Origin: Brachyspira hyodysenteriae ATCC 27164
GTDB lineage: Bacteria; Spirochaetota; Brachyspiria; Brachyspirales; Brachyspiraceae
Direction: 5' to 3'
Length of the DNA stretch: 64,000 bases
NCBI RefSeq assembly: GCF_001676785.2
Contig: NZ_CP015910.2
Location: forward strand, 496,001 to 560,000
Both the position numbers and the translations under genes were made by a program. Below, in pieces: positions 1 through 64,000 of the stretch (within the stretch, counting starts at the first letter, position 1; every line of letters starts with the position of its first letter). The notes under the pieces were generated by a model. It was not told the origin of the DNA. It made no database searches and saw only the letters and a program-made list of their open reading frames with translations.

Positions 1-747
1 GGAAAACATCATTTACATGGCGGTGAAAAAGGAATATCATTTCAGCAGTTTGATTCTAAGTTTTTAGATAATCATTCTGTAGTATTTAGCTATAGTTCAA
101 ATGAAGGTGATGAAGGATATCCTGCCAATATGGATATAGATATAACATATTCTTTGACTGATGATAATGAAATAATCATAGAATATTTTGCAGCAGTTAA
201 TGCTCCTACACCAATAAATCTTACTAATCATGCTTATTGGAATCTTAATGGGGAAGATACTATATATGATCATGATTTATTTATAGATTCTTCATTTTAT
301 TTGCCAGTAACAGATGAATGCGTATCTACAGGAGAGATCTTAAAAACAGAAAACACTCCTTTTGATTTTACTAAAACAAAAAAAATAGGTGCTGATATAG
401 AAAAAGCAAATGGTTATGATAATTGTTTTATATTTAATGAAAAAAATATATTATCCCATACCAATGAAGAAGAAAATAATTTAAATAAATTAAGAGCTTC
501 ATGCTATAGTGAAAAAACAGGCATTACTTTAGAGCTTTATACTACAAAACCAGCTATGCATTTCTATTCAGGCAATATGCTTAATAATAGAGAAGTTAGA
601 AATACAGTTTTAAATAAGCATAATGCATTTTGTTTTGAAACAGAGTATTTACCGGGTGCTGTAAACTTCCCGCATTTTCCAAGCATAATATTTGATGCTG
701 ACAGAAATTACAGTCATAAAACAATATATAAATTATCACTAAAATAA
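1..747 (+). CDS. galM: Aldose 1-epimerase (mutarotase), 5' end outside window
   Basis: Interconverts the alpha and beta anomers of aldoses in the cytoplasm. The reading frame is open from base 1, so the first ATG (130) is internal and the N-terminus lies upstream of the window. The visible part begins at the family's conserved HHLHGG segment. NHAYWNLNG supplies the second conserved histidine, and ETEYLPGAVNFP near the C-terminus carries the catalytic glutamate, so the active site looks intact. The 248 visible residues are consistent with loss of roughly the first quarter of a normal mutarotase. The next gene follows after a 37-base spacer. Family assignment is firm; sugar specificity cannot be read. 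Confidence 0.93.
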   Translation, partial: GKHHLHGGEKGISFQQFDSKFLDNHSVVFSYSSNEGDEGYPANMDIDITYSLTDDNEIIIEYFAAVNAPTPINLTNHAYWNLNGEDTIYDHDLFIDSSFYLPVTDECVSTGEILKTENTPFDFTKTKKIGADIEKANGYDNCFIFNEKNILSHTNEEENNLNKLRASCYSEKTGITLELYTTKPAMHFYSGNMLNNREVRNTVLNKHNAFCFETEYLPGAVNFPHFPSIIFDADRNYSHKTIYKLSLK

Positions 748-784
748 TTATAAAGAATTATAAAAAATATTTTTGGAAGGATAT

Positions 785-1432
785 ATGGAGAGTAACAATA
801 AAAAATCAATAATAATAGAGCATTATATAGAAAGGGTAAAAGATTTTAATATACCAGAGTATAAAGTGTTAGATTGGGAATCACAGGAAGCTCAGGAGGC
901 AAGATTTTCTGCTTTGCTTAATCATTTTGATATAAGAAAGTCTATTTTGCTAGATGTTGGCTGCGGGCTTGGACATTTAGCTGAGTATATAGATAAACAG
1001 AATATTAATACTTACTATATTGGTATCGATATAATGCCTGAGATGATTGAGAGGGCTAAGAGTAAAAACTTTAAAAATATCCATCCTCAATTTATGACTA
1101 TAGATTTTTTTAAGAATTCTGATACAAAAGATGATTTTGATTATATATATTCTTCCGGTATATTTAATCTTAATCTTGGAAACAATGAAGAGTTTTTAAA
1201 AAATGCTGTAAAAGATTTTTTGATTGCTGCTAGAAAAGGTGTATGTTTTAATTTGCTTGATATTTCATGCAAAGAAAAATATGGTGATAAATATTATTAC
1301 TATAAAAAAGATGAGGTATTTAATATGATTTGTGATATAGTTAAAGATTTGAATTTACAATGCAAAATAAAAATATCTGATGAGTATTTAAGTAATGATT
1401 TTTCTGTATTCGTAGATTTTTTGCAGTATTAA
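785..1432 (+). CDS. SAM-dependent class I methyltransferase
   Basis: Predicted cytoplasmic methyltransferase of 215 residues. LLDVGCGLGHLAEYI is the glycine-rich SAM-binding motif I, and GIDIMPEMIERA is the acidic motif II that holds the SAM ribose. The substrate cannot be inferred. The frame extends upstream to a TTG at 773, but GGAAGG at 775-780 is a good ribosome site for the ATG at 785, which I take as the start. It may be co-transcribed with galM. The downstream spacer holds a partial copy of the palindromic element (1468-1568). Confidence 0.8.
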   Translation: MESNNKKSIIIEHYIERVKDFNIPEYKVLDWESQEAQEARFSALLNHFDIRKSILLDVGCGLGHLAEYIDKQNINTYYIGIDIMPEMIERAKSKNFKNIHPQFMTIDFFKNSDTKDDFDYIYSSGIFNLNLGNNEEFLKNAVKDFLIAARKGVCFNLLDISCKEKYGDKYYYYKKDEVFNMICDIVKDLNLQCKIKISDEYLSNDFSVFVDFLQY

Positions 1433-1467
1433 TAAATATATTTTTCAAAAATATTGCTTATATAATA

Positions 1468-1568
1468 AAAGCTTGGGCGGGAATGCATTTTCTGATTAAG
1501 CATAAAAATAATTGATATTATAATTTTTAATTAAGTAATGAAGAATAAAGGGCGGGGCATGTAATTAA
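1468..1568 (+). repeat. Partial copy A of six-box palindromic element
   Basis: Only the two outer boxes of one arm remain: CTTGGGCGGGAATGCAT near 1472 and AAAGGGCGGGGCATGTAAT near 1548, about 76 bases apart. Both match boxes 5 and 6 of the full copy at 5176-5505, in the same order, orientation and spacing. The intervening DNA is AT-rich. It lies between two plus-strand genes. Confidence 0.7.
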
Positions 1569-1603
1569 AGTTTTATGTCTTAAATAAAAATAGGAGCATT
1601 AAA

Positions 1604-2365
1604 ATGAAAAAAATATTCATTACAATATTTTCATTTCTATTATTTTTTGCAAATACATTATTCTCACAATTTGATGCTAGCATATATGCACCATTATCTT
1701 TTACATTAACATTTCCTATGTTGGATACTAAAAATGTTAATGTAAATAATCTTAAAGGAAATGGAAGTTTTTCTGCAGGAGTTATAGGAAATTTCGGACA
1801 TAAATTTTCAATAAATGATGGTAAATATTCTATAAGTGTTTTAACAGAGATTGGATATTACAGACAAACTTTTTCAGCATCATTTCATTATTCTTCCATA
1901 GAGTTTAAAGATACTTTAGCTTTTGATACCTTATTAGTTGGTCTAATGCCTAAATTCAATATAGATTTAAAGGATTTGCTTACATCTATAAGTCCGAATT
2001 ATAATATTAAAACAGTATTAAGTATAGGTATTGGTTTTGGAATGAAAATACCTTTTGGAGGATATGCAGAGAGTTATATTGACGGTACAGGAGAAAATCA
2101 AAAACTTTCTTTCAATGATATAAATAAAAATTTTACTTATCCTATTATACCATATATAAAATTGCAATTAGATGATTATTTTTATTTTAATGAACATGTT
2201 GCATTTTTATTTGGATTTAATATAACTTATGACTTTGGTATATTTTATGATATTGATTATATTGACAGTCAGTTAGGAGCTCCGTTATTAAGCAGTTTTA
2301 TAAATAAGTATGGATTTAGCAGTTTAGAAATTGCTTTAAATTTTGGAATAAAATTTGGAAATTAA
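1604..2365 (+). CDS. Secreted, probably outer-membrane beta-barrel protein
   Basis: Unrecognised 253-residue protein. Residues 1-22 form a typical Sec signal peptide: basic start, long Phe/Leu core, and a small-residue region before SQF. The rest alternates hydrophobic and polar residues with many Gly and aromatic positions (for example IGIGFGMKIPFGG and FLFGFNITYDFG) and ends LNFGIKFGN, as expected for barrel strands. It resembles in style the barrel proteins at 34.4-37.6 kb. The ATG at 1604 has a nearby upstream TAGGAG ribosome site. Outer-membrane location is inferred from pattern only. Confidence 0.65.
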   Translation: MKKIFITIFSFLLFFANTLFSQFDASIYAPLSFTLTFPMLDTKNVNVNNLKGNGSFSAGVIGNFGHKFSINDGKYSISVLTEIGYYRQTFSASFHYSSIEFKDTLAFDTLLVGLMPKFNIDLKDLLTSISPNYNIKTVLSIGIGFGMKIPFGGYAESYIDGTGENQKLSFNDINKNFTYPIIPYIKLQLDDYFYFNEHVAFLFGFNITYDFGIFYDIDYIDSQLGAPLLSSFINKYGFSSLEIALNFGIKFGN

Positions 2366-2429
2366 TTTTAATAAAATAAATTATACAAAGTTTTAATATT
2401 TAGTTGTTAATAAGTATGGAGGAAGTTTT

Positions 2430-3044
2430 ATGTTAAAGAAATCATTACTTATTTATATTTTTTTAATTTTCAGTTTTGTTCTATATTCTCAAAATTCACA
2501 AGCGGTGAAAAATTCTTTAGAGGCTGTATCTAAGGCTTATGATATGGAGATTAATTCTTCTTTTGCTTATGCTAAATTTTCAGCAGCTTCAAAAAATAAG
2601 GCTATAGCTAATTTATTTTTATCTGTTTCTGACTCAAAATCTTGTCATGCTAATATTTTATATAATGCTGCTATTCAAGATAAGATAACAGATACTATTT
2701 TAAAAGCTCAGGTAGGAGATCCTAAGGTAGGAACTGACATTGAAAATTTAAAATCAGCTCAATCAATGACTTCTTATGAATATACTAAAATGTATCCTGA
2801 ATTATTGAAAATAATAAATAAAGAAAATAAAAAAGAAATGGCAAATGAGATTAATAATATAATAAAAGTAGAAAAATCTCATAATGCTTTATTTACTAAA
2901 TCTATGAATGATTTGCAAAATAATAAACATTTGGCAGATAAATATTATTTATGTGCAATTTGCGGTTATGTTGAGGCTGATTCAGCACCAGATAAATGTC
3001 CTATATGCGGCAGTTCTAAAAATATATTTGTAGAATATAAATAA
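2430..3044 (+). CDS. Exported rubrerythrin-like protein with rubredoxin tail
   Basis: Residues 1-20 are a Sec signal peptide (MLKKSLLIYIFLIFSFVLYS), which is unusual because rubrerythrins are normally cytoplasmic peroxidases. A four-helix ferritin-like region follows, and the C-terminus has a rubredoxin-type iron site, CAICGYVEADSAPDKCPICG, with two CxxC pairs. Compared from memory with classical rubrerythrin, one Glu is kept near SKAYDMEIN, but the ExxH motif reads KSCH and the first Glu of the third helix is replaced (TSYE). VEKSH keeps the last Glu and His. The di-iron centre may therefore be incomplete. GGAGGA precedes the ATG. A bidirectional terminator follows. Confidence 0.8.
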   Translation: MLKKSLLIYIFLIFSFVLYSQNSQAVKNSLEAVSKAYDMEINSSFAYAKFSAASKNKAIANLFLSVSDSKSCHANILYNAAIQDKITDTILKAQVGDPKVGTDIENLKSAQSMTSYEYTKMYPELLKIINKENKKEMANEINNIIKVEKSHNALFTKSMNDLQNNKHLADKYYLCAICGYVEADSAPDKCPICGSSKNIFVEYK

Positions 3045-3069
3045 TTAATTTTATTATGTATAAAAAATA

Positions 3070-3107
3070 AAAGGCTGTAAGTATAAAACTTTCAGCCTTT
3101 ATTTATT
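3070..3107. terminator. Bidirectional hairpin terminator
   Basis: AAGGCTG and CAGCCTT pair, extended by AAGT/ACTT, with A-rich sequence on one side and T-rich on the other. It lies between the convergent rubrerythrin and alcohol dehydrogenase genes and can serve both. Confidence 0.8.
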
Positions 3108-3124
3108 ATTATACAAAATTATTT

Positions 3125-4369
3125 TTATTTGTTTATAGTACGAATATCTATTACATATCTGAATTTTACTTTTCCGTCTATAACTTTTCTATAAGCTTCT
3201 GATATAGTTTGAGCATCTGCTTTTATTATTTCTACAGTAGGGTAAATATTATTTTCTATAGAATAGTTAAGCATTTCCTGAGTTTCTTTTATGCCTCCTA
3301 TAAGTGAGCCGAATAATTTTTTACTGCCATGCTGTCCCACCATTGCTATAAGAGTGGGCATTTTGGATGTTCTAGGAAGTCCTAATATACACATAGTACC
3401 GCCTCTTTTAAGCATACGCATATACATATTAACATCATAATAAGCTGGAATTGTACTTATTATATAATTAAGAGTGTTATTAACATTTTTTAAATCTTCT
3501 GCATTATTAACATTAACATACTTTACAGCTCCCATATTTAAAGCGTCCTGTCTTTTATCTTCTGTTATATCAAATACAGTAACCTCAGCACCTAATTTTA
3601 CAGCATATTTTACAGCCATAGATCCAAGTCCTCCGAATCCTGCAATACCTATTTTATCGCCTTTTTTTACATTCATAACTTGTATAGGTGAATAAGTTGT
3701 AATACCTGCACAAAGAAGCGGAGCAACTTTATCTAGTTCCGCATTATCTGGTATAAGTATTGCAAAATCTTCAGATACTACTATATTATCAGAGTATCCT
3801 CCTTGAGTGATTTCATTATTATGGAATCTGTCTCTTGAACCGTAAGTATAAACTGCTCTATTTAAACAGTACTGTTCTAAATTATCTAAACAGCTTTCGC
3901 ATTGTCCGCAAGAGTTTACCATACAGCCCACACCTGCAAAATCTCCCACTTTGAATTTTGTTACTGCATTTCCAACCTGTACGACTCTGCCTGCTATTTC
4001 ATGTCCTACAACTAAAGGAGTATTGCTTGATTTTCCTTCAACAACATGTATATCGCTATGGCATATTCCAGCATAAAGTATTTCTATCAAAACATCATTG
4101 CTTCCTACAGCATGTCTTGTAAACTCATGATATTTAAAATCCATATTAGCTGAAACTGCTGCAAAGCCTCTAGTTTTTACTCTGCCGTTTGCATTAGTTT
4201 GTATATTGATAGGGGCTTTTTTCAATTCCTGATTATACATTGCGTTTGAAGAATTATTTTGATTATTAACTGTAGTATTATTTTGTGCAGTTGTCTGAGC
4301 ATTAGAAGAGTCATTACATGATACAATATATAATATTGATATAATAGTTATTAATATAGCTTTTTTCAT
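3125..4369 (-). CDS. Zinc-dependent alcohol dehydrogenase carrying a lipoprotein signal
   Basis: Medium-chain NAD(P)-dependent alcohol dehydrogenase, YahK/cinnamyl-alcohol type, 414 residues. Residues 1-18 (hydrophobic core, then YIVSC) are a lipobox signal peptide with Cys18, followed by an Asn/Gln/Thr-rich linker of about 45 residues. The enzyme domain then starts at RGFAAVSA. Catalytic zinc ligands are in GICHSD and VGHE; the structural zinc motif CGQCESCLDNLEQYC is intact; GFGGLG is the nucleotide-binding turn. AAGGAG precedes the ATG. An enzyme that needs NAD(P)H would be cofactor-starved outside the cytoplasm, so the location is puzzling. The family call is firm; export is inferred from the signal. 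Confidence 0.88.
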   Translation of the reverse strand: MKKAILITIISILYIVSCNDSSNAQTTAQNNTTVNNQNNSSNAMYNQELKKAPINIQTNANGRVKTRGFAAVSANMDFKYHEFTRHAVGSNDVLIEILYAGICHSDIHVVEGKSSNTPLVVGHEIAGRVVQVGNAVTKFKVGDFAGVGCMVNSCGQCESCLDNLEQYCLNRAVYTYGSRDRFHNNEITQGGYSDNIVVSEDFAILIPDNAELDKVAPLLCAGITTYSPIQVMNVKKGDKIGIAGFGGLGSMAVKYAVKLGAEVTVFDITEDKRQDALNMGAVKYVNVNNAEDLKNVNNTLNYIISTIPAYYDVNMYMRMLKRGGTMCILGLPRTSKMPTLIAMVGQHGSKKLFGSLIGGIKETQEMLNYSIENNIYPTVEIIKADAQTISEAYRKVIDGKVKFRYVIDIRTINK

Positions 4370-4402
4370 TTTATAATCTCCTTCATAAATTTATATAATT
4401 AT

Positions 4403-4433
4403 ATTATATCATTGAAGTAAACTCCAGAGTCAA
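4403..4433 (-). promoter_or_regulatory. Possible promoter of the alcohol dehydrogenase gene
   Basis: On the minus strand TTGACT (4433-4428) and TATAAT (4408-4403) are separated by 19 bases, longer than ideal. It sits just upstream of the start codon at 4369. Confidence 0.4.
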
Positions 4434-4465
4434 GAAATTTTTTTAAATTTATTCATATATTGAAT

Positions 4466-4620
4466 TTTCTTCTAAATCCCGCCCATTTTATTTTACTATT
4501 TTCTTTGTTATTATTATTCTATTATTATTTTTAGTTTTCACTATTAGTATTACGCCCTCTCTAGATTTTTTAGATTTGGAATTTCCCTACCGTATTTAGA
4601 ATGGTATTATGAATAATCAT
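4466..4620 (+). repeat. Partial copy B (left arm) of palindromic element
   Basis: Begins CTTCTAAATCCCGCCC and contains boxes 1 (CCCGCCC, 4478-4484), 2 (degenerate, near 4552) and 3 (degenerate, CTACCGTATTTAGAATGG, near 4588). It is nearly co-linear with the left arm of full copy C at 5176-5325, in the same orientation, so hicBA lies between two direct repeats. Confidence 0.75.
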
Positions 4621-4766
4621 TGAAATATTATATAAAAATTTTCTAATTATATACTACTAATAATAATGATGTTATAGAAAATATAAAAAAATTGAAGATA
4701 AATATATTTTATAATATATTGTTTTTTTTATTGATATTAAATATAATTATTACAGAGGTATCTATT

Positions 4767-4967
4767 ATGGTTTTTAAAGTTATTGTACATCAAGATGAGG
4801 ATGGTTTTTGGGCAGAAGTTCCATCTATAAAAGGGTGTTTTACTCAAGCTGATACTATGGAAGAATTAGAATTCAATATAAAAGAAGCTATTGAAGGATG
4901 TCTTTCAGTTGATATTGAAGAATATAATAAAGATAATATTGTAAAAACTATTGATGTAGTATTATGA
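4767..4967 (+). CDS. hicB: HicB-type antitoxin
   Basis: Antitoxin of a type II HicBA pair, 66 residues. FKVIVHQDEDGFWAEVPSIKGC is the HicB partial RNase-H fold signature, followed by the EELEFNIKEAIEG helix. It binds and masks HicA. It lacks the separate DNA-binding domain of longer HicB proteins, so autoregulation is not evident. The frame opens upstream at 4692, but that extension is hydrophobic and unlike the family; AGAGGT at 4754-4759 supports the ATG at 4767. Its stop overlaps the hicA start (ATGA), indicating translational coupling. Antitoxin-first order is the reverse of the commonest hicAB layout. Confidence 0.9.
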   Translation: MVFKVIVHQDEDGFWAEVPSIKGCFTQADTMEELEFNIKEAIEGCLSVDIEEYNKDNIVKTIDVVL

Positions 4968-5170
4968 AAACCATAAGTGGTAAAAAATTTTGTAAATTAT
5001 TAGAGAATCATGGTTGGGTTCTTGCTAGAATAAATGGAAGTCATTATATTTATGTAAAATCAGGAAGTGATTTTAGAATATCGATACCAGTACATAAAAA
5101 TGATGATTTAAAGATAGGGCTTTTGAAAAAATTATTAAAGATTACCAATATATCGGAAGATGAACTATAA
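4964..5170 (+). CDS. hicA: HicA mRNA-interferase toxin
   Basis: Translation-dependent mRNA interferase of 68 residues, the normal HicA size, with a double-stranded-RNA-binding fold. The signature GWVLARINGSHYIY contains the catalytic histidine (His27), followed by ISIPVHKNDDLKIGLLKKLLK, typical of the family. The toxin looks intact. It overlaps hicB by four bases. The palindromic element copy C starts only a few bases after its stop, and its left arm duplicates the sequence upstream of hicB. Confidence 0.92.
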   Translation: MKTISGKKFCKLLENHGWVLARINGSHYIYVKSGSDFRISIPVHKNDDLKIGLLKKLLKITNISEDEL

Positions 5171-5175
5171 TAACT

Positions 5176-5505
5176 TTCTTCTAAATCCCGCCCATTTTGT
5201 TTTATTGTTTTCTTTGTAATCATTATTCTATTATTTTTTTAGATTTCACTGTTGCTATAACGCCCGCCCTAGATTTGTTTAGATTTTGAATTTTCACACC
5301 GCACGCAGAATGGCATTATAAATATAAATTAGTTTTGAATATTAATTTTTATTATATATAAAATCTGACTAACCGTGCGTTGAATGCATTTTTTATTTAA
5401 TAATCGTTTGGGTGGGTGCTTTAATTTCTTATTTGACTGTAAAGATAATAAAAATTAGAATTTCAAAATAATGTTGTATAAACAAAAGGGCGGGGTGTGT
5501 AATAA
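5176..5505 (+). repeat. Full copy C of six-box palindromic element
   Basis: Six GC-rich boxes in AT-rich DNA: CCCGCCC (5187), GCCCGCCC (5262), ACCGCACGCAGAAT (5298), ACCGTGCGTTGAATGCAT (5372), TTGGGTGGGTG (5408) and GGGCGGGG (5488). Boxes 1/6, 2/5 and 3/4 are mutually inverted around a centre near 5340. It separates hicA from the leuS promoter. Confidence 0.85.
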
Positions 5506-5526
5506 AATTTAAAATAATATTATCAC

Positions 5527-5555
5527 TTGAAAAATATATGAATTTGCAATATAAT
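5527..5555 (+). promoter_or_regulatory. leuS promoter
   Basis: TTGAAA (5527-5532), a 17-base spacer and TATAAT (5550-5555) place transcription start near 5562, giving a leader of about 80 bases before leuS. The leader shows no T-box features. Confidence 0.7.
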
Positions 5556-5641
5556 TTTTGACATTAAAAATATGTAAACTAAATTTTAATATTTTAATAA
5601 AAATTAATAGTATCTATCAAACAAACTACGGAGTGTTAATC

Positions 5642-8203
5642 ATGGAATATAATTTTACTACCATTGAAAAGAAATGGCAGAAATTCTGGAAAGATAATCA
5701 GTCTTTCAAAACAGTATCTAAACCTACAGACAAAAAATACTATGTACTAGAAATGTTTCCATACCCATCTGGAAAAATGCATATGGGGCACGTTTCTAAT
5801 TATACTATAGCTGACTCTATAGCTAGATACTATAAACTGTTAGGATATGATATTTTACACCCAATGGGTTGGGACGCTTTTGGTATGCCTGCAGAAAATG
5901 CTGCTATAGAACATAAAACTCACCCTGCTGAATGGACTTTAAAAAATATTGCTAATATGAAAGATCAGTTAAACTTACTTGGATATTCTTATGATTGGGA
6001 TAGAGAAGTTACTACTTGTTTGCCTGATTATTATAAATGGGGACAATGGTTCATATTAAAAATGTATGAGAAAGGTCTTTTATATAGAAAAGGTGGAGAT
6101 GTTAACTGGTGCGATCATTGTAATACAGTACTTGCAAATGAACAGGTTACTCCTGAAGGTACTTGCTGGAGATGCGACGGAGAAGTTACTAAAAAGAAAC
6201 TTGAACAATGGTATATAAAAGTTACTGATTATGCAGAACAATTAGATGCAGATTTGAAATTATTAGAAGGTTATTGGCCTGATAATGTTATAGCTATGCA
6301 GAAAAACTGGATAGGAAGAAGTGTAGGTGCTTATATCAATTTCAATTTAGATGACGGTAAAGCTTTCCCTATATTTACAACTCGTCCAGACACTATTTAT
6401 GGTGTTACTTATATGGCTATAGCTTGGAACTATGATGGACTTTTAGATATGTGTACCACTGAACAGAAGAGTGCTGTAGAGGAGTTCATTAAAAAGTCTG
6501 CTAAAATAGACCAAAAAACAGATTATGAGAAAGAAGGTGTATTCACTGGAAGATATGTAGTTAATCCATTTAATGGCGAGAAAGCTCCTTTATATGCTGC
6601 TAATTTCGTTTTAGCTGAGTATGGTAGCGGTGCTGTAATGGCTGTTCCTGCTCATGACCAAAGGGACTTTGAATTTGCTAAAAAATACAATATTCCTGTA
6701 AAAGTTGTTATACAAAATGCTGATAATTCTTTAAAAGCTGAAAACATGACAGAGGCTTATACTGAAGACGGTACAGTTGTTAATTCAGATATTTTAAATG
6801 GACTTTCTTCAAGAGATGCTATAAAAAGAGCAATAGAGTATGCTACAGAAAAAGGCTTTGGAAAAGAGAAAGTTCAGTATAAACTTAGAGACTGGCTTAT
6901 ATCAAGACAAAGATATTGGGGCAATCCTTTACCATTTGTACATTGTGAGAAATGCGGTGTTGTTCCTGTACCTGAAAGCGAACTTCCTATAACACTTCCT
7001 ATGGATATAGAGTTTACAGTTGGTGATAACCCTCTTAAAAAATCAGAATCATTCGTTAATACGACTTGTCCTAAATGCGGCGGCAAGGCTAGAAGAGAAA
7101 CTGATACTATGGATACATTCACATGCAGTTCCTGGTATTATGCTAGATATACAGATGCTCATAACAATCAGATGCCTTTCGATCCTTCAGCTGCAAATGC
7201 TTGGCTTGGAGTTGATCAGTATATAGGCGGTATTGAACATGCTTGTATGCATCTTTTATATTCAAGATTCTGGTACAAGTTTATGAGAGATATAGGACTC
7301 GTTAAAGGTGATGAGCCTTTCAATAGACTTCTTACTCAAGGTATGGTTTTAGCAAATAGCTATGAATCAAGAGAGTTAAAGAAATTCTATACTCAGGAAC
7401 AAATGAACAATAAAGAGTATGAGAAAGATGGAATTAAAAAAGAAGACATTATAGTAAAAATGGAAAAGATGTCTAAATCAAAAGCTAATGGTATTGATCC
7501 TGCTGAGATTATAGAACTTTTTGGTGCTGATGCTGTTAGAATATTCGTTATGTTTGTTGCTCCTCCTGAAAAAGATAAAGAATGGTCTGATGAAGGTGTT
7601 AAAGGTTCTTCAAGATTCTTAAATAGAATTTGGAACTTATTCCTTAAATACAAAGATGAAGAAGCATTCAAAAACGGCAAATCATTTGATTATAATAACC
7701 TTTCAAAAGAAGGACAAAAATTATTCAGAAAATACAATAAAACTATTAAGAAAGTTACAATAGATATTAAAGACAGATTCCATTTCAATACTGCAATTGC
7801 TGCTTTGATGGAGCTTTTGAATGATATGTCTGTAATAAAATTAGCTAATAATGATGATTATGCTATGTTTAAAGAAGTTATAAGAGGATATTTAATACTT
7901 CTTAATCCTATAGCTCCTCATATGACAGAAGAACTTTATCAGATATTAAACTTCGGAAAAATGATACTCGAAGAAAGATGGGTTGAACATGATGAACAGT
8001 ATTGCAAAGATGATACATTCGAGTTAGTATTCCAAGTTAATGGTAAGATAAGAGACAGAATAGAAGCTGATGTTAATATAAGCGAAGATGATGCAAAAGC
8101 TCAGGCATTAGCAAGCGAAAAAGTTAAAGCATTCACAGACGGTAAAAACATTGTTAAAGTTGTTTATGTTAAAGGAAAACTTGTAAATATAGTTGTAAAA
8201 TAA
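5642..8203 (+). CDS. leuS: Leucyl-tRNA synthetase
   Basis: Charges tRNA-Leu with leucine; cytoplasmic class Ia synthetase of 853 residues, normal bacterial length. PYPSGKMHMGHVSN contains the HIGH-type signature and MEKMSKSKANGIDP the KMSKS loop. The editing domain holds FTTRPDTIYGVTY. Zinc-type Cys pairs are visible (CDHC/CWRC and CEKC/CPKC), and the C-terminus ends in the usual small domain. The frame extends to a TTG at 5558, but that TTG lies in the transcription-start region; ACGGAG at 5628-5633 and the family-typical MEYNFTTIEKKWQKFW support ATG 5642. It has its own promoter and terminator and is flanked by inverted copies (C and D) of the palindromic element. Confidence 0.98.
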   Translation: MEYNFTTIEKKWQKFWKDNQSFKTVSKPTDKKYYVLEMFPYPSGKMHMGHVSNYTIADSIARYYKLLGYDILHPMGWDAFGMPAENAAIEHKTHPAEWTLKNIANMKDQLNLLGYSYDWDREVTTCLPDYYKWGQWFILKMYEKGLLYRKGGDVNWCDHCNTVLANEQVTPEGTCWRCDGEVTKKKLEQWYIKVTDYAEQLDADLKLLEGYWPDNVIAMQKNWIGRSVGAYINFNLDDGKAFPIFTTRPDTIYGVTYMAIAWNYDGLLDMCTTEQKSAVEEFIKKSAKIDQKTDYEKEGVFTGRYVVNPFNGEKAPLYAANFVLAEYGSGAVMAVPAHDQRDFEFAKKYNIPVKVVIQNADNSLKAENMTEAYTEDGTVVNSDILNGLSSRDAIKRAIEYATEKGFGKEKVQYKLRDWLISRQRYWGNPLPFVHCEKCGVVPVPESELPITLPMDIEFTVGDNPLKKSESFVNTTCPKCGGKARRETDTMDTFTCSSWYYARYTDAHNNQMPFDPSAANAWLGVDQYIGGIEHACMHLLYSRFWYKFMRDIGLVKGDEPFNRLLTQGMVLANSYESRELKKFYTQEQMNNKEYEKDGIKKEDIIVKMEKMSKSKANGIDPAEIIELFGADAVRIFVMFVAPPEKDKEWSDEGVKGSSRFLNRIWNLFLKYKDEEAFKNGKSFDYNNLSKEGQKLFRKYNKTIKKVTIDIKDRFHFNTAIAALMELLNDMSVIKLANNDDYAMFKEVIRGYLILLNPIAPHMTEELYQILNFGKMILEERWVEHDEQYCKDDTFELVFQVNGKIRDRIEADVNISEDDAKAQALASEKVKAFTDGKNIVKVVYVKGKLVNIVVK

Positions 8204-8231
8204 AACATTATTACTTAAAAAATAAAAAGAT

Positions 8232-8269
8232 TAAAGAGTATGGATTAAAAAAGTCCGTACTCTTTTTTA
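8232..8269 (+). terminator. leuS terminator
   Basis: AAAGAGTA...GGA pairs with TCC...TACTCTTT and is followed by a run of T. It begins about 30 bases after the leuS stop. Confidence 0.85.
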
Positions 8270-8276
8270 TTTTAAT

Positions 8277-8484
8277 TACATACCCCGCCCTTTATTTTTT
8301 ATTGTTTAATTTAGGATTTTAATTTTTATTATCTTTATAGCTTTATCATAAATTATAGACCCCACCCAAGTTTTTATTAGATTTAGAATGCATTCAACGC
8401 ACGGTGAACTAAATTTTTGTGTATAATGAAATTGAATTGATAATTAAGTTTATATTTTTATCTAAATTCTGCGTGCGGTAAGTT
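8277..8484 (-). repeat. Truncated copy D of palindromic element, inverted relative to C
   Basis: Contains CATACCCCGCCC (8281), ACCCCACCCAAG (8359), GAATGCATTCAACGCACGG (8386) and ATTCTGCGTGCGG (8466). These are four of the six boxes at normal spacing, read as the reverse complement of copy C. The last two boxes are missing, and the element stops just before the 3' end of the broken DUF3226 gene (stop codon 8501-8503). Confidence 0.8.
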
Positions 8485-8500
8485 GATGAAAATATAAGAA

Positions 8501-9082
8501 TTAATTTCCATTAACAAAATGTTTATCAAAAAAAATTTTCAATGGTATTAAATAATCACTATCTATATTCCAAATTTCATTATTGGTATAATCTCTTTTA
8601 TCTTCCTTAATTTCTTTTTTATTATCTACTTTTATAGATTCTAAATATGCATATACTTTTGATTTATTTACTGGAATATTTGTGTCATTTAATGCTTCTA
8701 TACATTTTGTATAATTATCAAAACAATTCATTATTTCTTTTCTTACAGCAATATTAATTAGTATGTTTTCTAAATTACCATTATCTTTATTATTTGGAAA
8801 TAAAAATATATCTTCATCATGTAAATTATAATTTGTTAAATTGTTTTTTATATTATCAATAGAATTTTGTATATCGTTATCAGCATCAAATATTACAATT
8901 AATTTATGATTATCATCAATATATTTTTTTATATGAATTATTTTCTTTTCATTAAAACTGTTACCATTATTTATTTCTATCTTAATATTTTAATTAAAAT
9001 TATTATAATTATGTTTTATATAATCTTCTAAAAATTTTTTATCAGCTTTACCTTTAACTAATATTAAATATTTTTGATTCAT
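8501..9082 (-). pseudogene. DUF3226 (TOPRIM-like) protein, interrupted by one stop codon
   Basis: Reading from the ATG at 9082 gives 193 codons with a single in-frame TAA at codon 31 (8992-8990); all other codons remain open, so this is a nonsense mutation or a base-call error and not a frameshift. Before the stop, YLILVKGKADKKFLEDY corresponds to the family's VEGxxDxxF start, with the usual catalytic Glu replaced by Lys. After it, LIVIFDADND is the TOPRIM-type DxD motif, and FLFPNNKDNGNLENIL matches the PxN...GxLE segment of DUF3226. Only two bases separate it from the ATPase stop, so the pair was co-expressed. Possibly an inactivated nuclease partner; no internal start would restore the domain. 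Confidence 0.75.
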
Positions 9083-9084
9083 AA

Positions 9085-10122
9085 TTAGTACCTTATATCA
9101 GAATCATTTTCGAGTAATTCTTTAATGTTATCCATATCATAATTATATGATTGAAATCCTTCATTTTCTGTATTGACTATATTGATAACATTTACAGTAT
9201 CTTTTATATCATTAAACTCATCATTAACTATTTCAGATAAAAATTTTAATACTTCATAGCTATGAGTTGTGAAGAACATTTGAATGTCATTATTTTTACT
9301 TAGATTTAATATGCTTCTTAATAAATGTTTAATAGTTTTATGATGAAGCCCATTTTCTATTTCATCAACTAAAATAGTATTATATTTATTTGTTATTATA
9401 GGTAATATAATAGATAAATATTTTTTTAATCCATCACCCATTAAATTTAATAATACTAATTCATTTATACCATCAATATTTATATATATATCATTTTTTA
9501 GCATACTAATTGCTTTTATATCTTTATTGAAAAATGAAATCATTTTTAGTAATTCTTCTTCATTTTTATTTTTTAATATTTCTACTAAATAATTACTTAA
9601 TGAATGATATTCTACTGTATTAGGTATATAAGCTTCTCTTTTACTATCTATATTTTCAGATTTTCTGCTCATCATAAATATAGTATTATTAATATTAGGT
9701 ATGGTTATTTTTTTTTCTTCTATGGTATTAGTATCTTCATTAGAAATAATCATATTGTAATTTAACTCAATATTATCATCATTAATCATTTTTTCATCTT
9801 TAAATATTGGGCTTATATTTATATTATAGCTTATATTATTATCTTCATTGTAATTCAAATTTATATTGTTATTATAGTCAAAATTATGAAATAGGGTTCT
9901 TATTTCTGCTTTATTTTCTGTGAATCTGTTTATAGCTTTTATATTTTCAATTATCTTAATACGAGATTCTGATAAAATAAGCATTAAAGCTTCAAGTACG
10001 CTTGTTTTTCCGCAGTTATTTTTGCCAACTAGAAAATTTATTTTTTTTATATTATCTATCTTTAATTTATCAAAGCCTCTGAAATTTTCTATATATAAGT
10101 TTTTAATCATAATAAAATCCAT
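9085..10122 (-). CDS. AAA ATPase of the OLD/AAA_15-21 type
   Basis: ABC/SMC-like ATPase of 345 residues, the kind found in overcoming-lysogenization-defect and other phage-defence pairs. IKNLYIENFRGF is the typical N-terminal strand, GKNNCGKTS (residues 33-41) is Walker A, and TILVDEIENGLHH is Walker B with the following D-loop His. FFTTHSYEVL is the switch histidine region. The insertion between them is Asn/Ile-rich. A second Met at 10110 fits the family start better, but no clear ribosome site decides between them. It lies upstream of, and nearly touches, the broken DUF3226 gene. The ATPase itself looks intact. Confidence 0.85.
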   Translation of the reverse strand: MDFIMIKNLYIENFRGFDKLKIDNIKKINFLVGKNNCGKTSVLEALMLILSESRIKIIENIKAINRFTENKAEIRTLFHNFDYNNNINLNYNEDNNISYNINISPIFKDEKMINDDNIELNYNMIISNEDTNTIEEKKITIPNINNTIFMMSRKSENIDSKREAYIPNTVEYHSLSNYLVEILKNKNEEELLKMISFFNKDIKAISMLKNDIYINIDGINELVLLNLMGDGLKKYLSIILPIITNKYNTILVDEIENGLHHKTIKHLLRSILNLSKNNDIQMFFTTHSYEVLKFLSEIVNDEFNDIKDTVNVINIVNTENEGFQSYNYDMDNIKELLENDSDIRY

Positions 10123-10185
10123 TGAATTTAAATTAATCTGAAATTAAATATCGGAGTTTTAGAAAAAAAATAGAGTTTATTAATT

Positions 10186-10213
10186 TTTACATTTATAAAT
10201 TATATGCTATAAT
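10186..10213 (+). promoter_or_regulatory. hisA promoter
   Basis: TTTACA (10186-10191), 16-base spacer, TATAAT (10208-10213), about 28 bases upstream of the hisA start. Confidence 0.6.
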
Positions 10214-10241
10214 AAATAATAATATTTTGAGGGGATTGAAG

Positions 10242-10958
10242 ATGTATATACTGCCTGCAATAGATTTAAAAAACGGAGAAGTTGTACGACTTGTAGAAGG
10301 TAATTATGATAATAAAACAACTTATTTTAATGATCCTTTAGAAGTTTTGGATTTCTTTATTGAAAGCGGAAGCAGTTATTTGCATGTAGTTGATTTGGAT
10401 GGTGCAAGCGACGGAGAAACTATTAATTTTAAAACTATAGAAAAAGTAATAAAGAAATGCGATTTATTTGTAGAAGTGGGCGGCGGTATAAGAAATGAAG
10501 ACACTATAAAAAAGTATTTGGATATAGGTGTAAAAAGAACAATATTAGGAACTGCTGCTGTTGAAAATATTGATTTTACTAATGATATGATTAATAAATA
10601 TAAAGAGCATATAGCAGTATCTATAGATTCAAGAGATAGAATGATAGCAGTTAAAGGCTGGAAAGAAATTAATAAACAAGATTCTGTAGAGTTTTGTATG
10701 AAATTAGATAGTATGGGGATAGATACTATTATATATACAGATATTTCAAAGGATGGTAAACTTTCCGGTACTAATTTAGATATTTATAAAGAGTTAAGAG
10801 AAAAAATTTCATGCAATATTATAGCTTCAGGCGGTGTAACTTTTGAAGATGAAATTATAAAATTGAGAGATATGAAAATTAATGGTGCTATAGTTGGAAA
10901 AGCTATATATGAAGGTAAAATAGATTTAAAAAAGATAATAGAAATAGCAAAGCAGTAA
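10242..10958 (+). CDS. hisA: Phosphoribosylformimino-AICAR ribotide isomerase
   Basis: Fourth step of histidine biosynthesis: isomerises ProFAR to PRFAR on a TIM barrel. MYILPAIDLKNGEVVRLVEG carries the catalytic Asp of strand 1, EVGGGIRNEDTI the first phosphate-binding loop, and YTDISKDGKLSGTN the second catalytic Asp (TDI..DG). IIASGGV is the last phosphate loop. The 238 residues match the family. GAGGGG at about 10230 supports the ATG at 10242 over an upstream TTG at 10227. No other his gene lies nearby, so it is detached from a his operon here. Confidence 0.95.
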   Translation: MYILPAIDLKNGEVVRLVEGNYDNKTTYFNDPLEVLDFFIESGSSYLHVVDLDGASDGETINFKTIEKVIKKCDLFVEVGGGIRNEDTIKKYLDIGVKRTILGTAAVENIDFTNDMINKYKEHIAVSIDSRDRMIAVKGWKEINKQDSVEFCMKLDSMGIDTIIYTDISKDGKLSGTNLDIYKELREKISCNIIASGGVTFEDEIIKLRDMKINGAIVGKAIYEGKIDLKKIIEIAKQ

Positions 10959-11039
10959 TTTTATGTAGTAATAACAGTATTATATATAATTATTAATTTT
11001 TGTGGGGGTATCATAAAAATTGTGAGTGTATAGTAAATT

Positions 11040-11053
11040 AGCCAAAGTTGGCT
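11040..11053. repeat. Short perfect inverted repeat before the FkbM gene
   Basis: AGCCAA-AG-TTGGCT, a 14-base dyad whose last T starts a TTGACA hexamer (11053-11058). No strong -10 follows (TTTATT region near 11075). It could be an operator overlapping a weak promoter. The rest of the 10959-11090 spacer is featureless apart from a GTGGGGG run. Confidence 0.35.
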
Positions 11054-11090
11054 TGACATAATTAGCGAACAATTTTTATTATCAATAATT

Positions 11091-12050
11091 ATGGAAAAAA
11101 TAAATAAAATATTTAATGAATGCAGAACTATAGTTAGTAAAAACTTATCTAAAGAAGAAATAGAAAAAATAGAAAATAATGATAATTTTATCAAAGCTAT
11201 GAAAGAAGAAAATAATAATAGTTTTGATGTATTTTATAATATGCTTGAAGAGTCTTATTCAAAAGATTTATTTGAAAAAATAGTAAGATACAGGTATATG
11301 CTTGCTTTTAATAAAGATGCTTATACTAATTCTAAAGAAAAGATAAAATTGAGTATAAAGTATGGCTCTATTAATATATTTTCATGGGGATTAAAAAGAT
11401 TTTTATTTGCTTTACAAAAGTACAAATATCCTAAAGAAATAGAAAATTTTTTGCTTTTCTATATATTCGGACTCGAGCAATATAATATAAAAAATATTTT
11501 TGAAGTTAATAATGATAGTGTAATATTTGATGTAGGTGCTTGGAAAGGTGATACAGCTTATTTCTTTTCTAAGAAATGTAATGATAATGCCAAAATCTAT
11601 GCTTTTGAGCCGGATAAAAATGCCTATGAAACATTAAAATTTATGAAAGAAAAATACAAATTAAATAATGTAATATTAAAAAATGTTCTATTTTCTAATA
11701 AAAAAGAAACTATTGATTTTGTATCTATGACTCCTGATACTCCTACAGTAAAGATGGATGCTATTACTATAGATGAATTTGTAGAAAATGATAACATAGA
11801 AAGAATAGATTACTTGAAAATGGATGTTGAAGGGGCAGAGATGCATATATTTGAAGGTGCTGTAAACACTATTAAAAAATTCCGTCCTTCAATTGCAGTT
11901 GCTGTATATCATGGAGGTGAGCTTTTTATGGAAGATTTTTATAAAGTCCCAATATTTATAAAGAAAATAACAGAAAATTATGAATATTATCTAAGAACAT
12001 TCTCTCCTTGGGGAGGAGAAACAATACTTTTTTGTATACCTAAAAAATAA
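11091..12050 (+). CDS. FkbM-family methyltransferase
   Basis: SAM-dependent O-methyltransferase of 319 residues, probably acting on a sugar or other surface or metabolite hydroxyl. The first 130 residues are helical and unassigned. IFDVGAWKGDTAYFF is SAM motif I, YAFEPDKNAYE motif II, and TIDEFVENDNIERIDYLKMDVEGAEMHIFEGA is the FkbM hallmark segment. Start at ATG 11091 has no obvious ribosome site. No glycosyltransferase neighbours are seen, so the substrate is unknown. Confidence 0.88.
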   Translation: MEKINKIFNECRTIVSKNLSKEEIEKIENNDNFIKAMKEENNNSFDVFYNMLEESYSKDLFEKIVRYRYMLAFNKDAYTNSKEKIKLSIKYGSINIFSWGLKRFLFALQKYKYPKEIENFLLFYIFGLEQYNIKNIFEVNNDSVIFDVGAWKGDTAYFFSKKCNDNAKIYAFEPDKNAYETLKFMKEKYKLNNVILKNVLFSNKKETIDFVSMTPDTPTVKMDAITIDEFVENDNIERIDYLKMDVEGAEMHIFEGAVNTIKKFRPSIAVAVYHGGELFMEDFYKVPIFIKKITENYEYYLRTFSPWGGETILFCIPKK

Positions 12051-12137
12051 AATTATGTTATAATTAGAATAGGCTAGTATATAATATTGACTTTTTATAA
12101 CTATACTTATAAAATGCAACTTTAGGAGATTAAATTT

Positions 12138-12632
12138 ATGGCAAGAAAAGACATGATAAATAGCGTTATAGGAGATGGTTCGTCTTTTAAAGGTACTTTT
12201 ATTGTAAAAGGTTCTTTTCAAATAGATGGGAAATTTGAAGGAGAATTAAAGATAGACGGACATTTGATCATAGGTCCTAATGGTAAAGTAAAGACAAGTA
12301 CTATAATAACAGAAAGTATTACAATAGCAGGTACTTTGATTGGTAATATTGATGCTCAGAAAGAAGTTATATTAATAGAAACAGGCAGAGTTTTAGGAAA
12401 TATTGAAGCACCTAAAATAGATGTTGGAGAAGGTGCTGTTATACAAGGTGAAATGACTATTACAGGCGGACAGAAAAAAGATATTACAAAAGTAGTTCAG
12501 GAATCTTTCACTGGTATAAAAATAGAAGATGAGATATCAGATAATAATACTTCTGATAATAGTGCTTCAAGTGAGAATACTTATAATAGTTATAACGCAG
12601 ATAATAACAATTCAAATAATAGTATTTTTTAA
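12138..12632 (+). CDS. Bactofilin
   Basis: Cytoskeletal polymer-forming protein of 164 residues. The central region (about residues 10-115) is the bactofilin beta-helix built from short hydrophobic rungs such as GSFQIDGKFEGELKIDGHL and GTLIGNIDAQKEVIL. The C-terminal tail is Ser/Asn/Asp-rich and probably disordered. Bactofilins scaffold cell-wall enzymes and cell shape and are common in helical bacteria. A TTTAGGAG ribosome site precedes the ATG. map follows after 17 bases, suggesting co-transcription. Confidence 0.93.
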   Translation: MARKDMINSVIGDGSSFKGTFIVKGSFQIDGKFEGELKIDGHLIIGPNGKVKTSTIITESITIAGTLIGNIDAQKEVILIETGRVLGNIEAPKIDVGEGAVIQGEMTITGGQKKDITKVVQESFTGIKIEDEISDNNTSDNSASSENTYNSYNADNNNSNNSIF

Positions 12633-12649
12633 TTAAGGTGAATTTATAA

Positions 12650-13444
12650 ATGGCTATAAAAATAAAAACACAAGCTGAAATCAATTTAATGCGTGAAAGC
12701 GGACATATATTGGCTAATGTATTTAAAGAAGTTGAAAAAATAGTTCAGCCAGGAATCTCTACTAAAGAAATAGATAAATTTGTTTATGATTATATAAGAA
12801 AACATAATGCCAAACCTTCATTTAAAGGCTATGGTAATCCTCCTTTTCCTGGTTCTATATGTTCATCCATAAATAATGAAGTAATACATGGAATACCAAG
12901 CAAAAAGAAAATTTTGAAGGATGGTGATATAATAGGTTTAGATATAGGTGTATATTATAAAGGCTATCATTCAGACAGAGCATTCACTTTTAAAGTAGGA
13001 AATGTATCAGAAGAAGCTTCAAGATTGGTTGAAGTTACTATGCAGTCATTTTTTAATGGTGTAAAAAAAATAAAAGATGGTGTTCATTTGGGTGATGTTT
13101 CTCATGCCATTCAGAAAACTGCTGAAGATGCCGGATATTCTCTTGTAAGAGAGTTTCAAGGTCATGGAGTAGGGGCAAATTTGCATGAAGAACCTGCTGT
13201 ACCTAATAGGGGAAAAGAGGGGGCAGGTCCTATACTGAAAACTAATATGGTTATAGCTATAGAACCTATGGTTAATATGGGACATCATGCCATTTTAATA
13301 GAAGATGATGATTGGACTATCATAACAAGAGACGGTTCATTATCAGCACATTATGAACATACTGTAGCTGTTAAAGAAGACGGCGTTGAGATATTAACTG
13401 CTTTAGAAGATGATGAGATAGTAAATAAATATCTTGGTAAATAA
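12650..13444 (+). CDS. map: Methionine aminopeptidase, type I
   Basis: Removes the initiator Met from nascent proteins; 264 residues, normal length. The five metal ligands are visible: Asp in LDIGVYYKGYHSDRAFTF (two), His in QGHGVG, Glu in IAIEPM and Glu in YEHTVAV. CSSINNEVIHGIP is the conserved substrate-side His region. It lacks the N-terminal zinc-finger linker of longer forms. Followed by a strong terminator. Confidence 0.97.
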   Translation: MAIKIKTQAEINLMRESGHILANVFKEVEKIVQPGISTKEIDKFVYDYIRKHNAKPSFKGYGNPPFPGSICSSINNEVIHGIPSKKKILKDGDIIGLDIGVYYKGYHSDRAFTFKVGNVSEEASRLVEVTMQSFFNGVKKIKDGVHLGDVSHAIQKTAEDAGYSLVREFQGHGVGANLHEEPAVPNRGKEGAGPILKTNMVIAIEPMVNMGHHAILIEDDDWTIITRDGSLSAHYEHTVAVKEDGVEILTALEDDEIVNKYLGK

Positions 13445-13461
13445 ATAATTTAGAATAAATG

Positions 13462-13498
13462 AAACTCTATTTAATATTTGGTTAAATAGAGTTTTTTA
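13462..13498 (+). terminator. map terminator
   Basis: AAACTCTATTTAA and TTAAATAGAGTTT form a 13-base perfect stem around a 7-base loop, followed by T6. Confidence 0.9.
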
Positions 13499-13673
13499 TT
13501 ATTTTAATAAAAATAATGATATAAAGAAAGTTACTATATATTTTTATAATGATATATTAAATATGAATACGCTTAAAGATAGTAGATTATATAAAGAAAT
13601 AAAAAAATAATATAATGTAAAAATTTATTATACCGATACTTTAGACAATAAAACTTTATTTTTGATTTAGCTT

Positions 13674-14504
13674 ATGAAACGTATATTTTTTATATTTAGT
13701 ATATTCGTATTGACTTGTTTATCAATATATGCTCAGGGACAATCCCTTAATACACCTAATAGAACTGCAGATACCGTTAGGACTATAGAGATTGATACAA
13801 ATGCCTACAAATCCTTATTCGACGGTAAATTAGAGCCTGCTTGGGTATATATAGGAGAAGCCAAAAGAGCAATAAATAAAGGCGATATTCCTTATGCTCT
13901 GTACATAATGAATAAAACTTTAATGTATTATCCTGATAATGCTGATGCTCATTATTTTTTGGGTTTAATATATGAAAAAGAGGCTGGAAATCCTGCAGAA
14001 CAGGGCGGAGCAGCATCTTATCGTTTAGCTATAGAAGAATATAAAAAAGCTATAAGTTTATCCACTAATCTTACTATACCGGCATATAAATTAGATGCAT
14101 ATTTCAGTCTTTTATATATATACGAGAAATTAATAGATGAAAATAATTATGCTGCTATGGAAAAAGAGATTATTAATATGGCTGAAAATACATATAAAAA
14201 CTATGAGAAAGGAAGAATCTATTTTAAATTGGCAGAACATTATGGAAACAGAAATAGAGGTACTTCTGCTGTAGATTATTATAGACAAGCTTATATTAAT
14301 GGATACAGACAAAAATTATCTCTTTTCAGAATGTCTTTAATATATAGAAGAATGCGTAATTATGTAAAAGAAAAAGAAACTTTGATGCTTGCTATTAAAT
14401 ATGATTTCGATAATATTGAACCTAGTAATTTTGATGTTCAAAAAGCTATAGTTAGAAGATTAGAAGCTTTAAAGAATGTTAGAATACCTAAGAAATTAAA
14501 TTAA
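13674..14504 (+). CDS. Secreted TPR-repeat protein
   Basis: 276 residues; residues 1-20 are a Sec signal peptide ending IYAQ. The mature part is helical with tetratricopeptide-like repeats: ALYIMNKTLMYYPDNADAHY is a clear TPR helix pair, and more degenerate pairs continue to about residue 235 (DYYRQAYINGYRQKLSLFR). Probably a periplasmic adaptor or lipid-anchored scaffold; partner unknown. The start has no strong ribosome site. The spacer upstream (13499-13673) holds two very short frames separated by a stop at 13608-13610 that cannot be assigned. Confidence 0.75.
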   Translation: MKRIFFIFSIFVLTCLSIYAQGQSLNTPNRTADTVRTIEIDTNAYKSLFDGKLEPAWVYIGEAKRAINKGDIPYALYIMNKTLMYYPDNADAHYFLGLIYEKEAGNPAEQGGAASYRLAIEEYKKAISLSTNLTIPAYKLDAYFSLLYIYEKLIDENNYAAMEKEIINMAENTYKNYEKGRIYFKLAEHYGNRNRGTSAVDYYRQAYINGYRQKLSLFRMSLIYRRMRNYVKEKETLMLAIKYDFDNIEPSNFDVQKAIVRRLEALKNVRIPKKLN

Positions 14505-14527
14505 TTTATATATATTTTTATGTTAAA

Positions 14528-14569
14528 ATAAAGAGCAGTGATATGTTTTAATCACTGCTCTTTATTTTT
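14528..14569 (+). terminator. Terminator after TPR gene
   Basis: AAAGAGCAGTGAT pairs with ATCACTGCTCTTT, then T-rich. The following spacer (14570-14804) is almost pure A/T with no structure I can support apart from the sdaAB ribosome site ATGGAGG. Confidence 0.88.
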
Positions 14570-14804
14570 TATTTAAATTTATTTCTATTTTTTAAATCTT
14601 TATTTATTAGAGTACGATATTTCATTGATATAGGTCTATTATTTTATATTAAAATATTTTTATTAGTAGTAATTATTTATAGATTAATTGTGCTTTTTAA
14701 CAATATTTGTATTTTTTTATTTTTTATAAATAAAAAATAAAAAAAAACTATATTCAAAATTTATTTATTATGTTAAATTATAATTATAAAATGGAGGTAA
14801 TTTT

Positions 14805-15479
14805 ATGGCTGGATTATTTGATATAATAGGTCCTGTAATGATAGGTCCTTCAAGCTCCCATACAGCTGGTGCTTGCCGTATTGGAAAACTTGCTAAGAAG
14901 ATTTTAGGTGAAGATGTAAAAGAAGCAAAAATATATCTTCATGGTTCTTTTGCTTTAACTTGGAAAGGTCATGGAACTGATAAAGCTATTTTAGCAGGAC
15001 TTTTAGGATTTGAAACTGATGATCCTAGACTTAGAGATAGCTACAGTTTTGCTGAGAAGGCTAATCTTAAATATGAGTTCATTCCTACAAAATTGAGAGA
15101 AGCATTTCACCCTAATACTGTATATATTGAAGCTAAAGGTGAAACTAATGAGATTGATATACTAGCTTCTTCTATAGGGGGAGGATTAATAGTTTTGGAT
15201 AAAGTTAATGGCATAGAAGTGCATTATAAAGGAGATTTCCCTACTATTGCTATAGTTAATAGAGATGTTCCAGGTATTATAGCTAAAGTTACTTCTATTA
15301 TATTTGAAAATGGAATAAATATTGAGAATATGAATGTAACTCCTCAATTTGAAGGTCCAAATAGGGGATATGCTATTATTGTTATTGGTATGACTGATGT
15401 TATATCAAAAGATATAGAGGATAAAATAAGAAAAATAGAAAATATAAGAGACTTTGTATTTTTAGATAAGTTATATTAA
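14805..15479 (+). CDS. sdaAB: L-serine ammonia-lyase, beta subunit
   Basis: Small subunit of the oxygen-sensitive iron-sulfur serine dehydratase that turns serine into pyruvate and ammonia. 224 residues. IGPSSSHTAGACRIG is the conserved N-terminal signature, with the catalytic-site Ser/His stretch. Residues from about 146 (TIAIVNRDVPGIIAKV) form a C-terminal ACT domain, typical of the two-subunit form. A strong ribosome site (ATGGAGG) precedes the ATG. The alpha subunit gene follows directly. The pair gives a serine-fermenting route to pyruvate, in keeping with an anaerobe. Confidence 0.96.
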   Translation: MAGLFDIIGPVMIGPSSSHTAGACRIGKLAKKILGEDVKEAKIYLHGSFALTWKGHGTDKAILAGLLGFETDDPRLRDSYSFAEKANLKYEFIPTKLREAFHPNTVYIEAKGETNEIDILASSIGGGLIVLDKVNGIEVHYKGDFPTIAIVNRDVPGIIAKVTSIIFENGINIENMNVTPQFEGPNRGYAIIVIGMTDVISKDIEDKIRKIENIRDFVFLDKLY

Positions 15480-15486
15480 ATATTAT

Positions 15487-16386
15487 ATGGAGTATAAAAA
15501 TATTATGGACATAAAATCTATAGAATCATTAGTGGCTTTAGCTGCTGAAAAAAAAGTGAAAATAAGTGATATAGTAATAGATATAGAAGCTCAATCTCAA
15601 AATATAGATAGGCAGACTGTTATTAATAATATGGCTTCTTATTATGATATAATGAAAGAAGCAGTTGAAAATGGGAAGAAAGATAAATTCAATTTTGTAA
15701 CAGGTTTGCAAAATGAATGCGTTGATATAGTTGAGAAATTTTATAAATCCAAGAAAAGTATATTAGGTGAGACAATAGGCGAGGTTGTAACTGCAGCTAT
15801 GGCTGTAAGCGGTTATAATGCATGTATGGGTAAAATAATAGCTGCTCCTACTGCCGGAAGCTGCGGAGTAATGCCTGCAGTACTTACTGTATGTGAGAGT
15901 AGGGGATATAAAAGAGAAGATATAGTAAAATCAATGTTTACAGCTGCCGGATTAGCTGATATTATAGCACAGATAGCAACATTTGCAGGTGCTGAAGGCG
16001 GATGTATGGCTGAATGCGGTTCTGCTGCGGGTATGGCTGCTAGTGCTTGTGCTGAAATTATGGGTGGTACTCCTCAGCAATGTGCTGATGCTTTTGCTCT
16101 TACTATATCTGCTATGCTTGGACTTATATGTGATCCTATTGCTGGATTCGTTGAAGTGCCTTGTATGGGTAAAAATGTTATGTCTGCTGTTCATGCTATG
16201 GTTTCTGCAGAGATGGCTTGTGCTGGTTTTAGAAGTGTTATACCAGCTGATGAGGTTGTATCTGCTATGAAAGAAGTTGGCGACGGAATGGATGAGAGAT
16301 TCAAAGAAACTTCTTTAGGAGGACTTGCAAATACTCCTACAGGACGTGCTATAGCAGAGAAATTATTGGGTAAATTAAATAAATAA
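15487..16386 (+). CDS. sdaAA: L-serine ammonia-lyase, alpha subunit
   Basis: Large, [4Fe-4S]-binding subunit. 299 residues. AAPTAGSCGVMPA and CDPIAGFVEVPC hold conserved Cys residues for the cluster, and GGLANTPTGRAIAEK is the typical C-terminus. Two starts are possible: ATG 15487 or ATG 15505 (MDIKSIESLV, closer to family starts), with GGAG at 15489-15492 as ribosome site for the latter. Seven bases separate it from sdaAB, so it is translated from the same mRNA. A terminator follows. Confidence 0.96.
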   Translation: MEYKNIMDIKSIESLVALAAEKKVKISDIVIDIEAQSQNIDRQTVINNMASYYDIMKEAVENGKKDKFNFVTGLQNECVDIVEKFYKSKKSILGETIGEVVTAAMAVSGYNACMGKIIAAPTAGSCGVMPAVLTVCESRGYKREDIVKSMFTAAGLADIIAQIATFAGAEGGCMAECGSAAGMAASACAEIMGGTPQQCADAFALTISAMLGLICDPIAGFVEVPCMGKNVMSAVHAMVSAEMACAGFRSVIPADEVVSAMKEVGDGMDERFKETSLGGLANTPTGRAIAEKLLGKLNK

Positions 16387-16401
16387 TTAAATCTTATATT
16401 A

Positions 16402-16438
16402 TAAAAAGCTTACAAATATTTTTGTAGGCTTTTTTATA
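16402..16438 (+). terminator. sda operon terminator
   Basis: AAAAGC.TACAAA pairs with TTTGTA.GCTTTT around a short loop, followed by T6. Confidence 0.88.
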
Positions 16439-16462
16439 TATATAATATTAAAAATTTTATTT

Positions 16463-16790
16463 TCATTCCCAACCCTTTATTACTTATGACTTTATTTTTA
16501 TTTTTTATTTTCATTATCTTTACAGTTTAATTAGAAATTTTAACGCCCGCCCAAGCTTTGTTTAAATTTAAAATATATATAACGCACGGTGAGCAAAATT
16601 TTTAATATAATGAAATTTGAATTAAAAATAAAGCTATATTTTTTAGCTTTATTCTGCGTGCGGTGAATATACTATAATTTTTTAAAAAATTGGGTGGGCA
16701 GCAAAAATTACTGTAAAATGCGAAGAAGAAAAATAATATAGAAATACCAGATATGATAGAAAGGCTATAGGGTGGGCATATGTAATTAAG
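16463..16790 (-). repeat. Full copy E of palindromic element, inverted relative to C
   Basis: Boxes in order: ATTCCCAACCCTTTA (16465, degenerate), ACGCCCGCCCAAG (16543), AACGCACGGTGAGC (16581), ATTCTGCGTGCGGTGAA (16651), TTGGGTGGGCAGC (16690), AGGGTGGGCATATGTAATTA (16769). Spacings are about 77, 37, 72, 37 and 78 bases, the same as in copies C and F. Confidence 0.85.
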
Positions 16791-16862
16791 TTATAAAACT
16801 AGTATATATAAAAAATAATTTATGATAAAATGAATTTACTATTTTTATGATTTGGTGAAAAT

Positions 16863-17429
16863 ATGTTAAATACACAAAGACTTATAATAAGAAAATTTAA
16901 TATAGATGATGCCGAAGCTTTATTTAGTATATTATCTGATGAAGAAGTTAATAAATATCTTCCATGGTTTCCTTTTAAAAGTTTAGAAGAAACTAAAATA
17001 TATTTACAAAAATTTTATTTAGATACAAATGATAATCATAATTTTTACAGATATGCAGTATGTTTAAAAGAAGATAATATACCTATAGGTTATGTGCATT
17101 TTTTAAATAATAATGATAATAATGATTTTGGGTATGGACTAAAAAAAGAATATTGGAATATTGGAATAATTACAGAGGCTTCAAAAAGAGTTATAGAAGA
17201 ATTGAAAATAAATAATATAAAATATATAACAGCCACGCATGATATAAATAATATTGCAAGCGGTGAAGTTATGAAAAAAATTGGGATGCATTATCAATAC
17301 AGTTATGAGGAATTATGGCAGCCTAAAAATATAAAAGTTGTATTTAAAATGTATCAATTAAATTTAGATGATGATAGTAAAAGAGTTTATAAAGGTTATT
17401 GGAATAAATATAAAAATCACTTAATATAA
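16863..17429 (+). CDS. GNAT-family N-acetyltransferase
   Basis: Predicted acetyl-CoA-dependent N-acyltransferase of the RimJ/RimL type, 188 residues. TQRLIIRKFNIDDAEALFSILSDEEV is the usual start of this family, and FGYGLKKEYWNIGIITEASKRVIE corresponds to the acetyl-CoA-binding region, although the classical Q/RxxGxG/A loop is degenerate (EYWNIGI). Substrate unknown. GGTGAAAAT before the ATG is a modest ribosome site. Preceded by palindromic element copy E. Confidence 0.85.
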   Translation: MLNTQRLIIRKFNIDDAEALFSILSDEEVNKYLPWFPFKSLEETKIYLQKFYLDTNDNHNFYRYAVCLKEDNIPIGYVHFLNNNDNNDFGYGLKKEYWNIGIITEASKRVIEELKINNIKYITATHDINNIASGEVMKKIGMHYQYSYEELWQPKNIKVVFKMYQLNLDDDSKRVYKGYWNKYKNHLI

Positions 17430-17511
17430 AATTATGATAATTGATATAATTAATAATATATGGTAATATATAAATAATAGTTCAATATGTAACTAATTAT
17501 TGGGGGATATT

Positions 17512-18489
17512 ATGAGATTTATTTTATGTACATTTTTATTATTGATACTATTGTCTTGCTCTCAAAAGTCTGATATTAATGTTGATGAAAATATTCAAAA
17601 TGATGAAACATCTATGGAAGGCGGAAATATAGTTCAGGATTTATCTATAGAAGATGCTATAGCAGAATATGAAGAAAGCCCTTGTATAGATATAATAAAA
17701 AATCTCATTAGTTCAGGCAATATAAATAGCACTTTAACAGAAACTACAAATATAGTAAATACTGAAGATACAGAATATGATCTCAGTGTAACTTTTGACG
17801 AGGGTACTACGGCATTAATGATAGCTTCGTATTATGGATATGCTGATTTGGTAAATGCACTTATACAAAGTAATGCTGATGTTAATATGAAAAACAAAAG
17901 AAATTATACAGCCCTTTTATATGCTACAGATATATGGTCTAGACAGGGTATTGGAATATATGATAGTAATTTCAATGTTGTTGAGCTTTTAGTAATGGCT
18001 AAAGCAGATGTTAATGCTGTTAATAATTATGGATGGAGTCCTTTATTCTTTGCTGCTGATAATTCTAATTCTGATGTGGCTGCATTTTTAGTTGATAATG
18101 GCGCTAATATTAATGCTGTGTCTGATGAAGGAATAACACCTCTATTAGTGGCAAATGATGTTGAAACAGTAAAAATATTATCTAAGACAGTTAATATTAA
18201 TAAACCTAATTTTGCTGGAGTAACACCTTTAATATCTTTTGCTGGAAGAGAAATATCTATAGAGGCTATCAGCATTTTACTTGAGAATGGAGCTGATGTA
18301 AATATGGTAGATAAAGATGGTGAAACAGCTCTTTCTTATGCTATTGAAAATGGTAATTTTGATGCAGCTTTAATATTGCTTGAAAACAATGCCAATCCTA
18401 ATCTTGCTAAGAAGAAAGCTAAAGATTTGGCAAATATAGCAAGAGAATTGGGAGATGAGGAAGTAGCCTCTATATTGGATAAATATTAA
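17512..18489 (+). CDS. Ankyrin-repeat lipoprotein
   Basis: 325 residues. Residues 1-16 are a lipoprotein signal with lipobox LLSC (Cys16). After an acidic linker come about five ankyrin repeats, visible as GTTALMIASYYGYADLVNAL, GWSPLFFAADNSNSDVAAFL and GETALSYAIENGNFDAALIL, ending in a capping helix. Likely a periplasmic-facing protein-interaction lipoprotein. GGGGGAT precedes ATG 17512; the longer frame from 17500 would bury the signal peptide. Partner unknown. Confidence 0.88.
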   Translation: MRFILCTFLLLILLSCSQKSDINVDENIQNDETSMEGGNIVQDLSIEDAIAEYEESPCIDIIKNLISSGNINSTLTETTNIVNTEDTEYDLSVTFDEGTTALMIASYYGYADLVNALIQSNADVNMKNKRNYTALLYATDIWSRQGIGIYDSNFNVVELLVMAKADVNAVNNYGWSPLFFAADNSNSDVAAFLVDNGANINAVSDEGITPLLVANDVETVKILSKTVNINKPNFAGVTPLISFAGREISIEAISILLENGADVNMVDKDGETALSYAIENGNFDAALILLENNANPNLAKKKAKDLANIARELGDEEVASILDKY

Positions 18490-18499
18490 TAAAAATACT

Positions 18500-18527
18500 T
18501 TGACAAATTATTTTATTTTGATATATT
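18500..18527 (+). promoter_or_regulatory. Promoter of the 18.6 kb hypothetical gene
   Basis: TTGACA (18500-18505), 16-base spacer, TATATT (18522-18527). The TTG at 18500, which could be mistaken for a start codon of an extended frame, is this -35 box. Confidence 0.65.
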
Positions 18528-18568
18528 TATTATATTGTAAAAATTTATATATTTATTGGAGTTTTATA

Positions 18569-18910
18569 ATGTTTGATAACAATGTTCATTATATAAGAAA
18601 AGAGCTTGAATCTATTTACAAGATTATAGTTGAGAATTTAGGAAAAGAATTACTAAACACTGAAATTAAGCGTTTAGAGTATGAGCCTAAAATGGATAGG
18701 ATTAATATTAACAATTTTATCTTTATAAGACTTACTTTTGAAAATGAATATGATCACAAAGAACTTTATTACGATATATATATTGAAGATGAAGATGGAC
18801 ATGATGTTGAGAGAGCTTTAATAAGTGTAGAAAAGCCTTTTACTAAAGTTGTTGATAAAATAGATTATTTGGTAAAATTAAATTATCAAGCTAATGAAGA
18901 TGATGATTGA
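18569..18910 (+). CDS. Small acidic hypothetical protein
   Basis: Unrecognised, 113 residues, no signal or membrane segment. The first 40 residues look helical (VHYIRKELESIYKIIVENLG); the rest alternates charged strands (FIFIRLTFENEYDHKELYYDIYIEDEDG) and ends in NEDDD. TTGGAG supports ATG 18569. It has its own promoter and terminator, so it is a one-gene unit. Function unknown. Confidence 0.7.
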   Translation: MFDNNVHYIRKELESIYKIIVENLGKELLNTEIKRLEYEPKMDRININNFIFIRLTFENEYDHKELYYDIYIEDEDGHDVERALISVEKPFTKVVDKIDYLVKLNYQANEDDD

Positions 18911-18933
18911 TTTTTTTATTTAAGATTTAAAAA

Positions 18934-18967
18934 TAAAAAGAGAGGCTTAAAAGCCCCTCTTTTTTGT
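18934..18967. terminator. Bidirectional terminator
   Basis: AAAAGAG.GGCTT and AAGCC.CTCTTTT pair around a 1-3 base loop with flanking A and T runs, between convergent genes. Confidence 0.85.
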
Positions 18968-18981
18968 ATTTATTATCAGCA

Positions 18982-19653
18982 TTAATTTAATGCTCTAGTT
19001 GATAATACAAATTTATCTTCCCTGTATTTTTGAGTATTTCCAGATATTAAATCATTTAATTTTGTTTTTACTCTTTCTATAGTATCTCCGTCAACTATAT
19101 ATAGAGTATCTCTATCAACTAAATAGTAGCCTTCATATTCTGTATCAAAATCATAATCATCTCTTTCAGTATTTTGAACTATACATGCATTTTTATCTTT
19201 ATTAGCCTGAGCATTAGGAATAACAATATCTGAGATATGTTTTAATGAAGAATATTCATCTCTTCCATCAATTCTTCCATTTTCATATTCTCTTTTTACC
19301 ATTTCAGAATTTTCATTGAAGAATACAAATTCTTCTTCTGTTTCTAATCTTCCATCATCATAATCTGACTCTGATTGATACCAAGTAGTAGAATATAATC
19401 TTTCTAATAAATTATAGTCTCCTCCAGAAGCTAGATTATTTACAGCATTATTAGCAGAAACAGAATAATTTGCTGTTGTAGATTTGCTTACTCCATTCCA
19501 GTTAGCCAATGGAGTACCTTCTCTTACTGTTTTGTCATCACTTGGTACATTAGTTGTCAATGGTTTATCTCCTGAGGCAGGACCTGTTGCCTTGTTACCG
19601 CATGCTACTGCAAATACGGATAAAATACTTATAATTAATATTATCTTTTTCAT
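18982..19653 (-). CDS. Hypothetical lipoprotein
   Basis: 223 residues. Signal peptide with lipobox FAVAC (Cys18). The mature part starts with a Gly/Ser/Pro-rich linker, then a charged region with the repeated theme ESDYDDGRLETEEEFVFFNENSE. No family recognised. Upstream lies a 331-base spacer (19654-19984) with a palindromic A/T repeat (19810-19868) and the promoter of the next, divergent gene. Confidence 0.7.
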   Translation of the reverse strand: MKKIILIISILSVFAVACGNKATGPASGDKPLTTNVPSDDKTVREGTPLANWNGVSKSTTANYSVSANNAVNNLASGGDYNLLERLYSTTWYQSESDYDDGRLETEEEFVFFNENSEMVKREYENGRIDGRDEYSSLKHISDIVIPNAQANKDKNACIVQNTERDDYDFDTEYEGYYLVDRDTLYIVDGDTIERVKTKLNDLISGNTQKYREDKFVLSTRALN

Positions 19654-19809
19654 ATTTTTTTAATCCTTTCAATTTTTGTTTTTAAATATAACAATAATGC
19701 AAAATTATTGTAAAAAAAATTTATAAAATTAGGTTATTTTAAAATTTTTTTTATTTTTGTTTATTTTGAGTAAAGAAATATTGTTTTGTTTGTATAAAAT
19801 GTATAGAAA

Positions 19810-19868
19810 TATCTATTAAATCTATTAAATATATTTAATAGATTTAATATATTTAATAGATTTAATAT
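19810..19868. repeat. Interleaved palindrome of the unit TTTAATAGATTTAATA
   Basis: ATCTATTAAATCTATTAAAT is followed by its near-perfect reverse complement (17 of 20 bases), and then ATTTAATAGATTTAAT appears again as a direct copy. It lies between divergent genes. It may be a regulator-binding array or a stable hairpin. Confidence 0.6.
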
Positions 19869-19920
19869 TATTCATAAATAAATACTATTATATTTTATTA
19901 TAATTTAATTAATAATGTTT

Positions 19921-19948
19921 TTGACAAATTTTAATATTGTTCTATAAT
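19921..19948 (+). promoter_or_regulatory. Promoter of the TrkA-like gene
   Basis: TTGACA (19921-19926), 16-base spacer, TATAAT (19943-19948), both consensus hexamers, about 37 bases before the start codon. Confidence 0.8.
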
Positions 19949-19984
19949 ATAAAAATATTAAATAAAAGTAATTAGGGGATTGAT

Positions 19985-20671
19985 ATGCTTCAATATGCTG
20001 TTATAGGAGTAGGTACTTTAGGCAAGGCATTAATTAACAGACTTATGACAAAACCTTCTATAGAAGTGTTTGCTATAGATAATGATATAAACGAAATAGA
20101 AGCTATAAAAAATAATGTAACTCAAGCTATGCGTTTGGACTCTACTCAAAAAGAGGCATTGGAAGCTATTGAGATTAATAAATTCGATGCTGTTATACTT
20201 ACAATAGGTGAAGATATGATGACAAGCATATTAACAGCATTACTTTTAAAAGAGCTTAATGTAAAAAATATTATAGCAAGATACTCTAATGAAAAGCATA
20301 GAGCCATATTAAGTATGATAGGAATAACACATTTGGTAAGCCCTGAAGAGTCTATGGGGGTGCATATTGCAGAACAGCTTGAAGTAGGTGATACGCTTCT
20401 GCTTTATGATCTTACTGAATATCACTCTATAGTAGAATTTCCTGTTCATGGCGGGCTTGCCGGTAAAAATTTAAAAGAACTTGATTTGAGAAAGAAATAC
20501 AAAATAAATGTTGTTGCCATAAAGAAAGAAACTGTCGGAATATTGGGAGAGAAAAAAGTTATTGTGGATTGTACTCCTGATCCTGATGTGCCTATGGTTG
20601 AAGGCGATATACTTATCATTGCAGGTCATGATAAAGATATAGAAAAAATGTATAAGAAAATGGCTGAATAA
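19985..20671 (+). CDS. TrkA/KtrA-type potassium-uptake regulator
   Basis: Cytoplasmic RCK subunit that gates a K+ channel in response to nucleotide, 228 residues. YAVIGVGTLGKALINRL is the GxGxxG Rossmann motif, and VFAIDNDINEIEAI its acidic strand 2. The TrkA-C domain starts near residue 135 (FPVHGGLAGKNLKELDLRKKY). No KtrB/TrkH channel gene adjoins it, so the membrane partner must be elsewhere. AGGGGAT precedes the ATG. Likely co-transcribed with the DUF2905 gene 3 bases downstream. Confidence 0.9.
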   Translation: MLQYAVIGVGTLGKALINRLMTKPSIEVFAIDNDINEIEAIKNNVTQAMRLDSTQKEALEAIEINKFDAVILTIGEDMMTSILTALLLKELNVKNIIARYSNEKHRAILSMIGITHLVSPEESMGVHIAEQLEVGDTLLLYDLTEYHSIVEFPVHGGLAGKNLKELDLRKKYKINVVAIKKETVGILGEKKVIVDCTPDPDVPMVEGDILIIAGHDKDIEKMYKKMAE

Positions 20672-20674
20672 TAA

Positions 20675-20893
20675 ATGAATATTCAAATTGCTAAACTTTT
20701 TATAGTTATTGGTATAATATCAATAATCATTGGCATACTATTTTTATTTAATATGAAAATTCCTTTTGGAAAACTTCCTGGCGATATAATGATAAAAAAA
20801 GAGAATTTTACTTTTTCATTTCCTTTGGTCAGCTGTATTATAATCAGTGTATTATTATCTTTTATAATGTGGCTGATATCTAGATTTAAATAA
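20675..20893 (+). CDS. DUF2905-family small membrane protein
   Basis: 72 residues, two transmembrane helices (about 6-26 and 46-68) joined by the family hallmark FGKLPGDIMIKKENFTFSF. Function of the family is unknown. It starts 3 bases after the TrkA-like gene's stop. A 16-base perfect palindrome, TAACAATATATTGTTA, follows at 20891-20906 and overlaps its stop codon. Confidence 0.85.
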   Translation: MNIQIAKLFIVIGIISIIIGILFLFNMKIPFGKLPGDIMIKKENFTFSFPLVSCIIISVLLSFIMWLISRFK

Positions 20894-20998
20894 CAATATA
20901 TTGTTATGGTATTAAAAAAATATACATTGATTATATAATTATATTTTTTATTAGTAAATCAAAGTTAATTAACTTAATAAGTAATAAATTTTAATTTT

Positions 20999-22417
20999 CT
21001 AATTATTCTTATTGATTTGTACAGCAAACTTAGGTAAAGTAAGCATATAAATAAATGAAATCCCTATACTAATTAAATTAAAAAATGAATAAGGCATGTA
21101 CTGTAAAGTATGCACTCCAAGTATAGAAGTCATATAAACTCCTGTAACAGTCCAAGGCAGTAAAACCTCTGTAAGAGTTCCACCTTCTTCCATAGTTCTT
21201 GAAAGTACGCCTCTATTAACATTGTATTTGTCATATACGGTTTTTAATACATCTCCTAAAGTTAAAAAAGTAAATTGTAAACTGCTTAATGCTGAATTTA
21301 TAGTGAATGTTGTAAACCAAGTTACAAATATTAAACTTCTGGCACCTCTGACTATTTTTACCAATAATTCTATCAAAGTATTTAAAGTACCTATTAATTG
21401 AAGCATAGCTCCGTAAGTAAGAGCAAGTATCAAAAATAATACGCTAGGCATTGTACTTATCATTCCGCCTCTGTTTAATAAAGTATGAAGGTTTTGTGGT
21501 ATGCTTTCAGGATTAACTGTAGGCGACATAGAAATATTAAAACCTGTTACAAATGATTTCATAGCATTAATAAATCCAAAGTTTTGAAATATTGCTCCTA
21601 ATATTATTGCAATTAAACTTCCAATGAACATAGTTATTACAGGATTAACACCTTTTACACTTGCAATAAGTACGAATATTGGAGGAATAAGTAAAAATAT
21701 ATTGAAATTGTATATATTTTCTAATGAAGTTAATATCTCGCTTGCCTCTTTTAAATTTAGTATATCCGAATTAATAGGAGATGCATTGAAACCTAATACA
21801 GTAAAAACAATAGCTGCTAATATTGCAGATGGTATAGTGTTTACAAGCATAGTTTTTATATGATTTTGTAAAGTAGTTCCAGCACCAAGAGCGGCCAAAA
21901 CAGTAGTATCCGATATAGGAGAGTTTTTATCGCCAAGATATGCACCGCTTATAACAGCACCGGCAACCAATGGAAGAGGTGTATTTGTAGCCTGTGCTAT
22001 TCCTATAAAAGCCACACCAGCAGTAGAAGCAGAGCCCCAAGAAGTACCTGTAAATATAGATAGAAAAGATGTTATAACAAAAGCCATTAAAGGTATAAAT
22101 GAAGGGTGAATTAATTTAATTCCATAGTATATAAGCATAGGTACAGTACCAGAATATACCCAGGAACCAACTACTATACCTATTAATATAAATATTAGAA
22201 CTCCAAGCCAAGTATCTACTATCTTTTTTATGAAAGCCTCTTCCATATCTTTCCATTTATAACCTGCAAAATATGCTATTATACAGGCAATTAAGGTTCC
22301 TATTGTAAGTAAGAATTCTATAGGTACTCCATATTTTACAGTAAATATTAAAACAGTTATAAGTATAAATAATAGAGGAAAAAGCTTCCAAAATGTATTT
22401 ATTTTTTTTATATTCAT
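20999..22417 (-). CDS. nhaC: NhaC-family Na+/H+ antiporter
   Basis: Inner-membrane secondary transporter of 472 residues with about 11-12 hydrophobic segments. FTGTSWGSASTAGVAFIGIA and YLGDKNSPISDTTVLAA are the NhaC signature regions. Likely exchanges Na+ for H+; some family members carry organic acids such as malate/lactate, so the substrate is not settled. TGGAGT precedes the ATG. It stands alone, convergent with the DUF2905 gene and divergent from cheW. Confidence 0.9.
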   Translation of the reverse strand: MNIKKINTFWKLFPLLFILITVLIFTVKYGVPIEFLLTIGTLIACIIAYFAGYKWKDMEEAFIKKIVDTWLGVLIFILIGIVVGSWVYSGTVPMLIYYGIKLIHPSFIPLMAFVITSFLSIFTGTSWGSASTAGVAFIGIAQATNTPLPLVAGAVISGAYLGDKNSPISDTTVLAALGAGTTLQNHIKTMLVNTIPSAILAAIVFTVLGFNASPINSDILNLKEASEILTSLENIYNFNIFLLIPPIFVLIASVKGVNPVITMFIGSLIAIILGAIFQNFGFINAMKSFVTGFNISMSPTVNPESIPQNLHTLLNRGGMISTMPSVLFLILALTYGAMLQLIGTLNTLIELLVKIVRGARSLIFVTWFTTFTINSALSSLQFTFLTLGDVLKTVYDKYNVNRGVLSRTMEEGGTLTEVLLPWTVTGVYMTSILGVHTLQYMPYSFFNLISIGISFIYMLTLPKFAVQINKNN

Positions 22418-22582
22418 GAGTATACTCCATATATTCTAAAAACATTGTAACGATTAATATTACAACAATATATAACATATTTTTATTATGATGTCAATAT
22501 TTATAAGTAATTTTTATTATTTATAATCAGGAAGAATGTATTTTTTTATAGTATTAATATATTAATAAAATTTATATATAGA

Positions 22583-22611
22583 TTGACTTTTAACAAAAAA
22601 TATCATAAAAT
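22583..22611 (+). promoter_or_regulatory. Candidate cheW promoter
   Basis: TTGACT (22583-22588), 17-base spacer, TAAAAT (22606-22611). The leader of about 110 bases contains a small inverted repeat TTTGCAA/TTGCAAA near 22632-22652. The rest of the 22418-22728 spacer shows nothing further. Confidence 0.5.
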
Positions 22612-22728
22612 TATAGCAGTTATAAAATCCGTTTTGCAATTTTTATTTGCAAATATTTTTGTATATATAAAAAATAAGAAATTATTTCCGATAATAGAAC
22701 AACTGTAAATAATATGGAGGCATAATAA

Positions 22729-23244
22729 ATGGCAGAGCAGACAGAGCAACAACCTATTGAAAGTACCGAAAATAGAGTTGACCTCGAAGATAGTACAAAC
22801 CTTGTTACTTTTAGATTAGGCAGCGGTGAGTATGCTATAGACATCATGCAGGCTAAAGAGATAATCAAAATGGAAAAGATTACTCTCATTCCTAATGCCC
22901 CAGATTTCGTTGAAGGCGTAATAAATTTGCGCGGTAATATTATACCTATAATCGACTTAAAAAAGAGATTCAATTTAGAAGAAACAGAAGGCGATAAAAA
23001 TACTGGTATTATCATAGTAAAAATAGAAGATGTTGATATGGGAATAATCATTGACTCTATTTCTAAGGTAGTATCAATTTCTAATTCTGATATTCAGCCT
23101 CCTCCTCCAATGCTTTCAGGTATAGGTCAGAAATATATTAAAGGTGTAGGTAAATTAGAAGATAAATTATTAGTTGTTTTAGACCTAGAAAAACTATTTA
23201 CTACAGATGAAGAAGAGGAAGAAACTGCTTCTGCTGATAGTTAA
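22729..23244 (+). CDS. cheW: Chemotaxis coupling protein CheW
   Basis: Links chemoreceptors to the CheA kinase. 171 residues. An acidic N-terminal tail of about 20 residues precedes the CheW SH3-like domain: TFRLGSGEYAIDIMQAKEII, then VEGVINLRGNIIPIIDLKKRF, the most conserved CheW segment. The C-terminus is acidic (DEEEEETASADS). TGGAGG precedes the ATG. No other che gene is adjacent; the two chemoreceptors at 44.5-48.2 kb are potential partners. Confidence 0.95.
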   Translation: MAEQTEQQPIESTENRVDLEDSTNLVTFRLGSGEYAIDIMQAKEIIKMEKITLIPNAPDFVEGVINLRGNIIPIIDLKKRFNLEETEGDKNTGIIIVKIEDVDMGIIIDSISKVVSISNSDIQPPPPMLSGIGQKYIKGVGKLEDKLLVVLDLEKLFTTDEEEEETASADS

Positions 23245-23266
23245 AACTAAAAAATTAGATTTAATA

Positions 23267-23869
23267 TTAAAAAGTAGCAGTTATTACTTTGCTTTCGCTT
23301 ATTATAATATCTAATATTTCATCATTATTATCTTTTGGTATTGAAGGGAGTATTTGATAGTCATAAGCTAAGCCTATTCTCAAGGCATTTTTATTTCTTT
23401 TTAATATGTTGTCGTAATATCCTCTTCCAAATCCGAGCCTATTGCATTTCTCATCAAAAGCTAATGCCGGAATAATGAACATAGATATTTCATTTATATT
23501 ACAGTCTTTACAATGCTCAAATGGTTCACCGCATCCGAATTTTGTGTTTCTGTTAATATCTTTATCATAATCATTAATATATTTTAATTTCATATTATGA
23601 TTATCTATAAGAAAAGGTACAGATACTTTGATATTATTTTTTAAAGCATAATTTATTATTTCATAAGTAGGGACTTCATTATTAAAATCTACATATACAG
23701 ATATAGAATGAAATTTATTAATATTTACTATATTTTTAAATTTTTTAAAAATTACAGCACTTTTATCCTTAATGAAGTCAGGATCTAAATTATTTCTAAT
23801 GAGTTTAAAGGATTCTCTTATTAAATTTTTTGCTTCTTTAATATTATTTTCATTAGGAGAAGTTTTCAT
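23267..23869 (-). CDS. 5-formyltetrahydrofolate cyclo-ligase
   Basis: Converts 5-formyl-THF to 5,10-methenyl-THF using ATP in folate metabolism. 200 residues. FGRGYYDNIL is the family's hallmark motif, and VPFLIDNHNMKLKYI and FGCGEPFEHC lie in the substrate region. The start overlaps the upstream PilZ gene by 17 bases, indicating translational coupling. It is convergent with cheW, 22 bases away. Confidence 0.93.
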   Translation of the reverse strand: MKTSPNENNIKEAKNLIRESFKLIRNNLDPDFIKDKSAVIFKKFKNIVNINKFHSISVYVDFNNEVPTYEIINYALKNNIKVSVPFLIDNHNMKLKYINDYDKDINRNTKFGCGEPFEHCKDCNINEISMFIIPALAFDEKCNRLGFGRGYYDNILKRNKNALRIGLAYDYQILPSIPKDNNDEILDIIISESKVITATF

Positions 23870-24608
23870 CTTTTAATTCTACTAATAATTCCTGTAATAG
23901 CTTATCTCTAATAATTTGGTCAATAATTTTTTGTGATGCCATACCTATATCAATAAATTGTACGGCAAAACCTTTAGGTAAATCAGGTTTCTGATTCTCA
24001 TTATTTATCCAAACCACTTTAGCTTCAGTAAATAATTTGAAATCTTTGAATGATATTGTTAGACCTAACATATCTCCTTTATCAGGAATATTAGTATCAG
24101 ATGATATATAAGCTCCATTTCCGCTTATAGAAAGGATATTTCTATCTATAGTACCTCTGATTTTATCTTTATATGCTATAATAACATTTAACGGCCAGTT
24201 TACTCTTGAATATTGTCTTCTTTTTTTATTTCCATCATCTAATATTTTTGAAACTTCATTTTGTATAGATTGTACTATTACACTTACATCTGTATTTCTA
24301 TGGAATATTAAAGCATATGGATATGCAGTTTCATCAAAATCGTCTGGTACATCTGTCATAACTAATTTTATTTGCGGATTAATTTTTTTTACTTTTTCTA
24401 CAAATAAATTAATACTATCTTTTTCATTTTCAGTATATCTTATTATATAAAAATATATATTTAAGTTATTTTCTATGATATAACCTAAAGAAGAACTGGT
24501 ATCATTAAAAGTGCTTATATCAAATATGTTATTGAAAGCATTTTTGTATTTAGTTAAAATAGATGGATTATTTTCTATAATTACACCTTTTATTTGTTCT
24601 TTATCCAT
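23853..24608 (-). CDS. PilZ-domain protein with receiver-like N-terminus
   Basis: 251 residues. Residues 1-125 look like a degenerate response-regulator fold (KGVIIENNPSILTKYKNAF ... YPYALIFHRNTDVSVIVQSI) without clear phospho-acceptor support. From about residue 127, KKRRQYSRVNWPLNVII is an RxxxR PilZ start, and the NILSISGNGAYISS segment matches the second c-di-GMP motif (D/NxSxxG). It probably binds c-di-GMP. Overlaps the folate enzyme gene. The output partner is unknown. Confidence 0.88.
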   Translation of the reverse strand: MDKEQIKGVIIENNPSILTKYKNAFNNIFDISTFNDTSSSLGYIIENNLNIYFYIIRYTENEKDSINLFVEKVKKINPQIKLVMTDVPDDFDETAYPYALIFHRNTDVSVIVQSIQNEVSKILDDGNKKRRQYSRVNWPLNVIIAYKDKIRGTIDRNILSISGNGAYISSDTNIPDKGDMLGLTISFKDFKLFTEAKVVWINNENQKPDLPKGFAVQFIDIGMASQKIIDQIIRDKLLQELLVELKDENFS

Positions 24609-24757
24609 TATTCCTTCTCCTGATAAAACTTGCTTATTAAGTATAACATAATTTATTATTTATGCAATATTTTGAATAAAAAAATGGAAGTATCAAGTTA
24701 TTCATATTTTCTGTTTATATGTTATAATAGTATTAAAAGTTTTAAAGAGAGTAGTTT

Positions 24758-25225
24758 ATGGGAATAAAAGAAAAATCAAAAGAATTATGGGAAAAAATTT
24801 CATTAGAAACTACATTTGAAAAATTAACATCTATTATTGATAAATCAAAAGATATATTAAATTTATCTTCATCAAGGCATCTTTCTAGATTTTTAGATAA
24901 GATTCAGTTGATGGTTGATATGATAGGAGATTATATTAATGGCAATTATAAGGATATTCCATGGAAAAGTTTATCTGCAATAGCAGGAGCATTAATATAT
25001 TTGATATTTCCTTTAGATGTTCTTCCTGATTTATTTCCTTTTATTGGATTATTAGATGATGCTTTTATTATAGGATTATGTATAAAATGTTTCTCTACTG
25101 ATCTAAATCAGTATAAAATTTGGAAATATGGAGAATTAGATGAGGAAGCTGAAGAAGCTGAATATGAAATAGTAGATGATGAAGACGATTATGACGAAGA
25201 AACTGAAGAAGATTATAGGGAATAA
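24758..25225 (+). CDS. DUF1232 (YkvA-like) membrane protein
   Basis: 155 residues. The central part (residues about 60-115) contains the DUF1232 signature: ALIYLIFPLDVLPDLFPFIGLLDDAF, a hydrophobic hairpin with PLDxxPD and DD. A highly acidic tail of about 30 residues (EEAEEAEYEIVDDEDDYDEE) closes the protein. Function of the family is unknown. AGAGAG precedes the ATG. recG starts two bases after its stop. Confidence 0.85.
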   Translation: MGIKEKSKELWEKISLETTFEKLTSIIDKSKDILNLSSSRHLSRFLDKIQLMVDMIGDYINGNYKDIPWKSLSAIAGALIYLIFPLDVLPDLFPFIGLLDDAFIIGLCIKCFSTDLNQYKIWKYGELDEEAEEAEYEIVDDEDDYDEETEEDYRE

Positions 25226-25227
25226 AT

Positions 25228-27318
25228 TTGCTTAATAACGATTATAGTAAAGATATATTTACTAAAAGTATAAAATATTCAAAAGGTGTAGGTCCTAAAT
25301 ACGCGGAAATACTTGCTAAAAAGGGTATAATTACTTTATATGATTTAATAGCTTTTTTTCCAAGAACTTATGATGACAGAAGAAAAACTTTAAAACTTCA
25401 TGAAGCATTGGAAAATAAAGATAAAACTTCTGTTGTATATGTAGAAGTTATAGAGGTATCAAGTTTTACTTTTCAATATAAAAACAAGCCGTTAGTTATA
25501 GTTACAGATGGTATTGCTATATGCGAAGTGCCTATTTATGGCGGAAGATTGCCTGCTGGAGTATCTAAAGGAGCTAAATTATATTTAACAGGCAAATTTA
25601 TAAGAAGCGGTAGGGGTAAACTTCAATGCAGAATGACTGAATTTGAAAAACCTTCTTCTAATGCCTTATCCTATGGAAAGATTGTACCTATATATCCGCT
25701 TACAGAAGGACTTTCACAAAAAAAGCTTAGAACTTTAATCGTAGATGAGCTTGTAGGCTTTGAAAAGAATATGAAATATGATATCCCAAGCGTCATTAAA
25801 AAGAAATATAGACTTAAAAGTTTTGTACCTTCTATTATGGAGATGCATTTTCCTACTTCTTTTGAAGCTTTAGCTGAGGCTAGAGAGAGTTTAATATTTG
25901 AAGAGTTTTTAACTTTTCAGTATATACATTTAAGTGAGAGAAGACCTAATATACTTATAAAAGAAGAGAGATATAATTCTGCAAATTTACTAGATAATGT
26001 AAAATCAAGTTTATCATTTGAGCTTACTTCGGATCAATTAAATGCTATTGAAGAGATAAAAAATGATTTATTTTCTAATAAGCAGATGTTCAGGTTACTG
26101 CAGGGAGATGTTGGGGCAGGAAAGACTATAGTGGCTTTTTTGACAGCGTTAATACCTACTGAATCAGGATTTCAAACTGCATTTTTAGCCCCTACTGAGA
26201 TATTGGCTTTACAGCATTATAATACTTTCAAAAAACTTATTAAAGCAGCCGGTTTAGAAGATACTATAAAAATAGATATACTCACTTCTTCAGTTAATCA
26301 AAACGAAAGAGGATATTTATTAAAAAGATTAAGAGAAGGAAAAAGTCATATATTAGTTGGTACACATTCTATTATTTATGATGAAGTAGTATTTAAAAAT
26401 CTTTCTTATGCTATAGTAGATGAACAGCAAAGATTTGGGGCAGCTCAAAGAAACAAACTTCTTTCTAAAGGCGAGAATGTTGATTTTTTACTTATGACAG
26501 CAACCCCGATTCCTCAGTCTTTAGCATTAACATTATTTGGGGAATTGGATTTATCTATTATAAAGAGTATGCCTAGCAGCAGAAAGGGTGTTCTTACAAA
26601 GTATAAAGAGCTTTATGAAAGGGATCATTGCTATAAATTTTTAAAAAGCAGAATAGCTAAAGGTGAGCAGGGTTATGTAGTTTTTCCTCTCATAGAAAAT
26701 AATGATTCCAGCTTTATCACTCTTTCAAGTGAATTCCAAAGAGCAAAAGAAACTTACTTTTCAGACATTCAAATAGAAGTAATACATGGAAAAATGAAAG
26801 ATGAAGAGAAAGAATATATAATGAATAGATTTTCTTCAGGTGAAATAAAAGTACTATTTTCTACAACTGTTATAGAAGTTGGTATTGACAATCCTAATGC
26901 TACAACAATACTTATAGAAGGTGCAGAACGTTTTGGTTTATCACAGCTTCATCAGCTTAGGGGTAGGGTAGGCAGAGGAGATAAATTAGGCTACTGCTAT
27001 TTAATACTACATAGTGAGCTTAATGACATCATAAAAGAAAGAATTAACATAATATGCGAAACTACTGACGGATTTAAGATATCAGAAAAAGACTTGGAAC
27101 TAAGAGGGGCTGGGGAGTTTTTAGGAGATAGGCAAAGCGGAATACCAGATTTCAAACTTGGTAACATCATAAAAGACAAAGAGATAATGCGTAAGGCAAA
27201 AGATGAAATGCGTTCTTTATTGAGAGATGAAAATTCAAGAGAGGCTTTTTATAAAGAAAATGAAGCGTTTATATTAAAAGCTAATTATCTAAAATCAAGA
27301 ATCGTTAAAGATGAATGA
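25228..27318 (+). CDS. recG: ATP-dependent DNA helicase RecG
   Basis: Branch-migration helicase acting at stalled forks and Holliday junctions. 696 residues. Wedge/OB region at the N-terminus (KGVGPKYAEILAKKGI ... FFPRTYDDRR), Walker A GDVGAGKT, box II DEQQRFG (the RecG form of DExx), LMTATPIPQSLALTLFGELD, and motif VI HQLRGRVGRG. The start is TTG 25228: a stop at 25216-25218 closes the frame upstream, no ATG is available, and AGGGA (25217-25221) is properly spaced. Probably co-transcribed with the DUF1232 gene. Confidence 0.97.
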   Translation: MLNNDYSKDIFTKSIKYSKGVGPKYAEILAKKGIITLYDLIAFFPRTYDDRRKTLKLHEALENKDKTSVVYVEVIEVSSFTFQYKNKPLVIVTDGIAICEVPIYGGRLPAGVSKGAKLYLTGKFIRSGRGKLQCRMTEFEKPSSNALSYGKIVPIYPLTEGLSQKKLRTLIVDELVGFEKNMKYDIPSVIKKKYRLKSFVPSIMEMHFPTSFEALAEARESLIFEEFLTFQYIHLSERRPNILIKEERYNSANLLDNVKSSLSFELTSDQLNAIEEIKNDLFSNKQMFRLLQGDVGAGKTIVAFLTALIPTESGFQTAFLAPTEILALQHYNTFKKLIKAAGLEDTIKIDILTSSVNQNERGYLLKRLREGKSHILVGTHSIIYDEVVFKNLSYAIVDEQQRFGAAQRNKLLSKGENVDFLLMTATPIPQSLALTLFGELDLSIIKSMPSSRKGVLTKYKELYERDHCYKFLKSRIAKGEQGYVVFPLIENNDSSFITLSSEFQRAKETYFSDIQIEVIHGKMKDEEKEYIMNRFSSGEIKVLFSTTVIEVGIDNPNATTILIEGAERFGLSQLHQLRGRVGRGDKLGYCYLILHSELNDIIKERINIICETTDGFKISEKDLELRGAGEFLGDRQSGIPDFKLGNIIKDKEIMRKAKDEMRSLLRDENSREAFYKENEAFILKANYLKSRIVKDE

Positions 27319-27403
27319 TTTTTTATATATTTTAGTATTTTTATACAAATAAAAAAATTATACTATAGTAATTTATTTTATAATAAAATGTTTTGTTTCA
27401 ATG

Positions 27404-27431
27404 TTGACAAAAACATCATATAATATATGAT
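27404..27431 (+). promoter_or_regulatory. Promoter of the AbiF-associated RNA
   Basis: TTGACA (27404-27409), 16-base spacer, TATGAT (27426-27431). Transcription would start near 27438-27441, exactly where the structured RNA begins. Confidence 0.7.
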
Positions 27432-27437
27432 TATATT

Positions 27438-27495
27438 AACAGGACCCCCAGCACGTCATTTTATGGCGTGGACCATGGGGGACATTTTTTATTTT
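27438..27495 (+). ncRNA. Putative abiF-type small RNA upstream of abiF
   Basis: A compact fold of about 45 bases: CCCCCA (27445-27450) pairs with TGGGGG (27476-27481); inside it CACGTCAT (27452-27459) pairs with ATGGCGTG (27463-27470) around a TTT loop, leaving an asymmetric GACCA bulge. T-rich DNA follows (27484-27495), so transcription may end before the gene. A non-coding RNA upstream of abiF genes is known (the abiF RNA motif) and is thought to act as an antitoxin or cofactor. Assignment to that motif is from position and shape, not a covariance search. Confidence 0.65.
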
Positions 27496-27505
27496 TGGTT
27501 ATTTT

Positions 27506-28399
27506 ATGGATATAAAACGTCCTTATAAATATGAAGAACAGCTTCAAAAATTGAAAGATAGAGGCTGTATTATTAATGATGATAAAAAATGTATATCTAT
27601 ACTTGAATCAGTAAATTATTATCGTTTTAGTGCTTATTTTTTGCCATTCAAACAAAGTAATGATATTTATATTGATGGTACTTCATTTGAAAAAGTTTTT
27701 AATATTTATGAGTTTGATAGAAAATTACATACTATATTGTTCAATGTTTTAGAAGAGATAGAAATTTTTATTCGTGCTAAAATAGCATATTATCATGCTC
27801 ATAAATACGGAGCATTAGGATATTTAGACGAAAAAAATTTTTATAATACAAATTCAAATCAAAAGCATATAAATAAAAAGATAAACTATCATAAAAAATT
27901 TATAAATAATTTTAAAAGAGAAATAAAAAATAATCAAAAGGTATTATTTGTTAAACATCATATATCTAAATATAATAGTAATTTTCCAATATGGGTAGCA
28001 ACAGAAATATTTACTTTTGGTATGTTATCAACTTTTTTTGCCAATTTAAAATTAGAGGATCAGAAAATATTAGCAAAAGATATGTATAACATTACTGCTA
28101 AAAAATTAGAAAGTTGGCTTCGTTGTTGTACGGACTTAAGAAATATTTGTGCTCATTATGGGAGACTTTATTATAGAATTTTTTCATCTATTCCAAAAGA
28201 AATGAATCATTTAAATAATAATTCAGAAAGGAAATTATGGGGAGCTATTTTAGCAGTTAAGGAATTGTATCCTTTTAAAGATAAATGGGATTATGATATG
28301 CTTCCAAATTTTATTAATCTTGTTGATGAATATGAAAATTATATAGATTTTGTTCATATAGGATTTCCAAAAGAATGGAAAGATTATTTAAAAAAGTAG
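27506..28399 (+). CDS. abiF: AbiF/AbiD-family (Abi_2) HEPN abortive-infection protein
   Basis: 297-residue cytoplasmic protein of the Abi_2 family. The N-terminus RPYKYEEQLQKLKDRGCIIN and LESVNYYRFSAYFLPF are diagnostic, as is the EFDRKLHTILFNVLEEIEIFIRAKI helix. LRNICAHYGRL carries the HEPN RNase motif RNxxxH (Arg212, Asn213, His217), so catalytic residues look intact. HEPN proteins of this type act as RNA-cleaving toxins in phage defence, and AbiF has been proposed as an ancestor of Cas13. No clear ribosome site precedes the ATG. The promoter plus hairpin RNA lies 10-100 bases upstream. It is followed by palindromic element copy F. Confidence 0.9.
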   Translation: MDIKRPYKYEEQLQKLKDRGCIINDDKKCISILESVNYYRFSAYFLPFKQSNDIYIDGTSFEKVFNIYEFDRKLHTILFNVLEEIEIFIRAKIAYYHAHKYGALGYLDEKNFYNTNSNQKHINKKINYHKKFINNFKREIKNNQKVLFVKHHISKYNSNFPIWVATEIFTFGMLSTFFANLKLEDQKILAKDMYNITAKKLESWLRCCTDLRNICAHYGRLYYRIFSSIPKEMNHLNNNSERKLWGAILAVKELYPFKDKWDYDMLPNFINLVDEYENYIDFVHIGFPKEWKDYLKK

Positions 28400-28421
28400 T
28401 TATTATATTATGTAATTTTAT

Positions 28422-28755
28422 TTATACACCCCGCCCTTTATATTTTATTGTTTTATTTATAAATTTTTATTTTGATTATATTTATTGTGTCTTTAGAAAT
28501 TATAGCCCCCCCCCAAGTGCTTATTAAATTTAAAAAAATTGCTCCACGCACGGTTAGCTGAATTTTATATATGATTAAAATTAGAATTATTAATTAAGCT
28601 ATATTCATAATTTTACTCTGCGTGCGTTAAAGTAATTATAAATTTAAATAAATCTAGGGTGGGTGTTATAATAACAGTAAAATCTAATAAAGAAAATAAT
28701 ATAATAATAATAAATGAGAATTGTAAACTAAAATGGGAGGGGAGTTATAATAAAT
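28422..28755 (-). repeat. Full copy F of palindromic element, inverted relative to C
   Basis: Boxes: ACACCCCGCCC (28426), GCCCCCCCCCAAG (28504), CCACGCACGGTTAGC (28544), ACTCTGCGTGCGTTAA (28615), TAGGGTGGGTGTTAT (28655), AATGGGAGGGGAGTTATAA (28731). Spacings are about 79, 39, 74, 37 and 78. It fills the space between abiF and the convergent phosphoglucomutase gene. Confidence 0.85.
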
Positions 28756-28765
28756 CTAAAAATAT

Positions 28766-28802
28766 AAAAAAGCCCCATTAAAAAATAATGAGGCTTTTTT
28801 GT
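28766..28802. terminator. Bidirectional terminator
   Basis: AAAAAGCC.CATTA and TAATG.GGCTTTTT pair, flanked by A and T runs, between copy F and the end of the phosphoglucomutase gene. Confidence 0.88.
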
Positions 28803-28822
28803 AATTGTTTTATTAATATAAA

Positions 28823-30514
28823 TTATTCTTTAATAAACTTTTTGAAATTAGCTACTTTATCTTTAGCAACTGCAAGTCTCTTGTCTTTGCTTTCTTTTAC
28901 GCAAACTTCAAAATAGAATTTGATTTTTGGCTCAGTACCAGAAGGTCTGATAGTAATCTTAGTTTTATCTTCAAGTATGTACTGAAGAACATTAGATTTA
29001 GGTAAAGTAATGTCTTTTATTTTTTTACCAGTATTATCATAAACTTCTTTTTTCTCATAATCGCTTATGCTTTCAACTTTTACACCAGAAATTTCTTTAG
29101 GTAAATTGTTTCTGTAATAAGTCATTAAATCAGCTATAGCTTTAGCACCATCAGCACCTTTTTTAGTTATGGAAATAGTTTCTTCATAGAAGTATCCATA
29201 TTTTTCATAAATGCTTTCTAAATAATCAGCTAATGTCATGTTATTATCTTTACAATAAGCAAGTACTTCAGCAAGCATTAAACAAGAACTAACCCCGTCT
29301 TTATCGCGTACATTGGAGTTGATACAATATCCGAAACTTTCTTCAAATCCGAATAAATATGTTCCTTCTTTATCTCTTTCTATAACATCAGCAATCCATT
29401 TGAATCCTGTAAGAACATCATAAATCTTAACATTATTAGCATCAGCAATAGCTCTTGCAAGTTCAGTAGTAACTATAGTTTTTACTATAAATGGATTTTT
29501 AACATTCTTTTTATTTGTAATGAGATAATAAGCCATAATAGAACCGATTTGGTTTCCAGTAAGGTACATATAAGAACCATCTTTAGTAAGCAAAGCACAT
29601 CCCATTCTGTCGCAGTCAGGGTCAGTACCCATAACAAGTTCAGCACCTATTTCTTTAGCTTTATCAACAGCAATTTTTAATGCCTCAGGGTTTTCTGGGT
29701 TAGGTGATTCAACAGTAGGGAAGTTTCCATTAGGCGGCTGAGCCCCTTCCATAGTTGTTAAATTAGTGAATCCTGCCTTTCTTAAAGCCATAGGAACCAT
29801 TTTATATCCGGAACCATGAATAGGAGTATAAACTATTTTTATATCATGATGTTTTTTTATGATATCAGGATTAACTAAATATCCCATTAAATCATTCATA
29901 TATTTATCTTCGATATCTTTTCCTATGATAGTAACTTTTGAAGAGTCTCCCATTTTTACTTCTTCAGGTTTTACTTTTAATACTTCATCAATTATATTTT
30001 TATCATGAGGAGGAATAACTTGAGCACCATCAGTCCAATAAACTTTATAACCATTATATTCTTTAGGGTTATGGCTTGCAGTAACAACTATACCAGCAAT
30101 ACATCCTAAACTTCTAACTGCATAAGAAAGAAGTGAAATAGGATGAATATCATCATATAAATAAACGCTTATTCCATTTGAAGACAGTATTTCAGCAGCA
30201 GCTTTTGAAAATACATCAGAATTATTTCTTGAATCATAACCTATAGCAACTTTGTAATTACTTCCGCCCTGTTTTAATATATAGTTAGCTAAACCTTGAG
30301 TAGCAACACCAACAGTATACTTATTCATTCTGTTAGTACCAACTCCCATTATACCTCTAAGTCCGCCAGTACCGAATTCTAAATCTCTGTAGAAGGCATC
30401 TATTAATTCTTTTTCATTACCAGCATCTAATAATGCCTTAATCTCTTTTTTGGTTTCTTCATCATAAGAACCATTAAGCCAAGAATCAATTCTAGCTTTT
30501 ACTTCTTGTTCCAT
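28823..30514 (-). CDS. Phosphoglucomutase/phosphomannomutase (PGM2-like)
   Basis: Interconverts hexose 1- and 6-phosphates (or pentose phosphates) via a phosphoserine. 563 residues, four alpha/beta domains. VTASHNPKEYNGYKVYW holds the catalytic Ser; GTDPDCDRMG binds Mg2+; GFEESFGY is the sugar-binding loop; RPSGTEPKIKFY binds phosphate. The length and RGIMGVGTNRMN start fit the PgcA/PGM2 branch. GAGAGAGGTG precedes the ATG. It supplies glucose 1-phosphate, relevant to glycogen made by the GH57 enzyme at 42.1 kb. The 264-base spacer upstream shows only A/T-rich DNA. Confidence 0.95.
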   Translation of the reverse strand: MEQEVKARIDSWLNGSYDEETKKEIKALLDAGNEKELIDAFYRDLEFGTGGLRGIMGVGTNRMNKYTVGVATQGLANYILKQGGSNYKVAIGYDSRNNSDVFSKAAAEILSSNGISVYLYDDIHPISLLSYAVRSLGCIAGIVVTASHNPKEYNGYKVYWTDGAQVIPPHDKNIIDEVLKVKPEEVKMGDSSKVTIIGKDIEDKYMNDLMGYLVNPDIIKKHHDIKIVYTPIHGSGYKMVPMALRKAGFTNLTTMEGAQPPNGNFPTVESPNPENPEALKIAVDKAKEIGAELVMGTDPDCDRMGCALLTKDGSYMYLTGNQIGSIMAYYLITNKKNVKNPFIVKTIVTTELARAIADANNVKIYDVLTGFKWIADVIERDKEGTYLFGFEESFGYCINSNVRDKDGVSSCLMLAEVLAYCKDNNMTLADYLESIYEKYGYFYEETISITKKGADGAKAIADLMTYYRNNLPKEISGVKVESISDYEKKEVYDNTGKKIKDITLPKSNVLQYILEDKTKITIRPSGTEPKIKFYFEVCVKESKDKRLAVAKDKVANFKKFIKE

Positions 30515-30778
30515 GTATACACCTCTCTCAATATTTATTTTTAATAAATTTTAACAAAAAATTAATAATTTCTTATTGTTGCTGGCAATAAACTCTATTA
30601 AAAATAGCTTACAGCTTTATTTATCTGTTATCAGCTTTTTGTTTATTGATTTTAAAAGTTAATAAAATCATCAACATATAATTTTTTATTAGTAAAAATA
30701 AGCAATAATAAAAAATAATAATTTTTATATATAAATTATAGTATACAAAAAGTATATAATCAAGTTAAAATATGTTAA

Positions 30779-31450
30779 TTATTTTGGCATAGGGATACCA
30801 TAATGTATATTGATCCAATCAGCCCCTAAAAATTTTTTCCAGCTGCCGTCTCCAGGGTCTTTTGCTACATTTGGAAGGTATAAATCAGAAGGTTTTACAG
30901 TTCCGGAAAATGGCGTGCCTGCTATTGCATTCGGAGAAGTTCCTAAATATTCTATATTTTTTAAAGAATTGCAGTTTTCAAAACTTGTATTATCAATAAT
31001 TAATAAGAGAGAAGGTAATTGAACACTCACTAAAGATGTACAGCCTTTAAAAAAATTTGCTATTATTTTTTGAGATGATGCAAAATAAACTGTTGTTACA
31101 AATAAAGAATTTTCTAATGTGTAAATATAATTACTTTCCATAACAGCTTTAGATAAATCTAATACAATATTAGTTTCATTTTTAAGAGCATTTTTTATAT
31201 TATCAAAAATTTTAGAATTTGTCCCAATATATCCTTCAACAGCAATAATATTTTTTCCTGTGATATCTCTATTTTTTTGTAAAGCATCTTTAATCTCTTC
31301 TTCTGTGGCATTAGCATCAATTATATAAAGATTTTTGTTTGAATTATTATCATAAATTCCATCACTAAATCCATCAAATGGAGATATTATTTTATATTTG
31401 CATGAGCACATTATTATCATTAATATTAATAATACAACTATATTTTTCAT
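30779..31450 (-). CDS. Short BspA-like leucine-rich-repeat lipoprotein (copy 1)
   Basis: 223 residues. Signal with lipobox MCSC. Conserved N-terminal module LYIIDANATEEEIKDALQKN, then two or three LRR_5/BspA-like repeats (FFKGCTSLVSVQLPSL, SFENCNSLKNIEYLGTS), then the C-terminal tail DLYLPNVAKDPGDGSWKKFLG...IHYGIPMPK. It is the close paralogue of the gene at 32598, sharing both ends. It follows the long LRR gene (31468) by 17 bases. Likely surface-exposed; ligand unknown. Confidence 0.8.
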   Translation of the reverse strand: MKNIVVLLILMIIMCSCKYKIISPFDGFSDGIYDNNSNKNLYIIDANATEEEIKDALQKNRDITGKNIIAVEGYIGTNSKIFDNIKNALKNETNIVLDLSKAVMESNYIYTLENSLFVTTVYFASSQKIIANFFKGCTSLVSVQLPSLLLIIDNTSFENCNSLKNIEYLGTSPNAIAGTPFSGTVKPSDLYLPNVAKDPGDGSWKKFLGADWINIHYGIPMPK

Positions 31451-31467
31451 TTATATATTTTCCTTTT

Positions 31468-32475
31468 TTAATTAGGCATAGATTTGCCAAAAATGATGCT
31501 GCCTTTATTTTTCCAGTCATATCCCAAGAAATTATTCCAGCTTCCGTCATCTGATGCTACATTTGGTAGATATAAATTTTTTGCGGTTAATTGAGCATCA
31601 AATATATCTATTCCTACGGATGTTATATCTGAAGATTTATTTCCTGCATATTCTATATTTTTTAAAGCAACGCATCCTGAAAAAACTCTATCTCCCATTC
31701 CTGTTATACTAGCATTTAATCTTATAGATTCCAATGATTTACAGTTATAGAATACAGCATCTCCAATTATTTTTGTTTTTGATGGGATATTAATTGTTTT
31801 TAATGATGCACAGTCATAGAATGCCTTTGAATTTATACCGTCTATTATAGTTTCAGGAAGCATAATAGTAATTAAACTAGCACAGTCATTAAATATTCCA
31901 TTATTTATTATTGTCATTTTTGTTTTTGAAATGTCTGCCAAATATAAAGATCTGCAGCTTTTGAATGCCTCTTGTGAAATTTCTGTTATAGAAGCAGGAA
32001 AATTAATTGTTTTTAAAACTAAACAACCTGAAAATGCACTTACACCTATAGTTGTTATAGTATTAGGTAATTTGACATGAATTAAATTTTTATTATCAGT
32101 AAATGAATTATCTGCTAATTTTGTCATATCTGTTCTGCTTAAATCAAGAGAAACACCTTTAAGATATTTATCTTTTTTAATGATTGTATTGATGGTGCTT
32201 ATTATATTATTGTTATCTATATTGTCTTTAGTGTCTTTTAAAAAGATTATATAGCAATTATATTCGTTAAAATATTCCTGCATTATTGATTCTATTTTAT
32301 CTTCTTTATAATCTGATTTTATAAAATATTTTGAGTCTACATTTTCCGGTATATTAGAAACAGGGATATTACTGCTGCCATATGATTCATCTAAAGAAAA
32401 TGGATCTGTAACTTTATAATTATTGCATGATATTAATAGTATAAGTAATAATAATAATTTTAACTTTATGAACAT
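31468..32475 (-). CDS. Long BspA-like leucine-rich-repeat lipoprotein (copy 1)
   Basis: 335 residues with a lipoprotein-like signal (LLILLISC). The N-terminal module VDSKYFIKSDYKEDKIESIMQEYF precedes about six LRR_5 repeats of the form SAFSGCLVLKTINFPASIT, and the C-terminus carries the shared DLxLPNV...SW.NFLG...MP tail. Closest relative is the gene at 33306. BspA-type repeats in oral and gut bacteria bind host proteins or other bacteria. First gene of the second long-short pair in transcription order. Confidence 0.82.
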   Translation of the reverse strand: MFIKLKLLLLLILLISCNNYKVTDPFSLDESYGSSNIPVSNIPENVDSKYFIKSDYKEDKIESIMQEYFNEYNCYIIFLKDTKDNIDNNNIISTINTIIKKDKYLKGVSLDLSRTDMTKLADNSFTDNKNLIHVKLPNTITTIGVSAFSGCLVLKTINFPASITEISQEAFKSCRSLYLADISKTKMTIINNGIFNDCASLITIMLPETIIDGINSKAFYDCASLKTINIPSKTKIIGDAVFYNCKSLESIRLNASITGMGDRVFSGCVALKNIEYAGNKSSDITSVGIDIFDAQLTAKNLYLPNVASDDGSWNNFLGYDWKNKGSIIFGKSMPN

Positions 32476-32597
32476 CCTTATAATTTTTTCCTCATATTTT
32501 ATCTTTTAATAAACTTCAAATTAATTTTAAGAAGTTTAAATAAGTTAGAGAATTATATATAAAAAAAAATATATAATCAAGTATAAATATGCATTAA

Positions 32598-33299
32598 TTA
32601 TTTAGGCATAGAAGCGTTGTAATGTATTTTGTTCCATTTAGAACCTAAGAAATTATCCCAGCTTTGATCACCAGGATCTGTTTTTACATTTGGAAGATAT
32701 AAGTCAGCAGGCTGCAGACCCGTAAAAGGTGTACCATTTATTATGTTTGGAGAAGTCCCTAAATACTCTACATTTTTTAATGAAGTACATCCTGAAAAAC
32801 TTGTTGGATCTATTGTATCTAAAGTTTTTTGCAATTGTATACTAGTTACAGAAGTACATCCCTTCAAAAAATTACCTACTAATGTTCTAGATGATGGAAG
32901 AAGAACTATTGTTAATTCTGTAGAGTTTTCTAAAGTTCCTTTAAAATTACTTTCTAATGTGGCCATTGATAGGTCTAACTCTATATCTGTTTTACCGCTT
33001 ATTACTTTTTTTATATTATCAAATATTGAAGAAGTTTGATTTATATATCCTTCTACTATTATTAAATTTTTACCGGTTAATTGTTTATTTTTTTCAAGTG
33101 AATTTCTTACTTCCTCTTCACTAGAGTTTGCTCCTATAGTGTACAAATTCTGATTATTATTATTTCCGTTATTCCCATTATTATTATACATATTATTTCC
33201 ATCATCAATATCAATAATAGGGGATACTATTTTATATTTACAAGATATAATTATTAAAGAAATAAGTATAAATAATGCAGTTATCTTTTTCATTGTCAA
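32598..33299 (-). CDS. Short BspA-like leucine-rich-repeat lipoprotein (copy 2)
   Basis: 233 residues. Lipobox signal (IIISC). An Asn-rich linker (NNMYNNNGNNGNNNNQN) is longer than in copy 1. The LYTIGANSSEEEVRNSLEKN module, two or three repeats (FLKGCTSVTSIQLQKT) and tail DLYLPNVKTDPGDQSWDNFLG follow copy 1 closely. It begins 6 bases after the long gene at 33306. Downstream bases (ATATAATCAAGT, then ATATG...TTAATTATTT) repeat those after copy 1, showing that the duplication included the flanks. Confidence 0.8.
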   Translation of the reverse strand: MTMKKITALFILISLIIISCKYKIVSPIIDIDDGNNMYNNNGNNGNNNNQNLYTIGANSSEEEVRNSLEKNKQLTGKNLIIVEGYINQTSSIFDNIKKVISGKTDIELDLSMATLESNFKGTLENSTELTIVLLPSSRTLVGNFLKGCTSVTSIQLQKTLDTIDPTSFSGCTSLKNVEYLGTSPNIINGTPFTGLQPADLYLPNVKTDPGDQSWDNFLGSKWNKIHYNASMPK

Positions 33300-33305
33300 T
33301 TTCCT

Positions 33306-34376
33306 TTATCTAGGCATAGATTTTCCATAATGAATAGTTGTCCAAGCAACACCTAAAAAATTATCCCAGCTTCCATTTTTAGGATCTTCTGCCACATTAG
33401 GAAGGTATAAATCGGTTACAGGTGAACCTCTGAATGTATCATTTTCTTTAAGTATTTTTACGGGATCTGTATCAAGATATTCAACATTTTTAAGCATTTT
33501 ACAATCAGAAAAAACCTTACCTTCTGAAGGATTTAAAAGGCTTGTTATACTATTAGGTAAGCTTATAGCTGTTAATGATGAGCAAAGATTAAAAGCATTA
33601 TCATTTATGGTAGTTAATCCTTGATTTAATTTTATACTTTTTAATGATTTACAGCTGTAAAATGCTGCTGTGCCTATAGTTTGTAAAGTTGATGGAAAAT
33701 TAATTGATTCTAATGATGTACAGTAATTGAATGCTCCATCTGCTATTGAAGTTAATCCTTCAGGAAGTATTACTTCTCTTAAAGTAACACAATTTTTAAA
33801 TGCATTATTAGCTATAGTTTTTACTTTTGATGTTATATTAATAATTTCTAAAGACATACAGTCTTGAAATGCAGCAGATTGTATATCGGTTATAGAGCTT
33901 ACTAGATTTATATATTTTAATCTTTCGCATGATTGAAATGCTGATGAATTTATAGTTTTTAATGAGTTAGGAAGCTTAACTTCTATTAAATTTTTATTTG
34001 CATTAAATGCACTTTGTGCTATTTCTGTTATATCAGTTCTGCTTAAATCAACAGCAGCTCCGTTATGTAAATAAGCAGGTTTATTAACTACTTTATTTAT
34101 TGTTTCTATTGTTTTATTTTTATCTATATTATCTTTAGTATCATTTAAAAATATTATATATTCTCCAAAATTCTGGAAATATTTATTCATTATTTCTTCT
34201 ATTTGCTGTTCAGTGTAATCTGCTTTGATGAAATATTGAGCATCTACATATTCAGGTATAATGCTTATGTTATTATTACTATTATTTTGAATGGAGAATG
34301 GATCAGTAACTCTATAATTAGAGCAGGAAATAGCTAATAAATATATAATGAAAATATATTTAATATTTCTAATCAT
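33306..34376 (-). CDS. Long BspA-like leucine-rich-repeat lipoprotein (copy 2)
   Basis: 356 residues; signal with ISC lipobox. VDAQYFIKADYTEQQIEEIMNKYF is the same N-terminal module as copy 1. About seven LRR_5 repeats follow (AFKNCVTLREVILPEGLTSIADGAF), then the shared tail (DLYLPNVAEDPKNGSWDNFLG). It has one repeat more than copy 1. First gene of the first long-short pair in transcription order; 83 bases downstream of the barrel gene at 34460. Confidence 0.84.
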   Translation of the reverse strand: MIRNIKYIFIIYLLAISCSNYRVTDPFSIQNNSNNNISIIPEYVDAQYFIKADYTEQQIEEIMNKYFQNFGEYIIFLNDTKDNIDKNKTIETINKVVNKPAYLHNGAAVDLSRTDITEIAQSAFNANKNLIEVKLPNSLKTINSSAFQSCERLKYINLVSSITDIQSAAFQDCMSLEIINITSKVKTIANNAFKNCVTLREVILPEGLTSIADGAFNYCTSLESINFPSTLQTIGTAAFYSCKSLKSIKLNQGLTTINDNAFNLCSSLTAISLPNSITSLLNPSEGKVFSDCKMLKNVEYLDTDPVKILKENDTFRGSPVTDLYLPNVAEDPKNGSWDNFLGVAWTTIHYGKSMPR

Positions 34377-34459
34377 AAATAACCTCTATCTAAGTATTAT
34401 ATTCATTTTTTTACAGTATTCAATTTTTATCATAAAAAAATTAATACTTGTAAAATTAT

Positions 34460-35107
34460 TTATAATTTTGGTACTTTGAATCTCAAACCAAATAATACTT
34501 CATGATATCCGTCCGCTTTAGTATCCAATAAATATCTGTATCCCAAATCTATAGACATATATGGTAATACATTATAAGCCATTCCTCCGCTGAATCCGAA
34601 AACTATCGTACTTTTTGATAGTCTCTTTTGTATTTTATTATTATCAGTATATGTACCTACTAAATAGTCATTTATTCTAGTTCCTATGGATATTCCTAAA
34701 TATATCGTAAAAGGAGGGTATTTATCCAATAAGGTTTGTTTGTAGCTTTCATCTGTTAATTCTTCTTTGATTAAAAAGAAATTAATATCAAAATATATAG
34801 AACCTAATAGGGTATGCATTTTTATATCATTGGTCATACCTATTACACTTCTTCCCATATATTCAAATTCAAATCTTACAGGAGAAGATTTATTTATAGT
34901 TGGTATGCTGTATCCTAAAGAAAATCCTCCGCCTAGATAATTAAAATATCCTAGATCACTATCTGTTTTTTTATAGGCATAATTTCCATCATGTGAAAAA
35001 ATAAATTTAGGAGTAATATATAAACCTTCAGGAATAAATGAAAATAGTTTTTGATTATTAAAAAATAAAAACATAATCATAAATATAATTAAATAATATC
35101 TTTTCAT
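34460..35107 (-). CDS. Outer-membrane beta-barrel protein, paralogue of 35119
   Basis: 215 residues with a Sec signal peptide (about 1-24). Strand-like alternation and Gly/aromatic motifs (YLGGGFSLGYSIP, RFEFEYMGRS, MSIDLGYRYLLD, VLFGLRFKVPKL) resemble small OmpA/opacity-type barrels. Aligns by eye with the 35119 product across the whole length. It starts 11 bases after that gene, so co-transcription is likely. Confidence 0.72.
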   Translation of the reverse strand: MKRYYLIIFMIMFLFFNNQKLFSFIPEGLYITPKFIFSHDGNYAYKKTDSDLGYFNYLGGGFSLGYSIPTINKSSPVRFEFEYMGRSVIGMTNDIKMHTLLGSIYFDINFFLIKEELTDESYKQTLLDKYPPFTIYLGISIGTRINDYLVGTYTDNNKIQKRLSKSTIVFGFSGGMAYNVLPYMSIDLGYRYLLDTKADGYHEVLFGLRFKVPKL

Positions 35108-35118
35108 CTAATCCGCTC

Positions 35119-35787
35119 CTAAAAATTAAACCTTAAAGATGCCACTATATCATGATTAGACTGAAGTTCTGTAGTGAAAGTTACTCTATAGCTTAAATCT
35201 AAACTAATTAACGGAGTTATATGAAACGCAAAACCGCCTCCAAGTCCGTAAAGAAATTGCACCATATTATAGTAATAACTATAATTAAAAATACCATTCT
35301 GTTCAAAAATATTACTAGTTATATATGTATTTAGTCCTGCCCCCATCAAGAATCCGGCATAAACAGACATTAAAGGTCTTTTCCCATTATTAATTCTAGT
35401 TCTAATTGAATCAGGATTATCATAATTTACATACCAAAAATAGAAATCATAATAAGCACCAAATAAAAAACTATGTGAATACATTGTTTTTACTCTTGGT
35501 ATATAAACATTTTCTGAAATAGGATTTCTATATAGATATTCAAATTCAAGTCTTACAGTGCTGTATTTATGAAATATGTCGAAATTGTATCCTATTGAAA
35601 TACCTCCTCCTACATATAAGTTTTGTATATTTTTTTTATCATCATTTGGTTTTCTTATTCCTGAATCTTCTATCTCCAACAAAAATTTAGGCGATAAATA
35701 AACTCCTATATCATATGCTATAAGAGTATTAGTTAGGCAAACTATAAATAAACAGCCAATTGAAAACTTTTTTATTATAAACTTCAT
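35119..35787 (-). CDS. Outer-membrane beta-barrel protein, paralogue of 34460
   Basis: 222 residues; signal peptide about 1-24. YVGGGISIGYNFD, RLEFEYLYRN, YGLGGGFAFHITPLISLDLSYR and the final SLRFNF are shared in order with the 34460 product, indicating an old tandem duplication. Function and ligand unknown; predicted to sit in the outer membrane. Confidence 0.72.
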   Translation of the reverse strand: MKFIIKKFSIGCLFIVCLTNTLIAYDIGVYLSPKFLLEIEDSGIRKPNDDKKNIQNLYVGGGISIGYNFDIFHKYSTVRLEFEYLYRNPISENVYIPRVKTMYSHSFLFGAYYDFYFWYVNYDNPDSIRTRINNGKRPLMSVYAGFLMGAGLNTYITSNIFEQNGIFNYSYYYNMVQFLYGLGGGFAFHITPLISLDLSYRVTFTTELQSNHDIVASLRFNF

Positions 35788-35807
35788 AAAATAATTTCCT
35801 TAAAATA

Positions 35808-36617
35808 TCAAAAAAGTATTCCAATAGAAAATCTTGGAAGAGGTACTAGTCTTATCAAGCTTTTATATGAAATACCTATATCAATTATTGATATATCTAA
35901 AAAAGGACGAATACCGCTATTAACTCCTAATCCTCTCGATAAATCTATTCTAAATCCCATTTCTCCGGATATATAAAAATCCATTATATTGCTATTTCTA
36001 TTTGTATATGATGATGAATCTTTTTGATATTCTCTGCCATGTGTTATAAACAATGTTGTTCCAACTTTAGGCATTAAGAAAAATCCTGATGCTCTGTCTT
36101 TCTTATTAAAATAAAATCTTAAACCTGCAGAAAGTCCGAGTCCATATACATTTCCATTGTATGTGGCTTTTGAATTATCATAATATGTTTTCATATTATA
36201 AAAGCCGGCATCTACATTAACATCCATTTTTTCAGTTAGTCTGTATGTATATGTAAGTCCCAATCCGAAAGTACCTTGCAGCTTTAGATTGCTTGGATCA
36301 TTACTAGGTAAAGCAAGATTAAAAACTGACGGAGCTATAAGCATATAAAAAATTGTAGGTCCGAAATCAACTCCTATAGAATGTCTATGAGAGCTTAGAG
36401 CATCATTTATATTTGCTATACTATTATTATTTGCTGTACTGTTATTATAGTTATTATTATTTGCTGTACTGTTATTATAGTTATTATTATTTGCTGTACT
36501 GTCATTATAATTATTATTATTTGCATTTTTATTTATAATATTGTTTGAAGGTTCTTGTGCTAGAATATTATTAGCAAGTATAAATAAAAATAAAATTATT
36601 AATATATTCTTTTTCAT
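35808..36617 (-). CDS. Outer-membrane protein with tandem Asn-rich repeats
   Basis: 269 residues. A signal peptide ends near ILAQ, then a linker made of three 10-residue units NNNNYNxSTA precedes the barrel (SIGVDFGPTIF ... PRFSIGILF). The linker is encoded by 30-base direct repeats (36421-36524), so its length can vary by slippage without breaking the frame. The C-terminal barrel shares PFLDISIIDIG-type strands with the 36631 product. Likely surface-related; function unknown. Confidence 0.72.
   Translation of the reverse strand: MKKNILIILFLFILANNILAQEPSNNIINKNANNNNYNDSTANNNNYNNSTANNNNYNNSTANNNSIANINDALSSHRHSIGVDFGPTIFYMLIAPSVFNLALPSNDPSNLKLQGTFGLGLTYTYRLTEKMDVNVDAGFYNMKTYYDNSKATYNGNVYGLGLSAGLRFYFNKKDRASGFFLMPKVGTTLFITHGREYQKDSSSYTNRNSNIMDFYISGEMGFRIDLSRGLGVNSGIRPFLDISIIDIGISYKSLIRLVPLPRFSIGILF
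36421..36524 (-). repeat. 30-base tandem repeat inside a surface-protein gene
   Basis: Three consecutive 30-base units, each containing TTTGCTGTACTGTTATTATA (the last with a C in GTCATTAT), then a partial fourth. Because 30 is a multiple of three, copy-number change alters linker length without a frameshift. Confidence 0.88.
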
Positions 36618-36630
36618 TATTTATACCTCA

Positions 36631-37578
36631 CTAAAACCTTAGACTGAACCCTATTCTAGGGAACAATGAAAATCTTATGGCTGATACATAATTAAGCCAT
36701 ACAGGGAATGAATTCCAACTAGGTATTACTGCCCCTACATCAACCAAACCACTTCCAAAGAAAGTAATGCCTTCTCTTATATCCCCGTAAACCCCAGACA
36801 TTCCGGATCTTATATAATATCCGATTTCCAGTATTGAAATATCTATATATGGCTTAACAGGCCATTCTTTATGCGGGAATAATTCTATAGTCCATCCTAG
36901 TTCATAAGAAAGATACATAGTAGCATCAATCGTATGTCTTTTAGTTTTAAGTCCGCTTATTCCATTTTCTGTTTCTATATCAGACATTAAAGCTTCTATA
37001 CCAAATCTGAATGTATTAACAACTTCTCTTTTTTTACCGCCATAGAATTTTACTCCTATTGTAACAGGAAAATATATTAATGATGCTTTAAGATATGTAT
37101 CAGATCCAATCAGACTTCCTATATTATTTCCTATAATATTGCCTGTATTTCCGGAACTAGGAAGTAAAGAACCTGCTAAATCTCCTACTTTATCCTTGGG
37201 TATTCCAAGTTGGAATGACATAGCTTGTACGCCGAATCCTATTTCTACACCTATTCTAGGATGCAGCAATAATGTATATGATATGTTTGGAACATACCAG
37301 AAGCTTCCCTTTACATCCAAAGCGTTTATAAATTTTGCATTTTCTCCTAAATCAACACCTAATAATCCGCTGAATGTTTCATAATTATCAAATATTGTAT
37401 TAAGCATAGGTGGAAATAATCCGGCATATCCAGGGCTTAAATTTACGCTTACTATTTGTCTGCCTTTAATCCAGCTATAAGTATTTGTATCCGACTGTGT
37501 GGACAGAGCTATTCCATTAGCATATAAATTAATAAATGATATATTAAATACTATAATAGCTGTAAGGATTTTTTTCAT
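36631..37578 (-). CDS. Outer-membrane beta-barrel protein
   Basis: 315 residues; signal peptide about 1-20 (SFINLYAN). Barrel-like strands run to the final RFSLFPRIGFSLRF. PYIDISILEIGYYIRSG parallels PFLDISIIDIGISYKSL in the 35808 product, so the two are probably distant paralogues. It is 13 bases upstream of that gene in transcription order. Function unknown. Confidence 0.7.
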   Translation of the reverse strand: MKKILTAIIVFNISFINLYANGIALSTQSDTNTYSWIKGRQIVSVNLSPGYAGLFPPMLNTIFDNYETFSGLLGVDLGENAKFINALDVKGSFWYVPNISYTLLLHPRIGVEIGFGVQAMSFQLGIPKDKVGDLAGSLLPSSGNTGNIIGNNIGSLIGSDTYLKASLIYFPVTIGVKFYGGKKREVVNTFRFGIEALMSDIETENGISGLKTKRHTIDATMYLSYELGWTIELFPHKEWPVKPYIDISILEIGYYIRSGMSGVYGDIREGITFFGSGLVDVGAVIPSWNSFPVWLNYVSAIRFSLFPRIGFSLRF

Positions 37579-37602
37579 AAAATATACCTTAAAAAATTAT
37601 TG

Positions 37603-38127
37603 TTATGATTTTGCCGGACCTATTGTGTTAGGATTTCCAAAGTTGCTGCCGTCTAATTTTCCAAACAAATCCTTTAATCTCTTTTTTTCTTCTTCTGATA
37701 CTCCAGCAGTTGAAGCTATTTTATCTACATCTACTTTACTAGGATCTCCTCCGCTATTTATTATATCTTTCATAACACCAGTAACATTTTCTTCGCCTAC
37801 TATATTCATAATTTCATCAATAGATTCTTTTGCTTTCTCATCCATTTCTACAGTGTATAAATTATCTCCGCCAGGAACTGCTACTATATATCCTTTATCT
37901 CCGCCTTTATATACACCGCCTACACCTAATATTTGATCTTCAAATGTATATTCTTTACCATCTATTGTTAATTTATTTCCATCAACTTTTACTTTGTCCC
38001 AATTACCGCTTTGCATTTTACCTAAAAAGAAATCGGGCCCTGGAGATGTTATAGTAAGAGTTGTTTTTTTACATGAGAATGCTGTTATTAAAATGAAAAT
38101 TATTAATATATATCTATAAAATTTCAT
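37603..38127 (-). CDS. Small lipoprotein heading the surface-protein island
   Basis: 174 residues with lipobox FSC (Cys at about residue 19). The mature part is Gly/Asp/Lys-rich (VGGVYKGGDKGYIVAVPGGD) with a helical C-terminus (GVSEEEKKRLKDLFGKL). No family recognised. CAGGAGAG precedes the ATG. The 306-base spacer upstream (38128-38433) is A/T-rich and holds only the promoter of the divergent HIRAN gene. Confidence 0.7.
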   Translation of the reverse strand: MKFYRYILIIFILITAFSCKKTTLTITSPGPDFFLGKMQSGNWDKVKVDGNKLTIDGKEYTFEDQILGVGGVYKGGDKGYIVAVPGGDNLYTVEMDEKAKESIDEIMNIVGEENVTGVMKDIINSGGDPSKVDVDKIASTAGVSEEEKKRLKDLFGKLDGSNFGNPNTIGPAKS

Positions 38128-38362
38128 TATATGCTCTCCTGAAATAATAATTATATTTAAATTATATAATTTTTATTTATAAAAACAACTAAAAATAAAA
38201 TGCACTTATATAAACTCGGATACATATACATTAAAATTTAATTTTATAATTGTTCAATATAATGTTAAAATATATAGTATTTATATGTTTGTTTGATTTA
38301 TATAGAATATTAATTGTGAAAAATACGTATATAAATATTTTTATTATTTGTATTATTAATGC

Positions 38363-38391
38363 TTGACAGAAAATTTGAATTGAAGTAAAAT
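38363..38391 (+). promoter_or_regulatory. Promoter of the HIRAN gene
   Basis: TTGACA (38363-38368), 17-base spacer, TAAAAT (38386-38391), about 43 bases before the ATG. Confidence 0.7.
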
Positions 38392-38433
38392 TCTCAAATA
38401 CGCATTAAAGAATTAAGGTAAATCTTTCGTCTT

Positions 38434-38856
38434 ATGGATAAAAATACAGAACATATCACTTGTCTAATTAATCATGAAGAAAGTTTTAAAAGGATTATTA
38501 TAAATAGGAATTACAAAACAAAAAGATACTATATAGATTTTTTTGTTGCAGGATATAAATATAATAATGGAAAAGATGTTATAGATTTATTACTTAAAAA
38601 TGAGCCTATAAATTTACTTCGTGATATAACAAATCCTTATGACAGATTCGCTATAGCTATTTATGATAGAAGTTTTGATTTCAGATTAGGTTATGTTCCT
38701 AGTGTTATTTCACCTTTAATATCATATAAGTTAGAAGATAAAAGAAATAGAGTATATGCAAGAATAAAAAATGTAAAATTAGATGCTACAGATGAGTGTA
38801 AAATAGAAATAAGGGTATTTATAGATATAGCTAAGAAAAAGAAAAAAGCTATGTGA
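38434..38856 (+). CDS. Stand-alone HIRAN-domain protein
   Basis: 140 residues. The HIRAN pattern is clear: VAGYKYNNGKDVIDLL, then LLRDITNPYDRFAIAIYDRSFDFRLGYVP. HIRAN domains bind DNA ends, often 3' single-stranded ends, and occur fused to SNF2 helicases or nucleases. Here the domain stands alone with no fused effector. Directly upstream of holA (46 bases), which suggests a DNA-replication or repair context, though co-transcription is not proven. Own promoter. Confidence 0.85.
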   Translation: MDKNTEHITCLINHEESFKRIIINRNYKTKRYYIDFFVAGYKYNNGKDVIDLLLKNEPINLLRDITNPYDRFAIAIYDRSFDFRLGYVPSVISPLISYKLEDKRNRVYARIKNVKLDATDECKIEIRVFIDIAKKKKKAM

Positions 38857-38902
38857 GCTATAATATTGCATATAAAAAAATATATGATATTATATATTCA
38901 TT

Positions 38903-39919
38903 ATGAATAAAGTTTCAGTAAAAACAGAGATTGAATTTCAAAAAGTCAAAGATAATTACATAAAAGAACCATTTAAACACTGTATTTATATACTAACAGG
39001 TAAGGAAAGGCTTTTTAAAAAGGCATTTATAGCAGCTATGCATTCAAATATGTTTCCAGATGAAGGAGACAGCGAGATGAATTATAGTGTATTTTATGAT
39101 AAAAATGATGCTATAGGTTTTACTCCTTTGGAAGTAGCTGATACTCCTCCGTTTGGATCTAAATTAAGATTAATAGTAATTTATAAATATAATAATTTTC
39201 AGGAAGATTTTTTAGATTACTGCTCAAATCCTTCAAAAACTTCTATAGTTATACTTGAAACAGAAAATTCTTTGGAAGAAGATCCTATATACAAATATTT
39301 TTCCAAAAAGAAAGATATTAATAATATATATTTTATAGATTTTCCGCTTCCAGATGAAAAAGATTTCAGAGGATTAATAAATGCTTATATAATTAAACAA
39401 GGTAAAAAAATATCTTCTGAGGCAATAGAATACCTTATTAATAATATAAATTTGGATTATGATTCACTTTATTCTGAACTTGGAAAAATATGCAGCTATA
39501 ATGATAAAGAATATTTGAATGTTGAAGATATTGCAGATTTTACTTATGTATCAAAAAACAGAAATATATTTGATTTTTTAGATGCTGTTTTTGAAAGAGA
39601 TAGAAGAAAATCTTTCAGTATAATGCATAGATTAGATCAAGATGCTTCAAGTTCTTTAACTTTGATGATGAATAATTTTATGGCTATTTATTATATGAAA
39701 ATATTTCCGCCTCAAACTACATTGAGTGAAATAAGCAAATTGACAAAAATACCAGAATTTATATTGAAAAAGAAAAAAACTTCACTTAAATTGTTTTCAT
39801 TAGAAGAGGTAGTAAACATATTATCCAAAATATCATATTTAAATACTTTAAGTGTTACTACACCTGCAAATATATTCAAAGCACATTTTGAATTATTTTT
39901 ATTTACAATAACAAGATAA
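38903..39919 (+). CDS. holA: DNA polymerase III subunit delta
   Basis: Clamp-loader subunit that opens the beta sliding clamp. 338 residues, normal length. HCIYILTGKERLFKKAFIAAM corresponds to the N-terminal LxGxExxL region of HolA; RLIVIYKYNNF, EYLINNINLDYDSLYSELGKICSY and NIFDFLDAVFERDRRKS follow family order. It is a divergent but complete member. A/T-rich spacer (39920-40180) follows, with nothing besides the next promoter. Confidence 0.85.
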   Translation: MNKVSVKTEIEFQKVKDNYIKEPFKHCIYILTGKERLFKKAFIAAMHSNMFPDEGDSEMNYSVFYDKNDAIGFTPLEVADTPPFGSKLRLIVIYKYNNFQEDFLDYCSNPSKTSIVILETENSLEEDPIYKYFSKKKDINNIYFIDFPLPDEKDFRGLINAYIIKQGKKISSEAIEYLINNINLDYDSLYSELGKICSYNDKEYLNVEDIADFTYVSKNRNIFDFLDAVFERDRRKSFSIMHRLDQDASSSLTLMMNNFMAIYYMKIFPPQTTLSEISKLTKIPEFILKKKKTSLKLFSLEEVVNILSKISYLNTLSVTTPANIFKAHFELFLFTITR

Positions 39920-40124
39920 AATTGTAAACATAATTAGGTATAATTCTATTATATAAGCATTTTTATAATATAATATTCTGAAATATTTAAACTAAAAATA
40001 CATTTTGTATTTAATTTATCAGCATTTATTTTACATAATTATATATTCTAACATAAAAATTAGATAAATAGAACAACTTTTATACTACAATTCATAAATT
40101 TGTTCCATATTAATAGAATTTGCT

Positions 40125-40153
40125 TTGACAAATAACATTTTATTTTGTATAAT
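40125..40153 (+). promoter_or_regulatory. Consensus promoter of the ComFB-domain gene
   Basis: TTGACA (40125-40130), 17-base spacer, TATAAT (40148-40153); both hexamers and spacing are consensus. TAGGAGGAG follows as a strong ribosome site. Confidence 0.85.
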
Positions 40154-40180
40154 ATATATTAATTAGGAGGAGTTTTTTCT

Positions 40181-40855
40181 ATGTATTTAGTAAACCTTAT
40201 GGAACAGAAAGTTTCAAAACTAGCCGATTCATACCTAAAAGAAAAAAATATTCCCGTTAATACTAATATGCGTATGGATATAATAGCATATACTCTAAAT
40301 AGAGTTCAGCCACAATATGTTACAAGTGCCAGAGGAGTTCTTCATAGCTATAATAGGGATCCTATACAGAGCAATACAGAAATATTAAGTATTATAGCAG
40401 ATGCTTGCGAAATAGTTACTAGAAGAAAGGAAAATACATTGTTGGAGTCAGTTCCTTCTATTGATGAAAGCGGATATTATCTAACTTATCCTAGTATAAT
40501 GGGTAATATTACTGCTTCTAATAATTTTGAAAAAATAGAAAATGCTTTAGTTTATATATTTTCAGATGGAAAAATATTACAAGGTTATGGAGTTAATTTC
40601 CCTAATCCTGCTATAGTATCAAGTAATGTTCCTGGTAAATTTATGTTCTGCTTTATGCCTAAAAGAGTGGATTCTAATTCTGAAGTTGAAGTTAAGCTTG
40701 ATATAGTGGTAGAATCTGAGAAATTTATGCAGTATGAAAGTGTATTAACTTTTAAGTTGAAACCATCATATTATAATGCAGGAGATATGCCGCTATTTTC
40801 TATAGAAGAGGTTAATGATATACTTCTTATAGAGAATCATAATATACCTAGCTGA
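40181..40855 (+). CDS. ComFB-domain protein, possible cyclic-di-nucleotide receptor
   Basis: 224 residues. The N-terminal ~85 residues match late-competence ComFB: LVNLMEQKVSKL, then MRMDIIAYTLNRVQPQYVTSARG. The C-terminal ~130 residues are a beta-rich domain I do not recognise (YYLTYPSIMGNI ... FMFCFMPKRVDSNSEVEVKLDI). ComFB proteins have recently been described as c-di-GMP-type receptors in other bacteria, so a signalling role is an inference here. No competence genes are nearby. Strong promoter and ribosome site imply high expression. Confidence 0.72.
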   Translation: MYLVNLMEQKVSKLADSYLKEKNIPVNTNMRMDIIAYTLNRVQPQYVTSARGVLHSYNRDPIQSNTEILSIIADACEIVTRRKENTLLESVPSIDESGYYLTYPSIMGNITASNNFEKIENALVYIFSDGKILQGYGVNFPNPAIVSSNVPGKFMFCFMPKRVDSNSEVEVKLDIVVESEKFMQYESVLTFKLKPSYYNAGDMPLFSIEEVNDILLIENHNIPS

Positions 40856-40912
40856 CTATAATGTATTTACCTATGTCAAATATACACCGGTTGAAGATTT
40901 GAAGAGAATTTG

Positions 40913-41464
40913 ATGAGAGTAATTAGATTTATAGTATTTGCATGTTTTTTAGTTATTTTTATAGTTATAGCGAACATAATTCATAAGAATATCAATTCTT
41001 ATGAGGTTGTTAATATAAAAAATCCCTTTACATATTATAACTTGATAGCTTACAGTAATAATGATATTAAATCATTGGCTTCTTTATCGTTTAAAGATTC
41101 TTTTGAAAGTTTAGCAGATATGTTTGATGTAGAAAGAGCTTTTGTTGTAAATAATATATTAAAAAAAGATATAAAAATTAGGGAAGATGATGCTGAGTTA
41201 ATCGTATTTACAGGAAGCAATTCAATATCGCAGATAACTGTAAATAGCTATGATAATGTTGAAAATTTATTTGAAAATGTTTTTGAAAGTTTAACTTCGA
41301 ATAATATACAATTAGAAAAGCAGTCTTTAGATGATGAAGAAGGAAATATTCTAGCAGAAATTTATACTCATAAAACTGATACGTATAAGTTAATTATAAC
41401 AAAGACTTATATGTCAAATGCTAGTAATTTATCTATAGATTATGTTAATTTGTCATCTTTATAA
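40913..41464 (+). CDS. Hypothetical membrane-anchored protein
   Basis: 183 residues. One N-terminal transmembrane or signal-anchor helix (residues about 3-22, RFIVFACFLVIFIVIANII), then an extracytoplasmic part with no recognised family (DDAELIVFTGSNSISQITVNSY). Starts could be TTG 40910 or ATG 40913; ATG is taken. Located 57 bases after the ComFB gene and possibly in the same transcript. Confidence 0.6.
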   Translation: MRVIRFIVFACFLVIFIVIANIIHKNINSYEVVNIKNPFTYYNLIAYSNNDIKSLASLSFKDSFESLADMFDVERAFVVNNILKKDIKIREDDAELIVFTGSNSISQITVNSYDNVENLFENVFESLTSNNIQLEKQSLDDEEGNILAEIYTHKTDTYKLIITKTYMSNASNLSIDYVNLSSL

Positions 41465-41506
41465 TGATTTTTTTCTGTATAATTTGTATAAAACATTATT
41501 TTTTTC

Positions 41507-41534
41507 TTGACAAATAATTTACTTGATATAATAT
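41507..41534 (+). promoter_or_regulatory. Promoter of the Fur-family gene
   Basis: TTGACA (41507-41512), then TATAAT at 41527-41532 (14-base spacer) or TAATAT at 41529-41534 (16-base spacer). Confidence 0.55.
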
Positions 41535-41582
41535 TACTAAATAAGATTAATTATTAATTGCTTTAGCAAGGAAATTAGGGTT

Positions 41583-41969
41583 ATGAATAATACAAGAAAT
41601 ACAATACAGAAACAAGTGATTTTAAATGCTGTAAGAGAGCTTCAAAATCATCCTACTTCAGAAGAAGTTTATAATCATATAAAACCAAACTTCCCATCTA
41701 TAAGTTTGGGCACAGTATATAGAAATCTTAATTTATTGTCAGAAACTAAAGAAATACAGAAATTATCTATAATAGATGATGCTGTACGTTTTGATCATAT
41801 AACAAATGATCATTATCATTTTCAATGCAGTAAATGTAAAAAATTATTAGATATACCAATGGAATATCAGAAGAAACTAGATGAATTAGTTTCTAAAGAA
41901 TATGATGTTGAGATATTCAAACATGATATTGTATTCACAGGTATCTGTAAAAATTGTAAAGATTTATAA
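41583..41969 (+). CDS. Fur/PerR-family metalloregulator
   Basis: 128-residue DNA-binding repressor. The N-terminal winged helix contains HPTSEEVYNHIKPNFPSISLGTVYRNL, the Fur-family signature. The dimerisation domain keeps structural zinc Cys pairs (CSKC and CKNC) and a His-rich metal site (FDHITNDHYHF). Length and the RFDH start of the metal site fit PerR, a peroxide sensor, better than Fur, but this cannot be decided. The exported rubrerythrin at 2.4 kb would be a typical target type. Confidence 0.88.
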   Translation: MNNTRNTIQKQVILNAVRELQNHPTSEEVYNHIKPNFPSISLGTVYRNLNLLSETKEIQKLSIIDDAVRFDHITNDHYHFQCSKCKKLLDIPMEYQKKLDELVSKEYDVEIFKHDIVFTGICKNCKDL

Positions 41970-42103
41970 TTTATTTGTGCATATTCTTATCATAAATTTT
42001 ATAATGATTTTTATTTTTTAATAATAAGTATATTGAAAGTCTTGATTTTAATATTTATATTTTATATACTATTTATATAACATTTTAAATTTAAGGAATA
42101 ATT

Positions 42104-43690
42104 ATGTCAAAAGGCTATTTAGCTTTAGTGCTGCATGCTCACTTGCCTTATGTGAGACACCCTGAACATGAAAATTTTTTGGAGGAAGAATGGTTATATG
42201 AAGCCATCACAGAAACTTATATACCTCTATTAGATGCTTATGATAGAATGGTAAATGATGGAGTAAATTTCAAGATAACTATGAGCGTAACTCCGCCTCT
42301 TATGAATATGTTGGCTAATGAATTGCTTCAAAATAGATATGTTAATTATATAGAGAAATTAATAAAATTGTCGGAATTAGAATGTGAAAGAACTTCATTA
42401 GATCCTAACTTTCACCATACAGCTGAATTTTACAGAGATAAGTTTAAAAAGATAAGAGATATTTTTGTTTATAAGTATAATAAAAACTTATTGAATGGAT
42501 TTAGATATTTCTTAGAAAGAGGTAATTTAGAAATAATAACCTGCGGTGCTACTCATGGATTCTTCCCATTTATGCAGGAATATCCTAAGGCAATAGAAGC
42601 TCAATTAAAAATGGCTGTAAAAACCCATGAAAGACATTTGGGTAGAAAGCCTACAGGAATATGGCTTGGTGAATGCGGTTTCTTCCCAGGACTTGAAAAA
42701 CATCTTGCCAATAATGGAATTAAATACTTCTTTGTTGATACTCATGGTATTATGTATGCTGACAAAGTACCTAAATATGGTGTTTATGCTCCTTTATACT
42801 GTTCAAGAGAGAGCAGGGTAGCAGCATTCGGAAGAGATATAGAGAGTTCAAGAAGTGTATGGAGTGCCGAAGTAGGTTATCCAGGAGACTTTAGATACAG
42901 AGAATTCTATAGAGATATAGGTTATGATTTGCCTTTCGAATATATTAAGGATTTCATACAAAGCAATGGACTTAGAAAGAATACAGGAATAAAATATTAT
43001 AGAATCACAGGTAAAGACTGTGCTAAAGAACCTTATAATCCTGAATGGGCTATGGAAGCTGCTGGAGATCATGCTGGAAACTTTATGTTCAATAGAGAAA
43101 AACAAATTGAATATTTAGATTCTGTTATGGACAGACCTCCTATAGTTGTATCTCCTTATGACGCTGAATTATTCGGACACTGGTGGTATGAAGGTCCTAT
43201 GTTCATAGAGTTCTTAATGAGAAAGATACACTATGATCAAAATACAATAGAGACTATTACACCTAAAGAATATTTGGAAAGACACCCTGTAAACCAAATA
43301 TCAATGCCTTCAATGTCAAGCTGGGGTGCTAACGGATATGGAGAAGTATGGCTTAATGGTACTAATGGTTGGATATACAGACACTTACATAAAGCTGCTG
43401 AAAGAATGATAGAATTAGCTCATGATTACTATAATGAAACAGGACTTTATGAGAGAGCATTGAATCAGGCAGCCCGTGAATTATTGCTTGCTCAAAGCAG
43501 CGACTGGGCTTTCATAATGCATACAGGTACTATGGTTGAATATGCAGTTAATACTACAAAATTATATATAAAGAGATTTACTGATCTTTATTATGCTATT
43601 AAAAACAGAGATTTAAACGAAGAATGGCTAAGCAAAATAGAATGGCGCGATGATATATTCCCAGAAATGGATTTCAGAATATACAATTAA
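42104..43690 (+). CDS. GH57 1,4-alpha-glucan branching enzyme
   Basis: Makes alpha-1,6 branches in glycogen-type polymers. 528 residues, GH57 catalytic barrel with the DUF1957 C-terminal domain. LALVLHAHLPYVRHPE is conserved region 1, WLGECGFFPGLE carries the nucleophile Glu, and SPYDAELFGHWWYEG the acid/base Asp. The ~530-residue length fits GH57 branching enzymes rather than amylopullulanases. Together with the phosphoglucomutase at 28.8 kb it points to glycogen storage. Terminator follows. Confidence 0.92.
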   Translation: MSKGYLALVLHAHLPYVRHPEHENFLEEEWLYEAITETYIPLLDAYDRMVNDGVNFKITMSVTPPLMNMLANELLQNRYVNYIEKLIKLSELECERTSLDPNFHHTAEFYRDKFKKIRDIFVYKYNKNLLNGFRYFLERGNLEIITCGATHGFFPFMQEYPKAIEAQLKMAVKTHERHLGRKPTGIWLGECGFFPGLEKHLANNGIKYFFVDTHGIMYADKVPKYGVYAPLYCSRESRVAAFGRDIESSRSVWSAEVGYPGDFRYREFYRDIGYDLPFEYIKDFIQSNGLRKNTGIKYYRITGKDCAKEPYNPEWAMEAAGDHAGNFMFNREKQIEYLDSVMDRPPIVVSPYDAELFGHWWYEGPMFIEFLMRKIHYDQNTIETITPKEYLERHPVNQISMPSMSSWGANGYGEVWLNGTNGWIYRHLHKAAERMIELAHDYYNETGLYERALNQAARELLLAQSSDWAFIMHTGTMVEYAVNTTKLYIKRFTDLYYAIKNRDLNEEWLSKIEWRDDIFPEMDFRIYN

Positions 43691-43721
43691 ATAATTCTGT
43701 TTTAGCGGAAATAAGTAAAAA

Positions 43722-43764
43722 TTAAGAGAGTATGTGTATTTTTAATATGCATACTCTTTTTTAA
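43722..43764 (+). terminator. Terminator after the GH57 gene
   Basis: AAGAGAGTATG and CATACTCTTTT pair around an A/T loop, followed by T run. The remaining spacer to tmRNA (43765-44056) is A/T-rich with no supported feature. Confidence 0.85.
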
Positions 43765-44056
43765 TGTTAAAGTTTTATATTTTTTATAAAATATTTAATT
43801 AAATTATATTTCTATATTTTTTATGATAATTGATATTAGGTAAATTTTGTTATATAGAGTTGGTTATATTAAAATTATTTAATATGTATAATGATTTATA
43901 GGCTTTATTTATTTGAGTCATTTAATTCGTTTTCTAGTATTTTATTCTTGTAGTAAATATAGAATTGTATTGATAAACTGCTTATTATTATTTTATAAGA
44001 ATAATTATTATATATAAACCCAAAAATATATTATTTATAATGATGCATGAAAAAAT

Positions 44057-44406
44057 TGGAGATGGCGGGACTCGAACCCGCGTCCTACGAAGCGTACCAC
44101 ATTCGTCTACATAGCATATCTTATCTTTAAAGGTTTCGCCTTATAGGTAGAAGACAAGCAGAAAAACTATAAGACTAGCATGAGTGTACGTAATATTAGG
44201 CTCATACGGCACCTAATACAAGTTCTATGTGTTTTGGCACCGAAAAAGCAACCCATAGACAAATCACTTAATCAGCGGCAACTTCAATTAAGCTGCAAGT
44301 GCGTATTCGTCTGCACTTATTTTTTAGTATGATATTAACGTGCATACACCTAGCACGACTATGCAAAATATGTTCCAACCATCGCAGTCGAAGCCGGAGC
44401 ATCCCC
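44057..44406 (-). ncRNA. ssrA: Transfer-messenger RNA
   Basis: Rescues stalled ribosomes by trans-translation. The tRNA-like ends pair: 5' GGGGATG (44406-44400) with CATCTCC (44064-44058), with one G-U pair. The 3' part has a T-arm GGGTTCGAGTCCC. The tag reading frame near 44290-44318 ends GCA CTT GCA GCT TAA, encoding ...ADEYALAA; the resume codon is probably the GCA giving an eight-residue tag. CCA is not encoded. About 350 nt, standard one-piece tmRNA. Confidence 0.95.
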
Positions 44407-44430
44407 TTTCAAAGAACAAATATTGTTTTC

Positions 44431-44458
44431 ATAATATCATTTATAATAAAATTGTCAA
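44431..44458 (-). promoter_or_regulatory. tmRNA promoter
   Basis: On the minus strand TTGACA (44458-44453), 16-base spacer, TATTAT (44436-44431), 24 bases before the mature 5' end. Confidence 0.7.
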
Positions 44459-44568
44459 TATTGAAATTTATATTAAATATTGAAACAGTATGTTTTTTAT
44501 GCATTTCTATCTTGAATTTTTTCTATAAATTCTATATCATATTTTTAAAATGTATATTTGGAACAATT

Positions 44569-46386
44569 ATGAAAAATAGAATTAGACTCATATTAAGTTT
44601 TACAATTCCATACATAATTTTTATATCAATAATATCTGTTATTTTACTTTCAATATTTATTCCACTAAACAGAGAGTTTTATTTTAATAAAATATCATTA
44701 AATATAGAATTGGCAAAAAGTGATATAGAAAGCCGAGTTGATGATATTGTAAATTCTCTTACCTTTTTGAGCTCTTATGCAGAAATTGGAATCACTACTC
44801 CAAATATAGCACAAACTATAACTAATGTGAAAAAATTTGGAAATTATTTTGATGTATTTTACTGCAATACTGTGCCTTATAATAGGGGAGGTATATTTAT
44901 AAGTTCAAGAATAACATATCCTAGAAATTATGATCAAACTGCAAGGGAATGGTATCAGAATGCTTCAAAAGGTCAGAATGATTTGTATATAACAGCTCCT
45001 TATATTGATTTTAATTCTGGAAAATTAGTTATAACATTTATTAATAAAATAATGCGCAATAATAGATTGGCTGGATATTTTGGTATTGATTTTGATAATA
45101 TGAATACTGTTGTAGGCAATGCTAATAATGATTTTATCGAATCTATAAATGTAGTTACAGAAGACGGACTATATATAACTCATGAAAATGCTGAATATCT
45201 TATGAATCCGAATATGCTTATTTTTAATGATAATTTATTTTCATCATATAAAAATAATATGCAAGACTCAGGAATTTATATAAAAGATAAATATTGGTAT
45301 TCTATAAGAAAAATTGATAATGCTCCTTGGTATATAGCAGCTAAAGGAGATGCTTCATATTATTTTAGTGTAAATAGATATTTAATAATATTTTTAATAG
45401 CTTTTGGAATATTGTTTATAATTGGAGAACTTATAATTGTTTCTATATCTTTGATACCTTTATCTGACAGATTAGATGATGTTATAGTGAGTTTAGAGAA
45501 TATGGCTAATGGAGATTTTACATCAAGAATCAAAGAGCATAAATTGATGGACAGCAGTGCTAGAAAACTTTCTAATGTTATGGAAAAGATGCAGAGAAAT
45601 ATTGGTAAGACTATGTATAAAATAAAGACAGGGGTTGAAGAAGTTAATAAAAATGGAGAGGCAATAGCGAATGTAAGTATTGAGTTATCTAATAAGGCTA
45701 ATGAACAGAGCGTATCTTTAAATAATTTAATAGGCGCCATAAATGCTATATCTTCTTCTATAGAATATGCTTCTAAAAAAACAGACTCTGCTAAGATGAT
45801 GAGTGATGAATCTTTTGAGAACACTAAAGTCGGTGTTAAAATGATTGGCGAAATAAAGAATAATATGAATGAGATAACAGAGGCTAGTAATCAAATTGCT
45901 AATATTATAGAAACTATACAGGCAATAGCTTCTCAAACAAATATACTTGCTCTTAATGCAGCAGTAGAGGCAGCACGTGCCGGAGATCAGGGAAGGGGAT
46001 TTGCTGTTGTTGCAAGCGAGGTACGTTCTCTAGCTCAAACTGTAACCAACTCAGCTGATAATATTACTAATATAGTTGAAGGGGCTGTTTCAAAAATAGA
46101 ACATGGAAGTGAGTTTGTAAGCAAATCATCTGAAGTTCTTAATAGTATAGAATCTTCATCTCTGGAATCTTCAAATTCTTTATCAGAAATATATAAAATG
46201 TCTAATGAGAAAAAATCAGGTATAGATAATATTAATAATATAGTAGCTAAAATTAATGATATCACAATAAGTAATGCAAAATTCGCTAATGAAAGTGCCG
46301 AGTCTAGTGTTAAGGCTTCTAAAATAGTAAATGAAATAGTAGATGAACTTTCTTTCTTCAAGTTTAAAAGTTCAAATAAGGATTAG
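44569..46386 (+). CDS. Methyl-accepting chemotaxis protein with Cache sensor (first of tandem pair)
   Basis: 605-residue transmembrane chemoreceptor. TM1 is at about 10-32; a periplasmic dCache sensor follows ([13 protein letters not shown] ... [20 protein letters not shown]), then TM2 at about 265-288, HAMP and the cytoplasmic signalling hairpin tip [21 protein letters not shown]. Signals to CheA through CheW. The open frame extends to 44299 but that region lies over the tmRNA gene; ATG 44569 with TTGGAA upstream is the start. Six bases separate it from its paralogue. Confidence 0.95.
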
Positions 46387-46392
46387 AATAAT

Positions 46393-48213
46393 ATGAGAAA
46401 TAATATTAAGCTTCTTTTAAAATTAATAATTCCATATTCTTTATTTATTATAATATCATCTGCTATTATATTTGTTTTATTTATAAGAATATATAAATCT
46501 GATTATATAGAACAGATATCAATAAATATCGATAAAATAGGGTATTACATAGAAAGAGATATTGATAATGTTAATTTGGTTTTGAATATACTTGATTCTT
46601 ATGCGGTAGCTGAGTTAACTCCTTATGAAATCGGATTATCTATGAGTAATGTTTATAATAAAAGACAGGAATTTTTTGATATACTTTATGGAGATACAAT
46701 ACCATTTTCTGAAGGCGGATTATTTTTAAGTGTAACACATCAATATCCTACTAATTATGATCAAACTTCCAGAGTATGGTATAAAGGTGCTTTAACTACT
46801 AATGGAATATATATTACAGATCCTTATATAGATTTTAATACAAAAAAACTTCTAATTACTTTTTCAAAGGCTGTTTATACTAATGGTAGACTAAAAGGTG
46901 TTATAGGTATAGATTTTTCAAGTGTTAGTAATGTAAGAACAGAAGGAAATATAGATAAAAATAATATATTTTTGATTACATCTGATGGAACTTATATTAA
47001 GCATAGCAACCCTGACTATGTTTTGAAAGAAGGTGTTAATATATTTAATACTGATAAATTATTTGAAGGTACTGAAGAGTATGTTAATAATATAGCTTCT
47101 CCTATAAAAATAAAAAATAATAATTGGTATTCTATTCGTAAAATACCTAATACAAATTTGGCTTTGGCTGTAAAAGGAAGTTTAGACGATTATAAATCTG
47201 TTTTTAATAAAACAATTTTTATATTTTTTGGTATAGTTATATTTTTATTAGTTATGGGAATATTTTTAACAGCTATAGTTCTTCTTCCTCTTTCAAGATA
47301 TTTGGATATGGCAATTACAGCTATTGATAATATGGCAGAGGGTAATTTTTCATATAGAATAGATAAAGGTATATTATCAAAACATAATAGGGCAGGTGAT
47401 TTGGCACGTGCTATAGATAAAATGGAAGCTAATATTGGTAAGCTTATATTCAAAATAAAAAAAGCAATAGAGGATATTAATAGCGTAGGAGTAGAAATAT
47501 CACAATCTAGTGAGAAGCTTCTTGAAAGGGCTTATATACAGGCAGTTAATTTGGAGAAACTTGATGAGGCTTTAAAAAATATAGGAACAGCAATTAATTT
47601 ATCATCAATTAGTGTTGCTACTTCTAAAGATTCTATGGAAAAGATGGAGAATACAACTCAGACAGGTGTTCAGACTATAAATGAAATAGAAAGTAATATG
47701 AATGAAATACAGGCTTCAAGTAAAAAAATATTTGAGATAACAAAGTCCATAGAGTCAATAGCATTGCAGACAAATATATTAGCACTTAATGCCGCAGTAG
47801 AAGCAGCAAGAGCAGGAGAGCAGGGCAGAGGCTTTGCTGTTGTTGCAAGCGAAATAAGAAAATTAGCAACTACCGTTTCTCAGGCAACTAAAGATATAAC
47901 AGTGATAGTTGAAAATGCTGTAACTAAAATAGATAATGGAAGTACTTCAGTTTCAAGAACTTCTATAACATTGGAGCATATAGCAAAAAGTTCAGTTGAA
48001 ACTTCTTCTATACTTTTGGATATATCCTCTTCTTCAAATGAAGAGATAGAACGTATAAATAATATTAATAATGATATAGGCGTTATTAATGAAATAATGA
48101 TTAAAAATGAAGAGCTTTCAAAAGATGCTTCTGATGCTAGTGCTAAAACTTCAAAGATGGCCGAAGATATAGTAAAAGAATTATCATTCTTTAAATTTGG
48201 TCATGGTAAATAA
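46393..48213 (+). CDS. Methyl-accepting chemotaxis protein with Cache sensor (second of tandem pair)
   Basis: 606 residues with the same layout as the preceding gene: TM1, dCache domain ([13 protein letters not shown] ... [17 protein letters not shown]), TM2, HAMP and signalling tip [21 protein letters not shown]. The sensors diverge more than the cytoplasmic part, so the pair probably detects related but distinct ligands. Followed by a strong terminator shared with the convergent LysM gene. Confidence 0.95.
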
Positions 48214-48233
48214 AATAGAATAAAATTAAGAAT

Positions 48234-48278
48234 AAAAAAATAGTAAAACAATTTTATATATTGTTTTACTATTTTTTA
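48234..48278. terminator. Bidirectional terminator
   Basis: AATAGTAAAACAAT and ATTGTTTTACTATT form a 14-base perfect stem around a 5-base loop, with A and T runs on both sides. Confidence 0.92.
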
Positions 48279-48324
48279 TTATGATATTAATATATATAGT
48301 TTTTTATTATAAGTGTAGATTTTT

Positions 48325-50142
48325 TTAACTTTTAGGAAGAAGTTTAACAGGATCTATTGATCTTCCCTGATAAGAAATCTTAAAATATAGTTCGCTTCTA
48401 TCTATCATACCAGTATCGCCAATGTCTCCTATATAATCTCCTTTCTTTACTATATCTCCAAGTTTAACATTTATCTTAGAAAGATGAGCATAAGAAGTAT
48501 TATATCCGTTTTTATGTTTAAGTATTATAACAGTACCGAATCCTCTTATATTATCAGCATATTCTACGATTCCGTCATCAGAAGCTACAACTTTGTCTCC
48601 TACATCTCCTAATATATTCACACCTCTGTTTGCAAGTTTATCAGAAGCTACTCCATATCCTGAAATTATTATTCCTTTATAAGGCCATATAAAAGAGCTG
48701 TCAGGTAATATAGAATCATCATTAAAAGAATAAGGCACCATTTTTGCTGTTTTTACTTTTAGATTGGCGCCGACATATAATTTATATTCATTAGCATTTT
48801 TTATATTATTAAGCTGCATTAAATCTCTTAAATCCATTTTATGTTTTTTTGCTATTGAGTATAAACTATCTCCGCTTTGAACTTTATAATTTGATATTAC
48901 TAAAGTAGTTGTTTTTTTAGGGTTAGCATATACTTTAAGATTATCTCCAACTTTCAAAATATATTTGTCATTTATATTATTTATGGAGTATAATTCTACT
49001 AGATCCATTCCTCTTGCTAGAGCTATTCCGCTTAAAGTATCACCGCTTTTTACTTTATAATTTTCCAAAGTTCTGTATGTTGTTGATGTTGAAGAACTTG
49101 TTATATTAATATTATCATATATTTTTAAAGTATCTCCTACTTTAAGCACATAATTATTTTTTAGATTATTTAATTGAAGAAGATCTTTCAAAGACATAGA
49201 ATTTCTTAATGCTATCTCTCCAAGAGTATCTCCGTTTTTTACTCTATATGTTTTTATAGTTTTGCTTTGTGTATTTGAGGCATTTTCTCTTGCATATATT
49301 TTTAATTTTTCGCCTGTTCTTAATTTGTATTTTAAAGGATCATCTATATTGTTAATTCTTAGAAAATCATTTACGCTAATATCATTTTGAAAAGCTATTC
49401 CGTATAAGGTATCGCCGCTTTTTACAGTATAGTATTCTATTTCTTTTCCTGTATCTTTTTCATTATTTGTGTTTAAATTATTTTCTTTTTTAGATGATTT
49501 AACATACATAGTTTTACCTACATATAGTTTATATTTATCAGGATCATCTATATTATTAATCTTTAAAAATTCGCTTGCTGTCATACCATGAGAGAAAGCT
49601 ATTCCGTATAAAGTATCACCGCTTTGCACTTTATAAGTATCATAATTTTCTGTATTATCACTATTATTTATATTATTTGAAGAAGCATTATTTTCTTTTT
49701 GATTATTTGCTACTTTAAGAGTTTGTCCTACTCTAAGATTATATTTATTGGCATCTTTAATATTATTTATAGCTAGAAATTCATTAGCAGTCATTCCATG
49801 GGCAAATGCTATACCAAATAAAGTATCCCCGTTTTTTACTTTATAATCTTTGTATGAGTTTCCTTCTTCTCCTTTCAAGCCGAAAACTTTATTATCAGAG
49901 TCATATACAAGAGTATAACCTTTATCTTTTACTTTTAAAGTTTCTCCTACTCTAAGATTATATTTATCAGGATCTTTTATATTATTAACTTTTAAAAATT
50001 CATTTGCACTCATATCATGAGCGAAAGCTATTCCAAATAAAGTATCGCCGTTTTTTACTTTATAATCTATATAATCAGCCGCAAAATTAAGCGAGGCAAA
50101 AGTGCATCCTATAATGGAAGCATATTTAAAAATATTTTTCAT
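48325..50142 (-). CDS. Seven-LysM protein with degenerate M23 domain
   Basis: 605 residues, exported (signal peptide about 1-22). Seven LysM domains, each starting YKVKxGDTL, occupy residues about 26-455 and bind peptidoglycan. The C-terminal M23 domain (from FIWPYKGIIISGYG) lacks most zinc ligands: HxGIDI reads NRGVNI and the final HLHFEI reads ELYFKI; only YAHLS is kept. It therefore probably activates an amidase, like NlpD/EnvC, rather than cutting wall itself. LysM units 1-4 are more alike than 5-7. Confidence 0.92.
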   Translation of the reverse strand: MKNIFKYASIIGCTFASLNFAADYIDYKVKNGDTLFGIAFAHDMSANEFLKVNNIKDPDKYNLRVGETLKVKDKGYTLVYDSDNKVFGLKGEEGNSYKDYKVKNGDTLFGIAFAHGMTANEFLAINNIKDANKYNLRVGQTLKVANNQKENNASSNNINNSDNTENYDTYKVQSGDTLYGIAFSHGMTASEFLKINNIDDPDKYKLYVGKTMYVKSSKKENNLNTNNEKDTGKEIEYYTVKSGDTLYGIAFQNDISVNDFLRINNIDDPLKYKLRTGEKLKIYARENASNTQSKTIKTYRVKNGDTLGEIALRNSMSLKDLLQLNNLKNNYVLKVGDTLKIYDNINITSSSTSTTYRTLENYKVKSGDTLSGIALARGMDLVELYSINNINDKYILKVGDNLKVYANPKKTTTLVISNYKVQSGDSLYSIAKKHKMDLRDLMQLNNIKNANEYKLYVGANLKVKTAKMVPYSFNDDSILPDSSFIWPYKGIIISGYGVASDKLANRGVNILGDVGDKVVASDDGIVEYADNIRGFGTVIILKHKNGYNTSYAHLSKINVKLGDIVKKGDYIGDIGDTGMIDRSELYFKISYQGRSIDPVKLLPKS

Positions 50143-50172
50143 AATTATTATTTTCTTAGTTCAATAAAGGCT

Positions 50173-50451
50173 TTAATTTGCTATTTCAAAAACTTCATCT
50201 ACAAGAGGATCTGAAGGCGTAACCGTAACAGTTACCTCTTTAACACTTGACATCTGAGGTCCTATCTTGATTTTTTCTACAAACTCATCAATATCATTTT
50301 TAGTCTGTAAATATCCAATAACTTCTACAGAACCGTCATAATTATTCCATACCTTTCCGCCGACTTTCATTTCATCGGCCACCTGTTTAGCATAGTATCT
50401 GAAGCCTACGCCTTGAACTCTTCCTTTTAATATAATATCTACTTTAAACAT
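50173..50451 (-). CDS. acyP: Acylphosphatase
   Basis: Hydrolyses acyl phosphates such as acetyl phosphate and carbamoyl phosphate. 92 residues, the normal size. GRVQGVGFRYYAKQVADE contains the phosphate-binding loop and catalytic Arg, and GKVWNNYDGSVEV the catalytic Asn. Sits 30 bases upstream of the LysM gene in transcription order, so it may be co-transcribed. Confidence 0.96.
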   Translation of the reverse strand: MFKVDIILKGRVQGVGFRYYAKQVADEMKVGGKVWNNYDGSVEVIGYLQTKNDIDEFVEKIKIGPQMSSVKEVTVTVTPSDPLVDEVFEIAN

Positions 50452-50502
50452 ACATAGATTATCGGAAATATATTTTATGGAATTTATATCAAGAAATAAA
50501 AA

Positions 50503-50531
50503 TTGACAATTTATATAAAGGACTATAAAAT
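50503..50531 (+). promoter_or_regulatory. Promoter of the RsmC-like gene, placing start at or near the ATG
   Basis: TTGACA (50503-50508), 17-base spacer, TAAAAT (50526-50531). Expected transcription start is about 50538, one base before ATG 50539, implying a leaderless mRNA. Confidence 0.55.
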
Positions 50532-50538
50532 ATTTAAA

Positions 50539-51180
50539 ATGTATAATATAGAAATTGCTATAAAAAATATTGATTTAAAATTTACTTCAAATGATAAATT
50601 ATTTTCACCTAAAAATATAGATATAGGTACATTATCTATGATTAATGAAATAAATTTTGAAGATGAAAATAAAATTTTAGATTTAGGCTGCGGATATGGA
50701 GTTGTTGGAATATTAGCAGCAAAAATAATAGGTGAGGATAAAGTAGTTATGTGCGATATAGATGCTGAGGCAGTAGAAATATCAAAGCATAATGCTGTTT
50801 TAAATAATGTTTCAAATATTAATATTATTCAAAGCGATGGATTAAGAAATATAATTGATAATGATTTTTCTATGATACTTTCAAATCCTCCTTATCATAC
50901 AGATTTCTCTGTTGCAAAACATTTTATAGAATCAGGATTTTATAAATTGGCATTGAATGGCAAATTTGTTATGGTAACTAAGAGGCTAGATTGGTATAAA
51001 AATAAACTATCTTCTGTTTTTGGAGGAGTAAAGGTAAAAGAAATAAATGGGTATTATATTTTTATATCTGAAAAGAGAAATATGATAGACTCAAATAAAA
51101 TAAAAAAGAAATTAAAAAAAGAAAATAGAGAAATTCTTAAAAGTATGAAATCTAATAAATCTAAAAAAAATTATAAATGA
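50539..51180 (+). CDS. RsmC/RlmG-type small-domain methyltransferase
   Basis: 213 residues. ILDLGCGYGVVGILAA is SAM motif I and SNPPYH is the NPPY motif that holds a target base amino group, so it probably methylates guanine N2 in rRNA. The C-terminus is Lys-rich (KIKKKLKKENREILK), suited to RNA binding. An upstream TTG at 50503 is the -35 box and is rejected as start. Only the small catalytic half of full-length RsmC is present, as in many bacteria. Overlaps the convergent PAP2 gene by ten bases. Confidence 0.85.
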   Translation: MYNIEIAIKNIDLKFTSNDKLFSPKNIDIGTLSMINEINFEDENKILDLGCGYGVVGILAAKIIGEDKVVMCDIDAEAVEISKHNAVLNNVSNINIIQSDGLRNIIDNDFSMILSNPPYHTDFSVAKHFIESGFYKLALNGKFVMVTKRLDWYKNKLSSVFGGVKVKEINGYYIFISEKRNMIDSNKIKKKLKKENREILKSMKSNKSKKNYK

Positions 51181-51848
51181 CCTATTATAGGAAGCCCTGT
51201 TATATAGAAAAATAATACATTTGATAAAAGTCCTATTATAGTACCAAATATTATTCCAAATATAACATCGAAAGGATAATGCAAACCTACATATACTCGG
51301 CTGAATGCTATAAGCGATGCTATAGGATAGAAAAGTAAAGCGGAATATAAACTATAACTTCCCATAGAAAATGATACTGAAAAAGCTACCATTGTATGTC
51401 CTGAAGGGAATGAATGTTTATCAGGAGGATACATTATAGGTATTTTTTGATGTTTTTTATAAGGTCTTGTTCTGCTGAAGAAGCTTTTTATATACAAGAA
51501 TAAAAATATACATATGAAAATTCCTGTTACGGCTCTTGAAAAATATAAAGCAGCATAATCTATTCTAAACATATAGAATATTAAATAGATTGTCATCCAT
51601 ATATATCCATCACCCATTCTGCTCATAAATTTCATGAAAGTTTTTACAGGGCCTTTTCTATTGTCTTTAAATATTTTTAAAAATAATTTATTATCTATAT
51701 TGGACATAAATCTTATCAATGGAAGATTATTTATATAATTTATTCTTTTTTGTTTTCTTCGTTTTTTTAGAATTTTTTTGATTTTTTTTCTAATTTTTTT
51801 GCGGTTTTTAGGGTTATTATCATTAATGTTATTTTGTTCGTTTTCCAT
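51171..51848 (-). CDS. PAP2-family membrane phosphatase
   Basis: 225-residue integral membrane lipid phosphatase. The three motifs are complete: KSFFSRTRP (KxxxxxxRP), FPSGHT (PSGH) and SRVYVGLHYPFD (SRxxxxxHxxxD). A very basic N-terminal region of about 40 residues (RKKIRKKIKKILKKRRKQKR) precedes about six membrane helices. Likely acts on phosphatidate or undecaprenyl pyrophosphate; which is not clear. Confidence 0.92.
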   Translation of the reverse strand: MENEQNNINDNNPKNRKKIRKKIKKILKKRRKQKRINYINNLPLIRFMSNIDNKLFLKIFKDNRKGPVKTFMKFMSRMGDGYIWMTIYLIFYMFRIDYAALYFSRAVTGIFICIFLFLYIKSFFSRTRPYKKHQKIPIMYPPDKHSFPSGHTMVAFSVSFSMGSYSLYSALLFYPIASLIAFSRVYVGLHYPFDVIFGIIFGTIIGLLSNVLFFYITGLPIIGHL

Positions 51849-52032
51849 ATAAAGAAGTCCAATTTAATGATTTATAATAAAATACCATAAAATATAAATA
51901 AATCAACTGCTATATAGAGAATATTGAAAATATCTGTATATATTAACATTTTAAAATATTTAGTGATTTTTTTAAAGTTTCCGAAAATGGTACAAACATA
52001 TAAGAAAAATTTAATTTTTAGGATATGAAAAG

Positions 52033-52785
52033 GTGCTTGTAGGAAATGATGCTTATGAAAAGTTTATAGATTATATAGAAAATATTATAAACTTTAATTT
52101 TTTATCACATATACCTGGCTCTGATTATACTATAGAAATGCAAAGGGAATCTATAATCAATATAGTAAAAAGATCAAATACTAATGAATCTTTTTTAGAT
52201 TATATATCATATACATATACTATATTTGAAAATGATATAATAAAGCAGATATTATCTATATCTTGGGTTAAAGGAAATGGAGAAGAAGATAAAATAATCA
52301 ATGATGATAAATTTGAACTTGATAATGAAGAATTAGTTAATTATATTTCAATACTTTTAGTTTTAAGAGATATAATGCATACAAGCTATATAGCATCTCT
52401 TCCAATATATTATGAATATAAATATGAACAAAAAGAATTTATTGATAAAGCCAGAGAAATGATAGATCATTCTATATCTAATATATCCACTTTGGAGCAT
52501 ATTAATCCTATGTTTATAGCAATAGCAGCTAAAAGCGTTATTCCTTATTCTATAACAAATGATGAGCTTTCTTCTTCATCTAAGCTTATAGCAATACTTT
52601 TTAATTTATCGAGAATAATGGCATCATATCCTTATACGGATAAAATTATAGAAAATACTCAGCCTATATTTTCAAGTGCTTTATACAATTTGGTTAATAA
52701 TGCTTCTTTTTTAGGATTGGATTATAAGATGATTAGAGTCATATATGATAAAGCAAAAACAGGAGAAATAAAGTGGAAAAATTAA
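52033..52785 (+). CDS. Hypothetical helical protein
   Basis: 250 residues, no signal, no recognised family, predominantly helical (VNYISILLVLRDIMHTSYIASLPIYYEYKY). Starts with GTG 52033, preceded by AGGAT. Its end overlaps the next gene by 13 bases, so the two are translationally coupled and probably work together. Function unknown. Confidence 0.65.
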   Translation: MLVGNDAYEKFIDYIENIINFNFLSHIPGSDYTIEMQRESIINIVKRSNTNESFLDYISYTYTIFENDIIKQILSISWVKGNGEEDKIINDDKFELDNEELVNYISILLVLRDIMHTSYIASLPIYYEYKYEQKEFIDKAREMIDHSISNISTLEHINPMFIAIAAKSVIPYSITNDELSSSSKLIAILFNLSRIMASYPYTDKIIENTQPIFSSALYNLVNNASFLGLDYKMIRVIYDKAKTGEIKWKN

Positions 52786-53816
52786 GTAAATATAATATTA
52801 CCTTTATAGTATCTGCTGTATCATCTTTAACTATAATATCGATGTGTGCATATATGATTTTGGATATACCTACATATATTATGAGGGTATTAATGCTTAT
52901 AGAATTTTTATGTTCTTTTTATTTTGTATGCGTATTTTTTTATAAGTTAAATAGATATTCTAGAACGGAAACTTTTTTTTATTTAATTATATATTTAGTT
53001 CCTTTTATATTATCAATATTTGGACTTTTTTATATAACTAACTTTTTTTCTTTGAACAGAGTTTTTTTAAGAGAGAATATTATATCATCTTTTCTTACAA
53101 GAGGGTATCATGTTTTATTTATATTCTATATATCTCATATAATATACTTTTTTTATTTATTTAGCATTGAAAATAAAAATACATTTTATTCTTTGATATC
53201 TTCGAATTTTGTTATAGTTGTTTCTGTTATAATGGCTGTTATATTTATAGTATTATATGGAATAATAAATTGGGTATTTGATAACAAGATAATAACTTCT
53301 TATGAAGATAAAAAAAATGAAATAATATATGAAGCAGGGCTTGCTTTTTCTCAGAATATAAATACTGATGATCTTGAATATGAGGGATTTGCTAAAAGTT
53401 ATGAGATGGTGCTTTTATATTATGATAATGAATTAAAATACAGATCAGAAGATTGGGATGATTTTGAAAGAAGACATTTGCTTTTTGAAACAGCTATCAT
53501 GCTTGGAAATGGATTTTTATTTATGGGCAGCGGAAAAGAATTTATTTATCCGTATTATATGTTTATATTGATATATGTTATAGTAAATTCCATTATACTT
53601 ACATGTTCTATAATGTTTTTTAAATTATTCTTGGATAAAAAATTCAATAACTATGTTAATATTATGATAAAAGGCTTTAAAGAAGACAGCTATATATATG
53701 CAATAGATACTGAGAAAATGGATAATACAGAAATAAAAAAATTAGCAGAATTATATAATAAAAAATTACTTACTTATAAATATAGAGAAAGATTTATAAA
53801 AATGTTTACTAGATAA
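52773..53816 (+). CDS. Membrane sensor-like protein ending in a HAMP-like segment
   Basis: 347 residues, GTG start with GGAG upstream. Four or five transmembrane helices in the first 180 residues, an extracytoplasmic stretch (residues about 185-260), another helix (MFILIYVIVNSIILTCSIMF), then a charged amphipathic region of about 60 residues that resembles a HAMP linker (YNKKLLTYKYRERFIKM). No output domain follows. It may be a truncated sensor or use the overlapping upstream protein as partner. The 274-base spacer after it is A/T-rich with no clear feature. Confidence 0.65.
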   Translation: MEKLSKYNITFIVSAVSSLTIISMCAYMILDIPTYIMRVLMLIEFLCSFYFVCVFFYKLNRYSRTETFFYLIIYLVPFILSIFGLFYITNFFSLNRVFLRENIISSFLTRGYHVLFIFYISHIIYFFYLFSIENKNTFYSLISSNFVIVVSVIMAVIFIVLYGIINWVFDNKIITSYEDKKNEIIYEAGLAFSQNINTDDLEYEGFAKSYEMVLLYYDNELKYRSEDWDDFERRHLLFETAIMLGNGFLFMGSGKEFIYPYYMFILIYVIVNSIILTCSIMFFKLFLDKKFNNYVNIMIKGFKEDSYIYAIDTEKMDNTEIKKLAELYNKKLLTYKYRERFIKMFTR

Positions 53817-54096
53817 AATTGTAATTTTTTATTATAGAAAATCTGTTTTTCATATACATAAATTGTTATAGTTTTCAATTATAATCTATTTATTAATAAT
53901 TTAAGAGTTATCTAATTTTATTTAAAATCATTTTAAAAATATTAATTTATATAAAAAATATTATGTTTATATATTATTTTTTATATAAATTACATATAAT
54001 TCACTTTTACTTGAAACTTTTTTTACATTTTATCGTCTAATATGCTATAATATTAATCAGATATTATAAAATACATATTAAGAAAACAGTTTGATT

Positions 54097-57000
54097 ATGA
54101 AGACAATAATAGAAACAGTTGTTAAAAGACCAGTAACTATACTTATGGTTATTGTTTCAGTTATTATATTGGGTGCAGTTAGTCTATCAAAACTTTCAAT
54201 AGATTTTATGCCTAGTATTGAAGTTCCTTATGTAAGCATTTATACAAGATATAAAAATGCAGGTCCTGAAGAGATAGAAAAATCAGTTACAAAAATCATT
54301 GAAGGTGCTGTTGCCACAGTAAATAATATAAAAGAAATTACTTCTACATCAAGAGAAAATGCATCAGATGTAACTATAGAATTTAATTGGGGAACAGATT
54401 TGAATGATGCATCAGAAGATATAAGAGAGGCATTAGAACAGGTTATAGACTTACTTCCTGATAGTGCTGAAAAACCTATAATAAGAAAATTCAGTACTGA
54501 TGATATTTCATTAATGGAAGTTGCTGTTTATGGAATAAATGATCAGGCAGCTTTATATAATATAGCAGATAATCAAATTGCTCCTCAAATAAAACAGGCT
54601 AAAGGAGTTGCTCAGGCTGAAGTTTTAGGCGGATTAAAAAATGAAATAAAAATAGATGTTAATTTAAATAGATTAAAAGCATATAATATCAATATCAATG
54701 AAATAGCTTCTGTGCTTGCAAGAGATAATAATAATTTGGTAGGAGGACAGGCAAATCAGGGCTTTTACAGATATACAATAAGAACAATGGGAGAGATAAA
54801 GAGTCTTGATGATATAAAAAATACAATTATCTCTTTAAAAAAAGATAGTGTTGGAAATTCTTCCGTAGTAAAAATACAGGATTTAGCAGAAGTTTATCAA
54901 GGTTATGATGATGATATTAATATAATAAAGATTAACGGAGAAAATTCTATATCAATAGCTGTAAGCAAAGAGTCAGGAGCTAATACTGCTGAAGTTTCAA
55001 AGAATGTAATAAAGCAATTAGAAGAATATAATTTTCCTCAAGGCGTAAAATATGAAATAATGTTTAATACAGCAGACAGTATAAATGAGTCTATAGCAGG
55101 AGTTCTTGATGCTGCTTGGCAGGGCGGACTTTTTGCCATTATAGTTCTTATGATTTATATGTGGAATATAAGAACTGTATCAATAATAGCGATATCAATA
55201 CCTATTTCTATAATAGTAACTTTTACTCTTATGTATTTTATGAAGGTTACTTTAAATGTAATATCACTTTCAGGACTTGTACTTGGAATAGGTATGATGG
55301 TTGATAATTCTATTGTAGTTCTTGAAAATATATTCTATTACAGACATCATGGATATGGAAAATATTCATCAGCTATTAATGGTGCTTACAAAGTATCGCT
55401 TGCCATTTCAGCTTCTACTTTCACTACTATAGCTGTATTTCTTCCTTTTTTATATATTGAGGGTATGGTAAGTCAGATTTTCAGAGATTTATGTATTACA
55501 GTTACAGTATCAATGATAGCTTCTTTGTTAGTTGCTATTTTAATAGTACCTATGTTCGGAGCAAGACTCATAACAAATAAAAAATTAAAACTTTTTTCAA
55601 AATTTGAATCTTTAAGTAATAAATATATTCATGATAATATGAGTAATATTTATAATAAGATTTTAAATTTTTCTATTAGAAGAAAAAAAACTGTACTTAT
55701 ACCTTCTATTATACTAGTATTTTCTGTAATCTTTTTAGGAGCTATGTTTATTGGTAAGGAAGGATTTCCTAAAACTGATGAAGGGCAGTATATGGTGCGT
55801 GTAACTATGCCTATAGGTACTAAATATGAACAGACTCAGTCATTTATTGGTTTGATGGAAAATGATATAAGAGAAATAGTTAAAGACGATTTGATAAAGA
55901 TTCAGTCGAGGATAAGAAAAGGCGATGAGGCAAATAATGCTAATATAAGAATAGAATTAAAATCCAAAAGTAATGGAAGAAAAGGCACTATTGAAGATTA
56001 TGTTGAGCTTACAAGAGAAAAACTTCAGAGATATCCAGCTAAAATAAATGTTATGGCATTGGGAACAAGATCAGGAAGCGGAACAGGAGAAGCTATAAGA
56101 ATAGAAATGCTTGGAGATGATGCTGTACAGGCAAAAGAACTTGGAGATAGAATAGTAAGTGTAATATCAAATATAGACGGTATTAGAGGTGCAATGGTTG
56201 ATATTGATGAATCAAACAGAGAACTTCAAATATATGTTAATAGAGATATTGCTGCTAAAATGGGGCTTAAAGTTAATGATGTAGCAAGAATAATAAATAC
56301 AAGTTTTGCAGGAAGAACTGCTACTACAATAACTCCTGACAATTCTGATTTTACAGATGTAGATGTTAATGTTCAGCTTGAAAATATTGATAAAGTTACA
56401 ATAGATGATGTAAAAAAAGTAAGTATACCTGTAAAAGGAGTATTGATACCATTATCATCTATAGCCGATATAGTAAAAAGTTATGGACCAAATAGAATAG
56501 AAAGAAAAGACAGAAAGAGATTTACAGTTGTAATTGCTAGTGTTTATGGAAGACCTTTAAACGAAGTTATTGCTGATATAAAATACAATATAGATAATAA
56601 TGTGTACATACCAAATGGCATATCTGTAAATTACGGCGGAGATTATGAGGATATGAATGAAGCTTTTTCTCAGTTAATACAGGCTTTGGTTTTGGCTTTA
56701 GTTTTAGTTTATGCAATAATGGCAAGTCAGTTTGAATCTTTAATAGCTCCTTTTGTAATAGCATTTGCAATACCTTTTGGTTTTGCCGGTTCTTTGATTG
56801 CCTTGTTTATAACTAAGACAACACTTAATGCCTATAGTGCCATAGGTTTCATAGTATTAATTGGAATAGTTGTTAATAATGGTATAGTATTGATAGATTA
56901 TATGAATCAGCTTATGCATGAAAAACATATAAACGGAGATGAATCTGCCTTGCTTGCAGGAAAAAGAAGATTAAGACCTGTACTTATGACAACGCTTACA

Positions 57001-57234
57001 ACTATATTGGGTATATTGCCTATGACTTTAGGTATAGGAAGCGGAAATGAAATGTATAAACCTTTGGCTATAGCATTATTGGGAGGGTTAGTTGTTTCTA
57101 CTATGTTTACATTAATCATAGTACCTACAATTTATGCTGGTATTAGAAATAAAATACCTCTTAAAGATTATGATAAGAAAGATCAAGAAAGTGCTAATGA
57201 TTTTGCTTTAAATAATACTGTAAATGCAAAATAA
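54097..57234 (+). CDS. RND-family multidrug or metabolite exporter (HAE1/AcrB type)
   Basis: 1045-residue inner-membrane pump with the usual 12 helices and two large periplasmic loops. VVKRPVTILMVIVSVIILG is TM1; GIGMMVDNSIVVLENI in TM4 holds the proton-relay Asp; GIVVNNGIVLIDYMNQ is the matching segment of the second half. A membrane-fusion protein and outer-membrane channel are not adjacent. Start taken at ATG 54097 rather than TTG 54091. Confidence 0.94.
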   Translation: MKTIIETVVKRPVTILMVIVSVIILGAVSLSKLSIDFMPSIEVPYVSIYTRYKNAGPEEIEKSVTKIIEGAVATVNNIKEITSTSRENASDVTIEFNWGTDLNDASEDIREALEQVIDLLPDSAEKPIIRKFSTDDISLMEVAVYGINDQAALYNIADNQIAPQIKQAKGVAQAEVLGGLKNEIKIDVNLNRLKAYNININEIASVLARDNNNLVGGQANQGFYRYTIRTMGEIKSLDDIKNTIISLKKDSVGNSSVVKIQDLAEVYQGYDDDINIIKINGENSISIAVSKESGANTAEVSKNVIKQLEEYNFPQGVKYEIMFNTADSINESIAGVLDAAWQGGLFAIIVLMIYMWNIRTVSIIAISIPISIIVTFTLMYFMKVTLNVISLSGLVLGIGMMVDNSIVVLENIFYYRHHGYGKYSSAINGAYKVSLAISASTFTTIAVFLPFLYIEGMVSQIFRDLCITVTVSMIASLLVAILIVPMFGARLITNKKLKLFSKFESLSNKYIHDNMSNIYNKILNFSIRRKKTVLIPSIILVFSVIFLGAMFIGKEGFPKTDEGQYMVRVTMPIGTKYEQTQSFIGLMENDIREIVKDDLIKIQSRIRKGDEANNANIRIELKSKSNGRKGTIEDYVELTREKLQRYPAKINVMALGTRSGSGTGEAIRIEMLGDDAVQAKELGDRIVSVISNIDGIRGAMVDIDESNRELQIYVNRDIAAKMGLKVNDVARIINTSFAGRTATTITPDNSDFTDVDVNVQLENIDKVTIDDVKKVSIPVKGVLIPLSSIADIVKSYGPNRIERKDRKRFTVVIASVYGRPLNEVIADIKYNIDNNVYIPNGISVNYGGDYEDMNEAFSQLIQALVLALVLVYAIMASQFESLIAPFVIAFAIPFGFAGSLIALFITKTTLNAYSAIGFIVLIGIVVNNGIVLIDYMNQLMHEKHINGDESALLAGKRRLRPVLMTTLTTILGILPMTLGIGSGNEMYKPLAIALLGGLVVSTMFTLIIVPTIYAGIRNKIPLKDYDKKDQESANDFALNNTVNAK

Positions 57235-57264
57235 TAAATATTTTCAGTAATTAGAGTTCTTTAT

Positions 57265-58140
57265 ATGAGTAAGAAAGTTTTAGTTATAGGAAGCATAAAT
57301 AAAGATTTAGTTGTAACTGCTCCTCGTTTTCCTAAAGAAGGAGAAACAATATTAGGAAATAGTTTTTATACAGGAAATGGAGGAAAAGGAGCAAATCAGG
57401 CTTGTGCCATAGGTAAATTAGGCGGTGATGTAAGTATACTTGGTGCTGTAGGAGATGATAGTTTTGCAAAAGATTTATGCAATGCTTTAATATCTAATAA
57501 TGTTAATACTGATAATTTAATAGTAAAAAATAATGTTTCTACAGGCATTGCGGTTATTACTGTTACTGAGTATGGTGCAAATAATATTATTGTGGCACAA
57601 GGAGCTAATGCTTTAATTACAAAAGATGATATAAAAGAAGAATTAATATCTTTATATGATATAATAGTTATACAGCTTGAAATTCCATTAGAAATAGCTG
57701 AATATGCTGCATATATTGCTAAAAAACTAGGAAAAACAGTTGTACTCAATCCTTCTCCGGCTGTAAAGCTAAGCAGAGATTTTTTAAGTTATGCTGATAT
57801 ACTTATTCCTAATGAAACAGAGATAGATATTATAGGCGGTATAGATTATGCATTTGAATGCGGAGTTAAAAATATAATACTTACTTTGGGTGCTAATGGA
57901 TGCGATTTTATAAATAAAGAAGGAAGAAAACATTTTGATGCTTATAAAGTAAATGTTGTTGATACTACTGCAGCAGGAGATAGTTTTTTGGGCGGAGTTG
58001 TAAGAATGATAGCTGATAATAAATCTATAGAAGAAGCTATAATTTTTGCTACAAAAGTTTCTAATATAACAGTTACTAGAAAAGGGGCAATAGATTCTAT
58101 ACCAACTTACGATGAAGTTGTATCTAAAAAATGGTGCTAA
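57265..58140 (+). CDS. rbsK: Ribokinase
   Basis: PfkB-family kinase converting ribose to ribose 5-phosphate. 291 residues. GSINKDLV and GGKGANQA form the sugar site; VVDTTAAGDSFLGG is the PfkB signature with catalytic Asp. The substrate-site pattern (NGGKGANQACAIGKLG) favours ribose over other sugars. It lies 30 bases after the RND gene but is functionally unrelated to it. Confidence 0.92.
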   Translation: MSKKVLVIGSINKDLVVTAPRFPKEGETILGNSFYTGNGGKGANQACAIGKLGGDVSILGAVGDDSFAKDLCNALISNNVNTDNLIVKNNVSTGIAVITVTEYGANNIIVAQGANALITKDDIKEELISLYDIIVIQLEIPLEIAEYAAYIAKKLGKTVVLNPSPAVKLSRDFLSYADILIPNETEIDIIGGIDYAFECGVKNIILTLGANGCDFINKEGRKHFDAYKVNVVDTTAAGDSFLGGVVRMIADNKSIEEAIIFATKVSNITVTRKGAIDSIPTYDEVVSKKWC

Positions 58141-58193
58141 ATCTCTATGTAAACCATATGTAAATAAATTTTATTTAGTATTTTGTATAAGTA

Positions 58194-58221
58194 TTGACAT
58201 ATTGACTTTTTTTAATATACT
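58194..58221 (+). promoter_or_regulatory. Promoter upstream of the small membrane protein
   Basis: TTGACA (58194-58199), 16-base spacer, TATACT (58216-58221). A second TTGACT lies at 58202. Confidence 0.6.
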
Positions 58222-58259
58222 AAAAATTATATATAGTAAAACTAAAAGAGATTTTATTT

Positions 58260-58487
58260 ATGAAAAAATACTTATTTATAATATCATTTATGCTGTTGGT
58301 TATGTTTTCTGAAAAAGAATGTAAGGGACCTGACGGAGACAGTAAGCCTACACCTTTTAGAAAAGAAACAGAAATGATTTATAGTAAAAAATATAATTTA
58401 GATACAGAGGGGATTTTTTATAGTATAATATTATTTGCGATAATTACTTTGCCTTCATTATATATTGTAAATAAGAAAATCAATTAA
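58260..58487 (+). CDS. Small two-helix membrane protein
   Basis: 75 residues: N-terminal hydrophobic segment (about 4-18), a short loop with Cys (KECKGPDGDSKP), and a second helix (GIFYSIILFAIITLPSLYIV). Could also be a signal peptide plus one helix. No family recognised. It has its own promoter. GAGATTT upstream is a weak ribosome site. Confidence 0.6.
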   Translation: MKKYLFIISFMLLVMFSEKECKGPDGDSKPTPFRKETEMIYSKKYNLDTEGIFYSIILFAIITLPSLYIVNKKIN

Positions 58488-58533
58488 AAACTATTTATAA
58501 AAAACTATTCATTCTAAAATTACGGAGAAGATT

Positions 58534-58947
58534 ATGATAAACATAGAAGACTTAGTAGATGTAGAAGATGCTAATATAAATGAAGATGATTGGAAATTAT
58601 ATAAAGTATTTAAACCTATGAAAATTTTCGGTAAAAAATTAGAAAGTTTGTTTGATATAGGTATTCATAAAGCTTGGAAAGTAGAAGATATAATAAATAA
58701 TTTGAAAGAACATATCATATTATTATCAGATTCAAGAGAACAATTAAAAACTGCTTATGGCGATTTTATGTTCATAGATGTAGATGATAATTGGTATGAT
58801 AATTTAGAAATATATAAAATACTAATAAAAATAAATGATGACGGCAGTATAGATTCTAAAGTGGACTGCGGTGATGATGAAAATATATTCAGTGTATATT
58901 TTAAGAATAATGATATAATAGATATAATGGAATCTAGAATAAGATAA
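58534..58947 (+). CDS. Hypothetical cytoplasmic protein
   Basis: 137 residues, acidic, no signal or membrane segment. Mixed helix and strand (GKKLESLFDIGIHKAW ... YKILIKINDDGSIDSKVDCGDDEN). No family recognised. ACGGAGAAG is a good ribosome site. Ends one base before the convergent lrgB. Confidence 0.65.
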   Translation: MINIEDLVDVEDANINEDDWKLYKVFKPMKIFGKKLESLFDIGIHKAWKVEDIINNLKEHIILLSDSREQLKTAYGDFMFIDVDDNWYDNLEIYKILIKINDDGSIDSKVDCGDDENIFSVYFKNNDIIDIMESRIR

Positions 58948-58948
58948 A

Positions 58949-59659
58949 TTATCTCCATATTATCAAAAGAAGCTTATACAGTATAGGTATAAGTACAACA
59001 GATAAAGCACCTGCAATACCTATGGCTAATCCTGACATAGCACCTTCGGTTTCACCTAATTCTATTGCCTTACTTGTTCCTACGGCATGTGAAGATGTTC
59101 CGATTGATAGCCCTATAGCCAAAGATGATTTTATTTTGCATATCTTACATACAGTAGGGGCAAGAATAGCTCCTGTAACACCGGATATAATAACTGATAA
59201 AATAGTTATAGATTTAATTCCGCCCATATTTGCAGTTATATCTACAGCAATAGCAGTTGTAACAGATTTTGTGAGTAGGGAAGGAAATAAAGCATCTGAT
59301 ATACCCATCAATTTGGCAGATATAAATATTCCTATTATTCCTATTGAGCTTCCTATTGCTATGCTTATAAATATTACAGCCAAATTTGCCTTTAATATAG
59401 GAAGATTTCTATATATTGGAAGGGCTAAAACAACAGTAGCAGGTCCTACCAAAGCATTTATAAATTTACCGCCGCTTTCATTATAAACACTATATGGAAC
59501 TTGCATAAAATATAATGAAAAACCAACTAATATTACGCTTGTTACTAATGGAGTCAAAACAGGGAATTTAGTTTTTACATATATAGTATATGATATTATA
59601 TATGCAATTAGAGTTATAACTATTGGTATAATAGGGTTTTGTATAAATAATTCTTTCAT
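58949..59659 (-). CDS. lrgB: LrgB/CidB-family membrane protein
   Basis: 236-residue membrane protein with about seven helices. FPSLLTKSVTTAIAVDI and GLSIGTSSHAVGTSKAIELGETEGAMSGLAIGIAG are LrgB hallmarks. LrgA/LrgB pairs influence autolysis and export of small metabolites such as glycolate or pyruvate. lrgA lies upstream, but a 167-base spacer with a structured repeat separates them. AAGGAT is the ribosome site. Confidence 0.94.
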   Translation of the reverse strand: MKELFIQNPIIPIVITLIAYIISYTIYVKTKFPVLTPLVTSVILVGFSLYFMQVPYSVYNESGGKFINALVGPATVVLALPIYRNLPILKANLAVIFISIAIGSSIGIIGIFISAKLMGISDALFPSLLTKSVTTAIAVDITANMGGIKSITILSVIISGVTGAILAPTVCKICKIKSSLAIGLSIGTSSHAVGTSKAIELGETEGAMSGLAIGIAGALSVVLIPILYKLLLIIWR

Positions 59660-59662
59660 ATA

Positions 59663-59758
59663 TTAATCCTTATTGTTGTTATGCTCGACAAGCAAAATAG
59701 TTCCGAGTAATTTCATTACTTGGCAGCTTGTCTCGCTTATTATTGCCATCTTCAACAT
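59663..59758 (-). CDS. Possible 31-residue leader peptide upstream of lrgB
   Basis: An open frame ATG 59758 to TAA 59663, or from ATG 59749, encodes about 28-31 residues (ISETSCQVMKLLGTILLVEH in the middle). Its stop ends three bases before the lrgB ATG. The same DNA forms a nested hairpin, so it may only be a palindromic repeat. Low confidence that it is translated. Confidence 0.25.
   Translation of the reverse strand: MLKMAIISETSCQVMKLLGTILLVEHNNNKD
59685..59735 (-). repeat. Nested inverted repeat in the lrgA-lrgB spacer
   Basis: GACAAGC (59687-59693) pairs with GCTTGTC (59726-59732); inside, CC.AGTAAT pairs with ATTACT.GG around a TTC loop. It has higher GC than its surroundings and no T-run, so it is not a terminator. 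An upstream TATAAT (59789-59784, minus) could start a leader RNA containing it. Confidence 0.7.
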
Positions 59759-59826
59759 CTTCAAAATTGTTACTTTATCTTCTATTATAAAATACCTTAG
59801 ATAAATGAGCTTATTAATTGAATATA

Positions 59827-60186
59827 TTATTTTCTAAATTTTGAAAATAATTTTTCAAAAAACTGTGCTGATAATCCTGTAGCTATCATAATAATTACAG
59901 CCATAAATATGCATATTATCACAAATGGTATAATTTCAGCTTTTACATATTGATATTCATCTATTATAGCTAAAGTTCCCGGAATGAATAATAATGACAT
60001 ATTTGCTATTAATAATTCGCTTGCTTCATCTATATGACTTTCTTTTACTATTCCTGTTAATAGCAGAAAAAATAAAAGCATCATACCTATTACATTTCCA
60101 GGTATAGGAAGTTTTAATGTTTTGCTTAAAATATCTGATATTGAATATATAGAAAATATTACAGCAAATTGTTTAATGAGTTTCAT
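59827..60186 (-). CDS. lrgA: LrgA/CidA-family holin-like protein
   Basis: 119-residue membrane protein with four helices. LKLPIPGNVIGMMLLFFLL is the LrgA/CidA signature. Works with LrgB; the family is described as holin/antiholin-like or as a metabolite transporter. Ends in a basic tail (FEKLFSKFRK). Divergent from the ribosomal cluster. Confidence 0.93.
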   Translation of the reverse strand: MKLIKQFAVIFSIYSISDILSKTLKLPIPGNVIGMMLLFFLLLTGIVKESHIDEASELLIANMSLLFIPGTLAIIDEYQYVKAEIIPFVIICIFMAVIIMIATGLSAQFFEKLFSKFRK

Positions 60187-60301
60187 TTTTATTCCATTTT
60201 TATAAATATTTTTAAATTTTTGGTATAGATTATATATATTAATTTATTGTTTTTCAATAGAAAAAGTTTACAAAATATAATATATTTATTTATATTTTAT
60301 A

Positions 60302-60330
60302 TTGACATAAAATATGTTTAGGTATATAAT
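60302..60330 (+). promoter_or_regulatory. Consensus promoter of the rpmG-secE-nusG cluster with dyad
   Basis: TTGACA (60302-60307), exactly 17 bases, TATAAT (60325-60330): a perfect consensus promoter. AGGTAT (60320-60325) and ATACCT (60334-60339) form a dyad centred over the -10 box. The leader is about 55 bases. Confidence 0.88.
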
Positions 60331-60392
60331 AGCATACCTTGTAAATTATAGGTTATCTGAAATTTGTTTAAGATAAATTTAAGGAGCAAAAA

Positions 60393-60569
60393 ATGGCAGG
60401 TGCTAAAGTAAAAACAGAACAAATACATCTTCAATGCACAGAATGCAAAAGAAAGAATTATATAACAACAAAAAATAAACAAAATGTTCCAGAAAAATTG
60501 GAATTAAAAAAATATTGCCCTCATGATAAAAAACATACAATTCATAAGGAATTAAAAGTATCAAGATAA
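60393..60569 (+). CDS. rpmG: 50S ribosomal protein L33
   Basis: 58-residue large-subunit protein. [19 protein letters not shown] and [15 protein letters not shown] match L33; the Cys pairs (CTEC and a single later Cys, with His near it) form a partial zinc site. AAGGAG precedes the ATG. First gene of the tRNA-Trp/secE/nusG/ribosomal cluster, the usual bacterial position. Confidence 0.96.
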
Positions 60570-60599
60570 ATAATTCTATAACAGAATGTTTATAAATTT

Positions 60600-60672
60600 G
60601 GGTCAGTAGTTCAATTGGTAGAGCACCGGTCTCCAAAACCGGGTGTTGCAGGTTCGACTCCTGTCTGACCTG
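60600..60672 (+). tRNA. tRNA-Trp (CCA anticodon)
   Basis: 73 bases without encoded CCA. Acceptor GGGTCAG pairs with CTGACCT (first pair G-U). D-arm AGTTCAATTGGTAGAGC, anticodon loop CTCCAAA with CCA, T-arm GGTTCGACTCC. Discriminator G. Located between rpmG and secE, as in many bacteria. Confidence 0.97.
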
Positions 60673-60714
60673 ATTGTTTTCTAAATTGTTGTAATATAAT
60701 TTAAGGTAATATTT

Positions 60715-61035
60715 ATGGCTGATAAAAAGAAAAATAATATAATTGATTCTATCAAAGAGATAAAAAAGGAACTCTTTGAAAGAAGTGTTTGGCCTACTCG
60801 TCAAGATGTAATAAATCAGACAGTTGTTGTTATAATATTGCTTATTTTAGCATCAGCTTTTTTGGGGGCTGCTGATTACGTTGTAACATTTTTGACAAGG
60901 GCTTTACTTGACGGTTCTATTTTGAGTAGCTTGATATCTTCTAAAATTACATTAGTTTTATTACTTGCTGTAGTTGTTTTGTTTGTAATATATTTTGCTA
61001 TTCGCTATATGAGAAAAAATAGATATAATAGGTGA
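60715..61035 (+). CDS. secE: Preprotein translocase subunit SecE
   Basis: 106 residues. The conserved amphipathic region ELFERSVWPTRQDVINQT (ExxKVxWPxxxE type) precedes a transmembrane helix (VVVIILLILASAFLG). A second hydrophobic segment at the C-terminus (VLLLAVVVLFVIYFAI) makes it slightly longer than minimal SecE. nusG follows directly. Confidence 0.95.
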   Translation: MADKKKNNIIDSIKEIKKELFERSVWPTRQDVINQTVVVIILLILASAFLGAADYVVTFLTRALLDGSILSSLISSKITLVLLLAVVVLFVIYFAIRYMRKNRYNR

Positions 61036-61040
61036 AAAAC

Positions 61041-61628
61041 ATGTCTGAAGAAATATCTGATATAAAAGATTATAAATGGTATATAGTTCATACTCAGCAC
61101 GGCTATGAAAATAAAGTTCGTGAACGTATAGAAAAAAGAGCTAAAGAAAATGGTATGACAGATCTTATAGTTGACATATATATACCTTCAGAAACAGTAA
61201 CTTCTACAAAAAATGGTAAAAAAGTATCAAAAGAGGAATTCTTTTATCCTGGTTATGTTTTAGTGAAAATGGTAATGAATGATGCTACACAATCTATGGT
61301 TAGAAGAACTCCAGGTGTTGCAGGCTTTATAGGAAGTCATGCTACAACTAAAGAAGAAGGTAATATTATTCCTACTCCTTTAAGTGAATCAGATGTTGCA
61401 CGTATATTTGAAAATAGAGAAGATAAGTCTAAAACAGGTATCAATGAAATCATTGGAATGGAATTTGATATAGGTGAAAAGGTTCAGGTAATAGACGGAC
61501 CTTTCAATGGACTTAATGGTATAATAGAAAATATTAATTCTGATAAAGGTAGAGTAACAGTAAAAATAGAAATATTCGGAAGAAGTACTCCTACAGAATT
61601 AGAATTTAGTAAAGTAAAAAAGTTATAA
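61041..61628 (+). CDS. nusG: Transcription termination/antitermination protein NusG
   Basis: 195 residues. NGN domain: YKWYIVHTQHGYENKVRERI, then FFYPGYVLVKMVM and the VRRTPGVAGFIG loop that binds RNA polymerase. The C-terminal KOW domain reads FDIGEKVQVIDGPFNGLNGII. Start ATG 61041 follows AGGTG; the longer frame (GTG 61032) is less likely. Overlap or near-contact with secE implies one transcript. Confidence 0.97.
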   Translation: MSEEISDIKDYKWYIVHTQHGYENKVRERIEKRAKENGMTDLIVDIYIPSETVTSTKNGKKVSKEEFFYPGYVLVKMVMNDATQSMVRRTPGVAGFIGSHATTKEEGNIIPTPLSESDVARIFENREDKSKTGINEIIGMEFDIGEKVQVIDGPFNGLNGIIENINSDKGRVTVKIEIFGRSTPTELEFSKVKKL

Positions 61629-61672
61629 TTTAATAAGATATTAAAAAATAAATAAATCAAGAGGTAGTAAAA

Positions 61673-62095
61673 ATGGCTAAAAAAGTGGTTGGTATTGTAA
61701 AGGTTCGCATACCAGGCGGAGAGGCAACTCCTGCTCCTCCATTAGGACCTGCATTGGGTCAGAAGCAGATACAAATAGCCGCTTTCGTTAAGGATTTTAA
61801 TGCTAAAACTTCTAAAATGAAAGGTCAGCTATTGAATACTTACATAACAGTGTATGAAGATAAAACTTATACATTCGTTACTAAAGGAACATCTACTTCT
61901 ACATTAATTAAAAAGAAATTGGGCATAGAAAAAGGTTCTGGAGAGCCTAACAAAACTAAAGTTGCTACAATCAATCAAAAGCAGCTTGAAGAAATTGCTC
62001 AGGAAAAAATGGCTTATATGTCAGCTAATGATATAGAAGCAGCTAAAAAAATAGTTGCGGGTACAGCTCGTGCTATGGGTATTAAAGTAGAATAA
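61673..62095 (+). CDS. rplK: 50S ribosomal protein L11
   Basis: 140 residues. VRIPGGEATPAPPLGPALGQKQIQI is the signature N-terminus; the C-terminal rRNA-binding domain ends IEAAKKIVAGTARAMGIKVE. Site of thiostrepton-type drugs and stringent-response signalling. AGAGGTAG is the ribosome site. Cotranscribed with rplA. Confidence 0.98.
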   Translation: MAKKVVGIVKVRIPGGEATPAPPLGPALGQKQIQIAAFVKDFNAKTSKMKGQLLNTYITVYEDKTYTFVTKGTSTSTLIKKKLGIEKGSGEPNKTKVATINQKQLEEIAQEKMAYMSANDIEAAKKIVAGTARAMGIKVE

Positions 62096-62170
62096 TAATT
62101 AAGAAGCATACCATTTATTAATTGATAATAAATGGGAGTAAACGTTTGAAAGAAAAGGAAGAAAACAATT

Positions 62171-62872
62171 ATGGCTACAAAAGAGAAAAAAATAGGTGGC
62201 AAACGTTACGACGCTATAAGAAAGCAAGTAGAGAAATTAAGACTCTATTCCGTAGATGAAGCTATTGAATTAGCTAAGAAAAACGCTACCTGTAAATTTG
62301 ATGAAACTATTGAGGTAACAATAAACCTTAATATCTTACCTAAACACTCAATAAGAGATACATTATCATTCCCAAATGCTTTCGGTAAAGAAAAAAGAGT
62401 AGTAGTATTTGCACAAGGTGAAAAAGCTGATGAGGCAAAAGCTGCTGGTGCTATGGAAGTTGGTTTTGAAGATTTAATTGACAAAGTTAAAGGCGGATAT
62501 ACAGACTTCGATGTTGCTATTGCTACTCCAGATTTGATGAAAGAAGTAGGTAAATTGGGACAAATTCTTGGAAGAAAAGGACTTATGCCTAACCCTAAAA
62601 CAGGAACAGTTACTCTTGACATAGCTCAGGCAGTAAAAAGTTTCAAAGCTGGAAGAATGGAATACAGAGCTGATAAAAACGGTATTGTAAGAATGGGTAT
62701 AGGAAAAGCATCAATGGATGTTAATAAGTTAAATGAAAATTTCAAAGTATTCTATGATGAAATTTTAAGAAAAAAACCTACAGATTTAAAAGGTGAATAT
62801 ATTAAAGCAGTAGGTGTAACATCTACAATGGGTGTAGGTATAAAAATAGATCATAAAAGAATCAAAATGTAA
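62171..62872 (+). CDS. rplA: 50S ribosomal protein L1
   Basis: 233 residues, full length. SVDEAIELAKKNATCKFDETIEV start, GRKGLMPNPKTGTV signature, and GEYIKAVGVTSTMGVGIKID C-terminus. Classical autogenous repressor of the rplK-rplA mRNA in other bacteria; a regulatory site is not evident in the 75-base spacer. Confidence 0.98.
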   Translation: MATKEKKIGGKRYDAIRKQVEKLRLYSVDEAIELAKKNATCKFDETIEVTINLNILPKHSIRDTLSFPNAFGKEKRVVVFAQGEKADEAKAAGAMEVGFEDLIDKVKGGYTDFDVAIATPDLMKEVGKLGQILGRKGLMPNPKTGTVTLDIAQAVKSFKAGRMEYRADKNGIVRMGIGKASMDVNKLNENFKVFYDEILRKKPTDLKGEYIKAVGVTSTMGVGIKIDHKRIKM

Positions 62873-62976
62873 TTAATTTAGCGATAAACTTATTTTGTTT
62901 AAGCGAAGTCATATTTTGTGATCCCATTATATGAATAGTATTATCAAAATAGTTTAATATAATAGAGGTGGTATTT
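62873..62976 (+). promoter_or_regulatory. rplJ leader region
   Basis: A 104-base spacer between rplA and rplJ, the usual place for an L10/L12-responsive leader. Contains a small stem TAAAC...GTTTA near 62885-62900. No decisive structure is seen. Confidence 0.3.
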
Positions 62977-63501
62977 ATGCCTAATAAGAAAAACATTGAA
63001 ACAGTATCATTGCTTAAAGAAACTATGGGAGGATGTGCTGGTTTAGTATTCTTCGATTACAGAGGAGTAACAGTAGCACAGCTTACAGAGTTAAGACGTG
63101 AATTAGCAAAGACTTCTTCTTCAATGAAAATATGTAAAAACTCTTTAGTTGATATTGCTTTAAAAGAGTTAGGCAGAGAAGTAAAAGATGAGATGTTCGT
63201 TAATCCTACAGCTGTAGTATTTGCTAAGGAAGATGTTCCTAGCGCAGCTAAAGTAATAAGCGAAGCATCTAAGAAAAATGATAAAATAAAAATCAAAGGC
63301 GGCTATATGGGTGAAGATTTGCTTAATCCGGCAGATGTTCAAGTAGTAGCTAATATTCCGCCAAGAGAAGTTTTACTTTCTCATCTTGTTACAGCACTCG
63401 AGTCTCCTATATCAAGCTTGGCAAACAGCTTGCAAAGCGTTATATCAGAACTTGCTTATGTGCTTGACAGTGTTGAAGAAGAAAAGAAAAAATCAGCTTA
63501 A
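62977..63501 (+). CDS. rplJ: 50S ribosomal protein L10
   Basis: 174 residues. Start MPNKKNIETVSLLKETMG at ATG 62977, supported by AGAGGTGG; the frame from 62968 is too close to this site. VVFAKEDVPSAAKVI and the C-terminal helix that binds L7/L12 dimers (LQSVISELAYVLDSVEEEKKK) are visible. Base of the ribosomal stalk. Confidence 0.97.
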   Translation: MPNKKNIETVSLLKETMGGCAGLVFFDYRGVTVAQLTELRRELAKTSSSMKICKNSLVDIALKELGREVKDEMFVNPTAVVFAKEDVPSAAKVISEASKKNDKIKIKGGYMGEDLLNPADVQVVANIPPREVLLSHLVTALESPISSLANSLQSVISELAYVLDSVEEEKKKSA

Positions 63502-63556
63502 TATGCTGACAAATTATTAATTAAAAAACTATTTAACAATTTTAAGGAGATAAACA

Positions 63557-63943
63557 ATGGCTTTAAGTAAAGAAGAAATATTACAAGCAATAGAAGAAAT
63601 GAAAGTTATAGAGCTTCATGAATTAGTAGAAGCTATTAAAGAAAAATTCAATGTAACAGCAGCTATGCCAGTTGCAGCAGTAGCAGCAGCTCCTGCAGGC
63701 GGTGCAGCAGCTCCAGCTGAAGAAGAGAAAAATGAATTCGATATCATTCTTACAGGTTTTGATGCAGCTCAAAAAATTGCTCTTATTAAAGAAGTTAGAG
63801 CAGTTAGCGGCTTAGGATTAAAAGAAGCTAAAGATGCTGTTGAAAAAGGCGGAGAAACAATCAAATCAGGCGTTTCTAAAGAAGAAGCTGCAGCTATTAA
63901 GAAACAATTAGAAGCTGCTGGTGGTAAAGTTGAAGTTAAATAA
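63557..63943 (+). CDS. rplL: 50S ribosomal protein L7/L12
   Basis: 128 residues. N-terminal dimerisation helices ([27 protein letters not shown]), Ala-rich hinge ([18 protein letters not shown]) and C-terminal factor-binding domain ([34 protein letters not shown]). AAGGAGA precedes the ATG. An ATG at 63996 after AGGAAGGG may be the start of rpoB, but only five bases remain. Confidence 0.98.
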
Positions 63944-64000
63944 TTATTTTTGTAAACATATCATTAACATTTAATGATTCGTATATAGGAAGGGTATGAG

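Follow-up and report, generated by a model that had tools for sequence, protein, structure and literature searches.

Boxes and coordinates of the element in the window

What are the six short boxes upstream of leuS, and what holds them at set distances in DNA that otherwise drifts? The window analyzed here (the whole stretch of 64,000 nucleotides, positions 496,001-560,000 of contig 1 of a 3.07 Mb genome) contains six copies of the element, A to F. For easy description, CGCACG is named h, CGTGCG is named H, GGGYGGG is named G, and CCCRCCC is named C. Copy C (5187..5494, + strand) is a complete six-box C-C-h-H-G-G form located upstream of leuS, with same-place copies in other species. Its boxes start at 5187, 5263, 5300, 5374, 5410, and 5488 (steps of 76, 37, 74, 36, and 78), and its h-H core (5300..5379, +) is formed by CGCACG and CGTGCG, 74 apart. 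Copy E (16469..16776, +) also carries six boxes, starting at 16469, 16546, 16583, 16657, 16692, and 16770, of which box 1 is degenerate (CCAACCC). Copy F (28430..28741, +), with convergent ORFs on both sides, has box starts at 28430, 28506, 28547, 28621, 28657, and 28735; its box 2 is a C run and its box 6 reads GGGAGGG.

Three further copies are partial. Copy A (1475..1556, +), directly past the stop of the upstream ORF, retains only boxes 5 and 6, the outer arm, as two GGGCGGG boxes 75 apart. Copy B (4478..4620, +) is a decayed left half with an intact box 1 and broken boxes 2 and 3, and the 69 bp around its box 1 (4463-4531) share 90% identity with 5172-5240 of copy C. Copy D (8284..8477, +), downstream of leuS and again with same-place copies in other species, consists of boxes 1-4 (C-C-h-H). 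The four copies of the window that retain the inner pair (C, D, E, and F) all space it at 74. The six-box family of the initial annotation was thus recovered with the boxes and spacings of C, E, and F and the partial copies A, B, and D, with the correction that box 1 of E, boxes 2 and 6 of F, and boxes 2 and 3 of B are imperfect. The element was said to be intergenic, and an overlap with an ORF of at least 70 aa was seen for only 3 of 84 clusters; on this evidence and on spacings that vary by 1-2 bp, a coding element was rejected. No intrinsic terminator was found in copy C within 5100-5650.

Copy number and distribution across genomes

A search of the genome and of the genus had been proposed as a check on the family. 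The core pattern CGCACG-N64..72-CGTGCG gave 95 matches in the genome of the window and none in the reversed control, which rules out a chance origin of the box pair, and the core is present in 24 of 26 Brachyspira genomes. These 26, including the window's own, belong to a phylum sample of 198 genomes, in which three come from other genera of the family. The 24 positive genomes hold 2 to 144 core matches each, with a control of zero, while the core pattern has no match in the genus genomes G034 and G147 or in any of the three family members from outside the genus. Only two matches are found in G009. By leuS, G034, G147, and G009 are the most distant genomes of the genus (78-85% identity, versus at least 92% in the other full-length matches). 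The genus therefore does not need the element, two genomes lacking it and one having two copies, which counts against a general function of the kind proposed below.

Outside the family, core matches in most genomes are near the control, and a few genomes exceed it, for example G185 (14 versus 4), G159 (7 versus 1), and G042 (5 versus 0); the matches of G039, the only outside-family ones inspected, are G+C-rich and unlike the element. When species genomes were scanned for exact matches to the arm pattern, all of the 80 matches listed (of at least 120) were from Brachyspira. The arm pattern has no exact match in viral contigs, and copy C has no blastn match in plasmids or phages at the settings used, and carriage by mobile elements was rejected on these results. 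Two contigs of uncultured Brachyspira (L178 and L171) each show four element matches within about 1 kb, several of them at steps of about 340 bases.

Modular forms and spacing

The start-to-start spacings are tightly held across the genome. The mean h-H spacing is 73.8 (sd 1.0, n=92), its range being limited by the search pattern itself, and the means for the other steps are 36.3 for H-G (sd 0.8, n=59), 77.5 for G-G (sd 1.4, n=61), 77.5 for C-C (sd 0.9, n=54), and 42.3 for the G-C joint between units (sd 1.1, n=22), with rows containing off-consensus boxes excluded, as were outliers (24 and 113 for H-G; 28 and 114-116 for C-h; 63 and 102-122 for G-C). Clusters take the forms C-C-h-H-G-G (19), h-H-G-G (12), C-C-h-H (8), and h-H-G-G-C-C-h-H (8), and many others are partial or longer. 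The six-box unit of about 330 bp, which had been taken for the element itself, is therefore a real form and only one of several modular ones; it is one view of a lattice that repeats about every 345 bases.

The arms are nearly all-or-none. When both halves of 92 copies were scored (184 in all), 109 had a perfect inner arm box (six G), 59 retained 0-2 of the 6, and 16 retained 3-5; in the scoring control, a shifted offset never reached 5 or 6. Of the 92 copies, 29 carry two complete arms, 53 have one complete arm and lack the other, and the remaining 10 fit neither description. From these counts, the minimal functional unit seems to be the core plus at least one arm. Within an arm box the six Gs are fixed, and the center base is almost always C or T. 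Both orientations of the element occur, as had been noted for the window, and the lack of a replichore bias rules out replichore-directed (KOPS-like) sites.

Position of the copies on the chromosome

The copies are centered on the origin. Their circular mean lies 8.9 kb from coordinate 0 (R 0.64, Rayleigh p about 3e-17, 92 of 95 copies used), and the clustering persists when copies are collapsed to 82 loci (p about 2e-14). Within 600 kb of the origin lie 77 of the 93 placed copies, a density of 64 per Mb versus 8.7 per Mb elsewhere. We put the origin at coordinate 0 because the cumulative GC skew (22.8% sample) has its minimum there, with a maximum near 1.4 Mb, and because the parS-like sites described below are located there. 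The main dnaA match (1.17 Mb) and parB (2.23 Mb) are both far from that pair of sites. For Brachyspira, oriC and dnaA are reported as not associated, in agreement with dnaA at 1.17 Mb (PMC3532143); an earlier placement of the origin was the cluster containing dnaA (PMC2650404).

In G118, where the origin was taken from the parS pair at 1.676 Mb since the 6-kb skew samples were too noisy, at least 100 of 117 copies lie at 0.61-2.02 Mb; the other 17 at most could be located elsewhere, and some matches to the arm pattern are indeed found outside this range. The reversed control of the arm pattern is uninformative because the pattern is nearly identical when read backwards. In G093, with parS at 14.7 kb, at least 38 of 129 copies are in the first 0.43 Mb, among the 84 matches listed, which extend up to 2.99 Mb.

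The supply of gaps differs little along the chromosome. Gaps of at least 100 bases number 3.92 per 10 kb in origin-near samples and 3.75 in far ones, and convergent pairs 1.05 and 1.20. Convergent gaps of at least 100 bases are about twice as frequent near the origin (0.65 versus 0.34 per 10 kb), which counts against a specific origin preference, although this excess is partly self-made because the elements sit in such gaps and lengthen them. With that caveat, gap frequency was rejected as the cause, the 7-fold gradient being larger than any gap difference. The origin region is also reported to vary between species (PMC3532143), and this variability could concentrate tolerated repeats there.

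To our knowledge, only a few families of sites are described that label a single region of a bacterial chromosome (those of Noc, SlmA, MatP, and ParB). Nucleoid-occlusion sites number about 70 for Noc in Bacillus subtilis (NBS) and 24-52 for SlmA in Escherichia coli (SBS), are dispersed, and are under-represented near the terminus (PMC4726725). The element likewise provides dozens of dispersed sites that are scarce near the terminus. The best explanation, quite possible if short of probable, is that the elements act in cis as DNA sites that label the origin half of the chromosome in Brachyspira, are read by a putative protein, and work like Noc or SlmA sites.

Box and spacer conservation across species

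Loci were fetched via flanking genes rather than via the pattern from the 26 genomes of the genus. At the site upstream of leuS, identity over all ten rows is 0.890 in the boxes, 0.744 in the spacers, and 0.501 in spacer G/C columns. In seven species, a set that leaves out G171 and G113 (left half replaced) and G078 (Ns), the values are 0.976, 0.835, and 0.636, and 33 of 36 box columns are invariant versus 12 of 49 spacer G/C columns (p 2.4e-10 by a Fisher test that takes the columns to be independent). The site downstream of leuS shows 0.962 in boxes versus 0.719 in spacers (11 rows, some partial), site F 0.961 versus 0.701 (10 rows, with an arm-box center base identity of 0.444), and site E 0.989 versus 0.894 (5 of 6 rows, the inverted G058 copy being left out). 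The G058 copy at site F also looks inverted, and the G078 copy counted at F is, by coordinates, the same physical copy as the one downstream of leuS.

Copies at the same site are clearly more alike than copies at different sites (about 0.78-0.81) upstream of leuS (0.861) and at E (0.907), and only slightly so at F (0.819) and downstream of leuS (0.823). The comparisons at these last two places may not be strict orthology, which weakens the case for function at the origin. Copy B, which is truncated, lost boxes 2 and 3, while the intact copy C retains both, a contrast to be expected if only working elements depend on their boxes.

At the loci compared between species, the boxes are kept by selection. 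That spacers diverge while boxes persist had been noted from the copies of the window, and it is borne out between species at all four sites; selection on binding sites, one of the explanations then offered, gains support from the same constraint. Tight spacing, free spacer sequence, and conserved boxes together suggest protein contacts in a set helical phase. In the proposed mechanism, a putative DNA-binding protein, probably a dimer or higher oligomer, would recognize the CGCACG/CGTGCG core, contact GGGYGGG on one or both arms, and wrap or bridge about 200-430 bp at each site. If the analogy with Noc and SlmA holds, the complexes would load origin-proximal DNA and not the terminus, and may link the position or segregation of the chromosome to another event of the cell cycle, either compaction or positioning of the origin region or the timing of division.

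Folding of the element

The mutually inverted boxes might instead pair (1/6, 2/5, and 3/4) in a structured RNA or a cruciform. Natural copies are more stable than dinucleotide shuffles (mean z about -4.7 sense and about -4.4 antisense), as expected of any inverted-repeat arrangement. When the halves of different copies were exchanged, however, natives were less stable than chimeras on both strands, with means of -74.0 versus -81.9 kcal/mol on one strand and -67.3 versus -76.3 on the other, and on each strand only 4 of 22 natives exceeded their own chimera mean in stability. This comparison used 22 of the 29 full copies, seven being excluded for lack of orientation, and any mis-oriented copies could inflate the chimera excess. 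At the joint of box 6 and box 1, the center is non-Watson-Crick in 20 of 22 cases, 13 of which could still pair as G-U on one strand; for boxes 2 and 5, none of 29 copies combines C with C at the centers. The halves of a copy tend to differ in type, so that unlike halves are joined. No match was found in Rfam 15, either for the whole window at the gathering threshold or for 4400-8800 at E up to 1. Half-swap folding without compensatory pairing, mostly non-Watson-Crick joints, and the lack of an Rfam match led us to reject the structured RNA that had been listed among the possibilities, and we regard this explanation, in either form, as very improbable.

The arm boxes could alternatively act through their G tracts, since two GGGYGGG boxes on one strand supply four G3 tracts that might form a long-loop or inter-element G-quadruplex. 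The six fixed Gs around a free center base, almost always C or T and with an identity of 0.444 at F, agree with this, as do the uninterrupted GGG runs that the parS-linked variant shows in G118, G093, and G123. A loop of 70 nt between tract pairs is unfavorable, though, and quadruplexes leave the h-H core and the tight spacings of 36 and 77 unexplained; this is quite improbable.

parS-like sites at the origin

The ParB site parS is a TGTTTCACGTGAAACA-like 16-mer. The exact parS-type pattern had no match in the loci collected at that stage, and with one mismatch, two parS-like sites were identified at 3,037,832 and 3,038,035 of 3,041,447 (G000 C1), 203 bases apart. Allowing two mismatches added two further sites (3,020,448 and 980,537). 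The reversed control was zero. The element itself is not parS: those sites lie apart from it and flank one compact variant.

Five of the seven element-bearing genomes read (G000, G118, G093, G123, and G065) have an h-H core flanked by two parS-like sites, and four of these also carry C- or G-rich boxes nearby; G065 is without an arm-box match there, and its parS-like pair includes a site with two mismatches. No exact h-H core was found between the parS-like sites of G113 and G132, and G034, which lacks the element, has parS-like sites only, with no core between. The parS-linked variant has a different, compact geometry. Because it is probably one inherited event, the core between parS sites is suggestive of a functional link, short of proof.

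A ParB search of the 26 genomes gave one chromosomal match over the cut-off in each, element-bearing or not, and a second, sub-threshold match in three. A ParB paralogue as reader of the sites was rejected, and the single ParB, present in the element-less genomes as well, does not explain the distribution of the element and on this evidence is probably not the reader. This search of the 26 genomes yielded no reader protein, which also counts against sites that mark the origin.

More tentatively, Brachyspira may possess a chromosome-organization system of its own, with about 100 composite sites of 200-430 bp in an origin-centered domain around parS, an origin parS locus built around a compact site, and a putative reader that arose or was recruited within the genus.

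Comparison with known site and repeat families

The matS sites, which mark the terminus, and parS, with one or a few sites, are short single palindromes. The element resembles matS/MatP and parS/ParB as a chromosome-domain site, with one variant between parS-like sites, and differs from both in being no short single palindrome. NBS have a 14-bp palindromic consensus, while a site of the element comprises 200-430 bp of spaced boxes, is intergenic, and is origin-centered; unlike the sites of Noc and SlmA, the element has no Noc- or SlmA-like protein tied to it, and it does not track the single ParB.

Among repeats, REP units are short stable hairpins. With BIME/REP of Escherichia coli, as generally described, the element shares its high copy number, a mosaic of inverted modules, 3' intergenic location, and a preference for convergent genes; on the other hand, its boxes are 36-78 bp apart, pairing is not kept by half-swap folding, and it is origin-centered. 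STAR elements of Staphylococcus are likewise intergenic, stable at their loci, and variable in copy number between species, and they consist of direct repeats with spacers, unlike the inverted lattice found here (PMC3532100). The element had been called apparently undescribed; no description was found in the open-licence papers examined, PMC3532143, PMC2650404, and PMC9712426 among them, which is weak evidence of novelty.

If the elements do mark the origin, they would offer a sequence handle on chromosome organization and segregation in a spirochaete with dnaA far from the origin, and could serve as bait for their binding protein.

Gene context and age of the element

Flanking ORFs on both sides were available for 84 clusters and are convergent at 38, tandem at 37, and divergent at 9, compared with 22, 119, and 25 of 166 background ORF pairs, which were taken with a simple ORF caller from the window (itself holding copies) and 20 sampled stretches. 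The element favors convergent and avoids divergent gene pairs, and this placement fits an element without a promoter role. Its presence at a given place varies by species (6 of 23 loci for E, 10 of 25 for F), a further point against sites that mark the origin.

The main rival of the origin-marking sites is an old, inactive mosaic interspersed repeat, BIME- or MITE-like, that spread before most species split and is tolerated in 3' intergenic gaps, its concentration near the origin arising because that region most often takes up and reshuffles genes. The preference for convergent gaps, the uneven presence among species, and the mosaic forms all agree with such a repeat. Over 6,328 pairs of 113 halves, identity reaches a maximum of 0.914 with a median of 0.775; 74 of the 113 halves have a dispersed partner at 0.85 or above, as expected of a family that once spread, while only 2 have one at 0.90 or above. 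The spread is thus old rather than recent, and a recent transposition or MITE burst, as the annotation had considered, is rejected, since dispersed copies are not near-identical. The scarcity of close partners also counts against a repeat, as may the lack of a clear target-site duplication by eye in the copies inspected (flanks of 8 h-H-G-G-C-C-h-H and 19 C-C-h-H-G-G copies). No clean insertion can be read at E, because filled and empty sites also differ in neighboring sequence. A dead repeat would moreover leave unexplained why, at one and the same locus, several species share invariant boxes between drifting spacers, and the 7-fold origin gradient exceeds any difference in gaps. We consider an old repeat somewhat unlikely; even so, it would be a genus-wide part of Brachyspira intergenic DNA, located where neighboring genes differ between species.

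Neighboring sequence changes at the edges of the element, for example at E and at leuS. Between half-copy B and copy C, the window holds at 4692-5170 a HicA-like ORF and an upstream ORF, which we take to be a hicAB-type pair. In G065, the gene-start sequence of the 3125-4369 gene directly abuts the leuS element, and the pair therefore looks inserted at an element. Such edge changes fit a recombination-prone region or exchange sites alike, and they agree with an old repeat as well as with boxes bound by a recombinase, where elements would be exchange points for gene cassettes. Recombination sites would also account for the 345-bp tandem units and for the RelE-like, HicA-like, or Mrr-like accessory proteins (presumed names) in 3 of 10 intervals between neighboring copies. 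The other seven intervals hold proteins that we presume to be ordinary or unassigned, flagellin- and PstS-like ones among them, and we take the boxes of integron attC not to be recognizable in the element; exchange sites are thus clearly unlikely.

Several minor features were also observed. In L078 (G065, about 4,340-4,820), the downstream leuS element is broken near its H box by G+C-richer unrelated sequence, and the G-arm boxes follow at about 400 bases from h. At 30779-36617 of the window, a series of minus-strand ORFs, several with common repeated segments (repeat families D5, D6, D11, and D13), apparently encodes paralogous repeat proteins, and a 605-aa ORF at 48325-50142 contains seven internal repeats about 170-220 bases apart (repeat families D1 and D2).

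What the first reader, a model, noticed from the sequence alone, without database searches (positions are those of the whole stretch)
8501..10122. AAA ATPase plus broken DUF3226 TOPRIM-like partner: a decayed defence pair
The two genes are two bases apart, the layout of ATPase/TOPRIM defence pairs such as PARIS (AriA/AriB), but with a DUF3226 rather than a DUF4435 partner. The partner has a single TAA at codon 31 while the remaining ~160 codons stay open; its catalytic Glu position (VEG) also reads VKG. The recent, single lesion suggests loss under cost, phase variation or readthrough. The ATPase remains intact.
Basis: partly seen in the sequence, partly recalled or inferred. Interest (0 to 1): 0.6.

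Follow-up and report, generated by a model that had tools for sequence, protein, structure and literature searches.

The report
Decayed AbiL phage-defence gene pair
A two-gene anti-phage system of the known AbiL kind has lost its nuclease gene in this Brachyspira genome while its ATPase gene stays intact, and in related species the same ATPase has lived on alone under selection, which hints at a second use for half of a defence system.

Summary
An intact ATPase gene (9085-10110, minus) is followed two bases later by a DUF3226 gene (8501-9082, minus) with TAA at codon 31. Its Toprim motif reads VKG where intact relatives read VEG.

The pair is AbiL-like, not PARIS: PADLOC AbiLi E=3e-110, AbiLii E=1e-33, no AriB match. 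An intact orthologue folds as a Toprim nuclease (nearest solved: PH0156, OLD C-termini). All 61 DUF3226 relatives found in other genomes lie directly behind an AbiLi gene.

Intact copies occupy the same hisA-leuS site in two sister genomes, so both lesions are derived. Readthrough or phase variation is unlikely: the lesion is a substitution, and a read-through product would still lack the catalytic glutamate.

These orphans form one clade. All keep Walker A; eight lost both the Walker B Glu and H-loop His, a ninth the His. The seven complete double mutants evolve under strong purifying selection (pairwise dN/dS 0.07-0.21). The window may show an early step of that route (effector lost, ATPase kept); this is inference. 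The window itself is an ordinary decayed AbiL locus.

The parts
9085..10110 (-). AbiLi: ABC/SMC-type AAA ATPase, intact, 341 aa (an upstream in-frame ATG at 10122 gives 345 aa)
   Evidence: PADLOC AbiLi PDLC02336 E=2.6e-110; PF13304 E=6.9e-21; all invariant residues of paired AbiLi kept
10003..10026 (-). Walker A (GKNNCGKT, residues 29-36)
   Evidence: alignments
9349..9375 (-). Walker B and following residues (ILVDEIENG, residues 246-254), with catalytic Glu250
   Evidence: invariant in paired AbiLi
9262..9264 (-). H-loop His283
   Evidence: invariant in paired AbiLi
9088..9111 (-). C-terminal tail ENDSDIRY (residues 334-341) with invariant Arg340; lost in effector-less AbiLi
8501..9082 (-). 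AbiLii pseudogene: DUF3226 Toprim nuclease frame, 193 codons plus final stop, interrupted
   Evidence: PF11536 E=5e-14, PADLOC AbiLii PDLC02338 E=1e-33
8990..8992 (-). in-frame TAA, codon 31 of AbiLii
   Evidence: sense codon in the three orthologues G018, G021, G009
9053..9055 (-). codon 10: Lys in place of the catalytic Toprim Glu (VEG reads VKG)
8879..8887 (-). second Toprim motif D-A-D (Asp66, Asp68), kept

Best explanation
The locus is an AbiL-type two-gene defence operon inserted between leuS and hisA of a Brachyspira chromosome, inactivated in its effector. In intact relatives AbiLi (ABC/SMC-like ATPase) most likely senses infection and holds AbiLii in check, and AbiLii (Toprim nuclease) on release cuts nucleic acid and stops the cell; this mechanism is inferred by analogy with PARIS and other ATPase/Toprim systems and was not tested. 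Here AbiLii cannot be made: its frame stops at codon 31, and the catalytic Glu is also replaced. No other DUF3226 gene exists in this genome, so the system cannot fire. AbiLi is still complete and shows no sign of decay. Effector loss at this site happened at least three separate times (stop here; a 2-base deletion in G009; complete loss in the ancestor of the orphan clade). In the orphan clade AbiLi was retained and its ATP-binding residues kept while hydrolysis residues changed.
For: Family: PADLOC AbiLi 2.6e-110 and AbiLii 1.1e-33, Pfam DUF3226. Fold: pLDDT 91 model of an intact orthologue matches PH0156 (Z 11.8), OLD C-termini (Z 9.4), RNase M5 Toprim (Z 8.2) and PARIS AriB (Z 7.0); AbiLi matches GajA, PtuA, Rad50 and SMC heads. 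Obligate pairing: 61 of 61 relatives have AbiLi directly upstream. Defence neighbourhood: 10 of 94 neighbouring ORFs scanned are C5 DNA methylases. Intact orthologues at the same site in G018 and G021. Derived lesions. No second DUF3226 or close AbiLi in the genome. AbiLii G000-G018 dN/dS 0.24, so the gene was constrained until recently. Orphans: one clade 99/98, no AbiLii remnant and no conserved small downstream ORF, dN/dS 0.07-0.21 among the seven complete double mutants with neutral expectation rejected at p<1e-6 in the five pairs tested. Literature: AbiLii of Fusobacterium nucleatum is toxic in E. coli (PMC3985639).
Against: No experiment on any Brachyspira AbiL. Raw reads and further strains of the same species were not available, so the lesions rest on one assembly. 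In PMC3985639 AbiLi did not neutralise AbiLii of F. nucleatum, which does not support a simple toxin-antitoxin scheme. The literature links AbiLii to the RloB family (PMC10440598); the lactococcal prototype itself was not available for direct comparison.
Confidence: 0.85

Rival explanations
1. AbiLi has a role of its own, independent of AbiLii, and is kept in this strain for that reason; the window is an intermediate on the way to the orphan allele of its relatives.
For: Ten effector-less AbiLi at the same site in one clade; Walker A kept in all; low dN/dS; no DUF3226 anywhere in G007, G022, G025, each at least 99% complete. GajA is a precedent for an ATPase domain that binds but no longer hydrolyses ATP (PMC12796447).
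Against: The lesion in the window is recent, so an intact ATPase is expected without any selection. The window's AbiLi belongs to the paired clade and has not begun the orphan changes. The function of orphans is unknown.
Confidence: 0.35
2. AbiLii was lost because it is costly or toxic (selection for inactivation, for instance autoimmunity or prophage conflict).
For: Of the 44 positions that are invariant in the intact Brachyspira AbiLii, only the catalytic Glu is changed here, in addition to the stop. In the window-like Brachyspira clade 6 of 9 pairs are broken against at most 3 of 52 elsewhere (counts). F. nucleatum AbiLii is toxic in E. coli (PMC3985639).
Against: One hit at one residue is weak statistics. 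Broken copies include ATPase-first breaks (G006 second locus), which a toxic effector would not favour. Several lesions are one-base homopolymer indels that may be sequencing errors.
Confidence: 0.3
3. Sequencing or assembly error.
For: Reads not available.
Against: Two separate substitutions, neither of the homopolymer type; complete two-contig assembly.
Confidence: 0.07
4. Phase variation, readthrough or recoding gives a working AbiLii.
For: Slippage-type one-A indels do occur in other Brachyspira AbiL copies.
Against: This lesion is a substitution, not a repeat-length change; TAA is followed by A, a context in which efficient readthrough is not expected; the product would still lack the catalytic Glu.
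Confidence: 0.03

Closest known systems
AbiL (AbiLi/AbiLii), abortive infection system first described in Lactococcus lactis
   Same: Two adjacent genes, ATPase then Toprim-type partner; best PADLOC match for both proteins.
   Different: Effector broken here. Partner is of Pfam DUF3226, while the literature relates AbiLii to RloB (PMC10440598). Only the PADLOC model, not the lactococcal protein, was compared.
PARIS (AriA/AriB)
   Same: Separate ATPase and Toprim nuclease genes; AriB is among the fold matches (Z 7.0).
   Different: AriA models score far lower (6e-24 against 3e-110) and no AriB model matches the partner.
ATPase plus DUF3226 pair on ColRNAI plasmids of Klebsiella (NZ_CP024435, WP_012579087/WP_012579086)
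   Same: Same two-gene layout and families (AbiLi PDLC02336 E=2e-58; PF11536 E=7e-27).
   Different: Intact, on a 4.2 kb plasmid, about 33% identical in the C-terminal part of the ATPase; its DUF3226 matches PADLOC's candidate PDC-M38B rather than AbiLii.
OLD/GajA family
   Same: ABC-type ATPase joined functionally to a Toprim nuclease; the closest solved folds besides PH0156.
   Different: OLD and GajA carry both domains in one chain.

Membership tests
AbiL | AbiLi-type ATPase gene | tested here: met
   PDLC02336 E=2.6e-110 over the full model
AbiL | AbiLii-type partner directly downstream | tested here: met
   PDLC02338 E=1.1e-33, two bases downstream, but only when the stop is read as X
AbiL | open, catalytically complete effector | tested here: not met
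   TAA at codon 31 and E10K; so a decayed member, not a working one
AbiL | direct sequence relation to the lactococcal prototype | not tested
   no lactococcal AbiL among the plasmid hits at E<=1e-5
AbiL | abortive infection phenotype | not testable with these tools
   -
PARIS | AriA better than other ATPase models | tested here: not met
   AriA 6.4e-24 against AbiLi 2.6e-110
PARIS | AriB (DUF4435-type) partner | tested here: not met
   partner is PF11536; no AriB model at E<=1
Toprim nucleases | Toprim fold with Glu and DxD motif | tested here: met
   met in intact orthologues; Glu lost in the window

The most novel reading that the evidence does not exclude
In Brachyspira, the sensor ATPase of an AbiL defence pair has been freed from its effector and kept as a stand-alone ATP-binding protein that probably no longer hydrolyses ATP; the window shows a separate, early case of effector loss with the ATPase retained.
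Probability: 0.4. Interest if true: 0.62.

Novelty: new member of a known kind. Interest (0 to 1): 0.4.

Why it matters
Defence systems are usually treated as all-or-nothing modules. Here one chromosomal site shows intact pairs, pairs with a broken effector, and a lineage where the ATPase is conserved without the effector and without its hydrolysis residues. That gives a natural series for asking what the ATPase does alone, whether effector loss is selected, and whether the conserved C-terminal tail of AbiLi belongs to effector control. It also warns annotators: PADLOC-type calls would list AbiL in genomes where it cannot fire.

Tried and rejected
PARIS membership: rejected by the profile scores. 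Hidden partner of the orphan ATPases: tblastn of AbiLii at E<=10 and inspection of short ORFs downstream found none. Second DUF3226 in the window's genome: none. RNA family in 8200-10300: none. Promoter scan: fewer sites than in shuffles, uninformative. Lactococcal AbiL in the plasmid collection: not found. Phage-borne copies: none covering the query in annotated phages, two related copies in IMG/VR contigs, not followed. Papers on DUF3226: none held; papers on Brachyspira with abortive infection: five held, none on AbiL by title or abstract. A dedicated branch test of dN/dS was not possible; pairwise Nei-Gojobori values were used, and these saturate for the distant pairs.

Full report
What is there. 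On the minus strand, between leuS (5558-8203, plus) and hisA (10242-10958, plus), lie two genes two bases apart: an ATPase (9085-10110) and a DUF3226 gene (8501-9082). The second has TAA at codon 31 and then 162 open codons to its natural stop. With X at the stop the frame matches PF11536 from residue 5 to 189, so the interruption lies inside one gene. Residue 10, Glu of the Toprim VEG motif in all intact copies, is Lys.

What family. PADLOC assigns the ATPase to AbiLi at E=2.6e-110 and the partner to AbiLii at 1.1e-33; AriA models come at 6e-24 and no AriB model matches. In a scan of 84,980 species genomes 61 loci encode a relative of the partner, and an AbiLi homologue lies directly upstream in all 61, mostly in Bacteroidales, also Campylobacterota, Rickettsiales and others. 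One of the two peptide patterns used for that scan contains VEG, so the wider conservation of this Glu is biased; the Brachyspira set was found by profile and is not. Klebsiella ColRNAI plasmids carry the same kind of pair (families). Ten of 94 neighbouring ORFs scanned are C5 DNA methylases, which fits defence surroundings; no control set was scanned.

Structure. The AlphaFold model of the intact G018 orthologue (pLDDT 91) matches PH0156 (Z 11.8), the C-terminal Toprim of OLD proteins (Z 9.4), small Toprim proteins (9.2), RNase M5 (8.2) and PARIS AriB (7.0). Invariant residues across 41 relatives include E10, D66 and D68. The AbiLi model (pLDDT 88) matches GajA, PtuA, retron ATPases, Rad50 and SMC heads. 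Across 36 paired AbiLi the invariant residues are those of Walker A and Walker B, the H-loop His283 and, unexpectedly, Arg340 in the C-terminal tail; the tail motif END-x-(E/D)-(I/L)-R is recognisable in nearly all pairs listed.

Derived and recent. G018 and G021 carry intact pairs at the same hisA-leuS site. At codons 10 and 31 G018, G021 and G009 have Glu and sense codons, so both lesions arose on the window's lineage. AbiLii dN/dS between the window and G018 is 0.24, and E10 is the only residue changed among the positions invariant in the intact Brachyspira set. Decay is thus young. AbiLi of the window is complete at every invariant position, with dN/dS 0.15 to G009 and 0.21 to G018.

Not unique. 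In Brachyspira the window-like AbiL clade has 6 of 9 pairs broken in one or both genes: G000 and G009 at the hisA site, and the second-locus copies of G004, G006, G008 and G024, against at most 3 of 52 in other genera (Fisher p=1e-4; sequences are related, so the p value is only indicative). G009 has a 2-base deletion. Several of the other lesions are one-A changes in A7/A8 tracts: both AbiLi copies of G008 at the same tract, AbiLi of the G006 second locus, AbiLii of the G004 second locus. These may be slippage or sequencing error. The window's stop is a substitution and is not of that type.

Orphan ATPases. Searching for AbiLi and hisA in 26 Brachyspira genomes showed ten with AbiLi at the hisA site and no AbiLii (G004, G005, G006, G007, G008, G014, G022, G023, G024, G025). 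No remnant of AbiLii is detectable downstream and no short ORF is conserved there. G007, G022 and G025 have no DUF3226 gene at all. The orphans form one clade (99/98) whose relatives and outgroups are all paired, so partner loss is derived and probably happened once; the gene tree disagrees with the hisA tree (G014; G007 against G009), which suggests that paired and orphan alleles have been exchanged at this site. All complete orphans keep Walker A, the two signature glycines and Walker B Asp; Arg340 is gone in all of them; His283 is gone in all but G014; Glu250 is changed to Asp in the G004-G006 and G022-G025 group (G008, whose N-terminal frame is broken, shows the same changes). Among the seven complete double mutants pairwise dN/dS is 0.07-0.21; in five pairs tested the share of nonsynonymous changes is far below the neutral expectation (p<1e-6). 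hisA in the same species pairs gives 0.01-0.07, so the orphans are constrained, though less than a housekeeping enzyme. The reading is that an ATP-binding protein, probably without hydrolysis, has been kept without the effector. What it does is unknown.

Mechanism. For the intact system the likeliest scheme is the one shown for PARIS: an ATPase assembly holds a Toprim nuclease and frees it on a phage signal (PMC11455837). For AbiL itself the support is limited: F. nucleatum AbiLii is toxic in E. coli, AbiLi did not neutralise it (PMC3985639). In the window the scheme ends at the ATPase: there is no working effector and no substitute in the genome. Shown here: gene content, lesions, orthology, pairing, constraint. 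Inferred: sensing, restraint, nuclease action, abortive infection.

Verdict. The wider pattern of a retained effector-less AbiLi is the part worth pursuing.

Noticed in passing
window 8285-8420: Member of a dispersed repeat of about 130 bases, at least 50 copies in this chromosome at 70-80% identity; related sequence follows AbiL in other Brachyspira and could have helped deletions.
   Followed up: partly
L010 / L165 (G021) AbiLi residues 41-160: The central part of AbiLi is only 37% identical to the window while both ends are 89-100% identical: looks like a swap of a central, possibly sensing, region.
   Followed up: partly
L156 and L022 (G008), L027 (G006), L024 (G004): One-base indels in A7/A8 tracts break AbiL genes; the intact window AbiLi carries the same A8 tract at 10041-10048. 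Slippage or sequencing error cannot be told apart.
   Followed up: partly
window 8501-8992 against PADLOC PDLC02338: PADLOC's AbiLii model (125 positions) lacks the first Toprim motif and scores the fragment after this stop higher than intact orthologues; perhaps it was built from a truncated relative.
   Followed up: no
L079:179-4852: In a Flavobacteriaceae genome AbiLi is the C-terminal part of a 1,558-residue frame whose N-terminal part has weak helicase/AAA matches, followed by DUF3226.
   Followed up: no
L163 (G009), L158 (G015): leuS lies in the opposite orientation next to the AbiL site compared with other species: an inversion breakpoint at this locus.
   Followed up: no
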